A stretch of 64,000 nucleotides of DNA from Propionibacteriaceae bacterium P6A17. GTDB taxonomy: Bacteria; Actinomycetota; Actinomycetes; Propionibacteriales; Propionibacteriaceae. Within the stretch, counting starts at the first letter, position 1; each line of letters opens with the position of its first letter. Of the stretch, positions 1 through 64,000 are shown one piece after another. The stretch spans positions 1-64,000 of the forward strand of contig JHVD01000011.1 in the NCBI GenBank assembly GCA_000619965.1. The letters are read 5' to 3'. The notes below the pieces were generated by a model, which saw only the letters and a list, made by a program, of their open reading frames with translations, made no database searches and was not told the origin of the DNA. A program made the position numbers and the translations under genes.

Positions 1-304
1 CTGCGCCCAACAGCTGCGCTCGGTCTATCACCAGTCCTGTCATGCCGACGGGCGCAGGGTCGCGGAGAAGATCCTGGCCACGTTCCCGTCGTGTCCGATC
101 CCGGAGATCGCCCGCCTCGGCCGGACGCTGAACCAGTGGCGCGACGCGTTCCTGGGCTACTTCACCACCGGCGGCGCGAACAACGGCGGAACCGAATCCA
201 TCAACGGGTTGATCGAACTCGCCCGCCGCGTCGCCAGAGGGTTCCGCAACCCAGACAACTACCGCCTCAGAATGCTCCTCATCGGCGGCGGTCTACGACT
301 ATGA
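1..304 (+). CDS. ISL3-family transposase, C-terminal fragment
   Basis: DDE transposase that cuts and joins the insertion sequence ends. Only about 100 C-terminal codons are visible (reading frame from base 2, TGA stop at 302-304). The segment GGTESINGLIELARR followed by ARGFRNPDNYRLRMLL matches the conserved end of ISL3 transposases, and the E of TESING is the expected third catalytic acid. The window edge cuts the gene, so whether the full transposase is intact cannot be seen. The stop codon lies 24 bases inside the element end, which is normal for this family. Confidence 0.85.
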   Translation, partial: CAQQLRSVYHQSCHADGRRVAEKILATFPSCPIPEIARLGRTLNQWRDAFLGYFTTGGANNGGTESINGLIELARRVARGFRNPDNYRLRMLLIGGGLRL

Positions 305-328
305 CCCCACGCTCAGGTACGAAGAGCC
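1..328 (+). mobile_element. Right end of an ISL3-family insertion sequence
   Basis: The last part of an insertion sequence: the 3' end of an ISL3-type transposase gene followed by a terminal repeat. Read inward from the outer edge at base 328, the end is GGCTCTTCGTACCTGAGCGT. ISL3-family ends characteristically begin with GGCTCTT-like sequence (family knowledge). The element's left end lies outside the window. The carboxyltransferase gene on the other strand loses its homology exactly at 328/329, so the boundary is supported from both sides. ISL3 elements usually duplicate 8 bases of target; bases 329-336 (cgtatacc) would be one copy, but the other copy is not in view. Confidence 0.85.
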
Positions 329-857
329 CGTATACCCTGGGCCCGAGGAACCCGACGAGCGCCCCCGGCTCCGCGAGGGTCACGTGGCCGAGCGAACCCC
401 ACGACGCGAACACCCCGCCCATCGTCGGGTTGCGCAGATAGACGAGGTAGGGCAGGTGCTCGCGCTTGTGGGCCATCACCGCGCCGGTGATCTTCACCAT
501 CTGCAGGAACGCGACGGTGCCCTCCTGCATGCGTGTGCCACCCCCGACCGGCAGCGCGACGATCGGCAGCCGGAGCGCAGTGGCGCGCTCGATGGCGCCG
601 GTGAGGCGTTCCCCCGCGGCCACCCCGATCGAGCCGCCGAGGAATTCCGCGTCGCCGCCGACGACGACCACCCGGCGTCCCTGCAGGCGCCCTTCGCAGG
701 TCACGACGGACTCGTCCCGGCCCGTGCGCGCACGCGCGCGTTCGAGCGACTCGGCGTAGGCTGCCGCCAGCGGCGGGTCCGCGGTGGGCGCATCCCACGA
801 GCGACGCGAGCCGTCGTCGAGTATCGAATCGATCAACTGGTCGAGGCTGAGGGACAT
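329..857 (-). pseudogene. Acyl-CoA carboxylase carboxyltransferase, interrupted by the insertion sequence
   Basis: The N-terminal 176 codons of a carboxyltransferase of the AccD/PCC-beta (crotonase-fold) type, which moves the carboxyl group from carboxybiotin to an acyl-CoA. Recognisable family segments are GGDAEFLGGSIG, PVGGGTRMQEG, NPTMGGVFASWG and LVGFLGPRVY, where the fold normally continues with the rest of the acyl-CoA binding region. Homology stops at Y176, exactly where the insertion sequence begins. The frame runs on for 16 insertion-derived codons to a stop near base 279. ATG start at 857. Related proteins have several hundred more residues, so the product should be inactive unless the 3' part is expressed separately. 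Whether the substrate was acetyl-, propionyl- or malonyl-type cannot be told from this fragment. Confidence 0.8.
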
Positions 858-927
858 CGTCGTCGTCTCCCTGGCGAAGGTGTGCTGCGACCAGCCTATC
901 CCTCCTCGTCAGCCGACGGATACGCTT

Positions 928-984
928 CGACGACGGCGGCGGGGGCTCCCACAGGGGGCTGCGCTCCCCCGCCGCCGGTCGTCG
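928..984 (-). terminator. Terminator after the amylopullulanase gene
   Basis: Inverted repeat just past the stop of the gene ending at 995. The left arm 928-945 pairs with 966-984 over 18 bases with one bulged G; the loop is about 20 bases. It is very GC-rich and lacks a clear U tract on the minus strand. The remaining bases up to 857 show no other feature. Confidence 0.5.
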
Positions 985-994
985 GGTGGGACGG

Positions 995-6661
<5,667 letters not shown>

Positions 6662-6746
6662 TGCGACTCCGTTCAGGTTCGGCCGACGCCCTAGTCGGCG
6701 CCGAATATGGAGCACGATAGCGGAGCGGGAGGGCACGCGTGGAAGG

Positions 6747-6812
6747 TTGCGGAATGCAATGGCTTACCACGAAGTCGGAGACGAAATGCCGGCGTTGCGC
6801 AAGGTGTTGCAA
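6747..6812 (-). promoter_or_regulatory. Cluster of TTGC/GCAA inverted repeats upstream of pulA
   Basis: About 90-150 bases before the pulA start lie TTGC-n5-GCAA (6747-6759), TTGCGCAA (6795-6802) and TTGCAA (6807-6812). Closely spaced TTGCAA-type half sites resemble operators of LacI-family maltose regulators (MalR-type) in Actinobacteria. Repression of pulA relieved by maltodextrin is an inference; no regulator gene is in the window. Confidence 0.35.
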
Positions 6813-6850
6813 TCGGCTCGGGCGGGCGCGGGTGCCGCAGCACACGGGAA

Positions 6851-6894
6851 CGGGCGGGGGCCCGGCACAGTTTCCTGTACCGGGCCCCCGCCCG
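6851..6894 (-). terminator. Terminator after rplA
   Basis: 20-base stem: 6851-6870 pairs with 6875-6894 with a single non-Watson-Crick position; the loop is tttc. It lies 19 bases past the rplA stop. No U tract follows. The arrangement fits the end of the secE-nusG-rplK-rplA transcription unit. Confidence 0.7.
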
Positions 6895-6912
6895 TCAACT
6901 GCGTCGGGTGCG

Positions 6913-7611
6913 TCAGCTGGCCGGCTTGACGGCGGCCGGGTCGACGCTCACCGCAGGGCTCATCGTCGCGGACATCGCCACCTTGCGCAGGTAGCGGCCC
7001 TTCGACGCGGCCGGCTTGAGGCGCAGCACCTCGTCGAGCACCGCGAAGTAGTTGTCCGCGAGCTGCTCGGCGGTGAAGGAGGCCTTGCCGATGATGAACT
7101 GCAGGTTCGAGTGGCGATCCACGCGGAACTCGATCTTGCCGCCCTTGATGTCGGCGACGGCCTTGCCCGTGTCCATCGTGACCGTGCCGGTCTTCGGGTT
7201 GGGCATGAGGCCACGCGGGCCGAGGACGCGGCCGAGACGGCCGACCTTGCCCATCATGTCCGGGGTGGCGACGACGGCGTCGAAGTCGAGGTAGCCGCCA
7301 GCCACCTTCTCGATGAGCTCGTCGGTGCCGACCTCGTCGGCCCCGGCCGCGAGCGCGGCCTCCGCCCTCTCACCGCTGGCGAAGACGAGGACCCTTGCCG
7401 TCTTGCCGGTGCCGTGGGGGAGGTTGACCGTGCCGCGGACCATCTGGTCGGCCTTGCGGGGATCAACGCCGAGGCGCATCGCCACGTCGATCGACTCGTC
7501 GAACTTGGCGGTGGCCATCTCCTTGACGAGGCGGATGGCTTCCTCGGGGGTGTAGTGCTGGTTGGCGTCGCGCTTGGCGGCTGCCGCGCGGTAGTCCTTG
7601 CCGTGCTTCAT
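6913..7611 (-). CDS. rplA: 50S ribosomal protein L1
   Basis: Forms the L1 stalk of the large ribosomal subunit, which moves deacylated tRNA out of the E site. In many bacteria it also represses its own operon by binding mRNA. 232 residues, the usual length. Family sequence is present throughout: [10 protein letters not shown] at the start, [26 protein letters not shown], and [20 protein letters not shown] near the C-terminus. ATG start at 7611 with GAGGA six bases upstream. It follows rplK by 94 bases; that spacer contains short inverted repeats that could be an L1 site, but I cannot assign one with confidence. Confidence 0.97.
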
Positions 7612-7705
7612 GTCTGGTTCCTCAAATCGTTGTCTGCCGGGCTCGTGACCCGGTCCACCAGTCCTGGTGCGGGGGCACTCCCCTACCAGTGGAGTTGGTC
7701 GAGCG

Positions 7706-8137
7706 TCAGTCGGTGACCGTGACGCCCATCTGACGTGCGGTGCCCTCGACGATGCGCATCGCGGCCTCGACGTCGTTGGCGTTCAGATCGGGGAGCTTCG
7801 TCTCGGCGATCTCACGCACCTGCGCCTTGGTGAGCTTGCCGACCTTGTCGGCGTGCGGCTTCGAGGAGCCCTTCTTGAGGCCGGCGGCCTTCTTGATGAG
7901 CTCGGCAGCGGGCGGGGTCTTCGTGATGAAGGTGAACGTGCGATCCTCGTAGATGGTGATCTCGACGGGGATGACGTTGCCGCGCTGGGACTCCGTCGCG
8001 GCGTTGTACGCCTTGACGAACTCCATCATGTTGACGCCGTGCGGACCGAGAGCGGTACCGACCGGCGGGGCAGGCGTGGCTGCGCCGGCCTGCAGGGCGA
8101 TCTTGACGATCGCCGACACCTTCTTCTTGGGAGGCAT
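7706..8137 (-). CDS. rplK: 50S ribosomal protein L11
   Basis: Part of the GTPase-associated centre of the large subunit, binding 23S rRNA next to the L7/L12 stalk and needed for RelA-type stringent sensing. 143 residues, full length. The N-terminal domain carries the proline-containing helix ([20 protein letters not shown]) and the C-terminal RNA-binding domain runs from about 75 to the end. ATG start with AAGGA spaced six bases before it. It sits 63 bases after nusG and before rplA, the standard bacterial order. Confidence 0.97.
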
Positions 8138-8200
8138 GGTGGGTCCTTACCTGGAAATGGATTGTTCGGACGCCGAGCGGACTCGGCGCAACGACCTACT

Positions 8201-9088
8201 CTAGACGACCTTGTCGACCTGACGGAATTCCAGATCGACCGGGGTCTCGCGGCCGAGGATCTCGACCAGTGCCCGCAGGCGGTTGGAGTTGGCGTTGATC
8301 TCGGTGATCGTGGCGTGCACACCGGTGAAGGGGCCGTCGGTCACCATGACGGAGTCGCCGACCTGGAAGTCGACGACCTCGACCTTCTTCTTCAGCTTGG
8401 GCTGCTTGCCGACCTGCTCGGCCGCCACCTTCGCCCTCACGGAAGGAGTAAGCATCTTGATCACTTCGTCGATGGACAGCGGGACCGGGGTCTGGCCGCT
8501 GCCGACGAAGCCGGTCACCGACGGCGTGTGGTGGATGACGCCCCACGACTCGTCGGTCATCTCCATGCGCACGAACACGTATCCGGGGAGGACGCTGCGC
8601 GTCACCGTCTTGCGCGCGTTGTTGCGCACCTCGACGACTTCCTCGGTGGGGACGATGACCTCGAAGACGTAGTCCTCCATGTCCATCGACTGCGCGCGCG
8701 CCTCGATGTTCTGCTTGACGCGGTTTTCCATGCCGGAGTAGGTGTGCACCGCGTACCAGTCGCCCCACTTGCCCTCGAGCTCCGTGCGAAGCTCCTCGAG
8801 TGCTTGCGCGACGGCCTCGTCGACGTCCTCGGAGGGCTGGGCGCCCTCCGGCGTCTCCTCCTCGTCCGAGGCGCCGAGGCCCAGATCGATCTCTGCGGCC
8901 TCGATGGCCGAGGAGACGGCGTCATCGTCGCCGCCCAGGTCGATCTCGACGTCGTCGGCAGGCTCCTCGGGCTCGAAGGAGCCGAGGTCGATTTCGAAGT
9001 CGCGCTCCTTCGAGGCGGCGTCGTCGAAGCCCAGATCGAGCGCGTCGGGCTCGCGTGCGTCGTTGGCGGGGGTGTGGTTCTCGGTCAT
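8201..9088 (-). CDS. nusG: Transcription termination/antitermination factor NusG
   Basis: Binds RNA polymerase, modulates pausing and termination, and couples transcription to translation through S10. 295 residues. The first 115 or so residues are an acidic, low-complexity extension (LDLGFDDAASKE, DEEETPEG), as often seen in Actinobacteria. The NGN domain follows (WYAVHTYSGMENRVKQNI ... LPGYVFVRM ... TPSVTGFVG), then the KOW domain (FQVGDSVMVTDGPFTG) to the end. ATG start at 9088 chosen because AGGAAAG lies just upstream and the ATG overlaps the secE stop as TAATG. An in-frame upstream extension is arginine-rich shadow sequence. Confidence 0.96.
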   Translation of the reverse strand: MTENHTPANDAREPDALDLGFDDAASKERDFEIDLGSFEPEEPADDVEIDLGGDDDAVSSAIEAAEIDLGLGASDEEETPEGAQPSEDVDEAVAQALEELRTELEGKWGDWYAVHTYSGMENRVKQNIEARAQSMDMEDYVFEVIVPTEEVVEVRNNARKTVTRSVLPGYVFVRMEMTDESWGVIHHTPSVTGFVGSGQTPVPLSIDEVIKMLTPSVRAKVAAEQVGKQPKLKKKVEVVDFQVGDSVMVTDGPFTGVHATITEINANSNRLRALVEILGRETPVDLEFRQVDKVV

Positions 9089-9555
9089 TACTGCTTTCCT
9101 AGCAACTGGAGCAGGCTCCATCCGAACAGGGAGTCGAGCGCTGACACGTACACGATGACGAACAACACGAACGCGAGCACCGCGAAGAAGTACCGGACCA
9201 GCGCGGGCCACGTCGGCCAGACGACCTTCTTGAGTTCGTCGGCGGACTGGCGCACGAAGTGGGCCGGGTTCTTGGCCTTGTAGGGGTCGACGTGCTCATG
9301 CTCGGCCTCGGCGTCCTTGCGCTTGCGCGTCGGGGACGCCTTCTTGACCGGCGCCTGGGCCGTCTTTCGCCGGATCGGCGCGGGGCCGACGGCGGCATCG
9401 TCGGCGGGAAGATCCTGCTCGAGTGCGGCGATCGTCTCGTCGTCGCCGACCGGGCCCTGCTCCTCCTGCGCGCTCGCGGGCGCTTCGTCGGCCTCGGGTG
9501 CGGGATCTGCGGGCAGGGTCTCCTCAGGAGTCTCCTCGGGCGACCTATCGCTCAC
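9088..9555 (-). CDS. secE: Preprotein translocase subunit SecE
   Basis: Essential small subunit clamping SecY in the Sec translocon of the inner membrane. 155 residues. About 95 N-terminal residues are cytosolic, acidic and alanine/proline-rich, then the amphipathic helix (FVRQSADELKKVVWPTW) and one transmembrane helix (YFFAVLAFVLFVIVYVSAL) near the C-terminus. That is the actinobacterial single-helix form. GTG start at 9555 with AAGGGA seven bases upstream. It overlaps nusG by one base and lies 79 bases after tRNA-Trp. Confidence 0.95.
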   Translation of the reverse strand: MSDRSPEETPEETLPADPAPEADEAPASAQEEQGPVGDDETIAALEQDLPADDAAVGPAPIRRKTAQAPVKKASPTRKRKDAEAEHEHVDPYKAKNPAHFVRQSADELKKVVWPTWPALVRYFFAVLAFVLFVIVYVSALDSLFGWSLLQLLGKQ

Positions 9556-9633
9556 GTTCGATCCCTTCGCTGACAAACAAAATGCCCTGCGGCCGAGGCC
9601 GTAAGGCGCATCGACGGCCGTTCGACCGTCTCG

Positions 9634-9706
<73 letters not shown>

Positions 9707-9764
9707 TGGCCCGACTAGCTGCTTGGGGACAGCTCGACGGTGGCAACTGGGTTGCCGATGGACC

Positions 9765-9770
9765 ACTATA
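9765..9770 (-). promoter_or_regulatory. -10 element for tRNA-Trp and the secE operon
   Basis: TATAGT on the minus strand, 59 bases before the tRNA-Trp 5' end, in the 107-base gap after the ABC transporter gene. The upstream hexamer at a 17-base spacing is TTTCGC, only a weak -35 match. Confidence 0.5.
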
Positions 9771-9813
9771 GCCGATTCCCCCGATCCGCGAAAACCGCGG
9801 GCAGCGCCGTCGC

Positions 9814-11625
9814 TCAGGCCAGCGACGCCAGCCAGGCACGGTGCAGTTCGGCGTAGCGCCCCGCTCCCCCGACGAGCTCCGACGGCGCACCGTCCTCGAC
9901 GACGGTGCCGTGCTGCAGGACGAGCACGCGGTCGGCGATCTCGACGGTCGAGAGCCGGTGCGCGATGATGATGGCCGTCCGGTCGGCGAGAATCGTGCCG
10001 AGCGCGGCCTGCACGAGCCGCTCACTGGGGATGTCGAGGGAACTCGTCGCCTCGTCGAGGATGACGACGCGAGGGTCGGCGACGAGCACCCGCGCGAAGG
10101 CGACGAGCTGCCGCTGCCCCGCCGACAGTCGGGAGCCCCGCTTGCCCGTGTCGGTGTCGTAGCCCTCCGGCATCTCCTCGATGAAGCGGTCGGCGCCGAC
10201 CGCGCGGGCCGCCGCGACGATCTCGTCGCGCGTCGCGTCGGGGCGCCCGAAGGCGATGTTGTCCGCGATCGTACCCGCGAAGATGAAGTTCTCCTGCGTG
10301 AGCAGCGTCACGTTGCTGCGCAGCGTCTCCTCGGCGAGATCGCGCAGATCCACCCCGTCGAGCAGCACCCGACCGGCCTGCGGATCGTGGAAGCGCGCGA
10401 CGAGCTTCGCGATGGTCGTCTTGCCCGCCCCCGTGGTGCCGACGAGCGCCACCGTCTGGCCCGCGGGGATGTCGAGGTCCAGCCCGGGCAGCACCACCTG
10501 CTCCTCCAGGTAGCCGAAGCGGACCTCGTCGAAGGTGACCCTGCCCTGCACATCGGTGAGCGCGACGGGATGCTCCGGCTCGGCCACGCTCGGCTCCTCG
10601 GCCATCACCGACGCCACCTTCTCCAGCGCCGTGAGCGCCGACTGCAACGACGAGATGAACTGCCCGATGTCCTGCATCGGGTCGAAGAACATGCGCAGGT
10701 ACAGCACGAAGGCGGCCATGGTGCCGATGGTCATGGAGCCGTCGATGACCATCCACCCGCCGACGAGCACCACCAGCACCGCACCGACGTGCCCGACGAA
10801 CTGGATGGAGGGCATCGCGCGAGCGAACACCCGCATCACCGAGATGTTGGCGTCCCGGTACTCGGAGGCGACCTGCCGGAACTGTTGCCGGGAGCGGCCC
10901 TCACGGCGGAACGCCTGGATCGCCTTGATACCGGTCATGGTCTCGATGAACTGGACGATCGTCGTCGCGGATTTCGTGCGCACGACGCGGAAGCCCGTCG
11001 TCGATGCGCGCGCGAACCACCGCAGCAGCAGGAACAGCGCCGGATAGGTGCAGAACGCGACGAGGGCCAGCCGCCAGTCGAGGCTCAGCAGCAGGATCGT
11101 CGCGCCCACGACGGTGAGCCCGGAGGCGACGATCACGTCGAGCCCCTCGAACACGAGCTGCTGCACGGCCTCGACGTCGGAGGTCATGCGGGAGACGGCC
11201 CGGCCGGAGGTGTACGTGTCGTGGAAGCCCACGTCGAGCCGCTGGAACTGGCGGTACAGCCGTCGGCGCAGCGTGAGGAGGATGGCGTTGCCTGCCCGGC
11301 CCGAGCCGCGGATGAACACCACCCGGCCGGTCGCCTGCACCAGCACTGCGACGCCGATCGCCACCAGCAGCGTGCGTAGCAGCGCACCGTCGCCGGCGAT
11401 GAGCGCGGGGATGGCGTCGTCGAGGATCTGCCGCACGAGATAGGGTACGGCGAGGCTCGCGAGAGAGCCGGCCAGGATGGCCACGGCGAGCCCCAGCCCG
11501 ACCCAGCGATACGGCATGACGAGGTCGAGCAGGAGGCGGCGGCTCGCCGGGCGCAGGGCCATCGTCGTGTCCTGTTCCTCGACGATCTCCTGCTTGCGGC
11601 CGAGCCAATCGGTGGTGTCGCTCAT
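9814..11625 (-). CDS. ABC exporter half-transporter, second of a heterodimeric pair
   Basis: Transmembrane plus ATPase protein of 603 residues, probably pairing with the preceding gene to export a lipid, drug or peptide. The six-helix ABC exporter domain covers about 30-330, and the nucleotide-binding domain holds Walker A ALVGTTGAGKTT, a slightly non-canonical signature RLSAGQRQ, and Walker B VVILDEATSSLD with the catalytic Glu present. ATG at 11625 overlaps the upstream stop (ATGA), so the two are translationally coupled. The same frame stays open far upstream, but that is arginine-rich shadow of the partner gene. Substrate unknown. Confidence 0.92.
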   Translation of the reverse strand: MSDTTDWLGRKQEIVEEQDTTMALRPASRRLLLDLVMPYRWVGLGLAVAILAGSLASLAVPYLVRQILDDAIPALIAGDGALLRTLLVAIGVAVLVQATGRVVFIRGSGRAGNAILLTLRRRLYRQFQRLDVGFHDTYTSGRAVSRMTSDVEAVQQLVFEGLDVIVASGLTVVGATILLLSLDWRLALVAFCTYPALFLLLRWFARASTTGFRVVRTKSATTIVQFIETMTGIKAIQAFRREGRSRQQFRQVASEYRDANISVMRVFARAMPSIQFVGHVGAVLVVLVGGWMVIDGSMTIGTMAAFVLYLRMFFDPMQDIGQFISSLQSALTALEKVASVMAEEPSVAEPEHPVALTDVQGRVTFDEVRFGYLEEQVVLPGLDLDIPAGQTVALVGTTGAGKTTIAKLVARFHDPQAGRVLLDGVDLRDLAEETLRSNVTLLTQENFIFAGTIADNIAFGRPDATRDEIVAAARAVGADRFIEEMPEGYDTDTGKRGSRLSAGQRQLVAFARVLVADPRVVILDEATSSLDIPSERLVQAALGTILADRTAIIIAHRLSTVEIADRVLVLQHGTVVEDGAPSELVGGAGRYAELHRAWLASLA

Positions 11626-13394
11626 CGGGTCACCCCCAATCCCGGCTCGATCTGGAAGTCCGCCGACAGCAACTCCCGGTACTCGGGGACGGTGGCGAGC
11701 AGCTCCGCGTGCGTGCCGACGTGGGTGATGCGGCCATCGACCAACATCGCGACGCGGTCGGCCAGCAGCACGGTGGACGCACGGTGTGCGACGACGATGC
11801 CCGTCACCCCGACGAGCGTCGACTTCAGCGCCTCCTCGACCTCGGCCTCCGTGTGGATGTCGAGGGCGGAGAGGGTGTCGTCGAGCACGAGCACCTTCGG
11901 GCCGCTCAGGATGGCGCGCGCCAGCGCGAGCCGCTGACGCTGACCGCCCGACAGGCTGAGCCCCTGCTCTCCGAGGCGGGTGTCGAGGCCCCACGGCAGG
12001 TCGTGCACGAACTCCGCACGCGCCACGCGCAGCGCCTCCTCGAGCTCCTCGTCGGTGGCGTCGGGGCGTCCGAGCGTGAGGTTCTCGCGCGCGGACATGG
12101 AGAACAGGATCGGGTCCTCGAACGCGACCCCCACGAGGGAGCGGAGCTGCGACAGGTCGAGCTCGCGGACGTCCACGCCGTCGACGAGCACCGCCCCGCC
12201 CGTGACGTCGAACAGCCTCGGCACGAGCGCGACGACGGTGGACTTGCCGGAGCCCGTGCCGCCCACCAGCGCGACGGTCTCGCCCTGCTCGATCACCAGG
12301 TCGACGCCCCGCAGCGTGGCCTCGGTGGCGTCGTCGAAGCGGAATTCGACGCCGCGCAGCTCGACGCGCCCCCGCGGCTGCTCGATGCGCCGGCTGCCCG
12401 AGACGATCGTCACCGGCTCGTCGAAGATCTCCATGACGCGCGCCGACGCCGCCGCGGCCTCGCCCGCGAAGCTCAGCAGGAAGCCGAGCGACGCGACCGG
12501 CCAGGCGATCGACAGCAGCAGCGTCACGAACGACACCACCTGACCCAGCGTCAGCGCGCCGGTGGCGGCGCCGTGGGCGGCCACGCCGAGCACGACGAGC
12601 ATCAGCGCCGTCGGGAAGGTCTCCAGCAGCGTCCACAGGATCGACGCCAGGTTCATGCGCTGGACGCCCAGGTCTCTGAGCCGCACCGCCTGGCGATCGA
12701 ACTGCGCGAAGGCGTGTCGCGCGCGCCCGAAGGAGCGGATGACGCGCACGCCCTGCAGGGACTCCTCAGCAAGGCTCGCCACGTCGCCGGTGGCGTCCTG
12801 CACCTGCCGAGACAGCGTCGTCGAGCGGGTGACGAGCATCCACGTCGCCACCACCACGGGCACGATGAGGGCCAGCACCAGCAGGCCGAGCTGCCAGTAC
12901 ATCGTCACCATGATGCCCAGCACGACCACGATCTGGATGCTGTTCATCAGCAGCATGAGGACGCCGAAGGACATGAATCTGCGCAGTAGGCCGAGATCGC
13001 TCATGATGCGGCTCAGCAGCTGGCCCGACTCCCACCGCTTGTGGAACGCGATCGGCAGCTCGAGCAGCTTGTCGAACAGGTCGAAGCGGATCGTCGCCTC
13101 GATGCGGCTGGTCCGGTCGGACAGCAGCCAGCGGCGCAGCATGTTGATCCCCGAGTCGACGGCGCCCGCGAGGAGGATGAGCACGGCCGTGACGACGACA
13201 CCGCGCACGTCCCCGCGCGCGATCGGCCCGTCGACCACCTGCCCCAGCAGCATCGGGATCAGCACGGCCATGCCGACGCCCACCGGGGCGAGCAGCAGGA
13301 CCAGCGCGAAGGTGCGCCAGTGGGGGCCCAGGTACGGCAGCAGCCGAAGCAGCGCCGGGCGGCGTCGGGGGGCTGGGGATTCGACTGGAGGCAC
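11622..13394 (-). CDS. ABC exporter half-transporter, first of a heterodimeric pair
   Basis: 590-residue exporter subunit: transmembrane domain (about 25-310) then ATPase domain with Walker A ALVGGTGSGKST and signature SLSGGQRQRLALARA. In Walker B, VLVLDDTLSALD, the catalytic Glu is replaced by Asp. Heterodimeric exporters of the LmrCD/BmrCD and TM287/288 type have one such degenerate site, which fits pairing with the downstream subunit (canonical Walker B but altered signature). GTG start at 13394; there is no Shine-Dalgarno, but TAGAGT lies eight bases before it. Substrate unknown. Confidence 0.92.
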   Translation of the reverse strand: MPPVESPAPRRRPALLRLLPYLGPHWRTFALVLLLAPVGVGMAVLIPMLLGQVVDGPIARGDVRGVVVTAVLILLAGAVDSGINMLRRWLLSDRTSRIEATIRFDLFDKLLELPIAFHKRWESGQLLSRIMSDLGLLRRFMSFGVLMLLMNSIQIVVVLGIMVTMYWQLGLLVLALIVPVVVATWMLVTRSTTLSRQVQDATGDVASLAEESLQGVRVIRSFGRARHAFAQFDRQAVRLRDLGVQRMNLASILWTLLETFPTALMLVVLGVAAHGAATGALTLGQVVSFVTLLLSIAWPVASLGFLLSFAGEAAAASARVMEIFDEPVTIVSGSRRIEQPRGRVELRGVEFRFDDATEATLRGVDLVIEQGETVALVGGTGSGKSTVVALVPRLFDVTGGAVLVDGVDVRELDLSQLRSLVGVAFEDPILFSMSARENLTLGRPDATDEELEEALRVARAEFVHDLPWGLDTRLGEQGLSLSGGQRQRLALARAILSGPKVLVLDDTLSALDIHTEAEVEEALKSTLVGVTGIVVAHRASTVLLADRVAMLVDGRITHVGTHAELLATVPEYRELLSADFQIEPGLGVTR

Positions 13395-13402
13395 GGGCAG
13401 AG

Positions 13403-13408
13403 ACTCTA
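13403..13408 (-). promoter_or_regulatory. Possible leaderless -10 for the ABC exporter pair
   Basis: TAGAGT (TANNNT) eight bases before the GTG at 13394, which lacks a ribosome binding site. It is the weakest member of the leaderless set described in the findings. Confidence 0.3.
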
Positions 13409-13430
13409 CCGCCCCGCACCGACCCCGGCC

Positions 13431-14456
13431 TCAGAGGCCCAACAGGCGTCCCCAGGTCATCGTCGCGACGGTGCCCGTCACAGGCAGCCCGTGCCGACGC
13501 TGGAAATCCTCCACCGCGCCGCGCGTCTGCGCGCCGAAGATGCCGTCGACGGTGAGGCTGCCGTACCCGGCGGCCCGCAGCTCGTGCTGCAGCGCCACCA
13601 CCTTCGCGCCACTCGCCCCCTGGCTGAGGGTGGGCACGAGCGCCACCCACGTCGCGCGATCGACGTCGCCGGTCTGCTTGGCGAGCTTCATCGTCTGGTA
13701 TTGGAAGTCCGCGACGGCGGCCTGGGTCTGCCAGCCGTACTTGCCGTCGACGGGGATGCGGCGGCCCATGCGGTCGTTCAGGAGGCGCTGCAGCGTGCCG
13801 ACGTGCGGATTTGCGTTGCCCCAGGTGAGCGACTTGTACTCCCCCGACGCCGTCGGCAGCGTCGAGCCGCCGACGCCTGGCGCCGGCGCCGTCGAGCCCG
13901 GGAGGTCGTATTGGTAGAGGTTGTAGTTGCGCATGATGCCGGTGACGAGCTCGGTGTAGCGCGGGTCGGTGGCGTAGCCGGCACGGTGCACCTCGCGCAC
14001 GAACGCGTCCGGATCGTCCTTGTGGTTGAAGGCCCCCGCGTAGCGGCTCAGCTTCGTGAGGAACAGGCCGAAGTCCTTCAGCGAATCGCCGGTGTTGGCA
14101 TAGCTTCGGAAGCTCGACACCTTGAGGTAGCGCGTCCCGTCCGAGCGGTACTCGTAGCTCGGCACGTCCACGCAGCCCTTCTGGTACGGCGACGGCGTGG
14201 CGGTGCACTTGATGTTGAACAGCGTGTTGATGGGGTCCTTCGCCATCGACGAACGCCCCCAGCCCGTCTCGAGCGCGGCCATGCCGATGGTGACCGAGGC
14301 GGGGATGCCGCGTTCGCGCTGCGTGGCCTGGGCCGCGCTCACGAGCGAGCGGATGAAGTCCGTCTGCGTCGTCGCGTGGGCCGGCGGGGCGACCAACGCC
14401 CCCAGCGCCAGCACGACCGTCACGATTCCGGCGATCAACGCCCGCGGTGTACGCAT
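13431..14456 (-). CDS. Secreted peptidoglycan hydrolase: glucosaminidase domain with two PG-binding repeats
   Basis: 341 residues. A signal peptide (RALIAGIVTVVLALGALVAPPAHA) precedes a GH73/FlgJ-type N-acetylglucosaminidase domain (about 30-170) with the catalytic-Glu context AALETGWGRS and the conserved YRSDG...F.SY pattern. Two peptidoglycan-binding_1 repeats follow, at about 205-260 (GTLQRLLND...VDGKYGWQTQAAVADFQ) and about 275-340 (VVALQHELRAAGYGSLTVDG...TRGAVEDFQ). It probably cleaves glycan strands during wall growth or division. ATG start with AGGAG a few bases upstream. It stands alone between murB and the ABC pair on the same strand. Confidence 0.88.
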   Translation of the reverse strand: MRTPRALIAGIVTVVLALGALVAPPAHATTQTDFIRSLVSAAQATQRERGIPASVTIGMAALETGWGRSSMAKDPINTLFNIKCTATPSPYQKGCVDVPSYEYRSDGTRYLKVSSFRSYANTGDSLKDFGLFLTKLSRYAGAFNHKDDPDAFVREVHRAGYATDPRYTELVTGIMRNYNLYQYDLPGSTAPAPGVGGSTLPTASGEYKSLTWGNANPHVGTLQRLLNDRMGRRIPVDGKYGWQTQAAVADFQYQTMKLAKQTGDVDRATWVALVPTLSQGASGAKVVALQHELRAAGYGSLTVDGIFGAQTRGAVEDFQRRHGLPVTGTVATMTWGRLLGL

Positions 14457-14557
14457 CCGAACTCCTCGACTCGACCAGTTGGTCGCGAGACTAGTCAGGC
14501 CGCGAGGCGCGGGGGAAGTCCCTCAAGTTGAGGTTGAGGGTGGCTGCCACCGCGCCC

Positions 14558-15640
14558 CTAGAGCTGGCAGCCGATGAGGTTGACCTCGGGGACGAGCTCG
14601 ATGCCCGTGCGCTCGGCCACGCGATCGCGCACCTCACGGGCCAACGCGACGATCTCCTCGGCACTCGCGCCACCCCGGTTCGTGAGCGCCAACACGTGCT
14701 TGGTCGAGAGCCCCGCGCGCTCGCGGGCGTACCCCTTCTCGAAGCCGGAGTGCTGGATGAGCCACGCCGCGCTCGTCTTCACCATGCCCTCGCCCGCCGG
14801 AAAGCGGGGGGCGTCGTCGGGCAGCGTGGCCGCGACCTCCTCGGTGACGATGGGGTTGGTGAAGAAGCTGCCGGCCGACCAGGTGTCCGGATCCGCGGCG
14901 TCGAGAACCATGCCCTTGCCCGCCCTGATCGTCAGCACCGTCGAACGCACGAGGGCCGCGTCGGCGCGCCCGCCCACCGCGACGCCCACGCGCCCGGCGA
15001 GCTCGGCGTAGCGGATGGGCGCGGACAGCGAGCCGAGCGGGAACTGGAACGACACCTCCACCACGACGTAGCGCCCCGGCGTGCGCTTGAAGATCGAGTT
15101 GCGGTAGGAGAACTCGCAGTCGGCGGCGGCGAACGTGCGGAAGGCCCGCGCCTGGCGGTCCCACGTGCGCACGGAGTAGATGTGGTCGGCGACTTCCGCG
15201 CCGTAGGCTCCGACGTTCTGGATGGGGGTGGCGCCGACGCTGCCCGGGATGCCCGAGAGCGCCTCCGCGCCACTCCAGCCCTGCTCGACGGCGTGGGCGA
15301 CGAAGTCGTCCCACACTTCGCCCGCACCCACATTGACCACCGCGCCGCCGCAGTCGGAGACGTTGCCGTCGAGCCCGGTGATGGCCACGCGCACGACCAG
15401 CCCGTCGAACCCGTCGTCGCAGACGAGCATGTTGGATCCGCCGCCCAGGATCAACACCGGGATGCCCGCGTCGTCGGCCTCGCCCACCAGCCGCGCCACC
15501 TCGTCGGGGGTGCGCGCGACGACGAAGCGCGACGCCGGGCCGCCCACCCGCAGCGTGGTGTGGTCGGCGAGCAGCACCGAGTACGGCGAGGGGACGGGCA
15601 CGGGCGCCTTGGACACGCGCTGGACCGCACACTCGCTCAT
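14558..15640 (-). CDS. murB: UDP-N-acetylmuramate dehydrogenase
   Basis: FAD enzyme that reduces UDP-GlcNAc-enolpyruvate to UDP-MurNAc, the second committed step of peptidoglycan synthesis; cytosolic, NADPH-dependent. 360 residues. The FAD-binding PCMH fold has TTLRVGGPA near the N-terminus and LGGGSNMLV at about 64-73; GIPGSVGATPIQNVGAYGAE is the diagnostic family segment. The C-terminal MurB domain carries SAGSFFTNP, where the Ser is the expected proton donor, and an LIQHSGFEKG segment. ATG at 15640 overlaps the upstream dehydratase stop by four bases, so it is co-translated with hadAB. Confidence 0.96.
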   Translation of the reverse strand: MSECAVQRVSKAPVPVPSPYSVLLADHTTLRVGGPASRFVVARTPDEVARLVGEADDAGIPVLILGGGSNMLVCDDGFDGLVVRVAITGLDGNVSDCGGAVVNVGAGEVWDDFVAHAVEQGWSGAEALSGIPGSVGATPIQNVGAYGAEVADHIYSVRTWDRQARAFRTFAAADCEFSYRNSIFKRTPGRYVVVEVSFQFPLGSLSAPIRYAELAGRVGVAVGGRADAALVRSTVLTIRAGKGMVLDAADPDTWSAGSFFTNPIVTEEVAATLPDDAPRFPAGEGMVKTSAAWLIQHSGFEKGYARERAGLSTKHVLALTNRGGASAEEIVALAREVRDRVAERTGIELVPEVNLIGCQL

Positions 15641-16044
15641 CGCGGCTCCTCCCCCACGTGCACCCGCACTCTCGCCGCGCCGAGCACCGCGTCGCCGTCG
15701 CAGGTGACCGCGAGCCCGACCGTCGCCACCTCGTCGACGACGTCCTGCACCGTCGCGACGACGACCACCTCGGCGCCCTCATCGGTGTCGGGCACGACGA
15801 CAGGCTTCGTGAAGCGCACCTGATAGGCGAGGATGCGCGCCGGATCCCCCACCCAGTCGGTGACCGCGCGCAGCGCCGCACCCATCGTCCACATGCCGTG
15901 GGCGACCACGCCCGGCAAGCCGATCGCGCGGGCCCGGCGGTCCAGGAAGTGGATCTCGTTGAAGTCCGTCGACGCGCCCGAGTAGCGCACGACGTCGGCG
16001 CGCGTCACTGGCACGCGCAGCTCGCGGGACTCGCCCTGGATCAT
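15637..16044 (-). CDS. hadB: MaoC-like (R)-hydratase/dehydratase, HadB-type
   Basis: 135-residue hot-dog fold protein. In Mycobacterium, HadB pairs with HadA or HadC as the 3-hydroxyacyl-ACP dehydratase of fatty acid synthase II. The hydratase-2 motif is visible as YSGASTDFNEIHFLD, with the catalytic Asp and His in FNEIH (about 20-32), followed by GVVAHGMWTMG. ATG at 16044 overlaps the hadA stop as ATGA. The order rpmG-hadA-hadB is typical for Actinobacteria. Mycolic acids are not expected in this family, so the substrate is more likely ordinary acyl chains; that is inference. Confidence 0.85.
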   Translation of the reverse strand: MIQGESRELRVPVTRADVVRYSGASTDFNEIHFLDRRARAIGLPGVVAHGMWTMGAALRAVTDWVGDPARILAYQVRFTKPVVVPDTDEGAEVVVVATVQDVVDEVATVGLAVTCDGDAVLGAARVRVHVGEEPR

Positions 16045-16463
16045 GCCGCCTCCTCCCGGGTGTGGATCAGCGTCGAGCGCGCCGTGCAGACCGTGGCGCC
16101 ATCGACGGCGAGGTCGACTTCGACCGTCACCATGTCCATCGCACCGCGCGTGCGCACACGCTCGATCGACAGTGTCGCGACGACGACGTCGCCGGCCCTG
16201 AGCGGGCGGACGAAGTCGAACTGCTGGTCGGCGTGGATCGTGCGGTTGAGCGCCAGGCCGAGCTCCTCGTCGTCGAACAGCGCGTCCCAGGCCTGGGCAG
16301 CGATGATCGCCGCGAACGTGGGCGGGGCGACCGGATCGAGGCCGAAGTAGGCGGGGTTGTCGTCGCCGAGGGCACGGGCGAACTCCGCGATCTTCGCGCG
16401 GCTGACCTCGTACGGCGCCGACGCGGGAAACGTCCGTCCGGCGTGTGCAGTCGTGATGGGCAT
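16041..16463 (-). CDS. hadA: FAS1-type dehydratase partner, HadA-type
   Basis: 140-residue hot-dog domain (FAS1_DH_region/MaoC N-terminal type) with YEVSRAKIAEFARALGDDNPAYF near the start, split here as YEVSRAKIAEF and ALGDDNPAYF, and TFAAIIAAQAW further on. It lacks the catalytic DxxxxH pattern, so it would be the substrate-binding half of a heterodimer with HadB. ATG start at 16463 has no Shine-Dalgarno, but TAGCCT lies seven bases before it, suggesting a leaderless message. Its promoter overlaps the terminator of rpmG. Confidence 0.83.
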   Translation of the reverse strand: MPITTAHAGRTFPASAPYEVSRAKIAEFARALGDDNPAYFGLDPVAPPTFAAIIAAQAWDALFDDEELGLALNRTIHADQQFDFVRPLRAGDVVVATLSIERVRTRGAMDMVTVEVDLAVDGATVCTARSTLIHTREEAA

Positions 16464-16470
16464 GGGGCCA

Positions 16471-16476
16471 AGGCTA
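16471..16476 (-). promoter_or_regulatory. Leaderless -10 for hadA-hadB-murB
   Basis: TAGCCT on the minus strand, with a 7-base spacer to the hadA ATG and no ribosome binding site between. Fits TANNNT-N7-start. Confidence 0.45.
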
Positions 16477-16492
16477 TCGCGCGCAAACGCAA

Positions 16493-16517
16493 AACGGCCG
16501 CCTTGGAGGCAGCCGTT
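16493..16517 (-). terminator. Rho-independent terminator of rpmG
   Basis: 10-bp stem 16493-16502 / 16508-16517 with one G-U pair and a 5-base loop, followed on the minus strand by TTTTGCGTTT. It lies 18 bases past the rpmG stop and separates rpmG from hadA. Confidence 0.75.
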
Positions 16518-16535
16518 GCGTGGGGGAACCGTGGT

Positions 16536-16706
16536 TCAGCGGGTCTCGCGATGCACCCGGTGGGTGCGGCAGCGCGGGCAGAACTTCTTCAGCTCGACGC
16601 GGTCCGGCGTGTTGCGGCGGTTCTTCTTCGTGATGTAGTTGCGCTCCTTGCACTCGGTGCAGGCAAGCGTGATCTTCGGACGGACGTCCGCGCCCTTCTT
16701 GGCCAT
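16536..16706 (-). CDS. rpmG: 50S ribosomal protein L33, zinc-binding form
   Basis: 56-residue large-subunit protein near the E site. It begins [19 protein letters not shown] and ends HRVHRETR. Two CxxC pairs (CTEC at 16-19, CPRC at 43-46) make it the zinc-containing C+ type, as opposed to the zinc-free paralogs many Actinobacteria carry elsewhere. ATG start with AAGGAGAGCATC directly upstream. It lies 52 bases after tRNA-Met on the same strand, so the two may be co-transcribed. Confidence 0.96.
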
Positions 16707-16758
16707 GATGCTCTCCTTGACTCTGCGCGTCGTGCGCTGGATCGACGGTGTGGGATTG

Positions 16759-16834
16759 TGGTGACGAGGGCGGGACTTGAACCCGCGACACAGCGATTAT
16801 GAGCCGCTTGCTCTACCGACTGAGCTACCCCGTC
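16759..16834 (-). tRNA. tRNA-Met (anticodon CAT)
   Basis: 76 bases including an encoded CCA. The acceptor GACGGGG pairs with CCTCGTC over 7 bp (one G-U); the anticodon loop is CTCATAA; the T arm has GGGTTCAAGTCCC. It lacks the initiator features (no C1-A72 mismatch and no GGG/CCC run in the anticodon stem), so it is probably the elongator. A CAT tRNA modified to read isoleucine cannot be strictly excluded. Confidence 0.92.
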
Positions 16835-16863
16835 GTGGCCCCTCCCCGAGCGAGGAGGGATCG

Positions 16864-16935
<72 letters not shown>

Positions 16936-17014
16936 TGGCGACGGTTAAACATACACGGCCGGGCACCCCACTGCAAATCGCCACCGACCGTCCCGATCGC
17001 GGCGGCGAGAACAC

Positions 17015-17047
17015 TTGAGCCCCGGATCCATCCGATCCGGGGCTCAA
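17015..17047 (-). terminator. Terminator after tRNA-Tyr
   Basis: Perfect 14-bp stem (17015-17028 with 17034-17047) and a 5-base loop, beginning three bases after the tRNA-Tyr 3' end. It splits tRNA-Tyr from the Thr-Met group. There is only a weak U-rich stretch afterwards. Confidence 0.8.
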
Positions 17048-17049
17048 CG

Positions 17050-17131
17050 TGGCAGGTGTTGGATTTGAACCAACGTAGGCTACGCCGACGGTTTTACAGA
17101 CCGCTCCCTTTGGCCACTCGGGCAACCTGCC
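17050..17131 (-). tRNA. tRNA-Tyr (anticodon GTA)
   Basis: 82 bases, class II with a long variable arm. The acceptor GGCAGGT pairs with ACCTGCC, the discriminator is A, and the anticodon loop is CTGTAAA. CCA is not encoded. Confidence 0.95.
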
Positions 17132-17217
17132 GTGTGCGCTCTCGCGCCCAGCAAGGCTAGCACCAGCCGGGCGGGCACGGCAAAACGAGGGATCCGTCGC
17201 GACCGGCCGCGAGCACG

Positions 17218-17223
17218 TAGGCT
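17218..17223 (+). promoter_or_regulatory. -10 element for yajQ
   Basis: TAGGCT 33 bases before the yajQ start, allowing a short leader that carries the strong ribosome binding site aggaggt at 17246-17252. No convincing -35. Confidence 0.4.
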
Positions 17224-17256
17224 GGGCAGGAGCAGACACATCTTGAGGAGGTATCC

Positions 17257-17748
17257 GTGGCATCCGAGAGCTCGTTCGACGTCGTGAGCAAGGTGGACCG
17301 GCAGGAAGTCGACAACGCCATCAACATGGCCGCCAAGGAGGTGCGCACCCGATTCGACTTCCGCGACACAGGCGCGCAGATCGCCTGGTCCGGCGACAAC
17401 ATCGAGATGGAGGCCGTCTCCGAGGAACGCGTCAAGGCCGTGCTCGACGTGTTCCAGTCGAAGCTCGCCCGCCGCGGCGTCAACCTGAAGTCCCTCAAGG
17501 ACGGCGAGCCGCGCTCGTCGGGCAAGGTGTGGAAGATCACCGCCCACATGGAGGAGGGCATCAGCCAGGAGAACGCGAAGAAGATCTCCAAGCTCATCCG
17601 CGACGAGGGCCCCAAGGGCGTCAAGGCGCAGATCCAGGGCGACGAGCTGCGCATCTCCAGCAAGAGCCGCGACGACCTGCAGGCCGTCCAGAAGCTCATC
17701 CGCGACCAGGACTTCGACTTCGCCACCCAGTTCGTGAACTACCGCTGA
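17257..17748 (+). CDS. yajQ: YajQ-family nucleotide-binding protein
   Basis: 163-residue cytosolic protein of the UPF0234/DUF520 family with two ferredoxin-like domains. Homologues bind nucleotides or RNA, and one in Xanthomonas binds cyclic di-GMP; the actinobacterial role is not established. Family marks are [18 protein letters not shown] at the N-terminus, EVRTRFDF at about 28-35, [20 protein letters not shown] in the second half, and the end [13 protein letters not shown] start at 17257 sits five bases after a perfect AGGAGGT. A hairpin terminator follows immediately. Confidence 0.92.
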
Positions 17749-17753
17749 GGCGA

Positions 17754-17786
17754 GGGTCGTCGTCGGGGCTGCTCCGACGACGACCC
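17754..17786 (+). terminator. Terminator after yajQ
   Basis: Perfect 13-bp stem 17754-17766 / 17774-17786 with a 7-base loop, six bases past the yajQ stop. No U tract. The left-arm sequence gggtcgtcgtcggggc recurs near 21360 without its partner arm. Confidence 0.65.
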
Positions 17787-17803
17787 GCCGGCCGCCAACG
17801 GGG

Positions 17804-17809
17804 TACGCT
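17804..17809 (+). promoter_or_regulatory. Leaderless -10 for exoA
   Basis: TACGCT, a 7-base spacer, then the ATG at 17817; no ribosome binding site lies between. Confidence 0.45.
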
Positions 17810-17816
17810 CGTCCCC

Positions 17817-18698
17817 ATGCGCATCGCCACCCACAACGTCAACGGCATCCGAGCGACGATGAAGCGCGGCTTCGCGCCGTTCTGGGCCGCATCCGGGGCC
17901 GACGTCGTGTGCCTCCAGGAGGTGCGCTGCCGCGCCAAGGATCTTCCGCTCGAGGCCTTCGACGGGTGGCACGCGACGCTCGAGCTAGGCCAGCTCGCGG
18001 GGCGCAACGGCGTCGCGGTCCTCACCAGGCAGCCGCCGGAGGCAGTGCGCACGCTGCACGGGGGCGAGGCCCACGTCGTCGCCGACGGCACCCTCTCGGC
18101 GATCACCACCGAGGCCACCGGCGGACGCGACCTCGTGCCCGCCGCGACGCATGGCCGCTACCTCGAGGTGGACTTGGCCGATGCGCCCATCACCGTCGTC
18201 TCGCTGTACCTGCCCAAGGGTTCGGCGTTCCCCTACGACGGCGAGGACGAGCCGAAGTACCAGTTCAAGATGCGCTTCCTGCGCGGGCTGGCCCGGCAGC
18301 TCACCCAGGCGCGACGCGCCGCCGCTGCGCGGGGACGGGAGTTCCTCATCGTCGGCGACTTCAACATCGCCCGCTCCCGGCTGGACATCCGCAACTGGCG
18401 CAGCAACCAGAAGTCGGAGGGCTTCCTGCCCGAGGAGCGCGACTGGTTCGCGTCCATCCTGAGCCCGCGCTCACTCGTCGACGTGCAGCGCACGCTGGCG
18501 GGCGACGTCGAGGGGCCGTACTCGTGGTGGAGCTGGCGTGGGCAGGCGTTCGCCAACGACTCCGGCTGGCGCATCGACTACCACCTCGCCTCCCCCGGTC
18601 TCGCGAAACGAGCCACCGCGGCGTGGACCGCGCGCGAGGCGAGCTACGACGAGCGGATGAGCGATCACTCACCGGTCATCGTCGATTACGACCTGTGA
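17817..18698 (+). CDS. exoA: Exodeoxyribonuclease III / AP endonuclease
   Basis: Base-excision repair nuclease of the EEP fold that nicks 5' to abasic sites and removes 3' blocking groups. 293 residues. Metal-site and catalytic segments are present in order: NVNGIRA at the start, LQEVRC (metal Glu, about 35), the YLPKG region, GDFNIARSRLDIRN (catalytic Asp and Asn, about 180), WRIDYHLAS, and SDHSPVIVDYDL at the C-terminus (catalytic His). ATG at 17817 begins exactly at the conserved MRIATHNVNG; the open frame further upstream is shadow of yajQ. Monocistronic and convergent with the next gene. Confidence 0.94.
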   Translation: MRIATHNVNGIRATMKRGFAPFWAASGADVVCLQEVRCRAKDLPLEAFDGWHATLELGQLAGRNGVAVLTRQPPEAVRTLHGGEAHVVADGTLSAITTEATGGRDLVPAATHGRYLEVDLADAPITVVSLYLPKGSAFPYDGEDEPKYQFKMRFLRGLARQLTQARRAAAARGREFLIVGDFNIARSRLDIRNWRSNQKSEGFLPEERDWFASILSPRSLVDVQRTLAGDVEGPYSWWSWRGQAFANDSGWRIDYHLASPGLAKRATAAWTAREASYDERMSDHSPVIVDYDL

Positions 18699-18800
18699 CG
18701 AGAGTCCGCCGGAGGCAACCGTCACTTGTTCCGTGACTGAGCCGCACAGGTTGCACCTGCCGGCGCGGCCAGGAGCGGGAGCCCGACGACTTCCCTCGGC

Positions 18801-21311
18801 TCAGCCGGCGATCGCGTTGATCGTGGCCAGCACTTCGCTCACGACGGCGCGCGGCGCCTGCGACCACGGCACGTGCTCGATGGGCCCGAGGAAGGTCGGA
18901 CTCGCGAACCTGGGGTCGGCCCCGTGGTCGAGATTCTGAGGATCGAACTCGCCGCGCAGCAGATACACCGCGCTGAGCGTCTGCTCGTCCTGTTCGCTCA
19001 TCGGCCCCATCCACAGGCCCTCCTCGAACTGGATCACGGCCGTCACATCGCCCGCGACGAAGTACTGCCCGAACAGGCGGTACACGCCGGCATCCAGCGC
19101 GGCTCCACGCTGCCAGCCATGCTTCGTGCACGCCCCGACGAGTCGGCCCGGATCGATCCCAGCCGAGGGAACCCCGGCCAGGCAGAGGTCGTCGCCCTGC
19201 TCGGCGGGCAGCGCGAACCGTTGGCGGGAGAGCTGGGGGAACGCCTCGACCAGCTCGTAGTCGGCCTGCACCTCGCTCCAGCGCGCGATTTCGTCGTCTG
19301 CGAGATCCACCGGGTGCACGATGCACACGCTGCGGCCCGTGACGTCGATGGGCGCGTCGTCCACGTCGACGAGCGCACCGTCCTCGTCGAGGCGCCCGAG
19401 CGCGACGCGCGTCTCGCCCTCGAGCACACCCCAGATCACCGACTTCAGCAGCCCACGAAGCAACGGATGCGGGCGCAGGTACTGCTGGAACTCGTCGGCA
19501 CTCCAGCGCCTGCCCGCGACCATCGCCTGCTCGAAGCGCAGCCGCTGGATCTTGGCGATGTCGGCGACCGTCTTCTTCAGCACCTTGAGCTCGTCCTTGG
19601 CCTCGGCGGCCTGCCGCGGGTCGTCGGACTGGTTGGGTGCGGGCAGGGCGGTCCTGGGCTTGCCCGTGGGACGTCCGTCCGCGCCGAGCGGGCGCACGAT
19701 CACCTTCCCTTCGGGCGTCACGGACGCGAGGAACCGTCGGGCCCCGAAGCTGAACTCCCGCGTCCCGCGCTCGTCGAGGCCCCCGTCGGGGATGATACGA
19801 TCCTCGAGCTGCGGCCGCGTCAGGCCGAGCGTCGACGCGATCTGCTCCATCTCCTCCCCTGCGCGCTTCTTGATGGCGGCGAACTTCACCTTCGACGCAA
19901 CGCCCGCGATGGCCTGGAGCGCGACGTCGGAGCCGACGTTGCGCAGGGCGGCGAGCCCCTGCACCGCGCGCTGGTGCTGGGCGACGCCGGGCCACTCGCG
20001 CACCATCGGCGTCAGGTGGTGGACGAAGCCGTCGCCGGCGATGCAGCCCGAGCCGACCATCAGCCATTGCTCCTTGCCGGCGGCCCCGCGGGCGAGCCAC
20101 GTGTCCAGCAGTGCGATCGTGAAGCGGTCGCGCACCGTCGCCGGCACCTGATCGCGGAAGGCGACGAGGAGCGGATGGTCGCGGTCGGCGGTCATGAGCG
20201 CCGTGAGGAGCACCTGCGCCTCGGCGTCGGCGAGCCTGAACCCCTCCTCGACGACGACGGGCGGCAGCGTCTCGACGAGGCCCTTCGGCAGCCGCGCCAC
20301 CGTGATCCCCTGGGCGGCCTGCGCCCACCACGGCGTCGCCGGATCGAATGGCGCGAGGTCCTGCTCCGCGAGGATCTCGTCGATGACCGCCCGCACGCCC
20401 TCGGTGGTGTGCCCGACGTGGGCCCGCAGCTCCTCGACGGGCGCGGCCCGCAGCACGAGCGCGAGCGGCGCCGCGTCCCGGGCGGACAGGGTGGCGGCGT
20501 AGACGAGCCCCCGGTGTGCGTTCAGCCATTCGAGTGCGGTGGATGCGTGCCGGCCGCCGAGGAGGCGGGCGAAGACCTGCACGGCGCCCGGCCCACGAAG
20601 GCGGGTGGTGAGGATGTCGAGCCCCGGACGGGCCTCGTCCTTGCCGAGGCCGTTGAAGCGCCGCTTCAGCGCGGCCGACATCTCGTTGACCCCACGGTCG
20701 CGACTGTTGGCGGTGGCGATGACGTTGAAGCCCCGGAGCGCGTGGACGCTGCGCGCATCGCCGTCGAACTCCGGAATGGAGAGGACCCGCTCGGAGAGGA
20801 TCGACAGGAGCGCATCCTGCACCTCCGGGGCGCAGCGCGAGAGCTCCTCGAAGCGGACCACCTTGCCCTCCGACATGCCGCGGTGGACGGGCGCAGGTAC
20901 CAGCGCGCGGGCCGTCGGCCCCTCGGCAAGCAGCAGCGCGTAGTTCCACGAATACTTGATGGCGTCCTCTGTGGTGGCCGCCGAGCCCTGGATCGTGAGG
21001 GTGGTGTCGCCCGAGATCGCCGCGGCCAACAGCTCGCTGAGCAGCGACTTCGCCGTACCCGGCTCGCCGATCAACATCAGGCCGCGGTTGGTGGCGAGCG
21101 CGACGACACACCGCTCGACGAGCGAGCGCGCGCCGACGAACTTCGCGGAGATCTCCTCGCCGTCGCCCAGCACGAATTCCACCACCGCCGGGGCCGAGAG
21201 CCTCCAGCCGTCCGGGGCGCGGCGGCCGAGCCGCGCGTCCCGCTGCGCCAGCCGCGCCAACTCGTCGGCGTACCTCACTTCGGCCGGCGGCCGCTGCACC
21301 GGTGTCGTCAT
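18801..21311 (-). CDS. MoxR-type AAA+ ATPase fused to a DUF4132 region
   Basis: 836-residue protein. An N-terminal MoxR/YehL-like AAA+ domain has Walker A GEPGTAKS (82-89), Walker B VVRFEE (about 151-156), sensor 1 [12 protein letters not shown] (about 196-207) and arginine-finger context ALKRRF (about 215). After a helical middle region, residues about 500-640 resemble DUF4132 ([66 protein letters not shown]), with a C-terminal tail to 836. DUF4132 is known from E. coli MolR/YehI, encoded near the separate MoxR gene yehL. Here the two parts are one chain, and no vWA or SWIM-type partner is in the window. ATG start with GAGGGACTCC upstream. Function unknown; chaperone-like remodelling or a conflict-system role are both guesses. 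Confidence 0.75.
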
Positions 21312-21320
21312 GGAGTCCCT

Positions 21321-21360
21321 CCTCGGCGGCCAGCCTAGCCAAGCCCCGTGGCAGCCGAGG
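21321..21360 (-). terminator. Possible terminator between the mannosyltransferase and the AAA+ gene
   Basis: 11-base arms 21321-21331 and 21350-21360 pair at 10 of 11 positions with an 18-base loop, between two minus-strand genes. It also ends close to the ribosome binding site of the AAA+ gene, so attenuation is another possibility. Confidence 0.35.
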
Positions 21361-21408
21361 GTCGTCGTCGGGGCCTCTGGAACCGGCCCCGTGGCCCTGC
21401 GAGGCGCG

Positions 21409-22908
21409 TCAGCGTCGGGGCGCCGGTGCCTCCCTGGACGCGGGGTCCTCCTCGTCGAGGGGAAGCCGCAGCTCGTGGGTGTGGATGGTCCAGTAGATCG
21501 CCACGAGCAGGCTCAACATGACCACCCACAGGCCGTTGCGCAGCCCGAAGTTCATCGCGTTGTAGCCCAGCAGTGCCACCGTCGCGACGATGGCCGCGCG
21601 CATCATGCGGCGCGTCGGGTGCGACATCGGCAGCAGCACCCCGCCCCAGAGCAGGTACCACGAGTGCAGCGCGGGGGCGCACAGCGAGAACCAGATCAGC
21701 GACCACGACACGAACCGCACCGGCATCCGGCCCAGGTAGCGGATCGCGAAGACCACCATCCCGACGACGATCGCCACCACGCCCGCCTTCCGGACGAGGT
21801 TGAACGCCAGCTCGCCCTGGACGGGATGGCCGGCGAGCACGAACGGGAATTCCAGCATGCGGCCCAGCAGGATCACCGGCGAGAACGTGTCCACCTTGCC
21901 GGGCACGTCCGTCGCACCCATCCAGCCGAAGCCGAGCCCCGTCGCGAACGTGATCCCGACGAACGCCGCCACCGCCACCAGCAGCGACCCGACCGAGCGC
22001 AGGAATGCCAGCGCGAGCGGCTTTGGCCGCCACGACGTCCACGGCACCACCATGAACGGCAACGCCACCGCCGCCAGCAGTGCCGGCTGCTTCACCGCCG
22101 CCGCGGCCCCGATGACCAGCGCACCGACGATGACCCACCGGTGGCGCAGCGTGATCCAGATGCCGAGCACCATGAGCCCGGTCATCAGCGAATCGTTGTG
22201 GGCGCCGCCCACGAAGTCGATCACCAGGATCGGGTTGAGGGTCGCGAACCACGTCGCCGTCGACCGGGAGACCCCCACCAGGCGGGCGATGCGCGGCACG
22301 AAGTACCCGATGAGGACGACGCCCGCCAGCGCCGGGATGCGGTGCAGCAGCGTGGCCAGCAGCGGATCGAAGCCGGCCAGCAGGACGAGCCCGTGCGAGA
22401 TTCGCAACGCGAGCGGGCCGTAGGGCGCCGGCGTCTCACGCCACACCCACGCCACCTGGTCGGCGAAGTAGCCGGGCAGGACGCCTGGGCCGACGACGTA
22501 TGGGTCCAGGCCGTTGTGCAGCAGCCAGCCGTGCGCGACGTAGGAGTAGGCGTCGTGGGAGAACACCGGCGGCCCGAACAGCAGCGGCGACACGATGATC
22601 GCGAGCACCGCCCAGTTGCGCAGCAGCGGACGGCCGCGGCGTCGACGATTGCTGGGGCGCAGCCGAAACCAGGACTCGAGCAGCAGCGCCAGCCCGACGA
22701 GGGTCAGCACCGTCCCCGTCCAGCGCAGCACCTCGATGCCGACGGCCGACTGCGGCAGCCACGCCCAGATCGGGGATGCCTGCGGGAGGTAGGCGGGCGA
22801 GAGCGACCCGAGCAGGATGCAGAAGCTGCCCGCGAAGCCAGCCCAGACTGCGCGCGAGCGCGCCGCCGCCGCGAGGTCGCGGACCCAGCGGCGCTCAGTC
22901 ACCGCCAT
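21409..22908 (-). CDS. Polyprenol-phosphomannose-dependent alpha-1,6-mannosyltransferase, MptB-like
   Basis: Integral membrane GT-C glycosyltransferase of 499 residues with about a dozen predicted helices. In Mycobacterium and Corynebacterium, MptA/MptB extend the mannan backbone of lipomannan outside the membrane from polyprenyl-phosphate mannose. The first-loop acidic motif is [14 protein letters not shown] (about 160), then [18 protein letters not shown] and [15 protein letters not shown], all characteristic of this group. ATG at 22908 overlaps the ferredoxin-like gene upstream by 14 bases, so it is coupled to it, although the two have no obvious biochemical link. It is probably used for a lipoglycan of the cell envelope. 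Confidence 0.82.
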
Positions 22909-23215
22909 GCCCGTTGGCGAGCCGGCCGCGCTCGTGCAGCAGGTCGCCCAGACGCTCGGCCGCCGGCACGTGCGCGCCCGCCCACTCGAGGGCCTCGTGC
23001 GGGCACTGCTCGATGCAGATGCCGCAGTACATGCACAGCCCCCAGTCGATGCTGAACGTGTCCAGCACGTTGTGGGTGCGGGGCCGCGCCCCCGGTGCGG
23101 GCACCGTCTGCTCCTGGTGCGAGGTGAGCCGGATGCACCACGTCGGGCACTCGCGCGCACAGATCATGCACGACGTGCAGCGCTCCTCGATGAGGCGGAT
23201 GGAGCCGTGGATCAT
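22895..23215 (-). CDS. NuoI-like 2[4Fe-4S] ferredoxin of an orphan NuoB/C/I module
   Basis: 106-residue protein with two complete four-cysteine motifs, CTSCMICARECP (about 13-24) and CMYCGICIEQCP (about 65-76), separated as in NuoI and hydrogenase-type ferredoxin subunits. In complex I this subunit passes electrons to the quinone-linked cluster N2. ATG at 23215 overlaps the stop of the NuoC-like gene (ATGA). It is clearly diverged from the nuoI at 43026-43586 in length and sequence. Its last 14 bases overlap the mannosyltransferase start. Confidence 0.8.
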   Translation of the reverse strand: MIHGSIRLIEERCTSCMICARECPTWCIRLTSHQEQTVPAPGARPRTHNVLDTFSIDWGLCMYCGICIEQCPHEALEWAGAHVPAAERLGDLLHERGRLANGHGGD

Positions 23216-23733
23216 CTCCTGAGCCTCACCCTCGTCCCCGTGGCGCTGAGCGCGATGTCCGATTCCGTCGCGGCGGGGTTGTCGACCACCGCCGGGTCCG
23301 GCACGCCGACCGGCAGCAGCTTGCGCCCGCTCGGGGCGGACTGCCCGGGCTCCAGCGCGCCCGGCCACGACGACGCCGACCGCGGCTCGAGCAGGAACTC
23401 CTTGCGCAGCGGGCGATCCTCCCCGTGCACGATGAGAGGGGCGTCGTCGCAGGCCGTGCCGTCGGGGCGCACGAAGCGCACACCGAAGGATTCGTGGACG
23501 TGGCGCTGCAGCCATGCCGCGCCAGCCCACAGGTCCTCGACGCCGGGCGCGACCGGCTCGTCGCGCGGCACGAGCGCCTCGACGGTCACCCTCGCGTGAT
23601 CGGTGGGGCGCTCGAGCATCAGCACGACACGGAATCCCCCGTCGCGGCCCAGCTCGTCGACCGCGGTGAGGTGCAGCAGGAACGTGAAGCCGTCGCGCAG
23701 GGCCGCCTCGGCGTCGGCACGGTAGTCAGCCAC
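23212..23733 (-). CDS. NuoC-like (30 kDa) subunit of an orphan NuoB/C/I module
   Basis: 173 residues. The core LLHLTAVDELGRDGGFRVV, DEPVAPGVEDLWAGAAW, ESFGVRFVRPDG and DRPLRKEF lines up with the respiratory-chain 30 kDa domain of NuoC, including the DLW...A.W and LRK segments. The final 55 or so residues are unlike NuoC, and no NuoD-like domain is fused. GTG start at 23733 overlaps the NuoB-like stop by eight bases. The trio therefore lacks the large catalytic subunit that normally pairs with this protein. Confidence 0.72.
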   Translation of the reverse strand: MADYRADAEAALRDGFTFLLHLTAVDELGRDGGFRVVLMLERPTDHARVTVEALVPRDEPVAPGVEDLWAGAAWLQRHVHESFGVRFVRPDGTACDDAPLIVHGEDRPLRKEFLLEPRSASSWPGALEPGQSAPSGRKLLPVGVPDPAVVDNPAATESDIALSATGTRVRLRR

Positions 23734-24118
23734 GGCGCACCGCCTCCACGATCTCGACGAAGGCCTCGGGCGGCGGCGGGCAGCCCGCGACGAAGTGGTC
23801 CACCGCGACGGCCTCCCCCACGCCCTTGGCCACCGAGTACGAATCCCAGTAAGGGCCGCCGACGCACGCGCACGCCCCGAAGGCGACGACGACCGGCCGC
23901 CCGGGCAGCGCGGCCACCGTCTCACGCAGGGCGGGGGTCATGGCGTGCGTCAGCGTCCCAGAGGCGGTCACGATCACCCTGGCGTCGCCAGGCAGCTCCG
24001 CCGCGGGCACCCGTCGGCGCTGCGCCAGCGCGGCCTGCGATTCGAGGGCGCAGCACGCCAGCGCCAGATCGACGACGTACACCGACCCGTCCCCGCACCA
24101 GTCCACTGCCTGCACCAT
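23726..24118 (-). CDS. NuoB-like (20 kDa PSST) subunit of an orphan NuoB/C/I module
   Basis: 130-residue small-subunit homologue of complex I and energy-converting hydrogenases. All four ligands expected for cluster N2 are present: ALACCALES (two adjacent Cys, about 22-23), FGACACVGG (about 83) and VAGCPPPPE (about 111). It is shorter than the 184-residue nuoB at 51386-51940 and only distantly similar. ATG start at 24118 has no Shine-Dalgarno but has TACGCT seven bases upstream, so the trio seems to be its own leaderless transcription unit, 46 bases after the PEP carboxykinase gene. Confidence 0.75.
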   Translation of the reverse strand: MVQAVDWCGDGSVYVVDLALACCALESQAALAQRRRVPAAELPGDARVIVTASGTLTHAMTPALRETVAALPGRPVVVAFGACACVGGPYWDSYSVAKGVGEAVAVDHFVAGCPPPPEAFVEIVEAVRRG

Positions 24119-24125
24119 GCGTGTC

Positions 24126-24131
24126 AGCGTA
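24126..24131 (-). promoter_or_regulatory. Leaderless -10 for the NuoB/C/I-like trio
   Basis: TACGCT on the minus strand, a 7-base spacer, then the ATG at 24118. The hexamer is the same as that before exoA. Confidence 0.4.
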
Positions 24132-24164
24132 CTCGTGCGGGGCCCACGGGCCGGAATCGGCACC

Positions 24165-27100
24165 TCAGGCGAAGCGCTCCTGGCGCCCCGTCGTGCCGAC
24201 GAGCAGGCGCGCATCCGGCGTGGCGGCGCGCAGCCGCTCCAGCTTCTCGGCCAGCCCGAGCCGCTCGGCCGCCTCCGCGTTCGACGGCACCGCCACGAAC
24301 TCCTCGATGGCCGCGATCGAGCGCTGCAGGAGCTGACGCTCGGCGTCGGCGGCGGAGGCCAGCCGGGCTGCGTACCAGTCGGAGGAGAGCACGTGCTCGC
24401 GGGTGAACATGGCCCGGAACTCCGGCGAGTGCAGGGTCAGGCCCTCGTACTCGCCGTGGGCCATGATCGCAAGCAGCGCCTTGATCGGCGGGATGGCCAG
24501 ATTGACCGTGCCGTCCTCGAAGTAGCTCTTGGCCACGCGCTCGTGCGTGGTGAGGATCGTCTCCACCGACGACGCGTACTCGGCCGGGTCCTGCAGCTCC
24601 GGCCGCAGCATGTCGTCGGAGAAGACGACGTGCGGGTGCAGGAAGATGCGCCCGAAGTACTTCGTGGTGAACTTCTTGTTGATGCGGTAGCCGAGCCGGC
24701 TGGCCTCCAGCGTGCGGCCCTCCCACTCGAAGTCGGGCACCGCCTCGAGCGCGCCCTCGTCGATCAGGTGCTGGGCGTCGCGCTCCTCGACGCTCATGCG
24801 CGAGAACAGCTCCGGGATGAGCAGCGAAATGTCGTGGTCGACGCGAACGTGCGGCCCCACCACACCGGCCGACGAGAGCCAACCGTCGTAGCCGGTGAGC
24901 GCGAAGGAGAGGAAGGCGGCCCCCAGATCGTAGACGGAGGGCAGCGAGTTGAACGGACCCTTGGTCATCGCCCCCTCGGAGCCGGCGCCCGTCGTCGACG
25001 GCGACTTGCCCGTCATCGACGAGATGAACTCCATCATGAGTTCGGGCAGCGGCATGTAGTGCAGCGGCCCGTAGGCGCACAGCGCGGGCACGCCCTCTTC
25101 CGCAGCGTTGTTGCGGCGGCCGGCGGCGACCACGTCGACGCTGCGGCGCAGCGGCTCCTCCGGGCGGAGGCCCTGCGAAAGCCGCTCGCCCAGCTCGGCG
25201 AGCGCGGTGGCCCTGGCGTTGACCACGTCGGGGCGCACCTGCAGGTAGCGCGGGTTCTTCGAGCGGGCGCCGTCGACGATGCGCGGATGCGCCGAGGAGA
25301 CGAAGTAGGGCTCCTCGTAGCGGCCCTCCGCGAAGCGGCGGATGAGACGCCGCATGGGCTTGGTGAACTGCGAGAAGCCCACCGCGTCCTCCATGAGCGC
25401 GACCGCGTCGTCCCTTTCCAGCGGCGCAAAGTTGGAGAGGAATGCGCCGTTGGCGATGTCCATCTCGGTCTGCTTGTCGTAGCCGCGGTGGATGGCGTCG
25501 TCGGGGCGCTGGAACAGCAACCGCTCCGCGTTCTCGACGTACTTGCGGCTCGGTGCGTCGGCCCCGCCGCTGGACGGCGCGACGATGGAGGCGGTGATGT
25601 CGTCCTCGGTCTGCACCTTGGCGGCCGGGTGGAAGTCGTGACGCAGGCCGAACAGGCGCCAGGAGTCGCCGGCCTCGTAGCCCACGCGCAGCATGTTGAC
25701 GCGGATCTTCTCGCCGTCGAGGCGCAGCGCGTGCCCGGTGCGACCGTTGAGGCTGGGGACCGCGAAGTGGCCCACCCAGTCCTCTCCCCACTCCGGCCGG
25801 TAGAAGCGCTTGACGACGAAGACGAGCTCCTTGATGTGGTTCGGGATCGAGTCGAGCCAGGCGTTGTACTCGTCGGTGAAGTCGGTCGACGGGCTCAGCA
25901 GCTTGATGACGGAGCCGACGGAGCGGGCGTCGGAGAGCAGCGGGCGCACGTCGTGGGCGTCGGGGTCTGCGAAGCGGTCCGAGAAGTCGCGCTCGACGAT
26001 CTCGCGCACCTGGGCCATGTCGCGCTCGAAGTCCTCGACGTACACGTTGCCGACGATGAACGCGTCGGTGATCGACTTCGAGATCTCCGACTTGCCGCCG
26101 CCGGAGACGGTGGCCGGCTTGTGCGCCTCGGTGGCGACGGGCTGCGTGCCGACGAGCGTCCACTGCGAGCCGTCGACGGCGAGGTGCACCGGCTCCACCT
26201 GGTAGCCGTCGGGGAGGATGTAGGTGTGGTCGGCCTTCAGCGTGATGCGCTGCTCGCCGCTGCCATTGCGCCACGTGATGCTGGAGTCGCGCAGCGAGAA
26301 CTCCGCGGTCTCCGGCACGAGCACGAGGCGGTCGATGACCGAGTCGACGGCGTACCCCTCGGGCGCGACGCGCCAGCGATCGGGGTCGCAGTTGAGGGCC
26401 TCCGCGAAGCGCCGCCGGGGCACGCGCGAGCCGCTGAAGGTCTGACCGAGGTTGTAGCGCGGGTAGGTGCGGGCGCCGCCGGCGTGCTCCTCCTCCACCA
26501 GGCCGAGGAGGTTCGTCGCGTAGCTGATCTGCGCCTTGACCTCCTTCTTGCAGTAGCCGAAGTAGTTGTCGGCGATGACGGTGACGATGACGCCACGCTC
26601 GTCGCGCAGGCACAGCTTGAAGGCGGAGCCGCCGTTGTAGCGCTCCTGCGGGTCGTTCCAGCACTGCCCGTCCCGACGCTGACGCTCGGTGGCGTCGTCG
26701 ATGTGGGGCAGCCCCAACTCACGCTTGGTGAGCTTCGTGAGGTGTGGCGCCAGGATGACGGCCCCGGTGTGGCCCGTCCACGTCTCCGGGTCGAGCGCCG
26801 CGTCCCCCTCGGGGAGGAACGGGTCGCCGGCGTTGCCGAAGATGCCCTCGACGAAGTGCAGGTTCGCCATGAGGCTCGCCGGCGCGAAGAAGCGGACCTC
26901 CATCGTGCGGCGCGGGGTGAAGCCGGGCACTGCCGGCACGACGACGGGGCGCAGCAGCAGCGACGCCCAGCAGTGCAGCGGATGGGGCTCGGCAGAGGTG
27001 TAGGGCAGGAGCATGGACTCCTCAGGCGGCTGCAGGGCCGCGGCGAATATGCGGGCGGCGACCTCGCGCGGCACCGCGATCTTGTCGGCCTGGATGGGCA

Positions 27101-27509
27101 GACCGCCCTCAGCGATGTGGAAGACGCCCTTGGTGGTGCGGCGGTCGTTGGCGGGGTTGTGGAGCACTCCGTTGGCGAGCCGATAGCTGCTCAACTGCTC
27201 GGAGGCGAAGTGGTCGCCGCTGCGCGGCAGCGACATTTCGCTGGCCAGGCCCTCCTCGTCGAGCACGAGCGTGCGGTTGGGAAGGCGGCCCTGCCAGTCG
27301 GTGCCGTCGAAGTAGGAGTCGAGGAAGTACTGGATGCGCTGGTCCACCGGGGGGATGGCGAAGCCGAGGCGGCGGTTGAATTCGCGCTGGCGGTCCAGGA
27401 TGGGCCGCACGAGCGCGACCTCCTCCCCTGATGCCGCCGTGTGCTCCATGGCGTAGCCGAGGAGCCCGAGTCGAAGTGCAATGGCCGATGCGGTGATCTT
27501 GTTGCCCAT
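24165..27509 (-). CDS. PPi-type phosphoenolpyruvate carboxykinase
   Basis: Large cytosolic protein of 1114 residues matching the diphosphate-dependent PEP carboxykinases described from Propionibacterium freudenreichii and Entamoeba, which interconvert PEP + CO2 + Pi and oxaloacetate + PPi. The length is right for that group (about 1100-1200) and far above GTP or ATP PEPCK (about 530-620). Visible motifs are RYNGGSAFKLCL (about 291), YFGYCKKEVKAQISYA (about 315), EEEHAGGART (about 340) and a phosphate-binding-loop-like SGGGKSEISKS (about 468-478). It would link glycolysis to the dicarboxylate/propionate pathway using PPi. ATG at 27509 lacks a Shine-Dalgarno but has GATAAT seven bases before it. 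The assignment rests on recall of the family, not a search. Confidence 0.75.
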   Translation of the reverse strand: MGNKITASAIALRLGLLGYAMEHTAASGEEVALVRPILDRQREFNRRLGFAIPPVDQRIQYFLDSYFDGTDWQGRLPNRTLVLDEEGLASEMSLPRSGDHFASEQLSSYRLANGVLHNPANDRRTTKGVFHIAEGGLPIQADKIAVPREVAARIFAAALQPPEESMLLPYTSAEPHPLHCWASLLLRPVVVPAVPGFTPRRTMEVRFFAPASLMANLHFVEGIFGNAGDPFLPEGDAALDPETWTGHTGAVILAPHLTKLTKRELGLPHIDDATERQRRDGQCWNDPQERYNGGSAFKLCLRDERGVIVTVIADNYFGYCKKEVKAQISYATNLLGLVEEEHAGGARTYPRYNLGQTFSGSRVPRRRFAEALNCDPDRWRVAPEGYAVDSVIDRLVLVPETAEFSLRDSSITWRNGSGEQRITLKADHTYILPDGYQVEPVHLAVDGSQWTLVGTQPVATEAHKPATVSGGGKSEISKSITDAFIVGNVYVEDFERDMAQVREIVERDFSDRFADPDAHDVRPLLSDARSVGSVIKLLSPSTDFTDEYNAWLDSIPNHIKELVFVVKRFYRPEWGEDWVGHFAVPSLNGRTGHALRLDGEKIRVNMLRVGYEAGDSWRLFGLRHDFHPAAKVQTEDDITASIVAPSSGGADAPSRKYVENAERLLFQRPDDAIHRGYDKQTEMDIANGAFLSNFAPLERDDAVALMEDAVGFSQFTKPMRRLIRRFAEGRYEEPYFVSSAHPRIVDGARSKNPRYLQVRPDVVNARATALAELGERLSQGLRPEEPLRRSVDVVAAGRRNNAAEEGVPALCAYGPLHYMPLPELMMEFISSMTGKSPSTTGAGSEGAMTKGPFNSLPSVYDLGAAFLSFALTGYDGWLSSAGVVGPHVRVDHDISLLIPELFSRMSVEERDAQHLIDEGALEAVPDFEWEGRTLEASRLGYRINKKFTTKYFGRIFLHPHVVFSDDMLRPELQDPAEYASSVETILTTHERVAKSYFEDGTVNLAIPPIKALLAIMAHGEYEGLTLHSPEFRAMFTREHVLSSDWYAARLASAADAERQLLQRSIAAIEEFVAVPSNAEAAERLGLAEKLERLRAATPDARLLVGTTGRQERFA

Positions 27510-27516
27510 ATGGGCA

Positions 27517-27522
27517 ATTATC
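27517..27522 (-). promoter_or_regulatory. Leaderless -10 for the PEP carboxykinase
   Basis: GATAAT (close to TATAAT) with a 7-base spacer before the ATG at 27509. It lies across the stop codon region of the MFS gene. Confidence 0.35.
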
Positions 27523-28843
27523 CCGCGCTGCGATCCGTCGCGTCCGTGGGGTCGCCCCAAGACCGCCGACGGCGGTCCCTGCGTCGGTTGCGCACCCGGT
27601 CGCGCACATCCTCCAGGAAGTGGAGGGTCTGCGGGTAGTGCTCGCTGCGTGCGAGCAGCAGACCGCCGACGAGCAGCGCCGTGATGCCGGTGGCCACGCC
27701 GCCGACGAGCAGCGTCGCCCGGGCGCCCCAATGCTCGCCCACCCATCCGATGAGCGGCGCCCCGATCGGCGTGCCGCCGAGGAAGATCGCCATGTAGAGC
27801 GCCATCACGCGCCCTCGCATCTCGGGCTCGGTGGTGAGCTGGACCCGCGAGTTCGCCGTCGTCATCACGGTGATCGCGAGCCAGCCCGTCGGGACGAGCA
27901 GGATCGCGTAGGTCCAGTAGCCGGGCGCGACGGTCAGCAGGCTCTCGAGCACGGCGAAGCCCATGAGCGCGGCGACGAGGGTGCCGATGCGCGGGTAGCC
28001 GCGGCGGGCGGCGAGGATGGCGCCGGAGAGGGTGCCGAGGGCCATCATCGAGCCGAGGAGGCCGTAGGAATCGGCCCCGAGCCCGAAGACCGCGGTGGCC
28101 ATCAGCGCATTGGCCACCTGGAAGTTGAGGCCGAAGGTGCCGAGCATGAACACCATGAGGAAGATCATCACGAGGTCGGGGCGGCGGGCGACGTAGGCGA
28201 TGCCTTCCCGGATGGCCCCCTTGCCGGCGCGACGGCGGGCCGGGTGGAGCTCGTCGACGCGCATGCTCGCCAGCGCCACGATGGGGGCGACGAAGCTCAC
28301 CGCGTTGATCCACAGCGCCGGCGTGACCCCGACCCAACCGATCAGCAGCCCGGAGATGGCGGGCCCGACGAGGCGCGCCGCGTTGAACTGCATCGAGTTG
28401 AGGCCCACGGCGTTGGGCAGCAGCTCCTCGGCGACCATCTCCGAGACCATTGCCTGCCGTGCGGGGCCGTCGAAGGCCTGCACGGTGCCGATCAGGACGG
28501 CCAGCACGAACACGTGCCACAGCTCCGCGACGTCCAGCGTGACCAGGAGCGCCAGCGCGAGCGAGCACACCCCGAGGCCGAGCTGGGTGGCCTGGAGGAC
28601 GTGGCGCTTGTTGTAGCGGTCGACGAGCGCGCCCGCTACCGGCGACAGCAGCGGCACGGGCAGGAACTGGAGGCCGGTGACGAGGCCGAGAGCCGCCGCC
28701 GAGTTGTCGGTGAGGATCGTGAGGACGAGCCAGTCCTGCGCGATGACGCTGATCCAGCCCGCGACGCTGGAGATCAGCGACGCGATCCAGAAGAGCCGGA
28801 AGTTGTGGACGCGCAGCGAGGCGAACGTGGTGGTCCTGGCCAT
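27518..28843 (-). CDS. MFS exporter (EntS/MFS_3-like)
   Basis: 441-residue major facilitator with 12 predicted helices and a basic C-terminal tail. The N-terminal FRLFWIASLISSVAGWISVIA and loop 2-3 motif VDRYNKRHVL are typical of the enterobactin-exporter/macrolide-efflux branch (MFS_3, TIGR00900-like). Helix 11 region FLGGTPIGAPLIGW is also characteristic. ATG at 28843 overlaps the MarR stop as TGATG, so the two are coupled. Being under a MarR repressor suggests export of a toxic or signalling small molecule; the substrate is not deducible. Confidence 0.85.
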   Translation of the reverse strand: MARTTTFASLRVHNFRLFWIASLISSVAGWISVIAQDWLVLTILTDNSAAALGLVTGLQFLPVPLLSPVAGALVDRYNKRHVLQATQLGLGVCSLALALLVTLDVAELWHVFVLAVLIGTVQAFDGPARQAMVSEMVAEELLPNAVGLNSMQFNAARLVGPAISGLLIGWVGVTPALWINAVSFVAPIVALASMRVDELHPARRRAGKGAIREGIAYVARRPDLVMIFLMVFMLGTFGLNFQVANALMATAVFGLGADSYGLLGSMMALGTLSGAILAARRGYPRIGTLVAALMGFAVLESLLTVAPGYWTYAILLVPTGWLAITVMTTANSRVQLTTEPEMRGRVMALYMAIFLGGTPIGAPLIGWVGEHWGARATLLVGGVATGITALLVGGLLLARSEHYPQTLHFLEDVRDRVRNRRRDRRRRSWGDPTDATDRSAG

Positions 28844-29259
28844 CACAGCACCTGCTGCAGGATGCGTGCCGCGCGGGCGAGCACGTCGAGCTCCTCGTCG
28901 CCAAGGGGGCTCAGCCGCTGCTCCATCCACGAGTCGCGAATCATGGCGGTGCGCTGCAGCATGGCGCGGCCCTCGTCGGTGAGCGTCACGATCCGCCGAC
29001 GGCCGTCGTCGGCGTCCCTTTCGCGCTGGATGTAGCCGAGCTCCTCGAGCCCGTCGAGGGTCTTCGTCATGGACGGCGCGGTGACCTGCTCCTCGCACGC
29101 CAGCTCGCCGGGCGTGCACGAGCCGCAGCGCTGGATCATCCACATGACCGCGAGCTGGTGGGGGGCGAGGTCCGTGTGGGTCTCGAAGCGGACCTTGCGG
29201 CTCACGAGCTGGCACGCGAGACGCACCTCGTTGGCGAGCTTCGTCATGTCGACGTCCAA
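28843..29259 (-). CDS. MarR-family transcriptional repressor
   Basis: Winged-helix dimeric regulator of about 138 residues that usually releases DNA on binding a small phenolic or drug-like ligand. The DNA-binding core is SCTPGELACEEQVTAPSMTKTLDGLEELGYI, quoted in parts: GELACEEQVTAPSMTK (recognition helix) and RRIVTLTDEG (wing). TTG at 29259 is preferred as start because GAGGTG lies eight bases upstream; the next ATG (29247) would be 20 bases from it. A 12-base perfect palindrome 22 bases upstream is the likely operator. It probably represses itself and the MFS gene it overlaps. Confidence 0.85.
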   Translation of the reverse strand: MDVDMTKLANEVRLACQLVSRKVRFETHTDLAPHQLAVMWMIQRCGSCTPGELACEEQVTAPSMTKTLDGLEELGYIQRERDADDGRRRIVTLTDEGRAMLQRTAMIRDSWMEQRLSPLGDEELDVLARAARILQQVL

Positions 29260-29280
29260 CGCTACTTCACCTCGGCTAGT

Positions 29281-29292
29281 TAGTTGCAACTA
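29281..29292 (-). promoter_or_regulatory. Probable MarR operator
   Basis: TAGTTGCAACTA, a perfect 12-base palindrome between marR and korA, downstream of a candidate marR -10 (TATTCT, minus strand 29312-29307). MarR operators are typically AT-rich palindromes of this kind. Binding would block marR-MFS transcription. Confidence 0.55.
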
Positions 29293-29382
29293 TTTAACTG
29301 GGATTAAGAATATGCCGAGGGGCGACGTCGGGCAAGCCGGCGGCCGGCCCTCGCGGACTGCGCACCTCGTGGTGGGGGCCAC

Positions 29383-29388
29383 TACAAT
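29383..29388 (+). promoter_or_regulatory. -10 element for korAB
   Basis: TACAAT 39 bases before the korA GTG, on the plus strand of the divergent marR/korA region. The -35 region is weak. Confidence 0.45.
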
Positions 29389-29426
29389 GACGGGGAAGTC
29401 TTCTGTCAGATACGTTTCGAGGTTTC

Positions 29427-31301
29427 GTGTCCAAGCAACTCAACAGGGTGGTCATCCGCTTCGCGGGCGACTCCGGCGATGGCATGCAGCTCACCGGCGA
29501 TCGATTCACGGCGGAGGCCGCCAGCCTCGGCAACGACATCGCCACGCTGCCCAACTTCCCCGCGGAGATCCGCGCCCCGCAGGGCACGCTGCCGGGTGTG
29601 TCGAGCTTCCAGCTCCACTTCGCCGACTTCGACATCGTCACCCCCGGGGACACCCCCGACGTGCTCGTCGCGATGAATCCCGCCGCGCTCAAGGCCAACC
29701 TCAAGGACCTCCCCAAGGGGACGGTCGTCATCGTCGACACGCACGATTTCACCCCGCGCAACCTGAAGAAGATCGGGCTCGCCACCAGCCCGCTCACCGA
29801 CGGCACCCTCTCGGCCTTCACCGTGCACGAGCTGGACCTCACCGACCTCGCCCAGCGCGCCGTCGAGGGCTTCGGGCTCACCCGCAAGGACGCCTCCCGG
29901 ACGAAGAACATGTTCGCGCTGGGGCTGCTGTCGTGGATGTACTCCCGGCCCACGGACGGCACCGAGCGCTTCCTCGCCGAGAAGTTCGCGAAGAAGCCCG
30001 ACATCCGCGACGCCAACATCGCCGCCTTCCGGGCCGGCTACGCCTACGGCGAGACCACCGAGGCGTTCGCCGTCCAGACCGTCGTCAACCCCGCCCCCAT
30101 GCCGCCGGGACGCTACCGGCAGGTCTCCGGCAACCTGGCCACCGCCTACGGGCTCATGGCCGGCGCGAGCAAGGCCGGCCTGCAGCTCTTCCTCGGCTCC
30201 TACCCCATCACGCCCGCCTCGGACATCCTCCACGAGCTGTCCAAGCGCAAGGACGTCGGCGTCATGACCTTCCAGGCGGAGGACGAGATCGCCGGCGTCG
30301 CGGCCGCGCTCGGGGCCAGCTTCGGCGGAGCCCTCGGCGTCACCACCACCTCGGGCCCCGGCATGGCGCTCAAGTCCGAGACGATCAGCCTCGCCATCAT
30401 GACCGAGCTGCCGCTCGTCGTCGTCGACGTGCAGCGCGCCGGCCCCTCGACGGGCATGCCGACGAAGACCGAACAGGCCGACCTGCTGCAGGCCCTCCAC
30501 GGGCGCCACGGCGAGGCCCCGCTGCCCGTGCTCGCGGCCCGCTCGTCGAGCGACTGCTTCGACACGGCCCTCGAAGCCTGCCGCATCGCCGTGACGTACC
30601 GCACCCCGGTCATCATGCTCTCCGACGGCTACCTCGCCAACGGGGCGGAGCCGTGGCGCATCCCCAACCTCGACGCGATCCCTCCGATCGCGCCCGGCTT
30701 CGCCACCGAGCTGGCCGACGGCGACCCGCACTTCCTGCCGTACCGCCGCGACGAGGAGACGCTCGCGCGCGCCTGGGCAGTCCCCGGCACCCCCGGCCTC
30801 GAGCACCGCATCGGCGGCATCGAGAAGGACGCCCTCACCGGCAACGTCTCCTACGATCCGGACAACCACGAGCGCATGGTGCGCACCCGCGCAGCGAAGG
30901 TGGCGGGCATCGTGCGCGACGTCCCGGACCTGGAGGTCGACGACCCGAGCGGCGAGGCCAAGCTGCTCGTGCTCGGCTGGGGCTCCACCTACGGCCCCAT
31001 CACGGCGGCCACGCGCCTCATCCGCAAGACCGGCCGCAAGGTCGCGACGGCGCACCTGCGCCACCTCAACCCCCTGCCGGCGAACCTCGCCGACGTCCTG
31101 CGCTCCCACGAGCACGTGGTCGTTCCCGAGATGAACCTGGGCCAGCTCGCGCAGGTCCTGCGGGCGCAGTTCCTCGTCGACGTGGAGAGCTATTCGCGCG
31201 TGCGGGGCCTGCCGCTGTCGATCGCCGAGCTCGAGGAGCATCTCACCGCCACCATCGACCGCCTGGAGGGCGCCGTCGACGCCAAGGAGGAAGCACGATG
31301 A
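29427..31301 (+). CDS. korA: 2-oxoglutarate:ferredoxin oxidoreductase, alpha subunit
   Basis: Larger subunit of the enzyme that converts 2-oxoglutarate + CoA to succinyl-CoA + CO2 with ferredoxin as acceptor; it can run in the carboxylating direction. 624 residues with the gamma domain fused at the N-terminus (VVIRFAGDSGDGMQLTGD, LPNFPAEIRAPQGT) and the alpha domain behind (GSYPITPASDILHEL, FQAEDEIAGVAAALGAS, TTTSGPGMALKSE, QRAGPSTGMPTKTEQADL). This is the two-subunit actinobacterial form. GTG start with GAGG a few bases upstream. The stop overlaps korB as ATGA. In Mycobacterium this enzyme closes the TCA cycle independently of the dehydrogenase complex. Confidence 0.94.
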   Translation: MSKQLNRVVIRFAGDSGDGMQLTGDRFTAEAASLGNDIATLPNFPAEIRAPQGTLPGVSSFQLHFADFDIVTPGDTPDVLVAMNPAALKANLKDLPKGTVVIVDTHDFTPRNLKKIGLATSPLTDGTLSAFTVHELDLTDLAQRAVEGFGLTRKDASRTKNMFALGLLSWMYSRPTDGTERFLAEKFAKKPDIRDANIAAFRAGYAYGETTEAFAVQTVVNPAPMPPGRYRQVSGNLATAYGLMAGASKAGLQLFLGSYPITPASDILHELSKRKDVGVMTFQAEDEIAGVAAALGASFGGALGVTTTSGPGMALKSETISLAIMTELPLVVVDVQRAGPSTGMPTKTEQADLLQALHGRHGEAPLPVLAARSSSDCFDTALEACRIAVTYRTPVIMLSDGYLANGAEPWRIPNLDAIPPIAPGFATELADGDPHFLPYRRDEETLARAWAVPGTPGLEHRIGGIEKDALTGNVSYDPDNHERMVRTRAAKVAGIVRDVPDLEVDDPSGEAKLLVLGWGSTYGPITAATRLIRKTGRKVATAHLRHLNPLPANLADVLRSHEHVVVPEMNLGQLAQVLRAQFLVDVESYSRVRGLPLSIAELEEHLTATIDRLEGAVDAKEEAR

Positions 31302-32359
31302 CCGCCGCACCCATCGACGGGGGCCTCGCCGGGGTCCCGCTGTCGCTGACGCCGCTGAACCGCAAGGACATGGTGAGCGACCAGGAGGTGCGCTGGTGTC
31401 CGGGCTGCGGCGACTACGCCATCCTGTCGACCTTCCAGCAGGTCGCCGCCGACCTCGGCGTCAAGAGGGAGAACATCGTGATGATCTCCGGCATCGGCTG
31501 CTCGTCGCGCTTCCCGTACTACGTCGACGCCTACGGCATGCACTCGATCCACGGGCGGGCACCCGCGATCGCGACGGGGCTCGCGTCGTCGCGCGAGGAC
31601 CTGAGCGTGTGGGTGGTCACCGGCGACGGCGACGCCCTCTCGATCGGCGGCAACCACCTCATCCACGCGCTGCGCCGCAACGTGAACATCAACATCTTGC
31701 TGTTCAACAACCGCATCTACGGCCTCACCAAAGGCCAGTACTCCCCCACCTCCGAGCTCGGCAAGGTCACCAAGTCCACCCCCTACGGGTCGCTCGATGC
31801 GCCGTTCAATCCGCTGTCCGTTGCGCTCGGGGCGGAGGCGACGTTCGTCGCGCGCGCAGTCGACTCGGATCGCGCCCAACTGGCCGAGGTGCTGCACGCG
31901 GCGGCCCAACACCGGGGCGCGGCCTTCGTCGAGATCTACCAGAACTGCCCCATCTTCAACGACGGCGCCTTCGACACGGTCAAGGGGCCCGAGTCCGCGG
32001 AGACGCTGATCCCGCTGCGCCACGGCGAACCCATCACGTTCGGCGCCGACGGCCACCGAGCCGTCGTCCGTGACGGTTTCGGCGGGCTGCGGGTCGTCGA
32101 GACCGCGACGGTGGATCCCTCCGAGATCGTCATCCACGACGAGACCCTCACCGACCCGTCGTACGCCTTCGCGCTCTCGCGGCTCACCGAGCCCGGCGTG
32201 CTCCAGCAGGCCCCCGTCGGCATCCTGCGTCGCGTCCAACGCCCCGCCTACGACGACCTCCTGCGCGAACAGATCGCCACCGTCCGCGCGGATGATCCGC
32301 AGGCTGCGCTAGCCTCGATCATCGCAGGTCCGGATACGTGGGAGGCAGGCACCAGATGA
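31298..32359 (+). CDS. korB: 2-oxoglutarate:ferredoxin oxidoreductase, beta subunit
   Basis: 353-residue thiamine diphosphate and [4Fe-4S] subunit partnering KorA. Cluster ligands are seen in RWCPGCGDY (about 29-37), SGIGCSSRFPYY (about 65) and QNCPIFND (about 215). The ThDP-binding motif is VTGDGDALSIGGNH through FNNRIYGLTKGQYSPTS. ATG at 31298 overlaps the korA stop and has AAGGAGG upstream. Its own stop overlaps the start of the next gene, making a three-gene coupled unit. Confidence 0.95.
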   Translation: MTAAPIDGGLAGVPLSLTPLNRKDMVSDQEVRWCPGCGDYAILSTFQQVAADLGVKRENIVMISGIGCSSRFPYYVDAYGMHSIHGRAPAIATGLASSREDLSVWVVTGDGDALSIGGNHLIHALRRNVNINILLFNNRIYGLTKGQYSPTSELGKVTKSTPYGSLDAPFNPLSVALGAEATFVARAVDSDRAQLAEVLHAAAQHRGAAFVEIYQNCPIFNDGAFDTVKGPESAETLIPLRHGEPITFGADGHRAVVRDGFGGLRVVETATVDPSEIVIHDETLTDPSYAFALSRLTEPGVLQQAPVGILRRVQRPAYDDLLREQIATVRADDPQAALASIIAGPDTWEAGTR

Positions 32360-33639
32360 GCCAGTGGCGGCCGTCGGCCCCACCGCCTCCGGGGGGTTGG
32401 CAGCCGCCGGAGGCCCCCTCGACGACGCCCTCCCGCCCCGCGCCCACCGGCCCCACCTACCCCACCGAACCCGGTCCGCGCTCCGACCAGCAGGCCCCCG
32501 CGCCCCGGCCGTCGCCGCCCGCGCTCGATGGCCCCGAGGCGATGCAGTCCATCCTGCAACGCGCCCGCGACCGTTCGCGCTTCGTCGCACCCGACGTCGA
32601 CGATCCCCCGCCGCCCAGACGGTTCCCGCTGCGCGCAGTGCTGACGCTGTTCGTCGTCGTCTCCCTCGTCGCGGTCGGCCTCGGCGTCGCCACCGTCTCG
32701 TGGCGCCGCAGCGGCGGCGTCGACCCGCGCACGATCGTCCAGCCCAGCGACGGCCAGTCGCAGGCCGCGAAGCGCACCCCGCAGCAGGCCGTCCGCACCT
32801 ACCTGGAAGCGCTCGCCAGCGGCGACATCGCCACGGCCCTCGCCACCGGCAAGATCGGCGGCGACGAGCGCAGCAGCCGGCTGCTGCTTGCGCCCGGGGT
32901 GCAGGCCCGGGTGCGTCAGGCCGCACCAATCACCGACATCCAGGTGCTCACCCAGGACCCCAACGTCACGCAGGTGGAGGTCTCCTACCGCCTCGGCGAC
33001 ACCCCGGTGCGCACGATGATCCCCGTCGAGCTGGGCGACACCGGCGGCTACCAGCTCACCCGCACGACGGTCACCGTCCTGATCGAGCTCGGTCACGCCG
33101 AGGCACTGCCCCTGCTCGTGGCGGGCGTCGAGGTGCCGAAATTCCAGCCACTGGAGGTCGTGCCCGGCATCTACGAGCTCTCGACGGGGCTGCCCCTCGT
33201 CGAGTATCCGGCGGAGAACACGATCGAGATCACCTCGCTCGGCTACGGCGACCAGACCCCGTTCGCCGCCACGCCGCGGCTCAGCGCGCAGGGGCGGCAG
33301 GCCTTCCTGGCCGCGGTGCGCGCCTCTCTCGCCGAGTGCGTCGCCGAACGCGCCATCGCCCCCGAGGGCTGCCCGCAGGGGCGCCGGCCCGCGAAGGCCA
33401 TCGTGCCGGGCTCGGTGCGCTGGACGCTGCTCGGCAACCCGCTGGCGACCGCCGAGCCGAAGCTCTCCACCGACGACCTCACCGTCGCCAGCCTGCCGCT
33501 GGACCTCTCGTTCACCCTGGCATTCCAGTACGCCGACGGGTCCAGCCCCGGCACGGAGACGGTGTCCGTCTCCACGCGCGCGACCGCCAACATGCTGTCC
33601 TCCAGCGATGATGCGGTGGGCGTGGTCTGGAACCGCTGA
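32356..33639 (+). CDS. Single-pass membrane protein of unknown function, coupled to korB
   Basis: 427 residues, not recognised. A proline-rich cytosolic segment of about 75 residues is followed by a charged stretch, one transmembrane helix (VLTLFVVVSLVAVGLGVATV, near residue 100) and an extracytoplasmic domain of about 310 residues. Part of that domain (TPQQAVRTYLEALASGDIATAL) looks like the repeat of NTF2-like/DUF4878-type modules, and the end is rich in beta-prone sequence. ATG at 32356 overlaps korB as ATGA with GGAGG ten bases upstream. Pro-rich N-terminus plus one helix is common in actinobacterial envelope proteins. The coupling to korAB may be positional rather than functional. Confidence 0.7.
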   Translation: MSQWRPSAPPPPGGWQPPEAPSTTPSRPAPTGPTYPTEPGPRSDQQAPAPRPSPPALDGPEAMQSILQRARDRSRFVAPDVDDPPPPRRFPLRAVLTLFVVVSLVAVGLGVATVSWRRSGGVDPRTIVQPSDGQSQAAKRTPQQAVRTYLEALASGDIATALATGKIGGDERSSRLLLAPGVQARVRQAAPITDIQVLTQDPNVTQVEVSYRLGDTPVRTMIPVELGDTGGYQLTRTTVTVLIELGHAEALPLLVAGVEVPKFQPLEVVPGIYELSTGLPLVEYPAENTIEITSLGYGDQTPFAATPRLSAQGRQAFLAAVRASLAECVAERAIAPEGCPQGRRPAKAIVPGSVRWTLLGNPLATAEPKLSTDDLTVASLPLDLSFTLAFQYADGSSPGTETVSVSTRATANMLSSSDDAVGVVWNR

Positions 33640-33924
33640 CCGACGACGACGCCCGGTGCCGGTCTGCCCAACGCTGGACCGTGGGCCACGAGCCCTGGAT
33701 GCGGACGGCAACCTCCGAGATCGGGGGCCCCTCCCTCGCGACGAGCCGAGCGCCTCGAAGATGGGCGCGCGGGGTCGAGGCGGCGTTCGCGGGGAATACG
33801 GGAGGACCTGCCCCTCGGAAGGGGATGCCCCGGCAGTTCCGCTCCACCGCGGAGGTCCCCCTGCCGCGTCATCGCGGACCGGGTCGTCGCGCGCCTCCAA
33901 CCAACCGCTTCCGAGAGGTACAAC

Positions 33925-33930
33925 TAGGCT
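33925..33930 (+). promoter_or_regulatory. Leaderless -10 for the M13 peptidase
   Basis: TAGGCT, a 6-base spacer, then the ATG at 33937. The 297-base gap from 33640 otherwise shows no convincing gene or hairpin. Confidence 0.45.
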
Positions 33931-33936
33931 GGCTGC

Positions 33937-35880
33937 ATGAACGTACTCGACCTCACCCAGCGCGACCCGGACGTCCGCCCGCAGGATGACCTCTACCGCC
34001 ACCTGCACGGTGCCTGGCTCGCCACCGCGACGATTGCCCCCGACAAGACGAGCGCAGGCTCGTTCATCGACCTCAACGACGACGCCGAGCGCAATGTGCG
34101 CGACATCGTCGAGGGGCTCTCGCCCGCATCGACGGACCCTGCCGAGGCGCGCGTCGCCCGCCTCTACGGGCTGTTCATGGACGAGGAGCGCATCGAGCGC
34201 GACAGCCCGGCCGCGCTCCAGGCCCGCCTGGCGGACGTCGAGGGGATCGTCGACGCCACCTCGCTGGCCCGCCACCTCGGCCGGTCGGCCCGCTTCGGCG
34301 GCGGCCGGCTCTTCGGGCTCGACGCCGACGCAGACCCAGGGGATCCGTCGCGCATGGTGCTGTTCACGTGGCAGGGCGGTCTCGGGCTGCCCGATGAGGA
34401 GTACTACCGCCTCGGCGAGCACGCGGACACGCTGGCCTCCTACCGCCTTCATGTGGAGCGCATGCTGGGCCTCGCGGGCGAACAGGATGCGGCCACGCTC
34501 GCCGACGACGTCCTCGCCCTCGAGACGGCCATCGCCTCCCACCACTGGGACAAGGTGCGCTGCCGCGATCTGGTCCAGATGTTCAACCCCATGTCCTGGG
34601 ACGAGCTCGCCGCCTCCGCCCCCGGCTTCGACTGGATCGCGTTCCTCGATGCGGCCCGCATCCCCGCTGCCAAGGCGGCGTACGTCGTCGTGGGCCAGCC
34701 GTCGTACATGACGGCCCTCGGGCAGCTCGTCGACGCCCAGCCCATCCAGCGCTGGCGCGCGTGGGCAAAGTGGCGGCTCGTCTCCTCGCTGGCGCCCTAC
34801 CTGTCGACGGCGTTCGTCGACGAGAACTTCGACTTCTACCAGCGCACCCTGGCCGGCACCGAGACCCTGCGCCCGCGCTGGAAGCGCGCCATTGGATTCG
34901 TCGAGGGCGCCGTCGGCGAGGACGTGGGCCGGCTCTACGTGGCCAAGCACTTCAGTCCCGAGGCGAAGACCGCGATGGACGAGCTGGTGGGCAACCTCAT
35001 CAAGGCCTACGACCTCTCGATCCGCGCCCTGCCCTGGATGTCGGAGCAGACCAAGCAGGAAGCCCTCGCGAAGCTCGCAGGATTCACCCCGAAGGTCGGG
35101 TATCCCGGCAAATGGCGCGACTACTCGGCGCTGCGCGTCGACTCCGAGCTGCTCTGCGACGTGCTGCCCGCGGTCAACGAGTTCGACTTCGAGCACACGC
35201 TGTCCCGCGCCATGGCGCCGGTCGACCCGGACGAGTGGGAGATGCTGCCCCAGACGGTCAACGCCTACTACCATCCGCTGCGCAACGAGATCGTGTTCCC
35301 CGCCGCGATCCTCCAGCCCCCGTTCTTCACCCTCGGCGCCGACGACGCCATCAACTACGGCGCGATCGGGGCGGTGATCGGCCACGAGATCGGCCACGGA
35401 TTCGACGACAAGGGCTCCACCACCGACGCGCAGGGCCGCATCCGCGACTGGTGGACCCCGGAGGACAAGGCCGCGTTCGAGGAGGCCACGGGGCGCCTCG
35501 TCGAGCAGTTCGACGGGCTGACGCTCGACGGCATCGACGGGGCCGTCAACGGCAAGCTCACCCTCGGCGAGAACATCGGCGACCTCGGTGGCGTCGGCAT
35601 CGCCTACAAGGCGTGGCTGCTCGCCGGGGGCGACCCGAACGGGGAGCCCATCGACGGCTTCACCCCCGCCCAGCGCTTCTTCCTCGGCTACGCGCGCATC
35701 TGGCGGGTGAAGCGTCGGCCCGAGATGGCAAAGATGCTGCTGAGCGTCGACCCGCACTCGCCCGCCCAGTTCCGCGTCAACGAGATCCTGAAGAACGTCG
35801 ACGCCTTCCACGAGGCGTTCGGCACCAAGCCCGGCGACGGACTGTGGCTCGAGCCGAGGGCGCGCGTCGAGATCTGGTGA
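33937..35880 (+). CDS. pepO: M13-family zinc metallopeptidase (PepO/neprilysin type)
   Basis: 647-residue oligopeptidase of the neprilysin family. The zinc site HExxH is in VIGHEIGHGFDDKG (about 485); the third ligand Glu is in ENIGDLGG (about 548); the substrate-backbone motif is NAYYHP (about 447). The C-terminus ends VEIW, the family tail. No signal peptide is visible, so it is probably cytosolic and degrades short peptides. It begins MNVLDLTQRDPDVRPQDDLYRHLHG-like sequence, where the D-x-Y...NG/HG pattern is normal. Leaderless start likely. It ends at a strong terminator shared with the convergent nuo operon. Confidence 0.93.
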   Translation: MNVLDLTQRDPDVRPQDDLYRHLHGAWLATATIAPDKTSAGSFIDLNDDAERNVRDIVEGLSPASTDPAEARVARLYGLFMDEERIERDSPAALQARLADVEGIVDATSLARHLGRSARFGGGRLFGLDADADPGDPSRMVLFTWQGGLGLPDEEYYRLGEHADTLASYRLHVERMLGLAGEQDAATLADDVLALETAIASHHWDKVRCRDLVQMFNPMSWDELAASAPGFDWIAFLDAARIPAAKAAYVVVGQPSYMTALGQLVDAQPIQRWRAWAKWRLVSSLAPYLSTAFVDENFDFYQRTLAGTETLRPRWKRAIGFVEGAVGEDVGRLYVAKHFSPEAKTAMDELVGNLIKAYDLSIRALPWMSEQTKQEALAKLAGFTPKVGYPGKWRDYSALRVDSELLCDVLPAVNEFDFEHTLSRAMAPVDPDEWEMLPQTVNAYYHPLRNEIVFPAAILQPPFFTLGADDAINYGAIGAVIGHEIGHGFDDKGSTTDAQGRIRDWWTPEDKAAFEEATGRLVEQFDGLTLDGIDGAVNGKLTLGENIGDLGGVGIAYKAWLLAGGDPNGEPIDGFTPAQRFFLGYARIWRVKRRPEMAKMLLSVDPHSPAQFRVNEILKNVDAFHEAFGTKPGDGLWLEPRARVEIW

Positions 35881-35895
35881 CCGCAGCCGAAACCC

Positions 35896-35932
35896 TTGGG
35901 GGGACCCAGCCTCGGCGGCTGGGTCCCCCCAA
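35896..35932. terminator. Bidirectional terminator between pepO and the polyprenyl synthase gene
   Basis: Perfect 15-bp stem 35896-35910 / 35918-35932 with a 7-base loop between two converging genes. Short A/T runs occur on both sides (aaccctt before, aaacgtt after). Probably ends both transcripts. Confidence 0.8.
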
Positions 35933-35946
35933 ACGTTCCGCAGCGA

Positions 35947-36912
35947 TCAGGCCGAGCGGGTGACGAGCTCCTCGCACACCCTGAGCAGCGCGTCCTTGGC
36001 GTCGCCATCGGGCAGCACCGCCAACCACTGCCGGGCACGGTCGGCGTGCGCCCTGACCACCGCCTCGGCCTCATCCATGATCGGGTGCGCCCGCAGCGCG
36101 GCAAGCACCTTGGCGAGGCGCTCGTCGTCGGACAGGTCCCCGTCGATCTGGGCCAACAGCGCCGCGTCGGCGGGGTCGGCCTTCGCGCGCAGCATGAGCA
36201 CCGGCAGCGTCGGGACTCCCTCGCGCAGGTCCGTTCCCGGAGTCTTGCCGGTGACGTCCGAGCGGATGTCGATGAGGTCGTCGGAGAGCTGGAAGACGAC
36301 GCCGATCTCCTCGCCGAAGCGGTCGAGGGCCTGCACCATGTCCTGCGGCAGCCCCGCGACCATCGCGCCGAAGGACGCGGAGGCGGCGATCAGCGAGCCC
36401 GTCTTGTCGGCGATGACCTGCAGGTAGTGGTCGAGCGCATCGGCCCCGTCGGCCGGGCCCACCGTCTCCGCGATCTGGCCCTGCACGAGCCTCGCGAACG
36501 TCCTGGCCTGCAGCCGCACGTAGTCCACGCCCAGCCCCGCGACGATGTCGGAGGCCTGCGCAAACAGGAAATCGCCGACGAGGATCGCCACCGAGTTGCC
36601 GTAGAAGCGATTGGCCGAGGGGGCGCCGCGACGCACGTCGGCCTCGTCCATGACGTCGTCGTGGTAGAGGCTCGCGACGTGGGTGAGCTCCATCACCATC
36701 GCCGCCTCCTGGAGCGCCCGCTCGTCCACGCCTTGGCCGAATTCGGACGCGACGAACACCAACATCGGGCGGAAGCGCTTGCCACCAGCACGGATCACAT
36801 GGCTCGCGGCCTCCGTCACCTCGTCGGTGCGCGCCACGGCCGCAGCGGCCAGCAGCGGCTCGAAGGCCTCGAGCCGCTGCTGGATCCTGTCGTCGAAGGA
36901 AGGGCGGGTCAA
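35947..36912 (-). CDS. Polyprenyl diphosphate synthase for the menaquinone side chain
   Basis: Trans-prenyltransferase of 321 residues that extends farnesyl/geranylgeranyl diphosphate with isopentenyl diphosphate. The first aspartate-rich motif is LYHDDVMDEAD (about 88-98) and the second is QLSDDLIDIRSD (about 215). GGKRFRPML near residue 45 binds the diphosphate. The residues before the first motif (MELTHVASLYHDD) are small-to-medium, giving no strong chain-length stop, which fits a long-chain (heptaprenyl to decaprenyl) enzyme. TTG start at 36912 overlaps the nuoN stop (TTGA) with GGAG eight bases upstream. It is the last gene of the nuo operon, which points to quinone tail synthesis. Confidence 0.87.
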   Translation of the reverse strand: MTRPSFDDRIQQRLEAFEPLLAAAAVARTDEVTEAASHVIRAGGKRFRPMLVFVASEFGQGVDERALQEAAMVMELTHVASLYHDDVMDEADVRRGAPSANRFYGNSVAILVGDFLFAQASDIVAGLGVDYVRLQARTFARLVQGQIAETVGPADGADALDHYLQVIADKTGSLIAASASFGAMVAGLPQDMVQALDRFGEEIGVVFQLSDDLIDIRSDVTGKTPGTDLREGVPTLPVLMLRAKADPADAALLAQIDGDLSDDERLAKVLAALRAHPIMDEAEAVVRAHADRARQWLAVLPDGDAKDALLRVCEELVTRSA

Positions 36913-38489
36913 CGGATGAACTCCGAGAAGCCGTTCATGACGTCGAGCATGCCGCCGGGCAGCAGGCCGAGGATCACCGTCGCCAGCGCACCGACCACCA
37001 CGACGGTCCACACCCACGGCGACGGCGACACGACGACAACCTCGGTGCCCTCGTCTAGAGACTGGAACCACATGGCCACGATGACCTTGAGGTAGAAGTA
37101 CGCGGCGACCACGCTCATGATGATCGCGACGACCACCAGCCAGCCGTACCCGCCCTGGAAGGCGGCGACGAACACGGCCAGCTTGCCCACGAAGCCCGCG
37201 GTCAGCGGGATGCCGGCGAAGCTCAGGAAGAACAGCGTCATGACGCCCGCCACCACAGGGTTGGAGCGGCCGAGGCCCTTCCAATCCGAGATCAGCGTCG
37301 CCTCGCCGCCCGCGCGGCGCACGGACATCAGCAGCCCGAACGCGCCGAGCGTCGCCACGCCGTAGGTGAGCAGGTAGAAGGCCACCGCACCCACCGACGA
37401 GACGAACACGCCCTCGCCCGCCTCGACCGCACCGGTGACGGCCACGAGGATGAAGCCCGCGTGGGTGATCGCCGAGTAGGCCAGGAGGCGCTTCAGGTCG
37501 TTCTGCCAGATCGCGATCACGGCACCGACGAGCATGCTCAGCACCGCGACGGTGGCGAACACCGGCTGCCAGTCCCAGGCGGCGCCACCGAGGGCGACGT
37601 AGAACACGCGCAACAGCGCGGCGACGGCGGCCGTCTTCGTCGCGATCGCCATGAAGCCGGTCACCGGCGTCGGGGCGCCCATGTAGACGTCGGGCGTCCA
37701 TGCGTGGAACGGCACCGCACCGATCTTGAACAGGAGGCCAACGGCCATCAGCACCAGGCCCAGAATCAGCAGCACGTGGGTGCCCTCGTTGGCCTGCGAG
37801 TCGATCGCGACGGCGACGTCGGTGAGCTTCAGCCCGCCGGAGAAGCCGTAGAGCATCGCGATGCCGTACAGGAAGAAGCCGGAGGCCAGCGAGCCCAGCA
37901 GGAAGTACTTCAGGCCGGCCTCCTGCGACAGCAGGCGGCGACGGCGCGCCATCGCCGACAGCAGGTACAGCGGCAGCGAGAAGACCTCGAGCGAGACGAA
38001 CAGCAGGATCAGGTCATTCGCGGAGGCGAACAGCAGCATGCCCAGCAGGGAGAACAGCAGCAGCGGGAAGACCTCGGTCTGCTCCCGCTTGAGGCGGACG
38101 GCTTCCCGCTCCAACGGCGAGCCGGGGACGGCAGCGGCCGACGCCGCGAACGCCGACTGCCCGTCGCCGACGGCGCGCTCCGCGAACAGCGCCACGCCAC
38201 CGAGGCCGAACAGCAGCAGCAACAGCCAGAACACGAGCGTCGGGCCGTCGTAGGCGATGGCGTCCATCGCAAGCTTCGCCGGCTCGAAGTCCGCGAGCGC
38301 GACGAGCACGGCCGCGCCCGCGCCGAGAATCGTCAGCAGCGCCAACGCCGACTGCAGGGCATGACGCACGCCACGCGGCACGAACGCCTCGATGAGGACA
38401 CCGATCACCGCTCCAGCGAAGAGCAGGATCAGCGGGAGCAGCGGCACCCACTCGATCGTGGGGGCCTGGATCTCCAGAGCGTTGATCAT
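36909..38489 (-). CDS. nuoN: NADH-quinone oxidoreductase subunit N
   Basis: Antiporter-like membrane subunit of complex I, 526 residues, about 14 helices. Proton-channel segments are present: a charged LKRLLAYSAITHAGFIL region (about 325-340), KIGAVPFHAWTPDVYMGAP (about 250-268), where Lys and His lie in the broken helix, and the Glu in FVSLEVFSLPLYLLSA (about 155). ATG at 38489 overlaps the nuoM stop (ATGA). Confidence 0.96.
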   Translation of the reverse strand: MINALEIQAPTIEWVPLLPLILLFAGAVIGVLIEAFVPRGVRHALQSALALLTILGAGAAVLVALADFEPAKLAMDAIAYDGPTLVFWLLLLLFGLGGVALFAERAVGDGQSAFAASAAAVPGSPLEREAVRLKREQTEVFPLLLFSLLGMLLFASANDLILLFVSLEVFSLPLYLLSAMARRRRLLSQEAGLKYFLLGSLASGFFLYGIAMLYGFSGGLKLTDVAVAIDSQANEGTHVLLILGLVLMAVGLLFKIGAVPFHAWTPDVYMGAPTPVTGFMAIATKTAAVAALLRVFYVALGGAAWDWQPVFATVAVLSMLVGAVIAIWQNDLKRLLAYSAITHAGFILVAVTGAVEAGEGVFVSSVGAVAFYLLTYGVATLGAFGLLMSVRRAGGEATLISDWKGLGRSNPVVAGVMTLFFLSFAGIPLTAGFVGKLAVFVAAFQGGYGWLVVVAIIMSVVAAYFYLKVIVAMWFQSLDEGTEVVVVSPSPWVWTVVVVGALATVILGLLPGGMLDVMNGFSEFIR

Positions 38490-39994
38490 CGTCCGCCTTC
38501 CTTCAACTGCGGGGTGGGATCCGTGATGCCGGCCACCGACAGGAAGCCGGTGGACGCCTCGTCGATGATCTGCAGCGCAGGCTTCGGGAAGAAGCCGAGC
38601 GCCAGGAGCAGGACGATCAGCGGGAACACGGCCGCCTTCTCACGCAGGCTCAGGTCGTGCGAGACCTGCTCCTGCACGGGCTCCGTCACGGGACCAGTCA
38701 TGGTGGTCTTGTACATGCGCAGCACGTAGGTGGCGGCCAGCACCATGCCGATCACCAGACACGCGGTCTGCACCGGGTAGCGCTGCCAGCTGCCCGCCAT
38801 CACGAGGAACTCCGAGACGAAGCTCGACATGCCGGGCAGCGCGAGCGCCGAGAGACCGGCCAGCAGGAAGTAGCCGGCCAGGACGGGGGCGACCTTCTGG
38901 ACGCCGCCGAACGCGTGGATGTCCGCGGAGCCGCGGCGCACGACGAGGAAGCCGACGACGAGGAACAGCGCCGCCGTCGAGAAGCCGTGGTTCAGCATGT
39001 AGAAGATCGAGCCGGTCATCGACTGGGTGGTGAGCGCGAAGATGCCGAACACCATGAAGCCGAAGTGGCTGATCGACGTGTAGCTGACGAGCCGCAGCAT
39101 GTCGGTGGCGTTGATCGCCATCAGCGCGCCGAACAGCATCGACACGATCGCCCACACGAGCACTACGGGCGCCGCCCACTGCATCGACTCGGGGAAGATC
39201 ACCAGACAGATCTTGATGATGCCGAAGGTGCCGATCTTGTCGAGCACGCCGACGAGCAGCGTCGAGGTGCCCGGGGTGGCGGCGGCGGCCGTGTCGGGCA
39301 GCCAGCTGTGCAGGCCGACGAGCGGCGCCTTCACCGCGAACGCGAAGAACACTGCCACGAACAGCCAGTTCGCCGTCGCCGGCGCCATCTCGAGGCCGCC
39401 GAGGTCGCCGATGAGCAGGCTCGGAGTGCCGGCCTGCACGGACACCGCGTAGAGGCCCGCGAGGCCCACCAGGAGCACCAGTCCACCGGCGAGCGAGAAC
39501 AGCAGGAACTTCATCGCCGCGCGTTCGCGTCCGACGCCACCGAAGCGGCCGATCATGAAGTAGATCGGGATCAGCGTCGCCTCGAAGGCGAGGTAGAACA
39601 ACAGCAGGTCGCCGGCGAGGAACACGATCAGCGCGAGGCCCTCCATCAGCAGCGCCAGCGAGAAGAACCCGCTCGCGGTGCCGCGGATGTCGTCGCGACG
39701 GTCGATGTGCCACTCCGCGAGGAACACCACCGGGACGAGGATGACCGTGAGGATCACGAGCATCGCGTCCATCGGCATCATGTCGAGCGCATAGTAGGCG
39801 CCGATGGGCCGGATCCATGGCACGGAGATCGCGAGCGCGGTCGCATTGCCGAAGCTCAGGATCGCAGTGGTCACACCCACGACGAGCGTGGTCAGGGCGA
39901 ACCCCATGCCCACCAGCTTCGCGACGTCGCCCCTCAGGGATGCGACGATCACGGCGCCGAAGATCGGCAGCAGGGCGAGGATTGTCAACAGCAT
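38486..39994 (-). CDS. nuoM: NADH-quinone oxidoreductase subunit M
   Basis: Antiporter-like complex I subunit of 502 residues with about 14 helices. Key segments are FYLAFEATLIPIYFMIGRFGG (split: YLAFEATLIPIYF, Glu of the channel), VKAPLVGLHSWLPDTAAAA with the conserved Lys and His, and MLRLVSYTSISHFGFM. ATG at 39994 with AAGGAG ten bases upstream; this is one of the few non-overlapping junctions, 14 bases after nuoL. It belongs to the proton-pumping arm. Confidence 0.96.
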   Translation of the reverse strand: MLLTILALLPIFGAVIVASLRGDVAKLVGMGFALTTLVVGVTTAILSFGNATALAISVPWIRPIGAYYALDMMPMDAMLVILTVILVPVVFLAEWHIDRRDDIRGTASGFFSLALLMEGLALIVFLAGDLLLFYLAFEATLIPIYFMIGRFGGVGRERAAMKFLLFSLAGGLVLLVGLAGLYAVSVQAGTPSLLIGDLGGLEMAPATANWLFVAVFFAFAVKAPLVGLHSWLPDTAAAATPGTSTLLVGVLDKIGTFGIIKICLVIFPESMQWAAPVVLVWAIVSMLFGALMAINATDMLRLVSYTSISHFGFMVFGIFALTTQSMTGSIFYMLNHGFSTAALFLVVGFLVVRRGSADIHAFGGVQKVAPVLAGYFLLAGLSALALPGMSSFVSEFLVMAGSWQRYPVQTACLVIGMVLAATYVLRMYKTTMTGPVTEPVQEQVSHDLSLREKAAVFPLIVLLLALGFFPKPALQIIDEASTGFLSVAGITDPTPQLKEGGR

Positions 39995-40008
39995 TTCTTC
40001 ATATCTCC

Positions 40009-41904
40009 TTAGCCCAGCTGCCCCAGTGCGACCACGGCCGCGAGCAGGATGACACCGGCGACGAGGATCAGCCCGTAGCTGCGCGAGTAGCCGTTCTGGC
40101 CCTTGCGCAGGTAGTTGCCGAGCCCTCCGGCGACCACCGCTGCCCCTTCGGGGATGCCGTCGAGCGTGGTGCGGTCGAACCAGGCCAGGCCGGCCGCGAG
40201 GCCCTTCGTCGGGCGGATGATCGCGTGCTCGTTGAAGGCGTCGCCGTAGAGGTCGTTGCGACCGACGAGCGCGAACACGTTGCGCGTCTGAGGCTCGGTC
40301 TCCGCGATGTCGTCCTTGAACATGTACCAGCCGATCGCCACACCGACGGCGACGACGGCCATGGTGAGCCAGCCGATCGGGGTGATGTGGAGGAGGCCGG
40401 TGTTGTGCACCTCGTGGCCCGTGGGGACCGCGAGCCACTCCTGGATCCAGCCGTTCATGAACAGGCCGGCCACCAGCGAGAGCACCGCGAGGATGATGAG
40501 CGGGATCGTCATCACCAGCGGCGACTCGTGCGGGTGCACGCCGGGCTGCCAGCGCTTGCGTCCGGCGAACGTCATCATCATGAGGCGGGTCATGTAGAAG
40601 CCGGTGATGCCGGCACCGATGAGCGCCAGCACGCCCAGCACGGTGTTCTGGTGGAACGCCGCCTCGATGATGTGGTCCTTCGAGTAGAAGCCCGCGGTGA
40701 ACGGGAAGCCGATGATGGCGAGGTAGCCCATCGCGAACGTGAGGAACGTGATCCGCATCGGGCCCGCCAGGGCACCGAAGTGGCGCATGTTGACGTCGTC
40801 GTTCATGCCGTGCATGACCGAGCCTGCGCCGAGGAACATGTTCGCCTTGAAGAAGCCGTGGGTGATGAGGTGGAAGATCGCGAACGCCGCGCCGATCGGC
40901 CCGAGACCGGCGGCGAGCATCATGTAGCCGATCTGCGACATCGTCGAGCCCGCGAGGACCTTCTTGATGTCGTCCTTGCTGCTACCGATCCAGGCACCAG
41001 CCAACAAGGTGATGGTGCCGATGACCGCGACGGCCATCGTCGCCTCCGGCGACTGGGCGTAGATCGCGTTCGAGCGAATCACGAGGTAGACGCCGGCGGT
41101 GACCATCGTCGCCGCGTGGATGAGTGCCGACACCGGGGTGGGGCCCTCCATGGCGTCGAGCAGCCACGACTGCAGCGGCACCTGGGCCGACTTGCCGCAG
41201 GCGGCGAGCAGCAGGAGGAAGCCGATCAGGGTCGCCCACCCTCCCATCTGCGGGGCCGCGGCGTTCACGTCGGCGAAGTTGACCGAGCCGATGAGCGCGA
41301 ACATCGTGAACATCGCGGAGGCGAGGCCGAGGTCACCGACACGGTTGACGATGAAGGCCTTGTTGCCGGCAGCGGCCGCCGAGTCCTTGTGCGCCCAGAA
41401 CGAGATGAGCAGGAACGAGGCCAGACCGACGCCCTCCCAGCCGATGAACAGCACGAGGTAGTTGTTGGCGAGCACCAGGGTCAACATGGCCGCGATGAAG
41501 AGGTTGAGGTAGGCGAAGAATCGCCGACGCCGCTCGTCGTGGGCCATGTAGCCGATCGAGTAGATGTGGATCAGGGAGCCCACACCGGTGATGAGGAGCA
41601 CGAACAGGATCGAGAGCTGGTCGATGAGCAGCCCGATGTCGACGCTCCAGCTGCCGGTGGCAAGCCACTCGTAGACCTTCACCTCGACGGCGCGCGGCTC
41701 CCCCAGCATCTGCAGGAACAGCAGGAGGCCGATGGTGAACGACACGATCGGGGCCAGCGTGGCCAGCCAGTGGCCCCACGCGTCCGAGACGCGGCCCAGC
41801 AGCAGCAGGAGGAAGGCCGTCGCGAGGGGGATCCCGATCATCAGCGGCGCGAGCGAGAAGAGCCCCACTGCTGCGGTGGTTTCCATGGTTTCGAGAAGGA
41901 TCAC
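40009..41904 (-). CDS. nuoL: NADH-quinone oxidoreductase subunit L
   Basis: Largest antiporter-like subunit, 631 residues, including the long C-terminal lateral helix that spans NuoM and NuoN. Conserved parts are FIGWEGVGLASFLLI (channel Glu), SAQVPLQSWLLDAMEGPTPVSALIHAATMV (quoted in part: PLQSWLLDAMEGPTPVSALI) and LAGSTMSQIGYMMLAAG. GTG at 41904 is chosen with AAGGGG at the end of nuoK nine bases upstream; an in-frame ATG six codons later is an alternative. Confidence 0.95.
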   Translation of the reverse strand: MILLETMETTAAVGLFSLAPLMIGIPLATAFLLLLLGRVSDAWGHWLATLAPIVSFTIGLLLFLQMLGEPRAVEVKVYEWLATGSWSVDIGLLIDQLSILFVLLITGVGSLIHIYSIGYMAHDERRRRFFAYLNLFIAAMLTLVLANNYLVLFIGWEGVGLASFLLISFWAHKDSAAAAGNKAFIVNRVGDLGLASAMFTMFALIGSVNFADVNAAAPQMGGWATLIGFLLLLAACGKSAQVPLQSWLLDAMEGPTPVSALIHAATMVTAGVYLVIRSNAIYAQSPEATMAVAVIGTITLLAGAWIGSSKDDIKKVLAGSTMSQIGYMMLAAGLGPIGAAFAIFHLITHGFFKANMFLGAGSVMHGMNDDVNMRHFGALAGPMRITFLTFAMGYLAIIGFPFTAGFYSKDHIIEAAFHQNTVLGVLALIGAGITGFYMTRLMMMTFAGRKRWQPGVHPHESPLVMTIPLIILAVLSLVAGLFMNGWIQEWLAVPTGHEVHNTGLLHITPIGWLTMAVVAVGVAIGWYMFKDDIAETEPQTRNVFALVGRNDLYGDAFNEHAIIRPTKGLAAGLAWFDRTTLDGIPEGAAVVAGGLGNYLRKGQNGYSRSYGLILVAGVILLAAVVALGQLG

Positions 41905-41917
41905 GGTGCTGGGCCCC

Positions 41918-42217
41918 TTAGAACTTCATCAGGCTGACGTCATCGACCGAGGCCGAGCGGCGCGCCCTGTAGACGGAGACGATGATTGCCAGACCGACGA
42001 CGACCTCGGCGGCGGCGACGACCATGACGAAGAAGGCCGCCATCTGCCCTTCGAGGTTGCCGTGCTGGCGGGCGAACGCGACGAACGCGAGGTTCGAGGC
42101 GTTCAGCATCAGTTCGATCGACATGAACGCGATGATCGCGTTGCGCCTGAGCAGGAAGCCTGCGACACCGACCGTGAACAGAATCGCGGACAGGACGAGC
42201 AGCGAACCGGTTGTCAT
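41918..42217 (-). CDS. nuoK: NADH-quinone oxidoreductase subunit K
   Basis: 99-residue, three-helix membrane subunit homologous to MrpC. The buried Glu is in [18 protein letters not shown] (about 34), and the second in [13 protein letters not shown] (about 70). ATG at 42217 overlaps nuoJ as ATGA. Full length. Confidence 0.96.
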
Positions 42218-43029
42218 TCCTGGTCTCCTTCAGCCTGCGCGCGCGAGGCCTCGATGGCCTTGCGCACTTGATCGGTGGGCGCACGGAGCTGGTCGACGTC
42301 GACGGCGATGCCGCGGTCCAGCAGCGTCTGCGACAGCGACGTCTCCGCGACGGAACCGTCCGGCAGCAGCGCAGGCACCGAGATGGCGTTGTGCCTGGCG
42401 AAGACGCCCGAGCTGGGACGCGGGCCCGGGTGGGCGCCGGTCTCGGCGTAGGCGCGACGACGCTCCTCGGCCGACTCCGCCTGCGTGAGCTTCTTCTGGA
42501 GCTCGTCGGCGTGCGTCAGCAGGATGGCGCCCATGGCCGCGGTGATCAGCAGGGCCGCCGCCACCTCGAACGCCAGCACGTAGTCGTGGAAGACGAGCGC
42601 CGCGAGACCCTGGACGTTGCCGTCGGCATTCGCCTCGACGAGGTTCGCCGGCTCGCCGAAGTCGGCCAGCTGGCCGACCGCCAGGACGAGCAGGGCGCCG
42701 ACGCCGAGCGCCGCGAGGATCGCGGCGACCCGGTGGCCCTTGATCGTCTCGACGATCGAGTCGGTGGACTGGACGCCAATCAGCATGACGACGAACAGGA
42801 ACATCATCAAGATCGCGCCGGTGTAGACGATGATCTGCGCCACGAACAGGAACGGGGCGTCCATCGCCGCGAACAGCACCGCCAGGCCGATCATGAGGCC
42901 GGCCATGTAGACCGCCGAGTGGACGGGCTTGCGGGAGATCACGAAGGCCAGGGCGCAGAACACCATGAGCGGCGCCGCCACCCAGAACGCCACGTCACCG
43001 GCGGTGGCCAGTGGAACCAGGGGGATCAT
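42214..43029 (-). CDS. nuoJ: NADH-quinone oxidoreductase subunit J
   Basis: Five-helix membrane subunit near the quinone site and E-channel, 271 residues. The conserved pi-bulge region is [18 protein letters not shown] (about 65-82). About 90 residues after the last helix (from about 180) form a hydrophilic tail rich in Ala, Arg and Pro, longer than in E. coli NuoJ (184 residues) but common in Actinobacteria. ATG at 43029 overlaps the nuoI stop. Confidence 0.95.
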
Positions 43030-43586
43030 TCGGCCACTCCTTGTCGTGCGGCGGTGCGGGTGTCCAGCTCGCCGGTGGGCGGCAGGCCGAGGAAGTAGTC
43101 GTCCTCGTCGTCACCGAGCCGACGCGGGTGCGGCGGCTGCTCCATGCCCGGCAGGAGCGGGGCCAGCAGCTCGTCCTTCGTGTAGATCAGCTTGCTGCGG
43201 GTCGTGTCGGCGATCTTGAACTCGTTGGTCATCGTCAGGGCGCGCGTCGGGCACGCCTCGATGCACATGCCGCAGAAGATGCAGCGCAGGTAGTTGATCT
43301 GGTACACGTGCCCGTAGCGCTCGCCCGGCGAGTAGCGGTTCTCGTCGGTGTTGTCCGCGCCCTCGACGTAGATCGCGTCCGCAGGACACGCCCACGCGCA
43401 GAGCTCACACCCCACGCACTTCTCGAGGCCGTCCGGCCAGCGGTTGAGCTGATGCCGGCCGTGGAAGCGCGGCATCGTGACCTTCTCCTCGCCCTTCTTG
43501 TGCGGGTAGCCCTGCGTGAAGGTCTTGCGGAACATCGTGTTGAAGGTGATGCCGAAGCCGGCCCACTCGTCCAGGAATCCCGTCAT
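43026..43586 (-). CDS. nuoI: NADH-quinone oxidoreductase subunit I
   Basis: 186-residue peripheral-arm ferredoxin subunit carrying clusters N6a and N6b. Two four-Cys motifs are [12 protein letters not shown] (about 57-68) and [12 protein letters not shown] (about 102-113). Amphipathic N-terminus [18 protein letters not shown] contacts the membrane. ATG at 43586 shares one base with the nuoH stop (TGATG). Clearly distinct from the shorter NuoI-like gene at 22895-23215. Confidence 0.97.
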
Positions 43587-44929
43587 CAGGCTTCCTCCTT
43601 CTTCCCGGCGTCCTCGGACGCCTCGACGTCGATGTCCTCATGCCCGCCGGCGACGACGCCGGCCAGCTCCGGGATCCGCTGGCCCGGGCGCGGAGGCACC
43701 GGATAGCCCCCGGCGAATGGATCGAATGGTTCGTCGCTGGCCACCGGCGGCGCCTCCGGATCCGGCTCGCCGAGATCCGTCCGGCGCTTCATCGCGATCA
43801 GGCCCAGGACCGCGATCGTGACGAGCACGCCCAGCAGCGCGGAGGCGCTCGGGAAGATCATCACGAGGACGAGGTAGACGAGCACGATCTCGATGAGGTA
43901 CTTCCAGCCGAGGTTCATGAACTGGTCGTAGCGGAAGCGCGGGAGCGTCCCGCGCAGCCACACGAAGACGGAGAGCAGCAGCTGCGTCTTCACGATGAAC
44001 ACGATCGGTCCGAGCCACGGGTTGTCGAAGCCGGGGATGAGGTTCAGCGGCCACGGCATCAGGTAGCCGCCCAGGAACAGCGTCGTGCACATCGCGGAGA
44101 CCGTCGCCATGTTGATGTACTCCGCGAGGAAGAACATGGCGTAGCGGAAGCCCGAGTACTCGGTGAGGTAGCCGGAGACGAGCTCGGACTCACACTCGGG
44201 CAGGTCGAACGGTGCGCGGTTGGTCTCGCCGACCATCGCGATCGCGTAGACGACGAAGCAGGGGAACAGCAGGAACCAGTACCAGCCCATGATCCCGTGC
44301 TCGCCGTTCATGAACAGCTCACCGGTGAACGGGTTGGCGAACGGGATCGGCTGGTTCTGCGCCTCGACGATGCCGTAGGTGGACATGGTGCCGGCCATCA
44401 TGAACACGCCCACCATGGCCAGACCCATCGACAGCTCGTAGGAGATCATCTGGGCCGTCGAACGAATCGAGCCGAGGAACGAGTAGGAGCTGTTGCCGGC
44501 CCAGCCCGCCAGGACGATGCCGTAGATGCCGATCGACGCGATCGCCATGACGAACAGCGCGGCCACGGGCAGGTCGGTCACCTGCAGGCGCGTCTCGTGC
44601 CCGCCGATGGTGACCGTCCCGCCGAGCGGCATCACGGTCCACGTCGTGAACGCGGCCATGCCGGCCAGCAGCGGCGCGAGGTTGAAGATGAACGGGTCTG
44701 CCTTCTTGGGGCGGAAATCCTCCTTGAAGATCAGCTTCGCGCCGTCGGCCAGTGCCTGTCCGAGACCGAACGGGCCGTTCATGATCGGGCCGAGACGGTG
44801 CTGCATCTTGCCGACGAGGCGCCGCTCGTACCAGACGTTGAAGATCGTCCAGAGCAGCAGGACGACGAAGAGCACGAGGACCTTCGTCAGGACGAGCCAC
44901 CAGGGATCCTGGAAGAAAATGGGGTTCAT
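43586..44929 (-). CDS. nuoH: NADH-quinone oxidoreductase subunit H
   Basis: Eight-helix membrane subunit forming the quinone tunnel with NuoB and NuoD, 447 residues. Characteristic parts are [19 protein letters not shown], the acidic loop of the E-channel [19 protein letters not shown] and [18 protein letters not shown]. About 65 C-terminal residues after the last helix are acidic and proline-rich ([16 protein letters not shown]) and absent in E. coli. ATG at 44929 overlaps nuoG (ATGA). Confidence 0.97.
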
Positions 44930-47316
44930 GCGTCCTCTCCCCCCTCGAACGTGACGGCGGTCACCGCCACAGGCCTACCCGGGACGACGGCGAGCCGATC
45001 CTCTCCCGGGTTCAACGGAGCCCAGACCACGTCGTCGACCATGTCCGCGGTGACCACCACGGGCAGGACGAGTTCGCGGCCATTGGCGGCGACGCGCGCC
45101 ACCTCGTCGAGACCGAGCCGCTCGGCGGTCGCCGGCGACACCCGCAGCACGGGCCGACGCGCGGTCGCACGCAGGGCGATCTCCCCGTCGTTACCCCTCG
45201 ACGCGTCAAGCAGTTCCCGCCAGCCGGCGAGCACGAGGCCCTCCCCCGCTGCCGCGGGGGCAACGGCGGGAGCGGCGGGGCGTCCACCGTCCCAGTCCTG
45301 CAGCTCGTGGAACGCGGTCCACGCCGCGGCCGGGGTCCGCATCCCGAGCGGCTTGCCCAGCGCGTCGGCGAGCGCGGCCAGGATGCGCAGGTCCGTGAAC
45401 GGGGTCTGCGTCGCAGTGGTCACCAAGCCGACGGTCAGGTCCTGGCCCTCCCAGTTGCGGAAGTGGCCCGACTGCTCCTCGACGAGCGCCGCCGGGAACA
45501 CCACGTCGGCGCGCTCGGTGACCTCCGATGGCCGCTGCTCGATGGACACGACAAAGTCGGCCGCCTCAAGTCCCGCGAGCGCGGCAGCCGGATCGGCGAG
45601 GTCGCCGGGCTCGACACCCGCGACGACGACCGCCTTGAGCGTGCCCGCGGCGAGCGCCGCGAACTGTTCGTCTGCGGCAAGCCCCGGCCCAGCGGGCAGC
45701 GAGTCGACGCCCCACGCGGAGGCGACGTCGACGCGCGCGGCAACGTCGGTGACGGGACGCCCGCCGGGCAGCAGCCCGGGCAGGCAGCCGGCGTCGAGCG
45801 CGCCCTTGTCCCCGGCGCGTCGCGGCATCCACGCGACGCGGGCTCCGGTGGAGTCGGCCACGCGGGCGACGGTGCTCAGCAGGCCGGGCAGCGTCGCGGC
45901 GCGTTCGCCGACGAGGATGATCGCGGAGCCGTCGAGATCCGTGAGGGACTCGAGTGCCGCAGCCTCCCCGCCCGGGGCGGCGGCGATGAGCTCGGCCGAC
46001 AGCTTGCGGGATCCGACCGACGCGAACGGTGCGATCGTCTGCACCCGGAGCCCCTGCTTGCGCACGAGCTTGCGGAGCCGGAGGAACGCGATCGGCATCT
46101 CGTCCTCGGGCTCGAACGCGACGAGCACCACGCGCTTCGCGGCGTCGAGGTCCGAGTAGCGCAGTTGGGCGCGCCCCGCGACGAACGCCCCGAGGAACTG
46201 GGCCTCCTCATCGGAGGACGGACGCGAGCGGAAGTCGATGTTGTTGGTGCCGAGCACCGCCCGGGCGAAGCGCGAGTAGCCCAGCGCGTTCTCGACGGTG
46301 AGACGCCCGCCGGTCTGCACACCGACGGCCTCCCCCGCCTTCTTGAGACCCTCGACCGCCGCGTCGATGGCCTCCGGCCACGACGCCGGCTTCAGCACGC
46401 CGTCGCGACGGACGAGCGGGTACTTGAGGCGATCCTCGCGGGCCGAGACGAAGCCGAACCGGCCCTTGTCGCAGTTCCACTCCTCGTTGATGGCCGGGTT
46501 GTTGCCCGCCAGCCGCCGCTTGACCTGATGGTGACGGTGGTCCGTGCGCAGCTCACAGCCGGCCGCGCAGTGCTCGCAGGTCGTCGTCGTCGACACGAGG
46601 TCGAACGGGCGCGACTGGAAACGATAGGCGGCCGAGGTGAGGGCGCCCACGGGGCAGATCTGCACGACGTTGCCCGAGAAGTAGGACTCGTAGGGATCCT
46701 GCTCGTAGATGCCCACCTGCTGCAGCGCCCCGCGCTCGACGAGCGCGATGAACGGATCGCCGGAGATCTGCTCGGAGAACCGGGTGCAGCGCGCACACAG
46801 CACGCAGCGCTCGCGGTCGAGGAGGATCTGCGCCGAGACGTTGACCGGCTTCGGGAAGGTCCGCTTGAGCCCCCCGAAACGAGACTCGCCACGGCCGTGG
46901 CTGAGCGCCTGGTTCTGCAGCGGGCACTCGCCACCCTTGTCACAGATCGGGCAGTCGAGCGGGTGGTTGATGAGCAGGAACTCCATGATGCCCTGCTGTG
47001 CCTTCTTCGCCACCTCGGAGGTGACCTGCGTGTTGACCACCATGCCCTCGGCCACCGGCATCGTGCAGGAGGCCTGCGGCTTGGGGAAGCCACGCCCGTT
47101 GCCGGCATCCGGGATGTCGACCATGCACTGGCGGCAGGCACCGACCGGATCGAGCAGCGGGTGATCGCAGAAGCGCGGGATGTTCGTGCCGATCATCTCC
47201 GCGGCGCGGATGATGAGGGTGCCCTTGGGCACGCTCACCGGCACCCCGTCGATGGTGAGGTTGACGAGGTCCGGCCTCGGCTGCACCTCTGCGGAGGTCT
47301 TGGCGTCGACGCTCAT
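44926..47316 (-). CDS. nuoG: NADH-quinone oxidoreductase subunit G
   Basis: Large iron-sulfur subunit, about 796 residues. The N-terminal [2Fe-2S] domain has FCDHPLLDPVGACRQCMVD; the His/Cys motif is HPLDCPICDKGGECPLQ; [4Fe-4S] motifs are CVLCARCTRF and CPVG; then the molybdopterin-like domain begins with TCEHCAAGCEL, keeping four Cys (extra cluster N7 type). The C-terminal half is the degenerate formate-dehydrogenase-like domain with no cofactor role known. ATG at 47316 is preferred (GGAAGGAG seven bases upstream, TGATG overlap with nuoF); a GTG one codon earlier is possible. Confidence 0.95.
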   Translation of the reverse strand: MSVDAKTSAEVQPRPDLVNLTIDGVPVSVPKGTLIIRAAEMIGTNIPRFCDHPLLDPVGACRQCMVDIPDAGNGRGFPKPQASCTMPVAEGMVVNTQVTSEVAKKAQQGIMEFLLINHPLDCPICDKGGECPLQNQALSHGRGESRFGGLKRTFPKPVNVSAQILLDRERCVLCARCTRFSEQISGDPFIALVERGALQQVGIYEQDPYESYFSGNVVQICPVGALTSAAYRFQSRPFDLVSTTTTCEHCAAGCELRTDHRHHQVKRRLAGNNPAINEEWNCDKGRFGFVSAREDRLKYPLVRRDGVLKPASWPEAIDAAVEGLKKAGEAVGVQTGGRLTVENALGYSRFARAVLGTNNIDFRSRPSSDEEAQFLGAFVAGRAQLRYSDLDAAKRVVLVAFEPEDEMPIAFLRLRKLVRKQGLRVQTIAPFASVGSRKLSAELIAAAPGGEAAALESLTDLDGSAIILVGERAATLPGLLSTVARVADSTGARVAWMPRRAGDKGALDAGCLPGLLPGGRPVTDVAARVDVASAWGVDSLPAGPGLAADEQFAALAAGTLKAVVVAGVEPGDLADPAAALAGLEAADFVVSIEQRPSEVTERADVVFPAALVEEQSGHFRNWEGQDLTVGLVTTATQTPFTDLRILAALADALGKPLGMRTPAAAWTAFHELQDWDGGRPAAPAVAPAAAGEGLVLAGWRELLDASRGNDGEIALRATARRPVLRVSPATAERLGLDEVARVAANGRELVLPVVVTADMVDDVVWAPLNPGEDRLAVVPGRPVAVTAVTFEGGEDA

Positions 47317-48626
47317 CACTTGGCTCCTTCCTGGGCGAAGAGGGCGCTCTTCTCATACGGGAACAGCTCCCACGCCGGCGTGTGGTACCCCTGCTCGAAT
47401 TCCTCACGGAAGTGCCGCACCGCGCTCGTCACGCAGGCGACGGCGCCGTCGGCCAGCGCACAGAACGACTTGCCACCGATCTGCTCGCAGATGTCGAGCA
47501 GCTTGTCGACGTCGCCCTCCTGGGCGGTGCCCTGCTCGAAGCGCATCAGCAGCTGGACCAGCCACCACGAGCCCTCGCGGCAGGGCGTGCACTTGCCGCA
47601 GCTCTCGTGCTTGTAGAACTCCACGAACCGCAGCGTCGTGCGCACGACCGACGTGGTGTCGTCGAAGCACTGGAGGGCCTTGGTGCCGAGCATCGTGCCG
47701 ACGCTGGCCATGCCTTCGTAGTCGAGCGGGACGTCGAGGTGCTCCGGGGTGAGGATCGGCGTCGACGAGCCGCCCGGGGTGAAGAACTTCAGCTCGTGCC
47801 CGGCGCGGATCCCGCCGGCGAGCTCGAGGAGCTGGCGCATCGTGATGCCCATTGGCGCCTCGAACTGCCCGGGGTTGGCGACGTGGCCCGAGAGGGAGTA
47901 GATCGTGTAGCCCTTGGACTTCTCGGTGCCCATGGACTGGAACCAGTCCTTGCCGTGCTCGATGATGCTCGGCACCGACGCGATGGACTCGACGTTGTTG
48001 ACCACCGTCGGCGACGCGTACAGGCCCGCGACGGCCGGGAACGGCGGGCGCAGGCGCGGCTGGCCACGGCGGCCCTCGAGCGAGTCGAGCAGCGCGGTTT
48101 CCTCACCACAGATGTAGGCGCCCGCACCCGCGTGCACGATGAGGTCCACGTCGTAGCCGGAGCCGAACACGTTGCGGCCGAGGTAGCCCGCTGCGTAGGC
48201 CTCGCGCACCGCCTGCTGGAGGCGACGGATCACGTGCAGCACCTCGCCGCGGCAGTAGATGAAGGCCTGGTGCGAGTTGATCGCCCGGCAGGCGATGATG
48301 ATGCCCTCGACGAGCGAATGCGGGTTGGCCAGCAGCAGCGGCATGTCCTTGCAGGTGCCCGGCTCCGACTCGTCGGCGTTGACGACGAGGTACTTGGGAT
48401 TCGGATTGTCCTGCGGCACGAAGCTCCACTTCATGCCGGTCGGGAAGCCCGCGCCGCCTCGGCCGCGCAGCCCCGCGTCCTTCACCGTCGCGATGATGTC
48501 GGCCGGATCCATGGCCATGGCCTTGCGGGCGGCACGGTAGCCCCCGGTGGCCTCGTAGCGCGAGAGCTTCCAGGAGCCCTGCTCGCCCCAGTGCTCCGAG
48601 AGGACGGGCGTCAGCAGATCAGTCAC
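47316..48626 (-). CDS. nuoF: NADH-quinone oxidoreductase subunit F
   Basis: 436-residue NADH-binding subunit with FMN and cluster N3. The glycine-rich nucleotide segment is GLRGRGGAGFPTGMKW (about 53-68); AYICGEETALLDSLEGRRGQPR (quoted in part: CGEETALLDSLEGRRG) is the FMN/NADH signature; cluster ligands are in ESCGKCTPCREGSW (about 343-356). ATG at 48626 overlaps the nuoE stop (ATGA). Its presence means this complex I is an NADH dehydrogenase, not the truncated ferredoxin- or F420-linked form. Confidence 0.97.
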   Translation of the reverse strand: MTDLLTPVLSEHWGEQGSWKLSRYEATGGYRAARKAMAMDPADIIATVKDAGLRGRGGAGFPTGMKWSFVPQDNPNPKYLVVNADESEPGTCKDMPLLLANPHSLVEGIIIACRAINSHQAFIYCRGEVLHVIRRLQQAVREAYAAGYLGRNVFGSGYDVDLIVHAGAGAYICGEETALLDSLEGRRGQPRLRPPFPAVAGLYASPTVVNNVESIASVPSIIEHGKDWFQSMGTEKSKGYTIYSLSGHVANPGQFEAPMGITMRQLLELAGGIRAGHELKFFTPGGSSTPILTPEHLDVPLDYEGMASVGTMLGTKALQCFDDTTSVVRTTLRFVEFYKHESCGKCTPCREGSWWLVQLLMRFEQGTAQEGDVDKLLDICEQIGGKSFCALADGAVACVTSAVRHFREEFEQGYHTPAWELFPYEKSALFAQEGAK

Positions 48627-49369
48627 TGCTCCGACTCCTTCTGCGCGGTGGGTTCAGCGGATGCGCCGGGCGTGGGGGCCTTCCAGCCCCGCTCCTCGGC
48701 GATGCGGCGCCCCAGCAGGGACGCCTCTCCGGCCGACGGGCCCTCGTCGGCTCGACCATCGGGGAAGCCGGCGAGCACGCGCTCGGCCTCCTTCCACGAC
48801 GTGATGGTCGCGCCGCGGGGGCTGACCACCTCCTCGTCGCGCATCAGCTTGTCGAGCAGCTCGTCGGCCTTCTCCGGGGTCATGTTGTCGAAGAACTCCC
48901 AGTTGACCATCATCACGGGGGCGAAGTCGCAGGCCGCGTTGCATTCGAGCCGCTCCAGCGAGATCTGCCCGTCGGGGGTGGTCTGGCCCTCGTCGATGCC
49001 GAGCTTGCGCTTGGCGCGGTCGAGGAGGATGTCGCCGCCCATGACCGCGCACAGCGCCGTCGTGCAGACACCGACGTGCTGCTTGCCGGCGGGGCGGCGC
49101 TTGTACATGGTGTAGAAGGTGGCGACGCCGGAGACCTGCGCGGTGCTGATGCCGAGCACCTCGGCGCACGCCTCGATGCCGCGGGGGCTCACCCGCCCGT
49201 CGACGGACTGCACGAGGTGCAGCATGGGCAGGAGCGCCGAGCGCGGCTGCGGGTAGCGGCCCGCCAGCTCGCGCAGCTCCGCCATGGTGGTCTCGTCGAT
49301 GTTGGTCGACTGGTCCGAGTAGTCCACGGAGCCGGACTCGGGGAAGAACGATTCGAAGTGGCCGCTCAT
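48623..49369 (-). CDS. nuoE: NADH-quinone oxidoreductase subunit E
   Basis: 248-residue [2Fe-2S] subunit (cluster N1a) that forms the NADH module with NuoF and NuoG. Thioredoxin-like ferredoxin ligands are CTTALC (about 112-117) and CNAACD (about 152-157). [13 protein letters not shown] is conserved. About 60 residues at the C-terminus after residue 190 are low-complexity and unlike E. coli NuoE. ATG overlaps nuoD (ATGA). Confidence 0.96.
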
Positions 49370-50700
49370 CGGTCCACACCTCCCAGGACGGGGTCGAGGC
49401 TGGCGATTGCCACCACGACGTCGGACATCATGCCGCCCTCACACAGGTACGGCACGGATTGCAGATGGTTGAATCCGGGATCGCGGAAGTGGACCCGGTA
49501 GGGGCGGGTGCCGCCGTCGGAGACGAGGTGGCAGCCGAGCTCGCCCTTGGGCGACTCGATGGCCTCGTAGACCTGACCCACCGGCACCTTGAAGCCCTCG
49601 GTGACGATCTTGAAGTGGTGGATCAGCGCCTCCATGGACTCGCCCATGATGTGCTTGATGTGCTCGTTGGAGTTGCCCTGGCCGTCCGCGCCCACCGTGA
49701 GCTGCGCCGGCCACGCGATCTTCTTGTCCTCCACCATCACGGGCTGACCTTGCGTCGCCTCGAGGCGCTCGAGGCACTGCTTGACGATCTTCAGCGACTC
49801 CCAGCACTCGGCGATGCGGATGCGGAACGCCGCGTAGCAGTCGTTGCCCTCCCAGGTCACGGTGTCGAAATCGTACGTCTCGTAGCCGCAATAGGGCTGC
49901 GACTTGCGCAGATCCCAGTCGAAGCCCGTGCCGCGCAGGCGCGGCCCCGACATGCCGAGCATCATCGCGCCGGTGAGGTCGACCCAGCCGACGTCCTTGA
50001 GGCGCCCGATGAAGATCGGGTTGACGTTGCAGAAGGTCTCGTACTCCGGCAGGTGCTTCTCCAGCCAGTCGATGACCGTGCGCAGGTGGTCCAGCCCGCC
50101 CTCCGGGAGGTCGTTGGCGACGCCGCCGGGGCGGATGAAGGCGTTGTTCATGCGCAGGCCGGAGATGTCCTCGAAGAAGTCGAGGATCATCTCGCGCTCG
50201 CGGAACGCGATCGTCATGACCGTCAGCGCGCCGATCTCCATGCCGCCGGTACCCATGGCGACGAGGTGGGAGGCGATGCGGTTGAGCTCCATCATCAACA
50301 CGCGGATCACGTTGGCGCGCTCGGGGATCTGGTCGGTGATGCCGAGCAGCTTCTCGACGGCCAGACAGTAGACGGCCTCGTTGAAGATGGGGGCGACGTA
50401 GTCCATGCGGGTCACGTACGCCACGCCCTGGGTCCAAGTCTTGAACTCCATGTTCTTCTCGATGCCCGTGTGCAGGAAGCCGATGCCGGGGCGGATGGAG
50501 GTGACGGTCTCACCGTCCATCTCGAGCACGAGGCGCAGCACGCCGTGGGTCGACGGGTGCTGGGGACCCATGTTCACGACGACGGTCTCGTCGCCGCGCT
50601 CGGCCTGCTCCGAGACGATGTCCTCCCAGTCCCCGCCGGTGGAGAAGTAGACGCGGTCTGCGGGCTTCTCGCCCGGACCTGCGAAGACGTCTTGGCTCAC
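49366..50700 (-). CDS. nuoD: NADH-quinone oxidoreductase subunit D
   Basis: 49-kDa quinone-site subunit, homologous to the NiFe-hydrogenase large subunit without the metal ligands; 444 residues. [21 protein letters not shown] (quoted in part: [13 protein letters not shown]) contains the His of the quinone site; [13 protein letters not shown] and DPCFSCxxR-region equivalents follow, ending near GGVDR. GTG start at 50700 overlaps nuoC as GTGA, with GGAGCTACTC upstream. The open frame upstream is shadow of nuoC. Separate from nuoC, unlike in E. coli. Confidence 0.96.
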
Positions 50701-51389
50701 GAGTAGCTCCTTCGGTTGTCGGGTGCCGGGACGGAGGCGCCCTTGTACTCGACGTCGACGCCGCCCAGCGGGTAGTCCTTCCGCTGCGGGTGGCCCTCCC
50801 AGTCGTCGGGCATCAGGATGCGGGTCAGGCCGGGGTGTCCGTCGTAGATGATGCCGAACATGTCCCACGCCTCACGCTCGTGGTAGTCGGTGTGCGGGTA
50901 CGTGCCGACCACGGACGGGATGTGCGGATCGTCGTCGGGGCACGAGACCTCGAGACGCACACGACGGTTGTGGGTGATCGACAGCAGGTGGTAGACCGAA
51001 TGCAGCTCGGCGCCGGCCTGCTCCGGGTAGTGCACGCCGGAGACCGAGACGCACACCTCGAAGCGCAGGAAGGGGTCGTCGCGGAACTGCTGGACCACTT
51101 CCAGCAGCCGCTCGCGGGGCACGTGGATGGTCAGTTCGCCACGATCGAACAGCACGGGGAACTGGCCGAAGCCATCGACGACCTCGAGGGCCCGCGAGTG
51201 GATCGCGTCGGCGTCGCGGTCGTCGAAGGGCGCCTCGGTGAGGCCCGGCATCGATAGGGTGCGCTGCATGCCGCCGTAGCCGGACGTGTCGCCCGAGCCG
51301 CGCGACCACATGCCCGACTTCGTCGCGAACACGGGCGCCTTGGGCGCCTGGTCGGTGGGACGGTGTTCGGGGAGGATCTCGTCGGTCAT
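50697..51389 (-). CDS. nuoC: NADH-quinone oxidoreductase subunit C
   Basis: 230-residue 30-kDa subunit of the peripheral arm. The first 60 or so residues are an actinobacterial extension ([17 protein letters not shown]). The core has [37 protein letters not shown] and [19 protein letters not shown], the family signature. ATG at 51389 overlaps nuoB (ATGA). Confidence 0.96.
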
Positions 51390-51940
51390 CGCATGAGCCC
51401 CTTCTGCTCGATCTTCGCGGGCGCGGCCAGCGCGGCCCGCTCCAGCTCCTCGATCTCGGCGACGCGGTGCGCGCCCATCTTCGTGTGCTGGACCTGCTCA
51501 CGCAGCTTGAACATCGCGTCGATGAGCATGTCCGGACGCGGAGGGCAGCCGGGGATGTACATGTCGACGGGGAGGAAGTGGTCGCAGCCCTGGATCACGG
51601 CGTAGTTGTTGAACATGCCGCCCGAGCTTGCACAGGCACCCATCGAGATGACCCACTTCGGGTTCGGCATCTGGTCGTAGACCTGACGGACGACCGGCGC
51701 CATCTTCTGGCTCACTCGCCCCGACACGATCATGAGGTCGGCCTGACGCGGCGAGGCGCGGAAGACCTCCTGGCCCCAGCGGCCGGCGTCGTAGCGGGGC
51801 GTACCGTAGGCCATCATCTCGATCGCGCAGCAGGCCAGGCCCATCGTCGCGGGCCAGAACGAGGCCTTGCGCAGCCAGCCGGCGACGGCCTCGACCGTCG
51901 TCAGCAGCACACCGGCCGGAATCTTGTCTTCGAGACCCAT
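51386..51940 (-). CDS. nuoB: NADH-quinone oxidoreductase subunit B
   Basis: 184-residue subunit holding cluster N2, the electron donor to quinone. The four Cys are in [10 protein letters not shown] (about 36-37), [12 protein letters not shown] (about 102) and [10 protein letters not shown] (about 132). ATG start at 51940, 23 bases after nuoA. Full length, in contrast to the diverged 130-residue paralog at 23726-24118. Confidence 0.97.
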
Positions 51941-51963
51941 GAAAGCAGTCCTTACCTAGAGAT

Positions 51964-52323
51964 TCAGTCCCAGTCCAGGCCCTTGCGGCGCAAGACGTAG
52001 AAGAACGCGACGAAGATGAGCGCGATGAAGACGACCATCTGCAGCACGACGAACAGGTCCATCTGGTCCCGGGCCACCGCGAACGGGTAGAGGAACACGA
52101 CCTCGATGTCGAACACGATGAAGAGCATCGCCGTGATGTAGTACTTGACGGGGAACCGTCCACCACCGACCGGCTGCGGGGTGGGCTGGATACCGCACTC
52201 GTACGCATCGAACTTCGCGCGGTTGTATCGCGCCGGACCGAGGTTGGCGCTGAGGATCATCGAAATGGCCACGAACACCGTGGCCAGGACCACCATGCCC
52301 ACGATGGGGATGTATGGATTCAC
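51964..52323 (-). CDS. nuoA: NADH-quinone oxidoreductase subunit A
   Basis: 119-residue, three-helix membrane subunit bordering the quinone tunnel. Conserved loop: KFDAYECGIQPTPQPVGGGRFPVKYY (quoted in part: DAYECGIQPTPQPVGG and FPVKYY), then FDIEVVFLYP, both diagnostic. GTG start at 52323 with GAAGGAG five bases upstream. It lies only 28 bases after menJ, so the nuo genes are probably transcribed from the menJ promoter or from within menJ. Confidence 0.95.
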   Translation of the reverse strand: MNPYIPIVGMVVLATVFVAISMILSANLGPARYNRAKFDAYECGIQPTPQPVGGGRFPVKYYITAMLFIVFDIEVVFLYPFAVARDQMDLFVVLQMVVFIALIFVAFFYVLRRKGLDWD

Positions 52324-52351
52324 GAGGACTCCTTCACTTGCTGTGTCTGGC

Positions 52352-53620
52352 TCAGGCCGAGGGGGCGGCTTTGGCCAAGGCGTTGATGAGGTGATCCATC
52401 CAGTCGCCCTCGTGGGCATCGCGGAGGTTCGCCAACAGTTTCATCACCAGGCGCATGAGCGTCGGGCGGGGCAGACCGTACTGGGTGCACAGTCGCATGA
52501 TCGTCGGGTTGCCGATGAGATGGACGAAGATGTTGCCCATCCGGTAGAACCCCCCGAGCTCGGCACGCAGGCGGGCCGGGTAACCCTGCAGCGCGCGCTC
52601 GGCGCTGCTCGTGCCGATGCCGCGCGCGTGGGCGTCGGCGATCGCTTCGGCGGCGTATTCTGCCGCCTCCATCGCGTAGGCGATCCCCTCACCGTTGAAG
52701 GGGCTCACCATCCCGCCGGCGTCGCCGACGAGGAGCAGTCCGCGCCCGTAGTGCGGCTGCCGATTGAATCCCATGGGCAGGGCGGCACCCTGCACGGGAC
52801 ACGTGCGGTTCTCGTCGCGGAAGCCCCACTCCTCGGGGGTGGCGTCCAGCCAGCGCTTGAGCAGGGCCCGGTAGTCGGTCTTGCCGAAGCCCTTCGACGT
52901 GTTGAGCACGCCGAGGCCGATGTTGGAGGTGCCGTCGCCCATGCCGAAGACCCACCCGTAGCCGGGCATGAGCGTGGACTTCCCGGGCTCGCCGTCCCAC
53001 AGCTCCAGCCAGCTCTCGAGGTAGTCGTCCTTGCTTCGGGGCGTCTTGTAGTAGGTGCGCACCGCGACGCCCATCGGCCTGTCGTCGCGCTTGTTGATGC
53101 CCATGGAGATGGCGAGGCGGGCGGAGTTGCCGTCGGCGGCGACGACGAGTGGCGCCCGGTACTCCTCCCCCGCCTTGGTGGTGACGCCGACGATACGCCC
53201 GCTGCGCTCGTCGAGGATGGGGCCGGTGACGTTGGTGCCCTCGAGGAGCTGCGCACCCAGCGAGACCGCATGCTGGGCCAGGAGGTGGTCGAAGTCCGCG
53301 CGGGGGCGCACGAGGCCGTAGTTGGGGAAGTCCTTCAGGTCAGGCCAGTCGAAGTGGAACGGCTCCTTGCGTCCGGCGTACACGCGCAGCCCGCGGTTGT
53401 GCAGCCAGCCCGCCTCCTCGGAGGTGTCGATGCCCAGCCGGATGAGCTGCCGGGTGGCGCGGGGCGTGAGTCCGTCGCCGCACACCTTCTCGCGAGGGAA
53501 GTGGGCCTTCTCGAGCAGCGTGACCTTGAGTCCGTGCTGGGCCAGATGGGCGGCGGTGGTGGAACCGGCCGGCCCGGCGCCGACGACGATGACGTCCGCT
53601 TCGTGAGCGGCACTGGTCAT
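52352..53620 (-). CDS. menJ: Geranylgeranyl reductase-family flavoprotein, probable menaquinone tail reductase
   Basis: FAD enzyme of 422 residues. The dinucleotide-binding motif is VIVVGAGPAGSTTAAHLA (about 10-27); CGDGLTPRA is the family signature with the reactive-Cys position; LLVGDAGGMVSPFNGEGIAYAME is the second FAD motif (quoted in part: VGDAGGMVSPFNGEGI). In Mycobacterium, MenJ saturates the beta-isoprene unit of menaquinone. The position directly ahead of nuoA supports a quinone role here, rather than archaeal-type lipid or chlorophyll reduction. ATG at 53620 is chosen with GAGGTG six bases before; an ATG/GTG three codons upstream is less likely. Confidence 0.82.
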   Translation of the reverse strand: MTSAAHEADVIVVGAGPAGSTTAAHLAQHGLKVTLLEKAHFPREKVCGDGLTPRATRQLIRLGIDTSEEAGWLHNRGLRVYAGRKEPFHFDWPDLKDFPNYGLVRPRADFDHLLAQHAVSLGAQLLEGTNVTGPILDERSGRIVGVTTKAGEEYRAPLVVAADGNSARLAISMGINKRDDRPMGVAVRTYYKTPRSKDDYLESWLELWDGEPGKSTLMPGYGWVFGMGDGTSNIGLGVLNTSKGFGKTDYRALLKRWLDATPEEWGFRDENRTCPVQGAALPMGFNRQPHYGRGLLLVGDAGGMVSPFNGEGIAYAMEAAEYAAEAIADAHARGIGTSSAERALQGYPARLRAELGGFYRMGNIFVHLIGNPTIMRLCTQYGLPRPTLMRLVMKLLANLRDAHEGDWMDHLINALAKAAPSA

Positions 53621-53892
53621 ACTGCGCACCTCATTCTCGACAGTGGGGCGATGGCTTCTTCGAGGTCAGTCTAGAGCGGTCGATTGATCCGTGCCACCCG
53701 GCCCACGGGAGGCATTTAGGCAATAAATGGCTTGTGGAATACGGGGTCGCGCACGGGCCCTGGCGAGGACACCCGACGACGGCCCGCGGTCCGCCCGGCG
53801 GCCCCACCCGAGCGGATGGGCGGCGCCCCGAACGTCGCCGCGCCGCACGGCGTCAGGATGGGAGGCGTGCATCGAGGTCGGGGCCGGACCGC

Positions 53893-53898
53893 TATGCT
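53893..53898 (+). promoter_or_regulatory. Leaderless -10 for menF
   Basis: TATGCT with a 7-base spacer before the GTG at 53906. The 285-base divergent gap between menJ and menF shows no other clear element. Confidence 0.4.
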
Positions 53899-53905
53899 CA
53901 CGAGG

Positions 53906-55153
53906 GTGACTCGGGATTTCGGCACTGCACGGCTGCGCGCCACCACCGTGGCCATCGACGACCCCGGCCCCCTGACGCGGTTCCTGCCCGACGCCGAGCC
54001 CGGCTGCGCCTTCCTGCGCAAGGGCGAGGGCTTCGTCGGCATCGGCGAACTGGCCCGGTTCGAGACGGACTACATCGACACCGCCGACGTGTGGTGGGGC
54101 GAGGTCGCCTCGCAGATCGACCACGACTCCGAGCTTCCCGGAGAGAGCGGCGTGGGGCCGCTGGCGTTCGGCTCCTTCGCGTTCGATCCGGACCGTTCCG
54201 CCGTCGGCTCCGTGCTCGTGGTGCCGCGCATCATCATCGGCCGACGCGGCGGCCGCGCGTGGCTCACGAAGCTGGGCGACCTGCGTGACCTGCACCTGCC
54301 GCCGGTGGGCGAGCCTCCGCAGTCCCCGTCGCTGCAACTCGGCACCGGCACCGTCACCCAGAACGAGTGGGGGCGCATCGTGGCGCGCTGCGTCGAACTG
54401 ATTCGCACCGGCGACGTCCAGAAGGTGGTGCTCGCCCGCGACCTCGTCGCCTCCGGCACGGCACCCATCGACCTGCGGGCCGTGCTGCTGCGGCTCGTCG
54501 AGCTCTACCCCATGACCTGGACGTACCTCGTCGACGGCATGGTGGGCGCCACACCGGAGCTGCTGGTGCGCGTCGCCAACGGCCTCGTCACCTCGCGCGT
54601 GCTCGCCGGCACCGTGTCCGTCGACCCCGATCACACCGATCCACTCGCGAAGGCCGCGCAGCTCGCGCGAAGCGCGAAGGACCTGGCCGAGCACGAGTTC
54701 GCGGTCAGCTCCGTGGCGGAGGCCCTCGCGCCATTCTGCCGGGCGATGAACGTGCCGGATGCCCCGTCGGTCCTCGCCCTCCCGAACGTCCTGCACCTGG
54801 CCACCGACATCACCGGCGTGATGGACGACGGTTCCAGTGCACTGCGCCTGGCGGCAGCCCTCCACCCCTCCGCTGCGGTGTGCGGCACGCCCACCCACCT
54901 CGCCCGGGAGACCATCGCGGAAATCGAGCACATGGACCGCGGACGCTACGCAGGACCGGTCGGCTGGGTGGACACGCAGGGTGACGGCGAGTGGGCCATC
55001 GCGCTGCGCGGCGGCCACGTCCGCCAGGACCAGCCAGAACGCATCCGTCTGTTCGCCGGGGCGGGCATCGTCGCCGACTCCGAGCCCTGCGCGGAGGTGG
55101 ACGAGACGCGCGCCAAGTTCCTGCCGATGCTGCAGGCGCTGGGGCTGGAGTAG
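53906..55153 (+). CDS. menF: Isochorismate synthase
   Basis: Chorismate-binding enzyme of about 415 residues producing isochorismate, the first step of menaquinone synthesis. The C-terminal domain carries the family motifs: DVQKVVLARDL (about 170), TPELLVRVANGLVTSRVLAGTV (quoted in part: ATPELLVRV and SRVLAGTV), KDLAEHEFAV (catalytic Glu region), PTHLARETI and RLFAGAGIVADSEP with a C-terminal EVDETRAKF. An anthranilate or salicylate role is possible for this superfamily, but six other men genes lie nearby. Start uncertain: GTG at 53906 (leaderless pattern) or ATG at 53894. Confidence 0.88.
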   Translation: MTRDFGTARLRATTVAIDDPGPLTRFLPDAEPGCAFLRKGEGFVGIGELARFETDYIDTADVWWGEVASQIDHDSELPGESGVGPLAFGSFAFDPDRSAVGSVLVVPRIIIGRRGGRAWLTKLGDLRDLHLPPVGEPPQSPSLQLGTGTVTQNEWGRIVARCVELIRTGDVQKVVLARDLVASGTAPIDLRAVLLRLVELYPMTWTYLVDGMVGATPELLVRVANGLVTSRVLAGTVSVDPDHTDPLAKAAQLARSAKDLAEHEFAVSSVAEALAPFCRAMNVPDAPSVLALPNVLHLATDITGVMDDGSSALRLAAALHPSAAVCGTPTHLARETIAEIEHMDRGRYAGPVGWVDTQGDGEWAIALRGGHVRQDQPERIRLFAGAGIVADSEPCAEVDETRAKFLPMLQALGLE

Positions 55154-55164
55154 TCCACGCCGCA

Positions 55165-55196
55165 AGGCCGGCCACAGGCTTGTTCGAGGCCGGCCT
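55165..55196 (+). terminator. Possible terminator after menF
   Basis: 9-bp arms 55165-55173 and 55188-55196 around a 14-base loop, 12 bases past the menF stop. The core ggccggcc is itself self-complementary. No U tract. The rest of the gap to 55397 holds nothing recognisable. Confidence 0.4.
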
Positions 55197-55397
55197 CGAC
55201 CGAGAGTGCGGCCCCGCCTCGCACCCACACCGCCTGCCAGCCACCGTCAGGGAGGAAGAGCCGGTCGACGCCGCCTCCATCGGCTTGCGATGGAGGTGGG
55301 AACTTGGATGAGCCGGCACGAACCCTTGCCCAAGCACACCCAGCCCCCTATCCTACCTGAAGGGTGCATTCCCACGAGATGTCAAAGGAGATTCTCC

Positions 55398-56018
55398 ATG
55401 AAAAAGTTGCCCCCCCTGATCATGTGTGCGCTGGCATCCTTGCTCGCCACCACCGGCGCCATCGGCCATGCCGATGAGCAAGTTGCGTCCGAACACGTCG
55501 CTGCGCCGCCCAAATCGCTTGTTGACAAGGCATTTGCCGGAACTCTCACGGCCGAGGAACAGACCATCCTAGTTCGGCAGTATCCCGAAATCGCCGCAGT
55601 GGTCCCCTCCCAAAGCGGGCCGGAGATGGTGGTGCATGCTGTGTCACCAAGTAATGAAAGCATTGCCCCGGCAGCCACGACTTGTTCGACCTATTCCGGG
55701 TACAACACGCTGAAGTCGTTGCTTGGTTTTACCATTTACAAGTTCAGCCACGAGGCGAAAGTCTGCAGCAACGGAACGAAGACGACAAGCCATTCCAGCC
55801 CGACGTATACGTTGAGCAATATCGATCCGACCGTGGAGGGCTGGGCCGTCACCGACAAGTCGGTCAAGGGCGTCGGCACCGGCACATCAACGTCGAGGAT
55901 CCAAGTCAGAGTCTCCCAGTGCATCGTGAAGTATGGCTGCTACTCATACCACTATCCCACTGGAACGATCGTTGCACGTGCCAACAACACCGCATCGATC
56001 AGCACGACGGCGAGGTAG
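55398..56018 (+). CDS. Secreted protein of unknown function
   Basis: 206 residues. The signal peptide is KKLPPLIMCALASLLATTGAIGHA (quoted in part: LPPLIMCALASLLATTGAI). A prosegment-like stretch of about 70 residues follows (LVDKAFAGTLTAEEQTILVRQYPE), then a serine/threonine-rich domain beginning CSTYSGYN. Four cysteines lie in that domain (CSTYSG, VCSNGT, QCIVKYGCYSYHYP). The C-x3-YGC...YP pattern resembles uncharacterised secreted proteins of Actinobacteria, as far as I recall. ATG with AAAGGAG eight bases upstream. Codon use and base composition are visibly AT-richer than the neighbours, suggesting acquisition. A bacteriocin-like or surface role is a guess. Confidence 0.7.
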   Translation: MKKLPPLIMCALASLLATTGAIGHADEQVASEHVAAPPKSLVDKAFAGTLTAEEQTILVRQYPEIAAVVPSQSGPEMVVHAVSPSNESIAPAATTCSTYSGYNTLKSLLGFTIYKFSHEAKVCSNGTKTTSHSSPTYTLSNIDPTVEGWAVTDKSVKGVGTGTSTSRIQVRVSQCIVKYGCYSYHYPTGTIVARANNTASISTTAR

Positions 56019-56027
56019 GTGGTCCCG

Positions 56028-56213
56028 GTGCGATCCTTGATTCGAGCTGGGGTGGCCCTCATCATCGGCGCCCTGCTGGCCATACTCGTTGCCCACCTGC
56101 TGTCCACTTTCGGGCTCGTGTCCGGGTCCTTGGAGATGTTCCTGTGGACCACGGTGGCTACAGCCCTGATCTGGCTGATGCTCGTTCGGCGGCGGCCGAG
56201 GCGAGCACACTGA
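56028..56213 (+). CDS. Small two-helix membrane protein partnering the secreted protein
   Basis: 61 residues with two predicted transmembrane segments (LIIGALLAILVAHLLSTFGL and EMFLWTTVATALIWLMLV) and a basic tail RRRPRRAH. GTG start at 56028 is chosen because AGGTGG lies five bases upstream; a GTG at 56019 directly after the previous stop is the alternative. It begins 9 bases after the secreted-protein gene, so the two form a cassette. Immunity or membrane anchoring are possible roles, without direct evidence. Confidence 0.55.
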   Translation: MRSLIRAGVALIIGALLAILVAHLLSTFGLVSGSLEMFLWTTVATALIWLMLVRRRPRRAH

Positions 56214-56227
56214 CCTCGAAGCCGCTC

Positions 56228-56271
56228 ATGGTTCGGCCGGGCAATCAGTGCTGGTTCCCCGGTCGAACCGT
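56228..56271 (+). terminator. Terminator after the secreted/membrane protein cassette
   Basis: 14-base arms 56228-56241 and 56258-56271 pair with two non-Watson-Crick (G-U) positions around a 16-base loop, 15 bases past the last stop. The remaining bases to 56405 show no gene. Confidence 0.55.
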
Positions 56272-56405
56272 GAGCGTGGTGCCATGACCCACTCGGCGCA
56301 ATCGACACGACGGCATTGCGGACCGGCACTGCACGACGGAGGCGCCCCAGTCAGCGGCTGCTCGCCCAGGGTGCCCGCAGGCGTCCCCGCCGCGCTCGTG
56401 GCGCG

Positions 56406-58031
56406 TCAGCGGCGGCCGCGCTGGATCTTCACCTTCTCCTTGGGCGCAGCGGCCTTCGCACGCTCCTCCTCCAGCAGTCTGCGCTGCTCCTTCGACTGCT
56501 CCATGAGCGCTTCCTGGTCCAGCCCGGAGCTCAGGAACATGAATGCGATGCCCGCGATCACCACCGACACCCACGCCGGCAGCCCGAACAACAGCGGGAA
56601 GGTGATGAGGGCGATCATGTCGACGCCGCGGATCATCGAGAACATCAGGCCCGGCGGCATGGCGCCGGTGCCCGTGGCCACGAGCGGTCCGGAATAGCTC
56701 GCGGGCTTCGCGGAGACCCAGCGCACGGCGCCGAGGAACCCTGCGAGCCCCGCCACGATCGCGGGTGCGATGGCCTCTCCGTAGGAGATCCGATCGTCAC
56801 CGGTGACACCGGCGAAGGCGACGAAGGACCCCGCCACCCACAACGCGGCCAGGACGCCCGGTACGACCATCGTCGCGCGCCGCAGCTCGGTGGGGCCGAA
56901 CGGGAACGTGCGCTCCAGGCCCTTGGTGCGGGAGATGACGCGCAGCGAGTTCATGAACGGGATCAGCGCGGCCATCAACACGATGCCGGAGATCGCGACG
57001 TTGAGCGCCTGCAGGCCCAGCGCCCGCACCGCGTAGGGGACGACGGCGGTCGTCGCGAACACCAGCAACGACAGCGGGTTGCGCAGCAGGCGCTGGACGT
57101 CGCGCATGATGATGGCCTTGCGGCCCCGCCCGACGCCGCGGGTGGGCCTGACGTGGCCCTTCTGGCGGCACTTCTCCTCCACGAGGATGTCGCGGATCAG
57201 GGCGAACTCGAGCGCGAACGCGGCGCCCTGCAGGCCGCTCAGCAGCGATCCGCCGGAGGTGAGTCGCTGGCGGCGGATCCGACGAAGACGTGCCCACGCT
57301 GCCACGCCGAAGGCGATGAGCAGGACCGCGCCGACCCCGCCCACGATCAGCGCAAGCTGCTGGTCCACCCGCGGGTCGATCGCGATCCAGCCGGCAGCGG
57401 AGGCGACGAGCACCCCGAGCGTGCCCACGGCGGCCAGGCCGAATGCCCACTGCGCCGCGAGCATGATCCAGCGCCGCTCGTGGGTCTGCTCGAAGGCCGC
57501 GAAGGCGGTGAGCCCGGCGGCGGCGACGGCCGCGGACACCGCCCACACGCCGACCTGGCCGAGCGGCTGCCCCGTCAGCGCGGAGACGAGTGCCGCGACG
57601 ACACCCCCGGCGACGCCGGCGGTCAGCAGCGCCAGCACGTAGCGTCCTCCCAGCAGGCGACGGCGGTCCATCGGCGAGTCCATGAGCCAGAAGCCCTCGG
57701 CCGCGGAGGCGAGCACCGGGCCGAACATGCGGCTGACCACGAGCGTCAGCGTCAGGATCCCAGCGGCGGCCGCCCACGGGAGCAGGCCGCGGGCGGAGAG
57801 GCACCCGGCCGACGTGCACGACGAGGCCTGCTGCTGCGCGTCGACGATCGCCGACCCGATCATGGCGCCAAGCACCAGCACGGAGAACAGCAGGACGTAG
57901 GAGTCGGAGACGGCCGCCCAGAAGCTGCGGTCGGCGCGGCCGTTGCGCCAGTCGCCCATGAGGCGCTTGATGGCGCGTTCGTCGGCCTCGCCGATGGGCT
58001 CGAAGCGGGCGTTGAGCTGGTCGGCGCTCAC
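56406..58031 (-). CDS. ABC transporter membrane protein (DUF6297-like)
   Basis: 541-residue integral membrane protein with about 12 predicted helices and a basic C-terminal tail (EEERAKAAAPKEKVKIQRGRR). It is probably the permease for the ATPase encoded just upstream, with which it overlaps (GTGA; start GTG at 58031). Helix-rich parts are WAAVSDSYVLLFSVLVLGAM near the N-terminus, with LMDSPMDRRRLLGGRYVLAL behind them. The central region VRPTRGVGRGRKAIIMRDVQRLLRNP is cytosolic (quoted in part: GRKAIIMRDVQRLLRNP). The general plan resembles actinobacterial proteins annotated DUF6297, recalled rather than searched. Substrate unknown. Confidence 0.65.
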   Translation of the reverse strand: MSADQLNARFEPIGEADERAIKRLMGDWRNGRADRSFWAAVSDSYVLLFSVLVLGAMIGSAIVDAQQQASSCTSAGCLSARGLLPWAAAAGILTLTLVVSRMFGPVLASAAEGFWLMDSPMDRRRLLGGRYVLALLTAGVAGGVVAALVSALTGQPLGQVGVWAVSAAVAAAGLTAFAAFEQTHERRWIMLAAQWAFGLAAVGTLGVLVASAAGWIAIDPRVDQQLALIVGGVGAVLLIAFGVAAWARLRRIRRQRLTSGGSLLSGLQGAAFALEFALIRDILVEEKCRQKGHVRPTRGVGRGRKAIIMRDVQRLLRNPLSLLVFATTAVVPYAVRALGLQALNVAISGIVLMAALIPFMNSLRVISRTKGLERTFPFGPTELRRATMVVPGVLAALWVAGSFVAFAGVTGDDRISYGEAIAPAIVAGLAGFLGAVRWVSAKPASYSGPLVATGTGAMPPGLMFSMIRGVDMIALITFPLLFGLPAWVSVVIAGIAFMFLSSGLDQEALMEQSKEQRRLLEEERAKAAAPKEKVKIQRGRR

Positions 58032-58678
58032 TGTTGCGCCACCAACTGCACCTCGCGCGCACCGATCGCCTTGATGAGCGACGGCTCGTGGCTGGCCAGC
58101 ACGATCGCGAGGCCCTCGCCGAGATCCTGCTTCAGCCGACGCCCCAACCACTCCACGCCCTCGACGTCGAGGCGCTGCTCCGGTTCGTCGAGCACGAGCA
58201 GCCGACGGGGACGCACGAAGGCCGTCGCCAACGCCAGGCGGCGACGCTGGCCCGACGACAGCGTCGACGGGAGCTGCCCCGCCTGCTGGACGAGCTGGAC
58301 CTCCTCCAGGACGTCGTCGACGATGTCGTCCGGGTCGTCGAGGCCGTGCGCCCTCGCGAGAAGGTCGAGGTGTTCGACCACGGCGAGGTCGGGGAAGAAG
58401 TCGAGGTCGTCGATGACGGTGGCCAGGTCGCGGCGGATCTGCGCATTGGTCTCGGAGAGCCGGTTGCCGCAGATGGTGACCTCACCCTCGTCGGGGCGAT
58501 CGGCGCCGACGAGGCACCGCAGGATGGTGGACTTGCCGACGCCATTGCGCCCGACGAGCGCCACTGCTTCCCCCGCGTGCACCGACAGGTTGAACCCCTC
58601 GATGATCGTCACCGGCCCGTACGACTTCTTCAGCCCCTGGACCTTCAGCACCACGTCTCTCTTAGCCACGCCCGCCAT
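58028..58678 (-). CDS. ABC transporter ATP-binding protein
   Basis: 216-residue ATPase subunit: Walker A LVGRNGVGKSTI (about 40-50), signature LSSGQRRRLALA (about 138), Walker B LLVLDEPEQRLD (about 160) and H-loop LASHEPS. In the signature the usual LSGGQ is LSSGQ. ATG at 58678 is chosen as the first start after weak GGG; several GTG codons shortly after are alternatives. It is coupled to the membrane protein downstream. It diverges from menG with 37 bases between, so the two promoters overlap. Confidence 0.88.
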   Translation of the reverse strand: MAGVAKRDVVLKVQGLKKSYGPVTIIEGFNLSVHAGEAVALVGRNGVGKSTILRCLVGADRPDEGEVTICGNRLSETNAQIRRDLATVIDDLDFFPDLAVVEHLDLLARAHGLDDPDDIVDDVLEEVQLVQQAGQLPSTLSSGQRRRLALATAFVRPRRLLVLDEPEQRLDVEGVEWLGRRLKQDLGEGLAIVLASHEPSLIKAIGAREVQLVAQQ

Positions 58679-58703
58679 TGTCCCAGCCCGGGGCAAGTCC
58701 GGC

Positions 58704-58709
58704 TAATCT
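58704..58709 (+). promoter_or_regulatory. Leaderless -10 for menG
   Basis: TAATCT followed by six G residues and the ATG at 58716. The 37-base gap to the divergent ABC gene leaves little room for a leader. Confidence 0.5.
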
Positions 58710-58715
58710 GGGGGG

Positions 58716-59432
58716 ATGCACGAGGTCAACCAGCACTCCAGGCTCAGCCGAGCGACGCTCGACAAGCGCCGCGACGACGTCGCCGACATGTTCGACAACG
58801 TCGCCAGCCACTACGACCTCCTGAACGACATCCTCTCGCTGGGCCAGGACCGCGGCTGGCGCCGCGCGACCGTCCGCGCCATCGCCCCGCAGCCCGGCGA
58901 ACGCATCCTCGACCTCGCGGCCGGCACCGGCACCTCCTCGCAGGCACTCGCGGACCAGGGGCCCACCGTCGTGGCCGCAGACCTCTCCTACGGCATGCTC
59001 GCGCAGGGGCGCAAGCAGTACCCGGCGATCGACTTCGTGAACGCCGACGCGCTCTGCCTGCCCTTCGCCGACGAGACCTTCGACGCCGTCACCATCAGCT
59101 ACGGCCTGCGCAACGTCGAGGACACCGTCGCGGCGCTGCGGGAGATGCTGCGGGTGACCAAGCCGGGCGGGCGCGTCGTCGTCAACGAGTTCTCGACACC
59201 CACCAACAAGGTGTTCCGCACGATCTACGACGACTACCTGCTGCGCGCCCTGCCGCCGCTGGCGAAGCTCTCCCCCAACCCGGTCGCCTACGGCTACCTG
59301 GCCGAGTCGATCCTCGCCTGGCCCGACCAGGCGGCCCTCGCCGACCTCCTGGTCGAGGCCGGCTGGCAGCGGGTCGAGTGGCAGAACCTCACCGGCGGCA
59401 TCGTCGCACTCCACCGGGGCTGGCGCCCGTGA
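58716..59432 (+). CDS. menG: Demethylmenaquinone methyltransferase
   Basis: SAM-dependent methyltransferase (UbiE/MenG family), 238 residues, doing the last ring step of menaquinone synthesis. Family signature 1 is [21 protein letters not shown] (quoted in part: [16 protein letters not shown]). SAM motif [12 protein letters not shown] is at about 65; signature 2 is [21 protein letters not shown] (quoted in part: [16 protein letters not shown]). [14 protein letters not shown] completes the fold. ATG at 58716 with no ribosome binding site; leaderless pattern present. Its stop overlaps the nuclease gene (GTGA). Confidence 0.95.
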
Positions 59433-61096
59433 TCCTGCTCGACCCGTACGCAGCCAGGTCCTGTCCGGTCAAGACGTTCAACGCGTTCGACCCGACGGTG
59501 CAGGCGCCCGCGCTGGACGAGTCGCTGCACGAGGCATTCCAGGGCGGCACCGACTGGCGTCGGCAGGTCCTCGACGAGCTCGCCGCCACGCCCGGCGCCG
59601 TCGACCTCCGCGTGGACGGCGGCCTCGCCGCCACGCGGGCCGCGGTCGAGGACGGCGCCCCGCTCATCCTGCGCCCGTCACTGCCGGACGACCCGCAGGG
59701 GCATCGTCGCGGCCACTGCGATGCGCTCGTGCGGGACTGGCTCACCGAAGGGCCGAGCTATCTCCCGCTGAAGACGAAGCCGTACCGCATCTGCGAGAAG
59801 CAGATGGGGGCCGAGGATCTGCTGGTGGCGCCGGTGGACGCGCCCACCGAGGCGACACCGTTGCCCAATCACCGTTACCGTGGCCATCGCGAGGGGGCGC
59901 TGCTGGAGCTCGCGCACTCGTGGCGCATGCTCCAGGCGGCCGGCTGGGGCTCCGATCGGCGCATCGTGGCGATCGTCGGCGACTCCCAAGACGGCGCCCG
60001 GCCCGTCGTCACGTGGGTGCCGCTGGACCTCAAATTTCTCCGCACGTTCTCGCGCACGGCCGGCTACCGCTTCCGCAGCCCGCTCGAACGCTACGACCAC
60101 GAGCACGGATTCCGCGTCCACGTCGCGCAGACGGCCGCACTGCGCACCGGCGTCGACGATCCCGAGCCAGTGGTCCGCCCCATCCGCATCAAGGAATGCG
60201 AGTCGTGTGCGTGGTGGCAATTGTGCCGCACCCGCATGGACGACGACGATCTCTCGCTGCGGATCGCGAAGGCACCGCTGGACGTGCGGGAGCTGCAGAC
60301 GCTGCTGGGCCTCGGCATCACGACGGTGGCCCAACTGGCCGAGGCGGACGTCGAGACGCTGCTGCCGGACTACTTGCCGCTCACCCAGCATCGCGACCGC
60401 TCCGAGGCGCGCCTGCGGCAGGCGCACCGTCGGGCACGGATGCTGGCCCGCGGTGTCTCGTTGGAGCGGGTGAGCGTCGACCCGATCGGGGTGCCGCGCA
60501 GCGACGTGGAGATCGACCTCGACATCGAAACCGCCGGAGACGGCTCGGTCTACCTCTGGGGATGCCTCGTCAGTGGCATCGAGGACGACCCCGAGTTCGT
60601 GCCCTTCGCCCGATTCGAGCACCTGCGCGGCGACGCGGAGGTGGCGTTGGCGGCCGAGTTCGCGTCGTGGCTGCTGCGCCTGGTCGAGCGCTATCCGAGC
60701 CTGCGCGTGTTCCACTACTCCGACTACGAGGTGGTGCACCTGCGCCGGCTCGCAGATCGCAGCCGGCACCCCGTGCTGGCCCGGGCGGTGGAGCTGGTGC
60801 CGGAGCACTTCGTCGACCTGTACGGCTTCGTGCGCGACAACTTCGTCGGCGTCGACGGGCTGGGCCTCAAGGTGGTGGCCTCGCGCGGGGCGGGCTTCTC
60901 CTGGCGCGACGACGACCCGGGCGGCCTGCAGTCGCAGGCGTGGTTCGACGAGGCCGTCGACGGCGCGGACGAGTCCCGACGTGAGGCCTCGCGCACGCGC
61001 GTGCTCGAGTACAACGAGGACGACGTGCGCGCCACCTACGAACTCCGACGCTGGCTGACCGACCTGGATCAGGCCGACGCGCGCCCGCGCGGGTAG
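59429..61096 (+). CDS. RecB-like nuclease with RNase H-type domain (TM0106 family)
   Basis: 555 residues. The N-terminal part is a PD-(D/E)XK RecB-like nuclease with probable [4Fe-4S] ligands: one Cys at about 11 ([10 protein letters not shown]) and [10 protein letters not shown] at about 255, the pattern seen in Cas4/AddB-type iron-sulfur nucleases. Active-site candidates are HCDALVRD and the [17 protein letters not shown] region. The C-terminal RNase_H_2 domain (DEDD type) has [20 protein letters not shown] and [16 protein letters not shown]. Fits the TM0106 family of putative nucleases, whose role is not known. GTG at 59429 overlaps the menG stop. Its last 28 bases overlap the convergent menD gene. 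Confidence 0.82.
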
Positions 61097-62619
61097 CGCG
61101 CGACGATGCACTCGGCGTCGCCCGCGAGCGCGGCTGCGAGGGCTTGCTCGTCGTCGACCCCCACCGTGTCCCAGCCGTAGGCGGCGGCGACGGCGGCGAT
61201 GTCGACCCCCTGGGGCGTGGCGAAGACGCGCTCGAACGCATCCGCGTACTCCGGGCGGCCCTGTTCGAGCTTGTGGAACAGGGATCCCCCGTCGTCATCC
61301 CCGACGACGACCCGCAGCTTCGCGCGTGGTTCGGACGCCGGCCGGGCCAGTGAGGAGAGGTCGTGGAGGGCGGTGAGGTCGCCGACGAGGACGGTGGTGG
61401 GACGCCCGGTGCCCAGGGCGATGCCGGTGGCGGTGGCGATGGTGCCGTCGATGCCGGCCTGTCCGCGGCTGGCCCAGACGGCGGGGCCTGCGGCCGCGAT
61501 GGGCGAGAGGTCGGCGTCGCGGATGAGGTTGGAGGCGCCGAGCACGAGGTTGGCGTCGGGACCTAGCGAGGCGAGGACGGCGTCGGCGACGGCCCGCCCA
61601 CACCAGCCGGGTGGGCCGGGGAGGGCTCGGTCGGCCTCCCTCCAGCGCTCGAGCCACGCCTCGGCCTGGGGTGCGAGCAGGACCCGGTCGGCGACGAGCG
61701 TCGCCCGATGGCCGGTGTCGTGCCACGTGGCGCCATGGCTCACGACGACCACCTCGACGTCCTCGCGCGCCAGCAGCGCGAGTTGCGGGCGCGACAGGGT
61801 CGGATGGCCGAAGACGACCACCCGCTGGACCTCGTCGGCCAGCGGTCCCGCGAGCAGCCGACGATAGCCCGCGATGGCGCACTCGCCGGCGCGCGCGTTC
61901 GAGGCGGGCTCGGCGAGCAGCGGTACCCGCGCGAGCTCGGCGAAGGCCCGTGCCTCGGCGCCCTCGCGGGGGCTGGCCTCGCCTGCGACGACGACGGTGC
62001 GCGGCCCTTCGGCGAGCTCGACGAGGTCGTCGCCGCGGCTGGGCGCGACGCGCGCGATGTGCACTGTCGGCACGACATGGGGGCCGACCAGCGGCGGGGT
62101 GAACTCGAGGTTGACGTGCACCGGCCCGGGCTGCCGGGTGCGCGTGCCGAGCGCGAGGTGCGCTGCCCGCTGGATGGCCGCCGACCACGCCGCAGGGCCG
62201 CCGGAGCGCGACGAGAGCCGGACCACGTCGAGCACGGACGGCCCGAAGATCCCCACTTGGTCGGCTGTCTGGCTGGCGCCGGTGCCGACGAGCTCCATCG
62301 GCCGGTCCGCGGTGAGCACGAGCAGGGGCACGCCCGAGTGGCGCGCCTCGAGGATGGCCGGGTGCAGGTTCGCGACGGCCGAACCGCTGGTCACGGCGAC
62401 GGCGGCGAGCTTGCCGGTCGACTTGGCGAGGCCGAGCGCACGGAAGGCCGCGGAGCGCTCGTCGAGGACCATGTGCAACGGGAGCTCTCCCGCGGCGTCG
62501 AGCGCGTGCAGGGCCAGCGACAGCGGTGCGTTGCGCGAACCGACGCCGGAGACGACCCCGCAGGCGCCGAGCCCGGCGAGGGTGTGCGCCACTACCGCAC
62601 CCAGTTCGACACTGCCCAT
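61069..62619 (-). CDS. menD: SEPHCHC synthase (menaquinone biosynthesis)
   Basis: Thiamine diphosphate enzyme joining 2-oxoglutarate-derived succinic semialdehyde to isochorismate, 516 residues. The N-terminal Pyr domain has VVSGVGSRNAPLSLALH and the ThDP-activating Glu region HMVLDERSAAFRALGLAK (about 50). TSGSAVANLHPAILEA is family-typical. The C-terminal PP domain has VWASRGQAGIDGTIATATG and LVGDLTALHDLSSL (metal Asp, about 410). ATG at 62619 with GAGGAG seven bases before. It uses isochorismate from MenF and follows menC on the same strand by 68 bases. The open frame upstream of the ATG is shadow of menC. Confidence 0.93.
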   Translation of the reverse strand: MGSVELGAVVAHTLAGLGACGVVSGVGSRNAPLSLALHALDAAGELPLHMVLDERSAAFRALGLAKSTGKLAAVAVTSGSAVANLHPAILEARHSGVPLLVLTADRPMELVGTGASQTADQVGIFGPSVLDVVRLSSRSGGPAAWSAAIQRAAHLALGTRTRQPGPVHVNLEFTPPLVGPHVVPTVHIARVAPSRGDDLVELAEGPRTVVVAGEASPREGAEARAFAELARVPLLAEPASNARAGECAIAGYRRLLAGPLADEVQRVVVFGHPTLSRPQLALLAREDVEVVVVSHGATWHDTGHRATLVADRVLLAPQAEAWLERWREADRALPGPPGWCGRAVADAVLASLGPDANLVLGASNLIRDADLSPIAAAGPAVWASRGQAGIDGTIATATGIALGTGRPTTVLVGDLTALHDLSSLARPASEPRAKLRVVVGDDDGGSLFHKLEQGRPEYADAFERVFATPQGVDIAAVAAAYGWDTVGVDDEQALAAALAGDAECIVARYPRGRASA

Positions 62620-62687
62620 CTCGTCTCCTCCTCGGCGGCAAAGCCCGTGCGCGGGCCGTGAGGCCCAGTCTCCCACGCGCGGCTGCG

Positions 62688-63614
62688 TCAGAGCAGCGCG
62701 GCGACGCGGTCGTGGCGCGCGAGCCACCAGTCGGTGGTCTCGGCGTCGGCCTGCCAGCGCCGCGCGCGAGTGGGTTCGAGCCCGACGACCGGTGGCACGA
62801 GCCTGCCGGACTCGGGGATCAGGGGCCGTTCGACGACGTCGCCGGCGAGCAGCCGAGCGGTCTCGAGCCCGCACGCCCACGGGAGCTCGGGGAGCGCTCC
62901 GGCCAGCGCGACGCCGGCCTGCAGGCCGATGGAGGTCTCCACCGCGGAGGAGACGACGCACGGGAGGCGCAGCTCCTTCGCAAGGGCGAGGCAACGTCGC
63001 ACGCCGCCCAGCGGCTGCACCTTGAGGACGATCCCGTCGGCGGCGTCCAGCTCCGCGACGCGGTACGGGTCGTCGGCGCGCCGGATGGACTCGTCGGCGA
63101 CGATGGGCACCCCGAGCCCGAGCGAGCGCAGTCGCGCGAGGTCCTCGACGGCGGCCACCGGCTGTTCGGCGTACTCGAGGCGAAGTGGCGCCAGGGCCCG
63201 CAGCGCGACGGTGGCCTCGTCGAGGCTCCAGCCGCCGTTGGCGTCGACGCGCAGACTGACGTCGGGCAGCGCCTCCCGCACCGCCCTGACGCGCGCGAGG
63301 TCGGCGTCGAGCGACGTCTCGCCGGCCACCTTGATCTTGATGGTGTCGCAGCCGGACTCGCGGGCGCGCCGGACGGCCTCGTCGGGCGCGAGTGCGGGGA
63401 CGATCCCGTTGACGGGCACGGTGTCGCGCAGTGGCCCCGGGTAGCCGTGCTCGGCCACTTCGAGCGCGGCCCGCAGCCAGTGTGCGGCCTCCTCGTCGCC
63501 GTATTCGGGGAAGGGGCTCCACTCGGCCCAGCCTGCCGGGCCGCGCAGCAGCAGGCCGGTGCGACGGGTCAGCCCCCGGAAGCGCACGCGCATCGGGATC
63601 GAGAACACCCTCAT
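62688..63614 (-). CDS. menC: o-Succinylbenzoate synthase
   Basis: Enolase-superfamily dehydratase producing o-succinylbenzoate from SHCHC; 308 residues. The catalytic pair and metal ligands are visible: TIKIKVAG (Lys acid/base, about 118), LRVDANGGWS (Asp), YAEQPVA (Glu), IVADESI (Asp) and GIVLKVQPLGG (second Lys). ATG at 63614 overlaps the menA stop as ATGA, with the frame before it being shadow. It is the middle gene of menA-menC-menD. Some relatives are N-acylamino acid racemases, but the neighbours settle the role. Confidence 0.9.
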   Translation of the reverse strand: MRVFSIPMRVRFRGLTRRTGLLLRGPAGWAEWSPFPEYGDEEAAHWLRAALEVAEHGYPGPLRDTVPVNGIVPALAPDEAVRRARESGCDTIKIKVAGETSLDADLARVRAVREALPDVSLRVDANGGWSLDEATVALRALAPLRLEYAEQPVAAVEDLARLRSLGLGVPIVADESIRRADDPYRVAELDAADGIVLKVQPLGGVRRCLALAKELRLPCVVSSAVETSIGLQAGVALAGALPELPWACGLETARLLAGDVVERPLIPESGRLVPPVVGLEPTRARRWQADAETTDWWLARHDRVAALL

Positions 63615-64000
63615 GCCATGAACACTCCGACGAGCAGCCCCAGCCCGACGCCGATGCCGGCCATGCCGCTGGCTTGGATCACGGGGATGAGCGCACGGCC
63701 GGTGGCGCCTCCGAGGATGAGGCGCAGCGGCCCGACGAGCACGCCCAGTCCGAGGAGGGCCAGCAGCGCCCACCAGGTGGTGCCCGCCGCGAACGCGACG
63801 ATGGACACGACCGCGAGCGCGGCCAGGGCTGCGTAGAGCACACGGGTGCCGCCCTCACCCAACCGCACGGCGAGGGTCCGCTTGCCGGTCTCGCGGTCGG
63901 TGGGGATGTCGCGCAGGTTGTTGCCGACGAGCACGGCGCAGGCCAGGGCGCCGACGGCGGACCCTGCGGCCCACGCGTGCCACGGCGCGGTGAGCAGGCT
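63611..64000 (-). CDS. menA: 1,4-dihydroxy-2-naphthoate polyprenyltransferase, C-terminal part
   Basis: UbiA-family membrane prenyltransferase that attaches the isoprenoid tail to DHNA. The window edge removes the N-terminal half; about 129 codons are visible. The second aspartate motif NNLRDIPTDRETGKRTLAVRL (quoted in part: NNLRDIPTDRETGKRTL) is the MenA signature. Three to four transmembrane helices follow to the C-terminus (GVGLGLLVGVFMA). The stop overlaps menC. Its tail substrate would come from the polyprenyl synthase at 35947-36912. Confidence 0.9.
   Translation of the reverse strand, partial: SLLTAPWHAWAAGSAVGALACAVLVGNNLRDIPTDRETGKRTLAVRLGEGGTRVLYAALAALAVVSIVAFAAGTTWWALLALLGLGVLVGPLRLILGGATGRALIPVIQASGMAGIGVGLGLLVGVFMA

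Follow-up and report, generated by a model that had tools for sequence, protein, structure and literature searches.

A Nuo2-type complex I core that appears to have lost its membrane arm in Tessaracoccus and other Propionibacteriaceae

The window, a stretch of 64,000 nucleotides belonging to the Propionibacteriaceae, genus Tessaracoccus, carries three small genes which in anatomy and origin are almost certainly the cytoplasmic half of a NuoEFG-free Nuo2 complex I, with the membrane arm deleted. The best explanation, with a probability of roughly 0.6, is that they represent a soluble, non-pumping, quinone-independent electron-transfer module made of the Nuo2 cytoplasmic core and probably fed by KorAB/ferredoxin.

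The three genes, an unlinked NuoD and their distribution

All three genes are on the minus strand. The NuoB-like nuoB2 (24118-23726, ATG start, 130 aa) matches PF01058 with 56 bits (cut-off 27), nuoC2 (23733-23212, GTG start, 173 aa) is NuoC-like (30 kDa) and matches PF00329 with 56 bits (cut-off 22.5), and nuoI2 (23215-22895, ATG start) matches Fer4 models and encodes a NuoI-like 2x[4Fe-4S] ferredoxin subunit. The start of nuoC2 falls within the 3′ end of nuoB2, and nuoC2 and nuoI2 share ATGA. NuoB2 displays the ligands for one [4Fe-4S] cluster at the N2 position (CC, GxC, GCPP) and NuoI2 displays both CxxCxxCxxxC motifs; strand, Pfam matches and motifs confirm the three overlapping genes with four and eight cysteines given in a preliminary description. 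The four NuoB2 cysteines are found in 34/34 family copies (32 by pattern, the other two on complete reading), as are both NuoI2 motifs. An AF2 model of NuoB2 (mean pLDDT 88.8) confirms the predicted fold, its best PDB matches being complex I NuoB chains. The strong divergence from the nuo genes pointed out earlier is borne out by low identities to the canonical nuo products of the window: 29% for B, 27% for C (51 aa aligned) and 27% for I. The window's B2, C2 and I2 show no transmembrane-like segment, nor does D2.

As was first described, no NuoD or membrane subunit adjoins the trio in the window. The trio is not an orphan as had been proposed, since the suggested search of the genome for a lone NuoD-like gene finds one, nuoD2, on contig C2 at about 128,952-130,043 and unlinked to the trio; a key partner thus lies elsewhere, one of the options originally offered. 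The NuoD2 sequence has no CxxC, and hence no Ni-ligand CxxC pairs. A second NuoH was not found in the source genome, the single NuoH being the canonical one, and no Nuo2-type membrane subunit was found, with H and the antiporter-type L, M and N sought genome-wide and A, J and K sought beside the trio. Antiporter-type genes, sought genome-wide as the preliminary description advised, consist only of the canonical nuoL/M/N and two genes on contig C16. The latter do lie outside nuo, but their locus has the look of an ordinary Mrp antiporter, with probable pta and ackA genes after it (names assigned by reading), and they were dropped as partners of the trio.

The trio and the lone NuoD co-occur consistently in 72/72 family genomes (54 with both, 18 with neither), with NuoD2 presence scored at E ≤ 1e-30 and NuoB2 used for the trio. 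These genomes are part of an 80-genome sample which was selected, not random, from the listed genomes plus G062; in the family part, every one of the 54 listed genomes that have D2 is included, as are 18 of the 20 that lack it, and 115 further genomes of the order without D2 fall outside the sample. Four genera (g1, g200, g201 and g205) each contain both states. NuoD2 is unlinked to the trio in the family, yet none of the 54 genomes that bear the trio is without it. A second NuoH of the nuo2 type is absent from the same 54/54 and present in 7/7 order-mates outside the family. Over the 33 family loci read, the trio has no nuo2-type A, J or K next to it; the J probe overlaps nuoI and produces false J matches within I2.

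Open frames and ligands are retained in 34 loci from 13 family genera. The B2 and D2 loci of genome G441 also read as open frames, despite an initial broken look (B2 in two pieces, D2 partial). In every pair tested pN/pS is below 1 (simple NG86 estimates, some near saturation), with I2 as low as 0.04; where constraint is weakest it rises to 0.72 for C2, 0.57 for D2, 0.54 for B2 and 0.48 for I2. By these measures the trio genes and D2 appear intact and under purifying selection. The scenario in which an adjacent NuoD was lost in this strain and the rest is decaying fails, with D2 unlinked in 54/54 genomes and the genes intact and under purifying selection.

Nuo2 ancestry and the quinone site

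Six genomes of other actinobacterial classes carry a contiguous 11-subunit "Nuo2" complex I, with nuoD inside and without NuoEFG, and only in these six is NuoD adjacent to B-C-I type genes. Relatives likewise have the operon in full. I2 is 56% and C2 43% (over 135 aa) identical to Streptomyces-type nuo2, against 27% each to the window's own nuo, and B2 is 41–44% identical to nuo2-type B against 29% to the window's own NuoB. The motif RHDW is found in NuoD in 40/40 reduced and 10/10 full versions. Orthologous NuoB, NuoC and NuoI, combined with an RHDW-type NuoD, place the predicted proteins with the Nuo2 type. In the family the membrane arm appears to be gone, and what remains is B2-C2-I2, mostly beside korAB, plus D2.

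By the same kind of comparison the membrane arm appears to be lost separately in other actinobacterial lineages, and these retain the same B-C-D-I set. Reduced genomes outside the family are, besides G062, six MAGs (G539-G544), in which an absent gene could reflect an assembly gap. No NuoH is found near the trio in L189, L190, L193, L199, L250 and L259. A whole-genome NuoH search of G539-G544 shows one canonical-type gene each (partial in G542), and G544 has one extra low-scoring NuoH-like gene. In L260, L302 and L306 a direct search shows NuoH to be present, which locus maps without overlapping matches hide. Branches of D2 are long within the reduced clade.

Features of the quinone site are lost as well. 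The PRQ loop motif of NuoB is found in 17/17 NuoH-bearing loci and 0/34 reduced loci, and in NuoB2 the loop bordering what is the quinone cavity of complex I is rewritten. The N-terminal membrane-facing helix of NuoI is found in 59/59 named loci carrying NuoH and in 0/34 family copies. The quinone-binding His of NuoD is present in 10/10 full and 0/40 reduced versions, while the other NuoD2 pocket residues (H65, R66, E69, R86, H87, D88, W89) are present in 40/40. In T. thermophilus complex I the altered sites belong to the quinone-cavity loops, according to PMC7434922. The quinone cavity thus appears dismantled in the reduced family version. NuoI helix loss and NuoB loop rewriting also occur in the reduced loci L189, L190 and L250 of other lineages, but the NuoD His is still present in L189/L193, L190 and L250; the sequences therefore show a loss of quinone chemistry only for the family and one MAG (G544).

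The korAB neighbourhood and candidate functions

The window also carries korA (2-oxoacid:acceptor oxidoreductase alpha/gamma subunit, 29427..31301, plus strand, TIGR03710 666 bits) and korB (beta subunit, 31298..32359, plus strand, 5′ limit provisional), the latter with PorB/KorB family matches. The korA start is 5.3 kb from the trio with other genes between, in agreement with the distance of 5 kb first given. A comparison of neighbourhoods, as had been recommended, shows korA less than 500 bp from the trio in 22/33 family loci and less than 7 kb in 31/33; orientation in these 31 is divergent in 27 and co-directional in four, korA being both co-directional and close to the trio in L148 and L149. 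In the other 2/33, korA is not within the fetched stretch. Neighbour families over 45 reduced loci consist of korA (42), a mannosyltransferase (33) and general synteny, and no new acceptor gene conserved beside the trio is found among them. KorA is found in 79/80 genomes examined, including 18/18 trio-less family genomes. Thus KorAB does not need the module, and with korA near-universal its presence or absence is uninformative on whether the module depends on KorAB. KorAB is also carried by M. tuberculosis and many other actinobacteria (PMC2773412).

NuoB2, NuoC2, NuoI2 and the unlinked NuoD2 would most likely form a soluble four-subunit iron-sulfur module. Low-potential electrons from 2-oxoacid oxidation by KorAB would enter, directly or via ferredoxin, at the two NuoI2 [4Fe-4S] clusters, pass to the NuoB2 [4Fe-4S] cluster and exit at the NuoB2/NuoD2 face, towards an acceptor that is not the membrane quinone. 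With no NuoH and no antiporter subunits, the module should not pump ions. We infer each element of this scheme: assembly, solubility in the cell, electron direction, KorAB as source, and the acceptor. That the module is soluble and does not act as a quinone reductase of the canonical kind is very likely; that it carries out KorAB-linked electron transfer is a tentative proposal, with the odds slightly against it. Many related bacteria keep the stub, and for that reason a new role in carrying electrons is probable. The trio does look like the reduced electron-transfer module of the preliminary description, and this option is compatible with the one in which a partner lies elsewhere.

Direct incorporation into KorAB is the strongest competitor, although unlikely. 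I2 would be a delta-type ferredoxin subunit of KorAB, and B2, C2 and D2 would serve as scaffold or wiring in the single large complex so formed, as the close korA of 22/33 loci, the co-directional arrangement in L148 and L149 and a weak match of I2 to PorD/KorD (TIGR02179, 37.3 bits, below the cut-off of 60.05) would suggest; however, the NuoI model scores I2 higher (57 bits, cut-off 113), and all 18 trio-less family genomes have korA. It is improbable that B2-C2-D2-I2 replaces NuoB-I on the canonical NuoA/H/J-N as an alternative peripheral arm, giving a ferredoxin-driven hybrid complex I. One canonical membrane arm does exist in the genome, and hybrid machinery is a speculation for Streptomyces in PMC9239103, but a hybrid is disfavoured because the docking and quinone surfaces (NuoI helix, NuoB loop, NuoD His) are the ones lost. 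Reduced loci from other lineages have lost helix and loop too.

A redox or small-molecule sensor, signalling instead of catalysing, has slightly poorer prospects still. The pocket is conserved without the quinone His and no obvious acceptor gene lies beside the trio, but the neighbour-family comparison found no regulator family conserved there, and the sites of all three clusters persist, which is what one would expect of a wire. Least credible is a decaying relic without function, to which the lost membrane subunits, the 18/72 family genomes without the remaining genes, the long D2 branches and the weak constraint in some pairs could point. Simple decay is rejected on the intact frames, the purifying selection and the invariant NuoD2 pocket residues, and the B-C-D-I set is kept in lineages with separate arm loss.

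Complex I is usually seen as modular, with a dispensable NADH module and a membrane arm that stays joined to the quinone module. In the present case the latter persists by itself, its quinone site taken apart but its electron wiring and the rest of the pocket fixed. In its broadest form the soluble-module reading is a complex I core permanently off the membrane, in which a B2-C2-D2-I2 enzyme has given up quinone and proton pumping and, taking electrons from donors at the level of KorAB, hands them to a new acceptor at a remodelled NuoB/NuoD face, the arm having been lost several times independently in actinobacteria; we put this forward as a possibility a little short of an even chance. A literature search brought up no earlier account of a complex I core free of the membrane. 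If functional, this would be an evolution of complex I from membrane pump to soluble oxidoreductase, a direction for which the search likewise gave no precedent. It would also provide a compact model for studying the N2-cluster site, and may identify an electron acceptor of KorAB. The full version, helix without NuoH, helix and loop lost, and His lost make up a natural series suited to testing what each quinone-site element does.

Comparison with known systems

PorD/KorD delta subunits, like I2, are 2x[4Fe-4S] proteins encoded near korAB, but I2 falls below the family cut-off and is accompanied by NuoB/C/D partners. Group 4 [NiFe] hydrogenases (Ech/Mbh/FHL) show distant NuoB/NuoD homology (6cfw and 7z0s matches), whereas D2 lacks the Ni-ligand CxxC and no NuoH-like partner is found here. 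The hydrogenase-complex relic suggested earlier, an Ech/Ehr origin, is rejected because nuo2-type genes are by far the better match for B2, C2, I2 and D2, and Ni ligands are missing from D2; of the relatives found, genes of nuo2-type complex I stand nearest.

The canonical 14-subunit complex I of the window (36.9-52.4 kb) has homologous NuoB, C, D and I with the same Fe-S ligands, but shares 24–29% identity with the trio and D2, has a complete membrane arm and keeps the HPSTHG and MDY quinone residues. The complex I of PMC11238625 also lacks NuoEFG, and its electron donor is an open question there; it has a full membrane arm, whereas the version of the window has four subunits and no arm.

Closest is the Streptomyces nuo2 operon (SCO4599-4608). 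B2, C2 and I2 are orthologous, and D2 carries RHDW and is likewise unlinked in Streptomyces-type genomes, a split already described in PMC3765725 and PMC8388888. The function of Streptomyces nuo2 is called unclear in PMC9239103. KorA lies in the fetched stretch in 7/11 class loci and in 32/59 NuoH-bearing named loci; S. antioxidans is locus L260. What sets Streptomyces nuo2 apart is the presence of A, H and J-N together with the helix of NuoI, the loop of NuoB and the quinone His, all of which are missing from the version of the window.

Three Nuo-like genes and their surroundings

The three genes of the preliminary description, nuoB2, nuoC2 and nuoI2, are confirmed. They overlap on the minus strand and retain every iron-sulfur ligand. 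NuoB2 matches PF01058 and NuoC2 matches PF00329, each with 56 bits, and NuoI2 carries two CxxCxxCxxxC motifs. For NuoB2, an AlphaFold2 model (mean pLDDT 88.8) has complex I NuoB chains as its top PDB matches. The strong divergence from the window's own canonical nuo genes also holds, as nuoB, nuoC (51 residues) and nuoI show an identity of only 27–29%.

An MptB/MptA-like mannosyltransferase gene (21409–22908, minus strand) overlaps the nuoI2 end with its ATG at 22908, and this family is present in 33/45 reduced loci, i.e. those that keep the trio but not the membrane arm. The product of 18801–21311 (minus strand) combines an AAA_5 ATPase domain with DUF4132. The gene of about 1,000 aa at 24165–27455 (minus strand) displays no Pfam or NCBIfam match; loci L121, L122 and L123 also have it upstream of their trio.

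By pairwise NG86 estimation, pN is lower than pS for all pairs tested. A close pair in one genus (g209) shows dN/dS of 0.041/0.232 for nuoB2, 0.064/0.457 for nuoC2 and 0.061/0.510 for nuoI2; nuoI2 of a close pair in another (g207) gives 0.018/0.576, and NuoD2 of genomes G350 and G474 gives 0.015/0.084. The least constrained is nuoC2 in genus g200 (pN/pS 0.72).

The unlinked NuoD2 and the missing membrane arm

A search for a lone NuoD-like gene had been suggested, as partners might lie elsewhere. Across the whole genome, the 49-kDa family is represented by the window's canonical nuoD and by a second gene, nuoD2, on contig C2. Two matched pieces lie between 128,952 and 129,611, in a gene of about 1.1 kb whose start codon is uncertain. 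NuoD2 aligns with NuoD along its length and shares 24% identity with the nuoD of the window. Genes near it include fol genes and ftsH to one side and, to the other, lsr2- and clpC-like genes, all named from reading and synteny. The genome has a single NuoH, the canonical one. The antiporter-type genes, a search for which had also been proposed, are the canonical nuoL, nuoM and nuoN and two genes on contig C16 that read as an Mrp locus.

A NuoD2 search of 245 genomes of the order gave 110 matches at E ≤ 1e-30, and 80 genomes chosen from those listed were searched for NuoB2 and NuoH. Seventy-two of these belong to the Propionibacteriaceae; both NuoD2 and NuoB2 are found in 54, neither in 18, and one alone in none (in G441 NuoB2 is matched in two pieces). 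Four genera, Tessaracoccus (g1), g200, g201 and g205, each contain genomes with and without the pair, and these mixed states point to repeated joint loss of the two genes. In a phylum sample of 296 genomes, among the 26 listed from the same class or order, including the present one, both types are found in 12 and neither in 14, at strong-match thresholds of E ≤ 1e-25 for NuoB2 and E ≤ 1e-60 for NuoD2.

The NuoH search showed no second, nuo2-type NuoH in any of the 54 trio-bearing family genomes, whereas two full NuoH genes are present in 7/7 order-mates outside the family. In the 33 family loci that were read, the trio has no nuo2-type membrane gene next to it, and the few nuoM/nuoN matches are canonical genes. 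Four of the 54 (G470, G482, G494, G519) carry other, much lower scoring NuoH-like genes on a different contig. Extra low-scoring NuoB-like and NuoH-like genes lie close together on other contigs of G421, G470, G482 and G494, and may be clusters for a group 4 hydrogenase or a formate hydrogenlyase.

Among the best 80 named loci, NuoH and the NuoI N-terminal helix are both present in 59, both missing in 16, and the helix occurs without NuoH in the locus in five (L196, L204, L214, L253, L259). All of these five but L259 contain nuoI2, with or without J–N genes, and no nuoB2 or nuoC2; thus only L259, with the helix kept and no NuoH, looks reduced. Reduced loci outside the family include those of metagenome-assembled genomes (MAGs) labelled Nocardioidaceae (L189, L190, L193, L259), Frankiales (L250) and Actinobacteria (L199). 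NuoD2 is present in 6/6 of these, in two pieces for L259.

Likely origin from a full Nuo2 complex

The second complex I type without NuoEFG (Nuo2) appears in its full form as a gene order A-B-C-H-I-J-K-L-M-N at the nuoB2 region in 9/11 same-class genomes read. In G204, nuoB2 is followed by a gap of about 5 kb before C and H, nuoI2 was not found in the fetched stretch, and the operon seems interrupted. The other exception, G062, has a reduced set. This single-contig genome keeps the NuoI helix, an A2 match and a NuoH-like frame of roughly 120–140 residues, apparently shortened by an internal deletion. The frame lies between nuoC2 and nuoI2 (locus L075, ~10410–10800) and may represent a halfway point in the loss of the membrane arm. 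L259 and G062 look like recent stages of reduction.

Six genomes of other actinobacterial classes show a contiguous Nuo2-type operon in which nuoD sits between C and H, and NuoH is present in 6/6. The canonical nuo genes adjoin the 11-subunit operon in 5/6 of these fetched stretches (L301–L304, L306). The likely order of events is a contiguous 11-subunit complex, relocation of nuoD, and deletion of the membrane arm in some lineages.

Of the 56 NuoD rows in a tree, the 38 from the family form one clade (100/99) with long branches. The G062 sequence has a full-operon gene as its sister (99/97), and that of the L259 genome groups with two full-operon genes (98/92). The MAG G544 has a very long branch. 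Thus on this tree the membrane arm was lost at least three times, the remaining MAG lineages being too poorly placed to count.

Quinone site, KorAB and known systems

In the available text of two structural papers, the T. thermophilus quinone cavity is lined by loops of Nqo4 (NuoD, 32–39), Nqo6 (NuoB, 66–75) and Nqo8 (NuoH, 223–229), and His38 and Tyr87 of Nqo4 take part in quinone chemistry (PMC7434922, PMC5552823). The NuoB segment with PRQ is found in 17/17 NuoH-bearing loci and 0/34 reduced loci. The NuoD His and Tyr are presumably those of the HPxTHG and RMDY motifs, to which we matched the T. thermophilus numbers by alignment. The His is present in 10/10 full and 0/40 reduced sequences (replaced by A in 18, T in 9, V in 5, P in 5 and S in 3). 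The Tyr position is Trp in full and reduced Nuo2 alike, so this change predates membrane-arm loss. The NuoI helix is missing in 34/34 family copies read. L189, L190 and L250 share the NuoB and NuoI losses but retain the NuoD His; in the L199 genome the His motif is gone. The cluster ligands of NuoB (4 Cys) and NuoI (8 Cys) are retained in 34/34, and NuoD H65, R66, E69, R86, H87, D88 and W89 (numbering as used here) in 40/40.

The distance between korA and the trio is at most 500 bp in 22/33 family loci and at most 7 kb in 31/33; korA was not found in the fetched stretch of the other two. It is divergent from the trio in 27/31 and co-directional in 4/31. As 79/80 genomes have korA, whether or not they have the trio, KorAB is not dependent on the module, although the module usually stays near korAB. 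The korA match of G535 (L148) holds an in-frame TGA and splits in two pieces, which may reflect a frameshift or an error in sequencing. The M. tuberculosis KorAB has been characterised as a 2-oxoglutarate:ferredoxin oxidoreductase, and the available text reports KorAB in 23/43 actinobacterial species (PMC2773412).

Beyond gene content, we infer a mechanism from these sequences. KorAB or ferredoxin would donate electrons to the two clusters of NuoI2, which would pass them to NuoB2. Electrons would leave at the NuoB2/NuoD2 face, which has a conserved pocket but would have ceased to be a canonical quinone site. As the module lacks NuoH and antiporters, it would not be expected to pump ions.

No description of a membrane-free NuoBCDI set was found in the literature searched, which is weak evidence of absence since subscription journals are mostly outside its coverage. 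The accessible text of PMC9239103 terms nuo2 function unclear. A Streptomyces nuo2 operon with a separated nuoD2 is already published (PMC3765725, PMC8388888, as far as their available text goes), and in the literature covered both nuo2 and the 11-subunit complex I are known.
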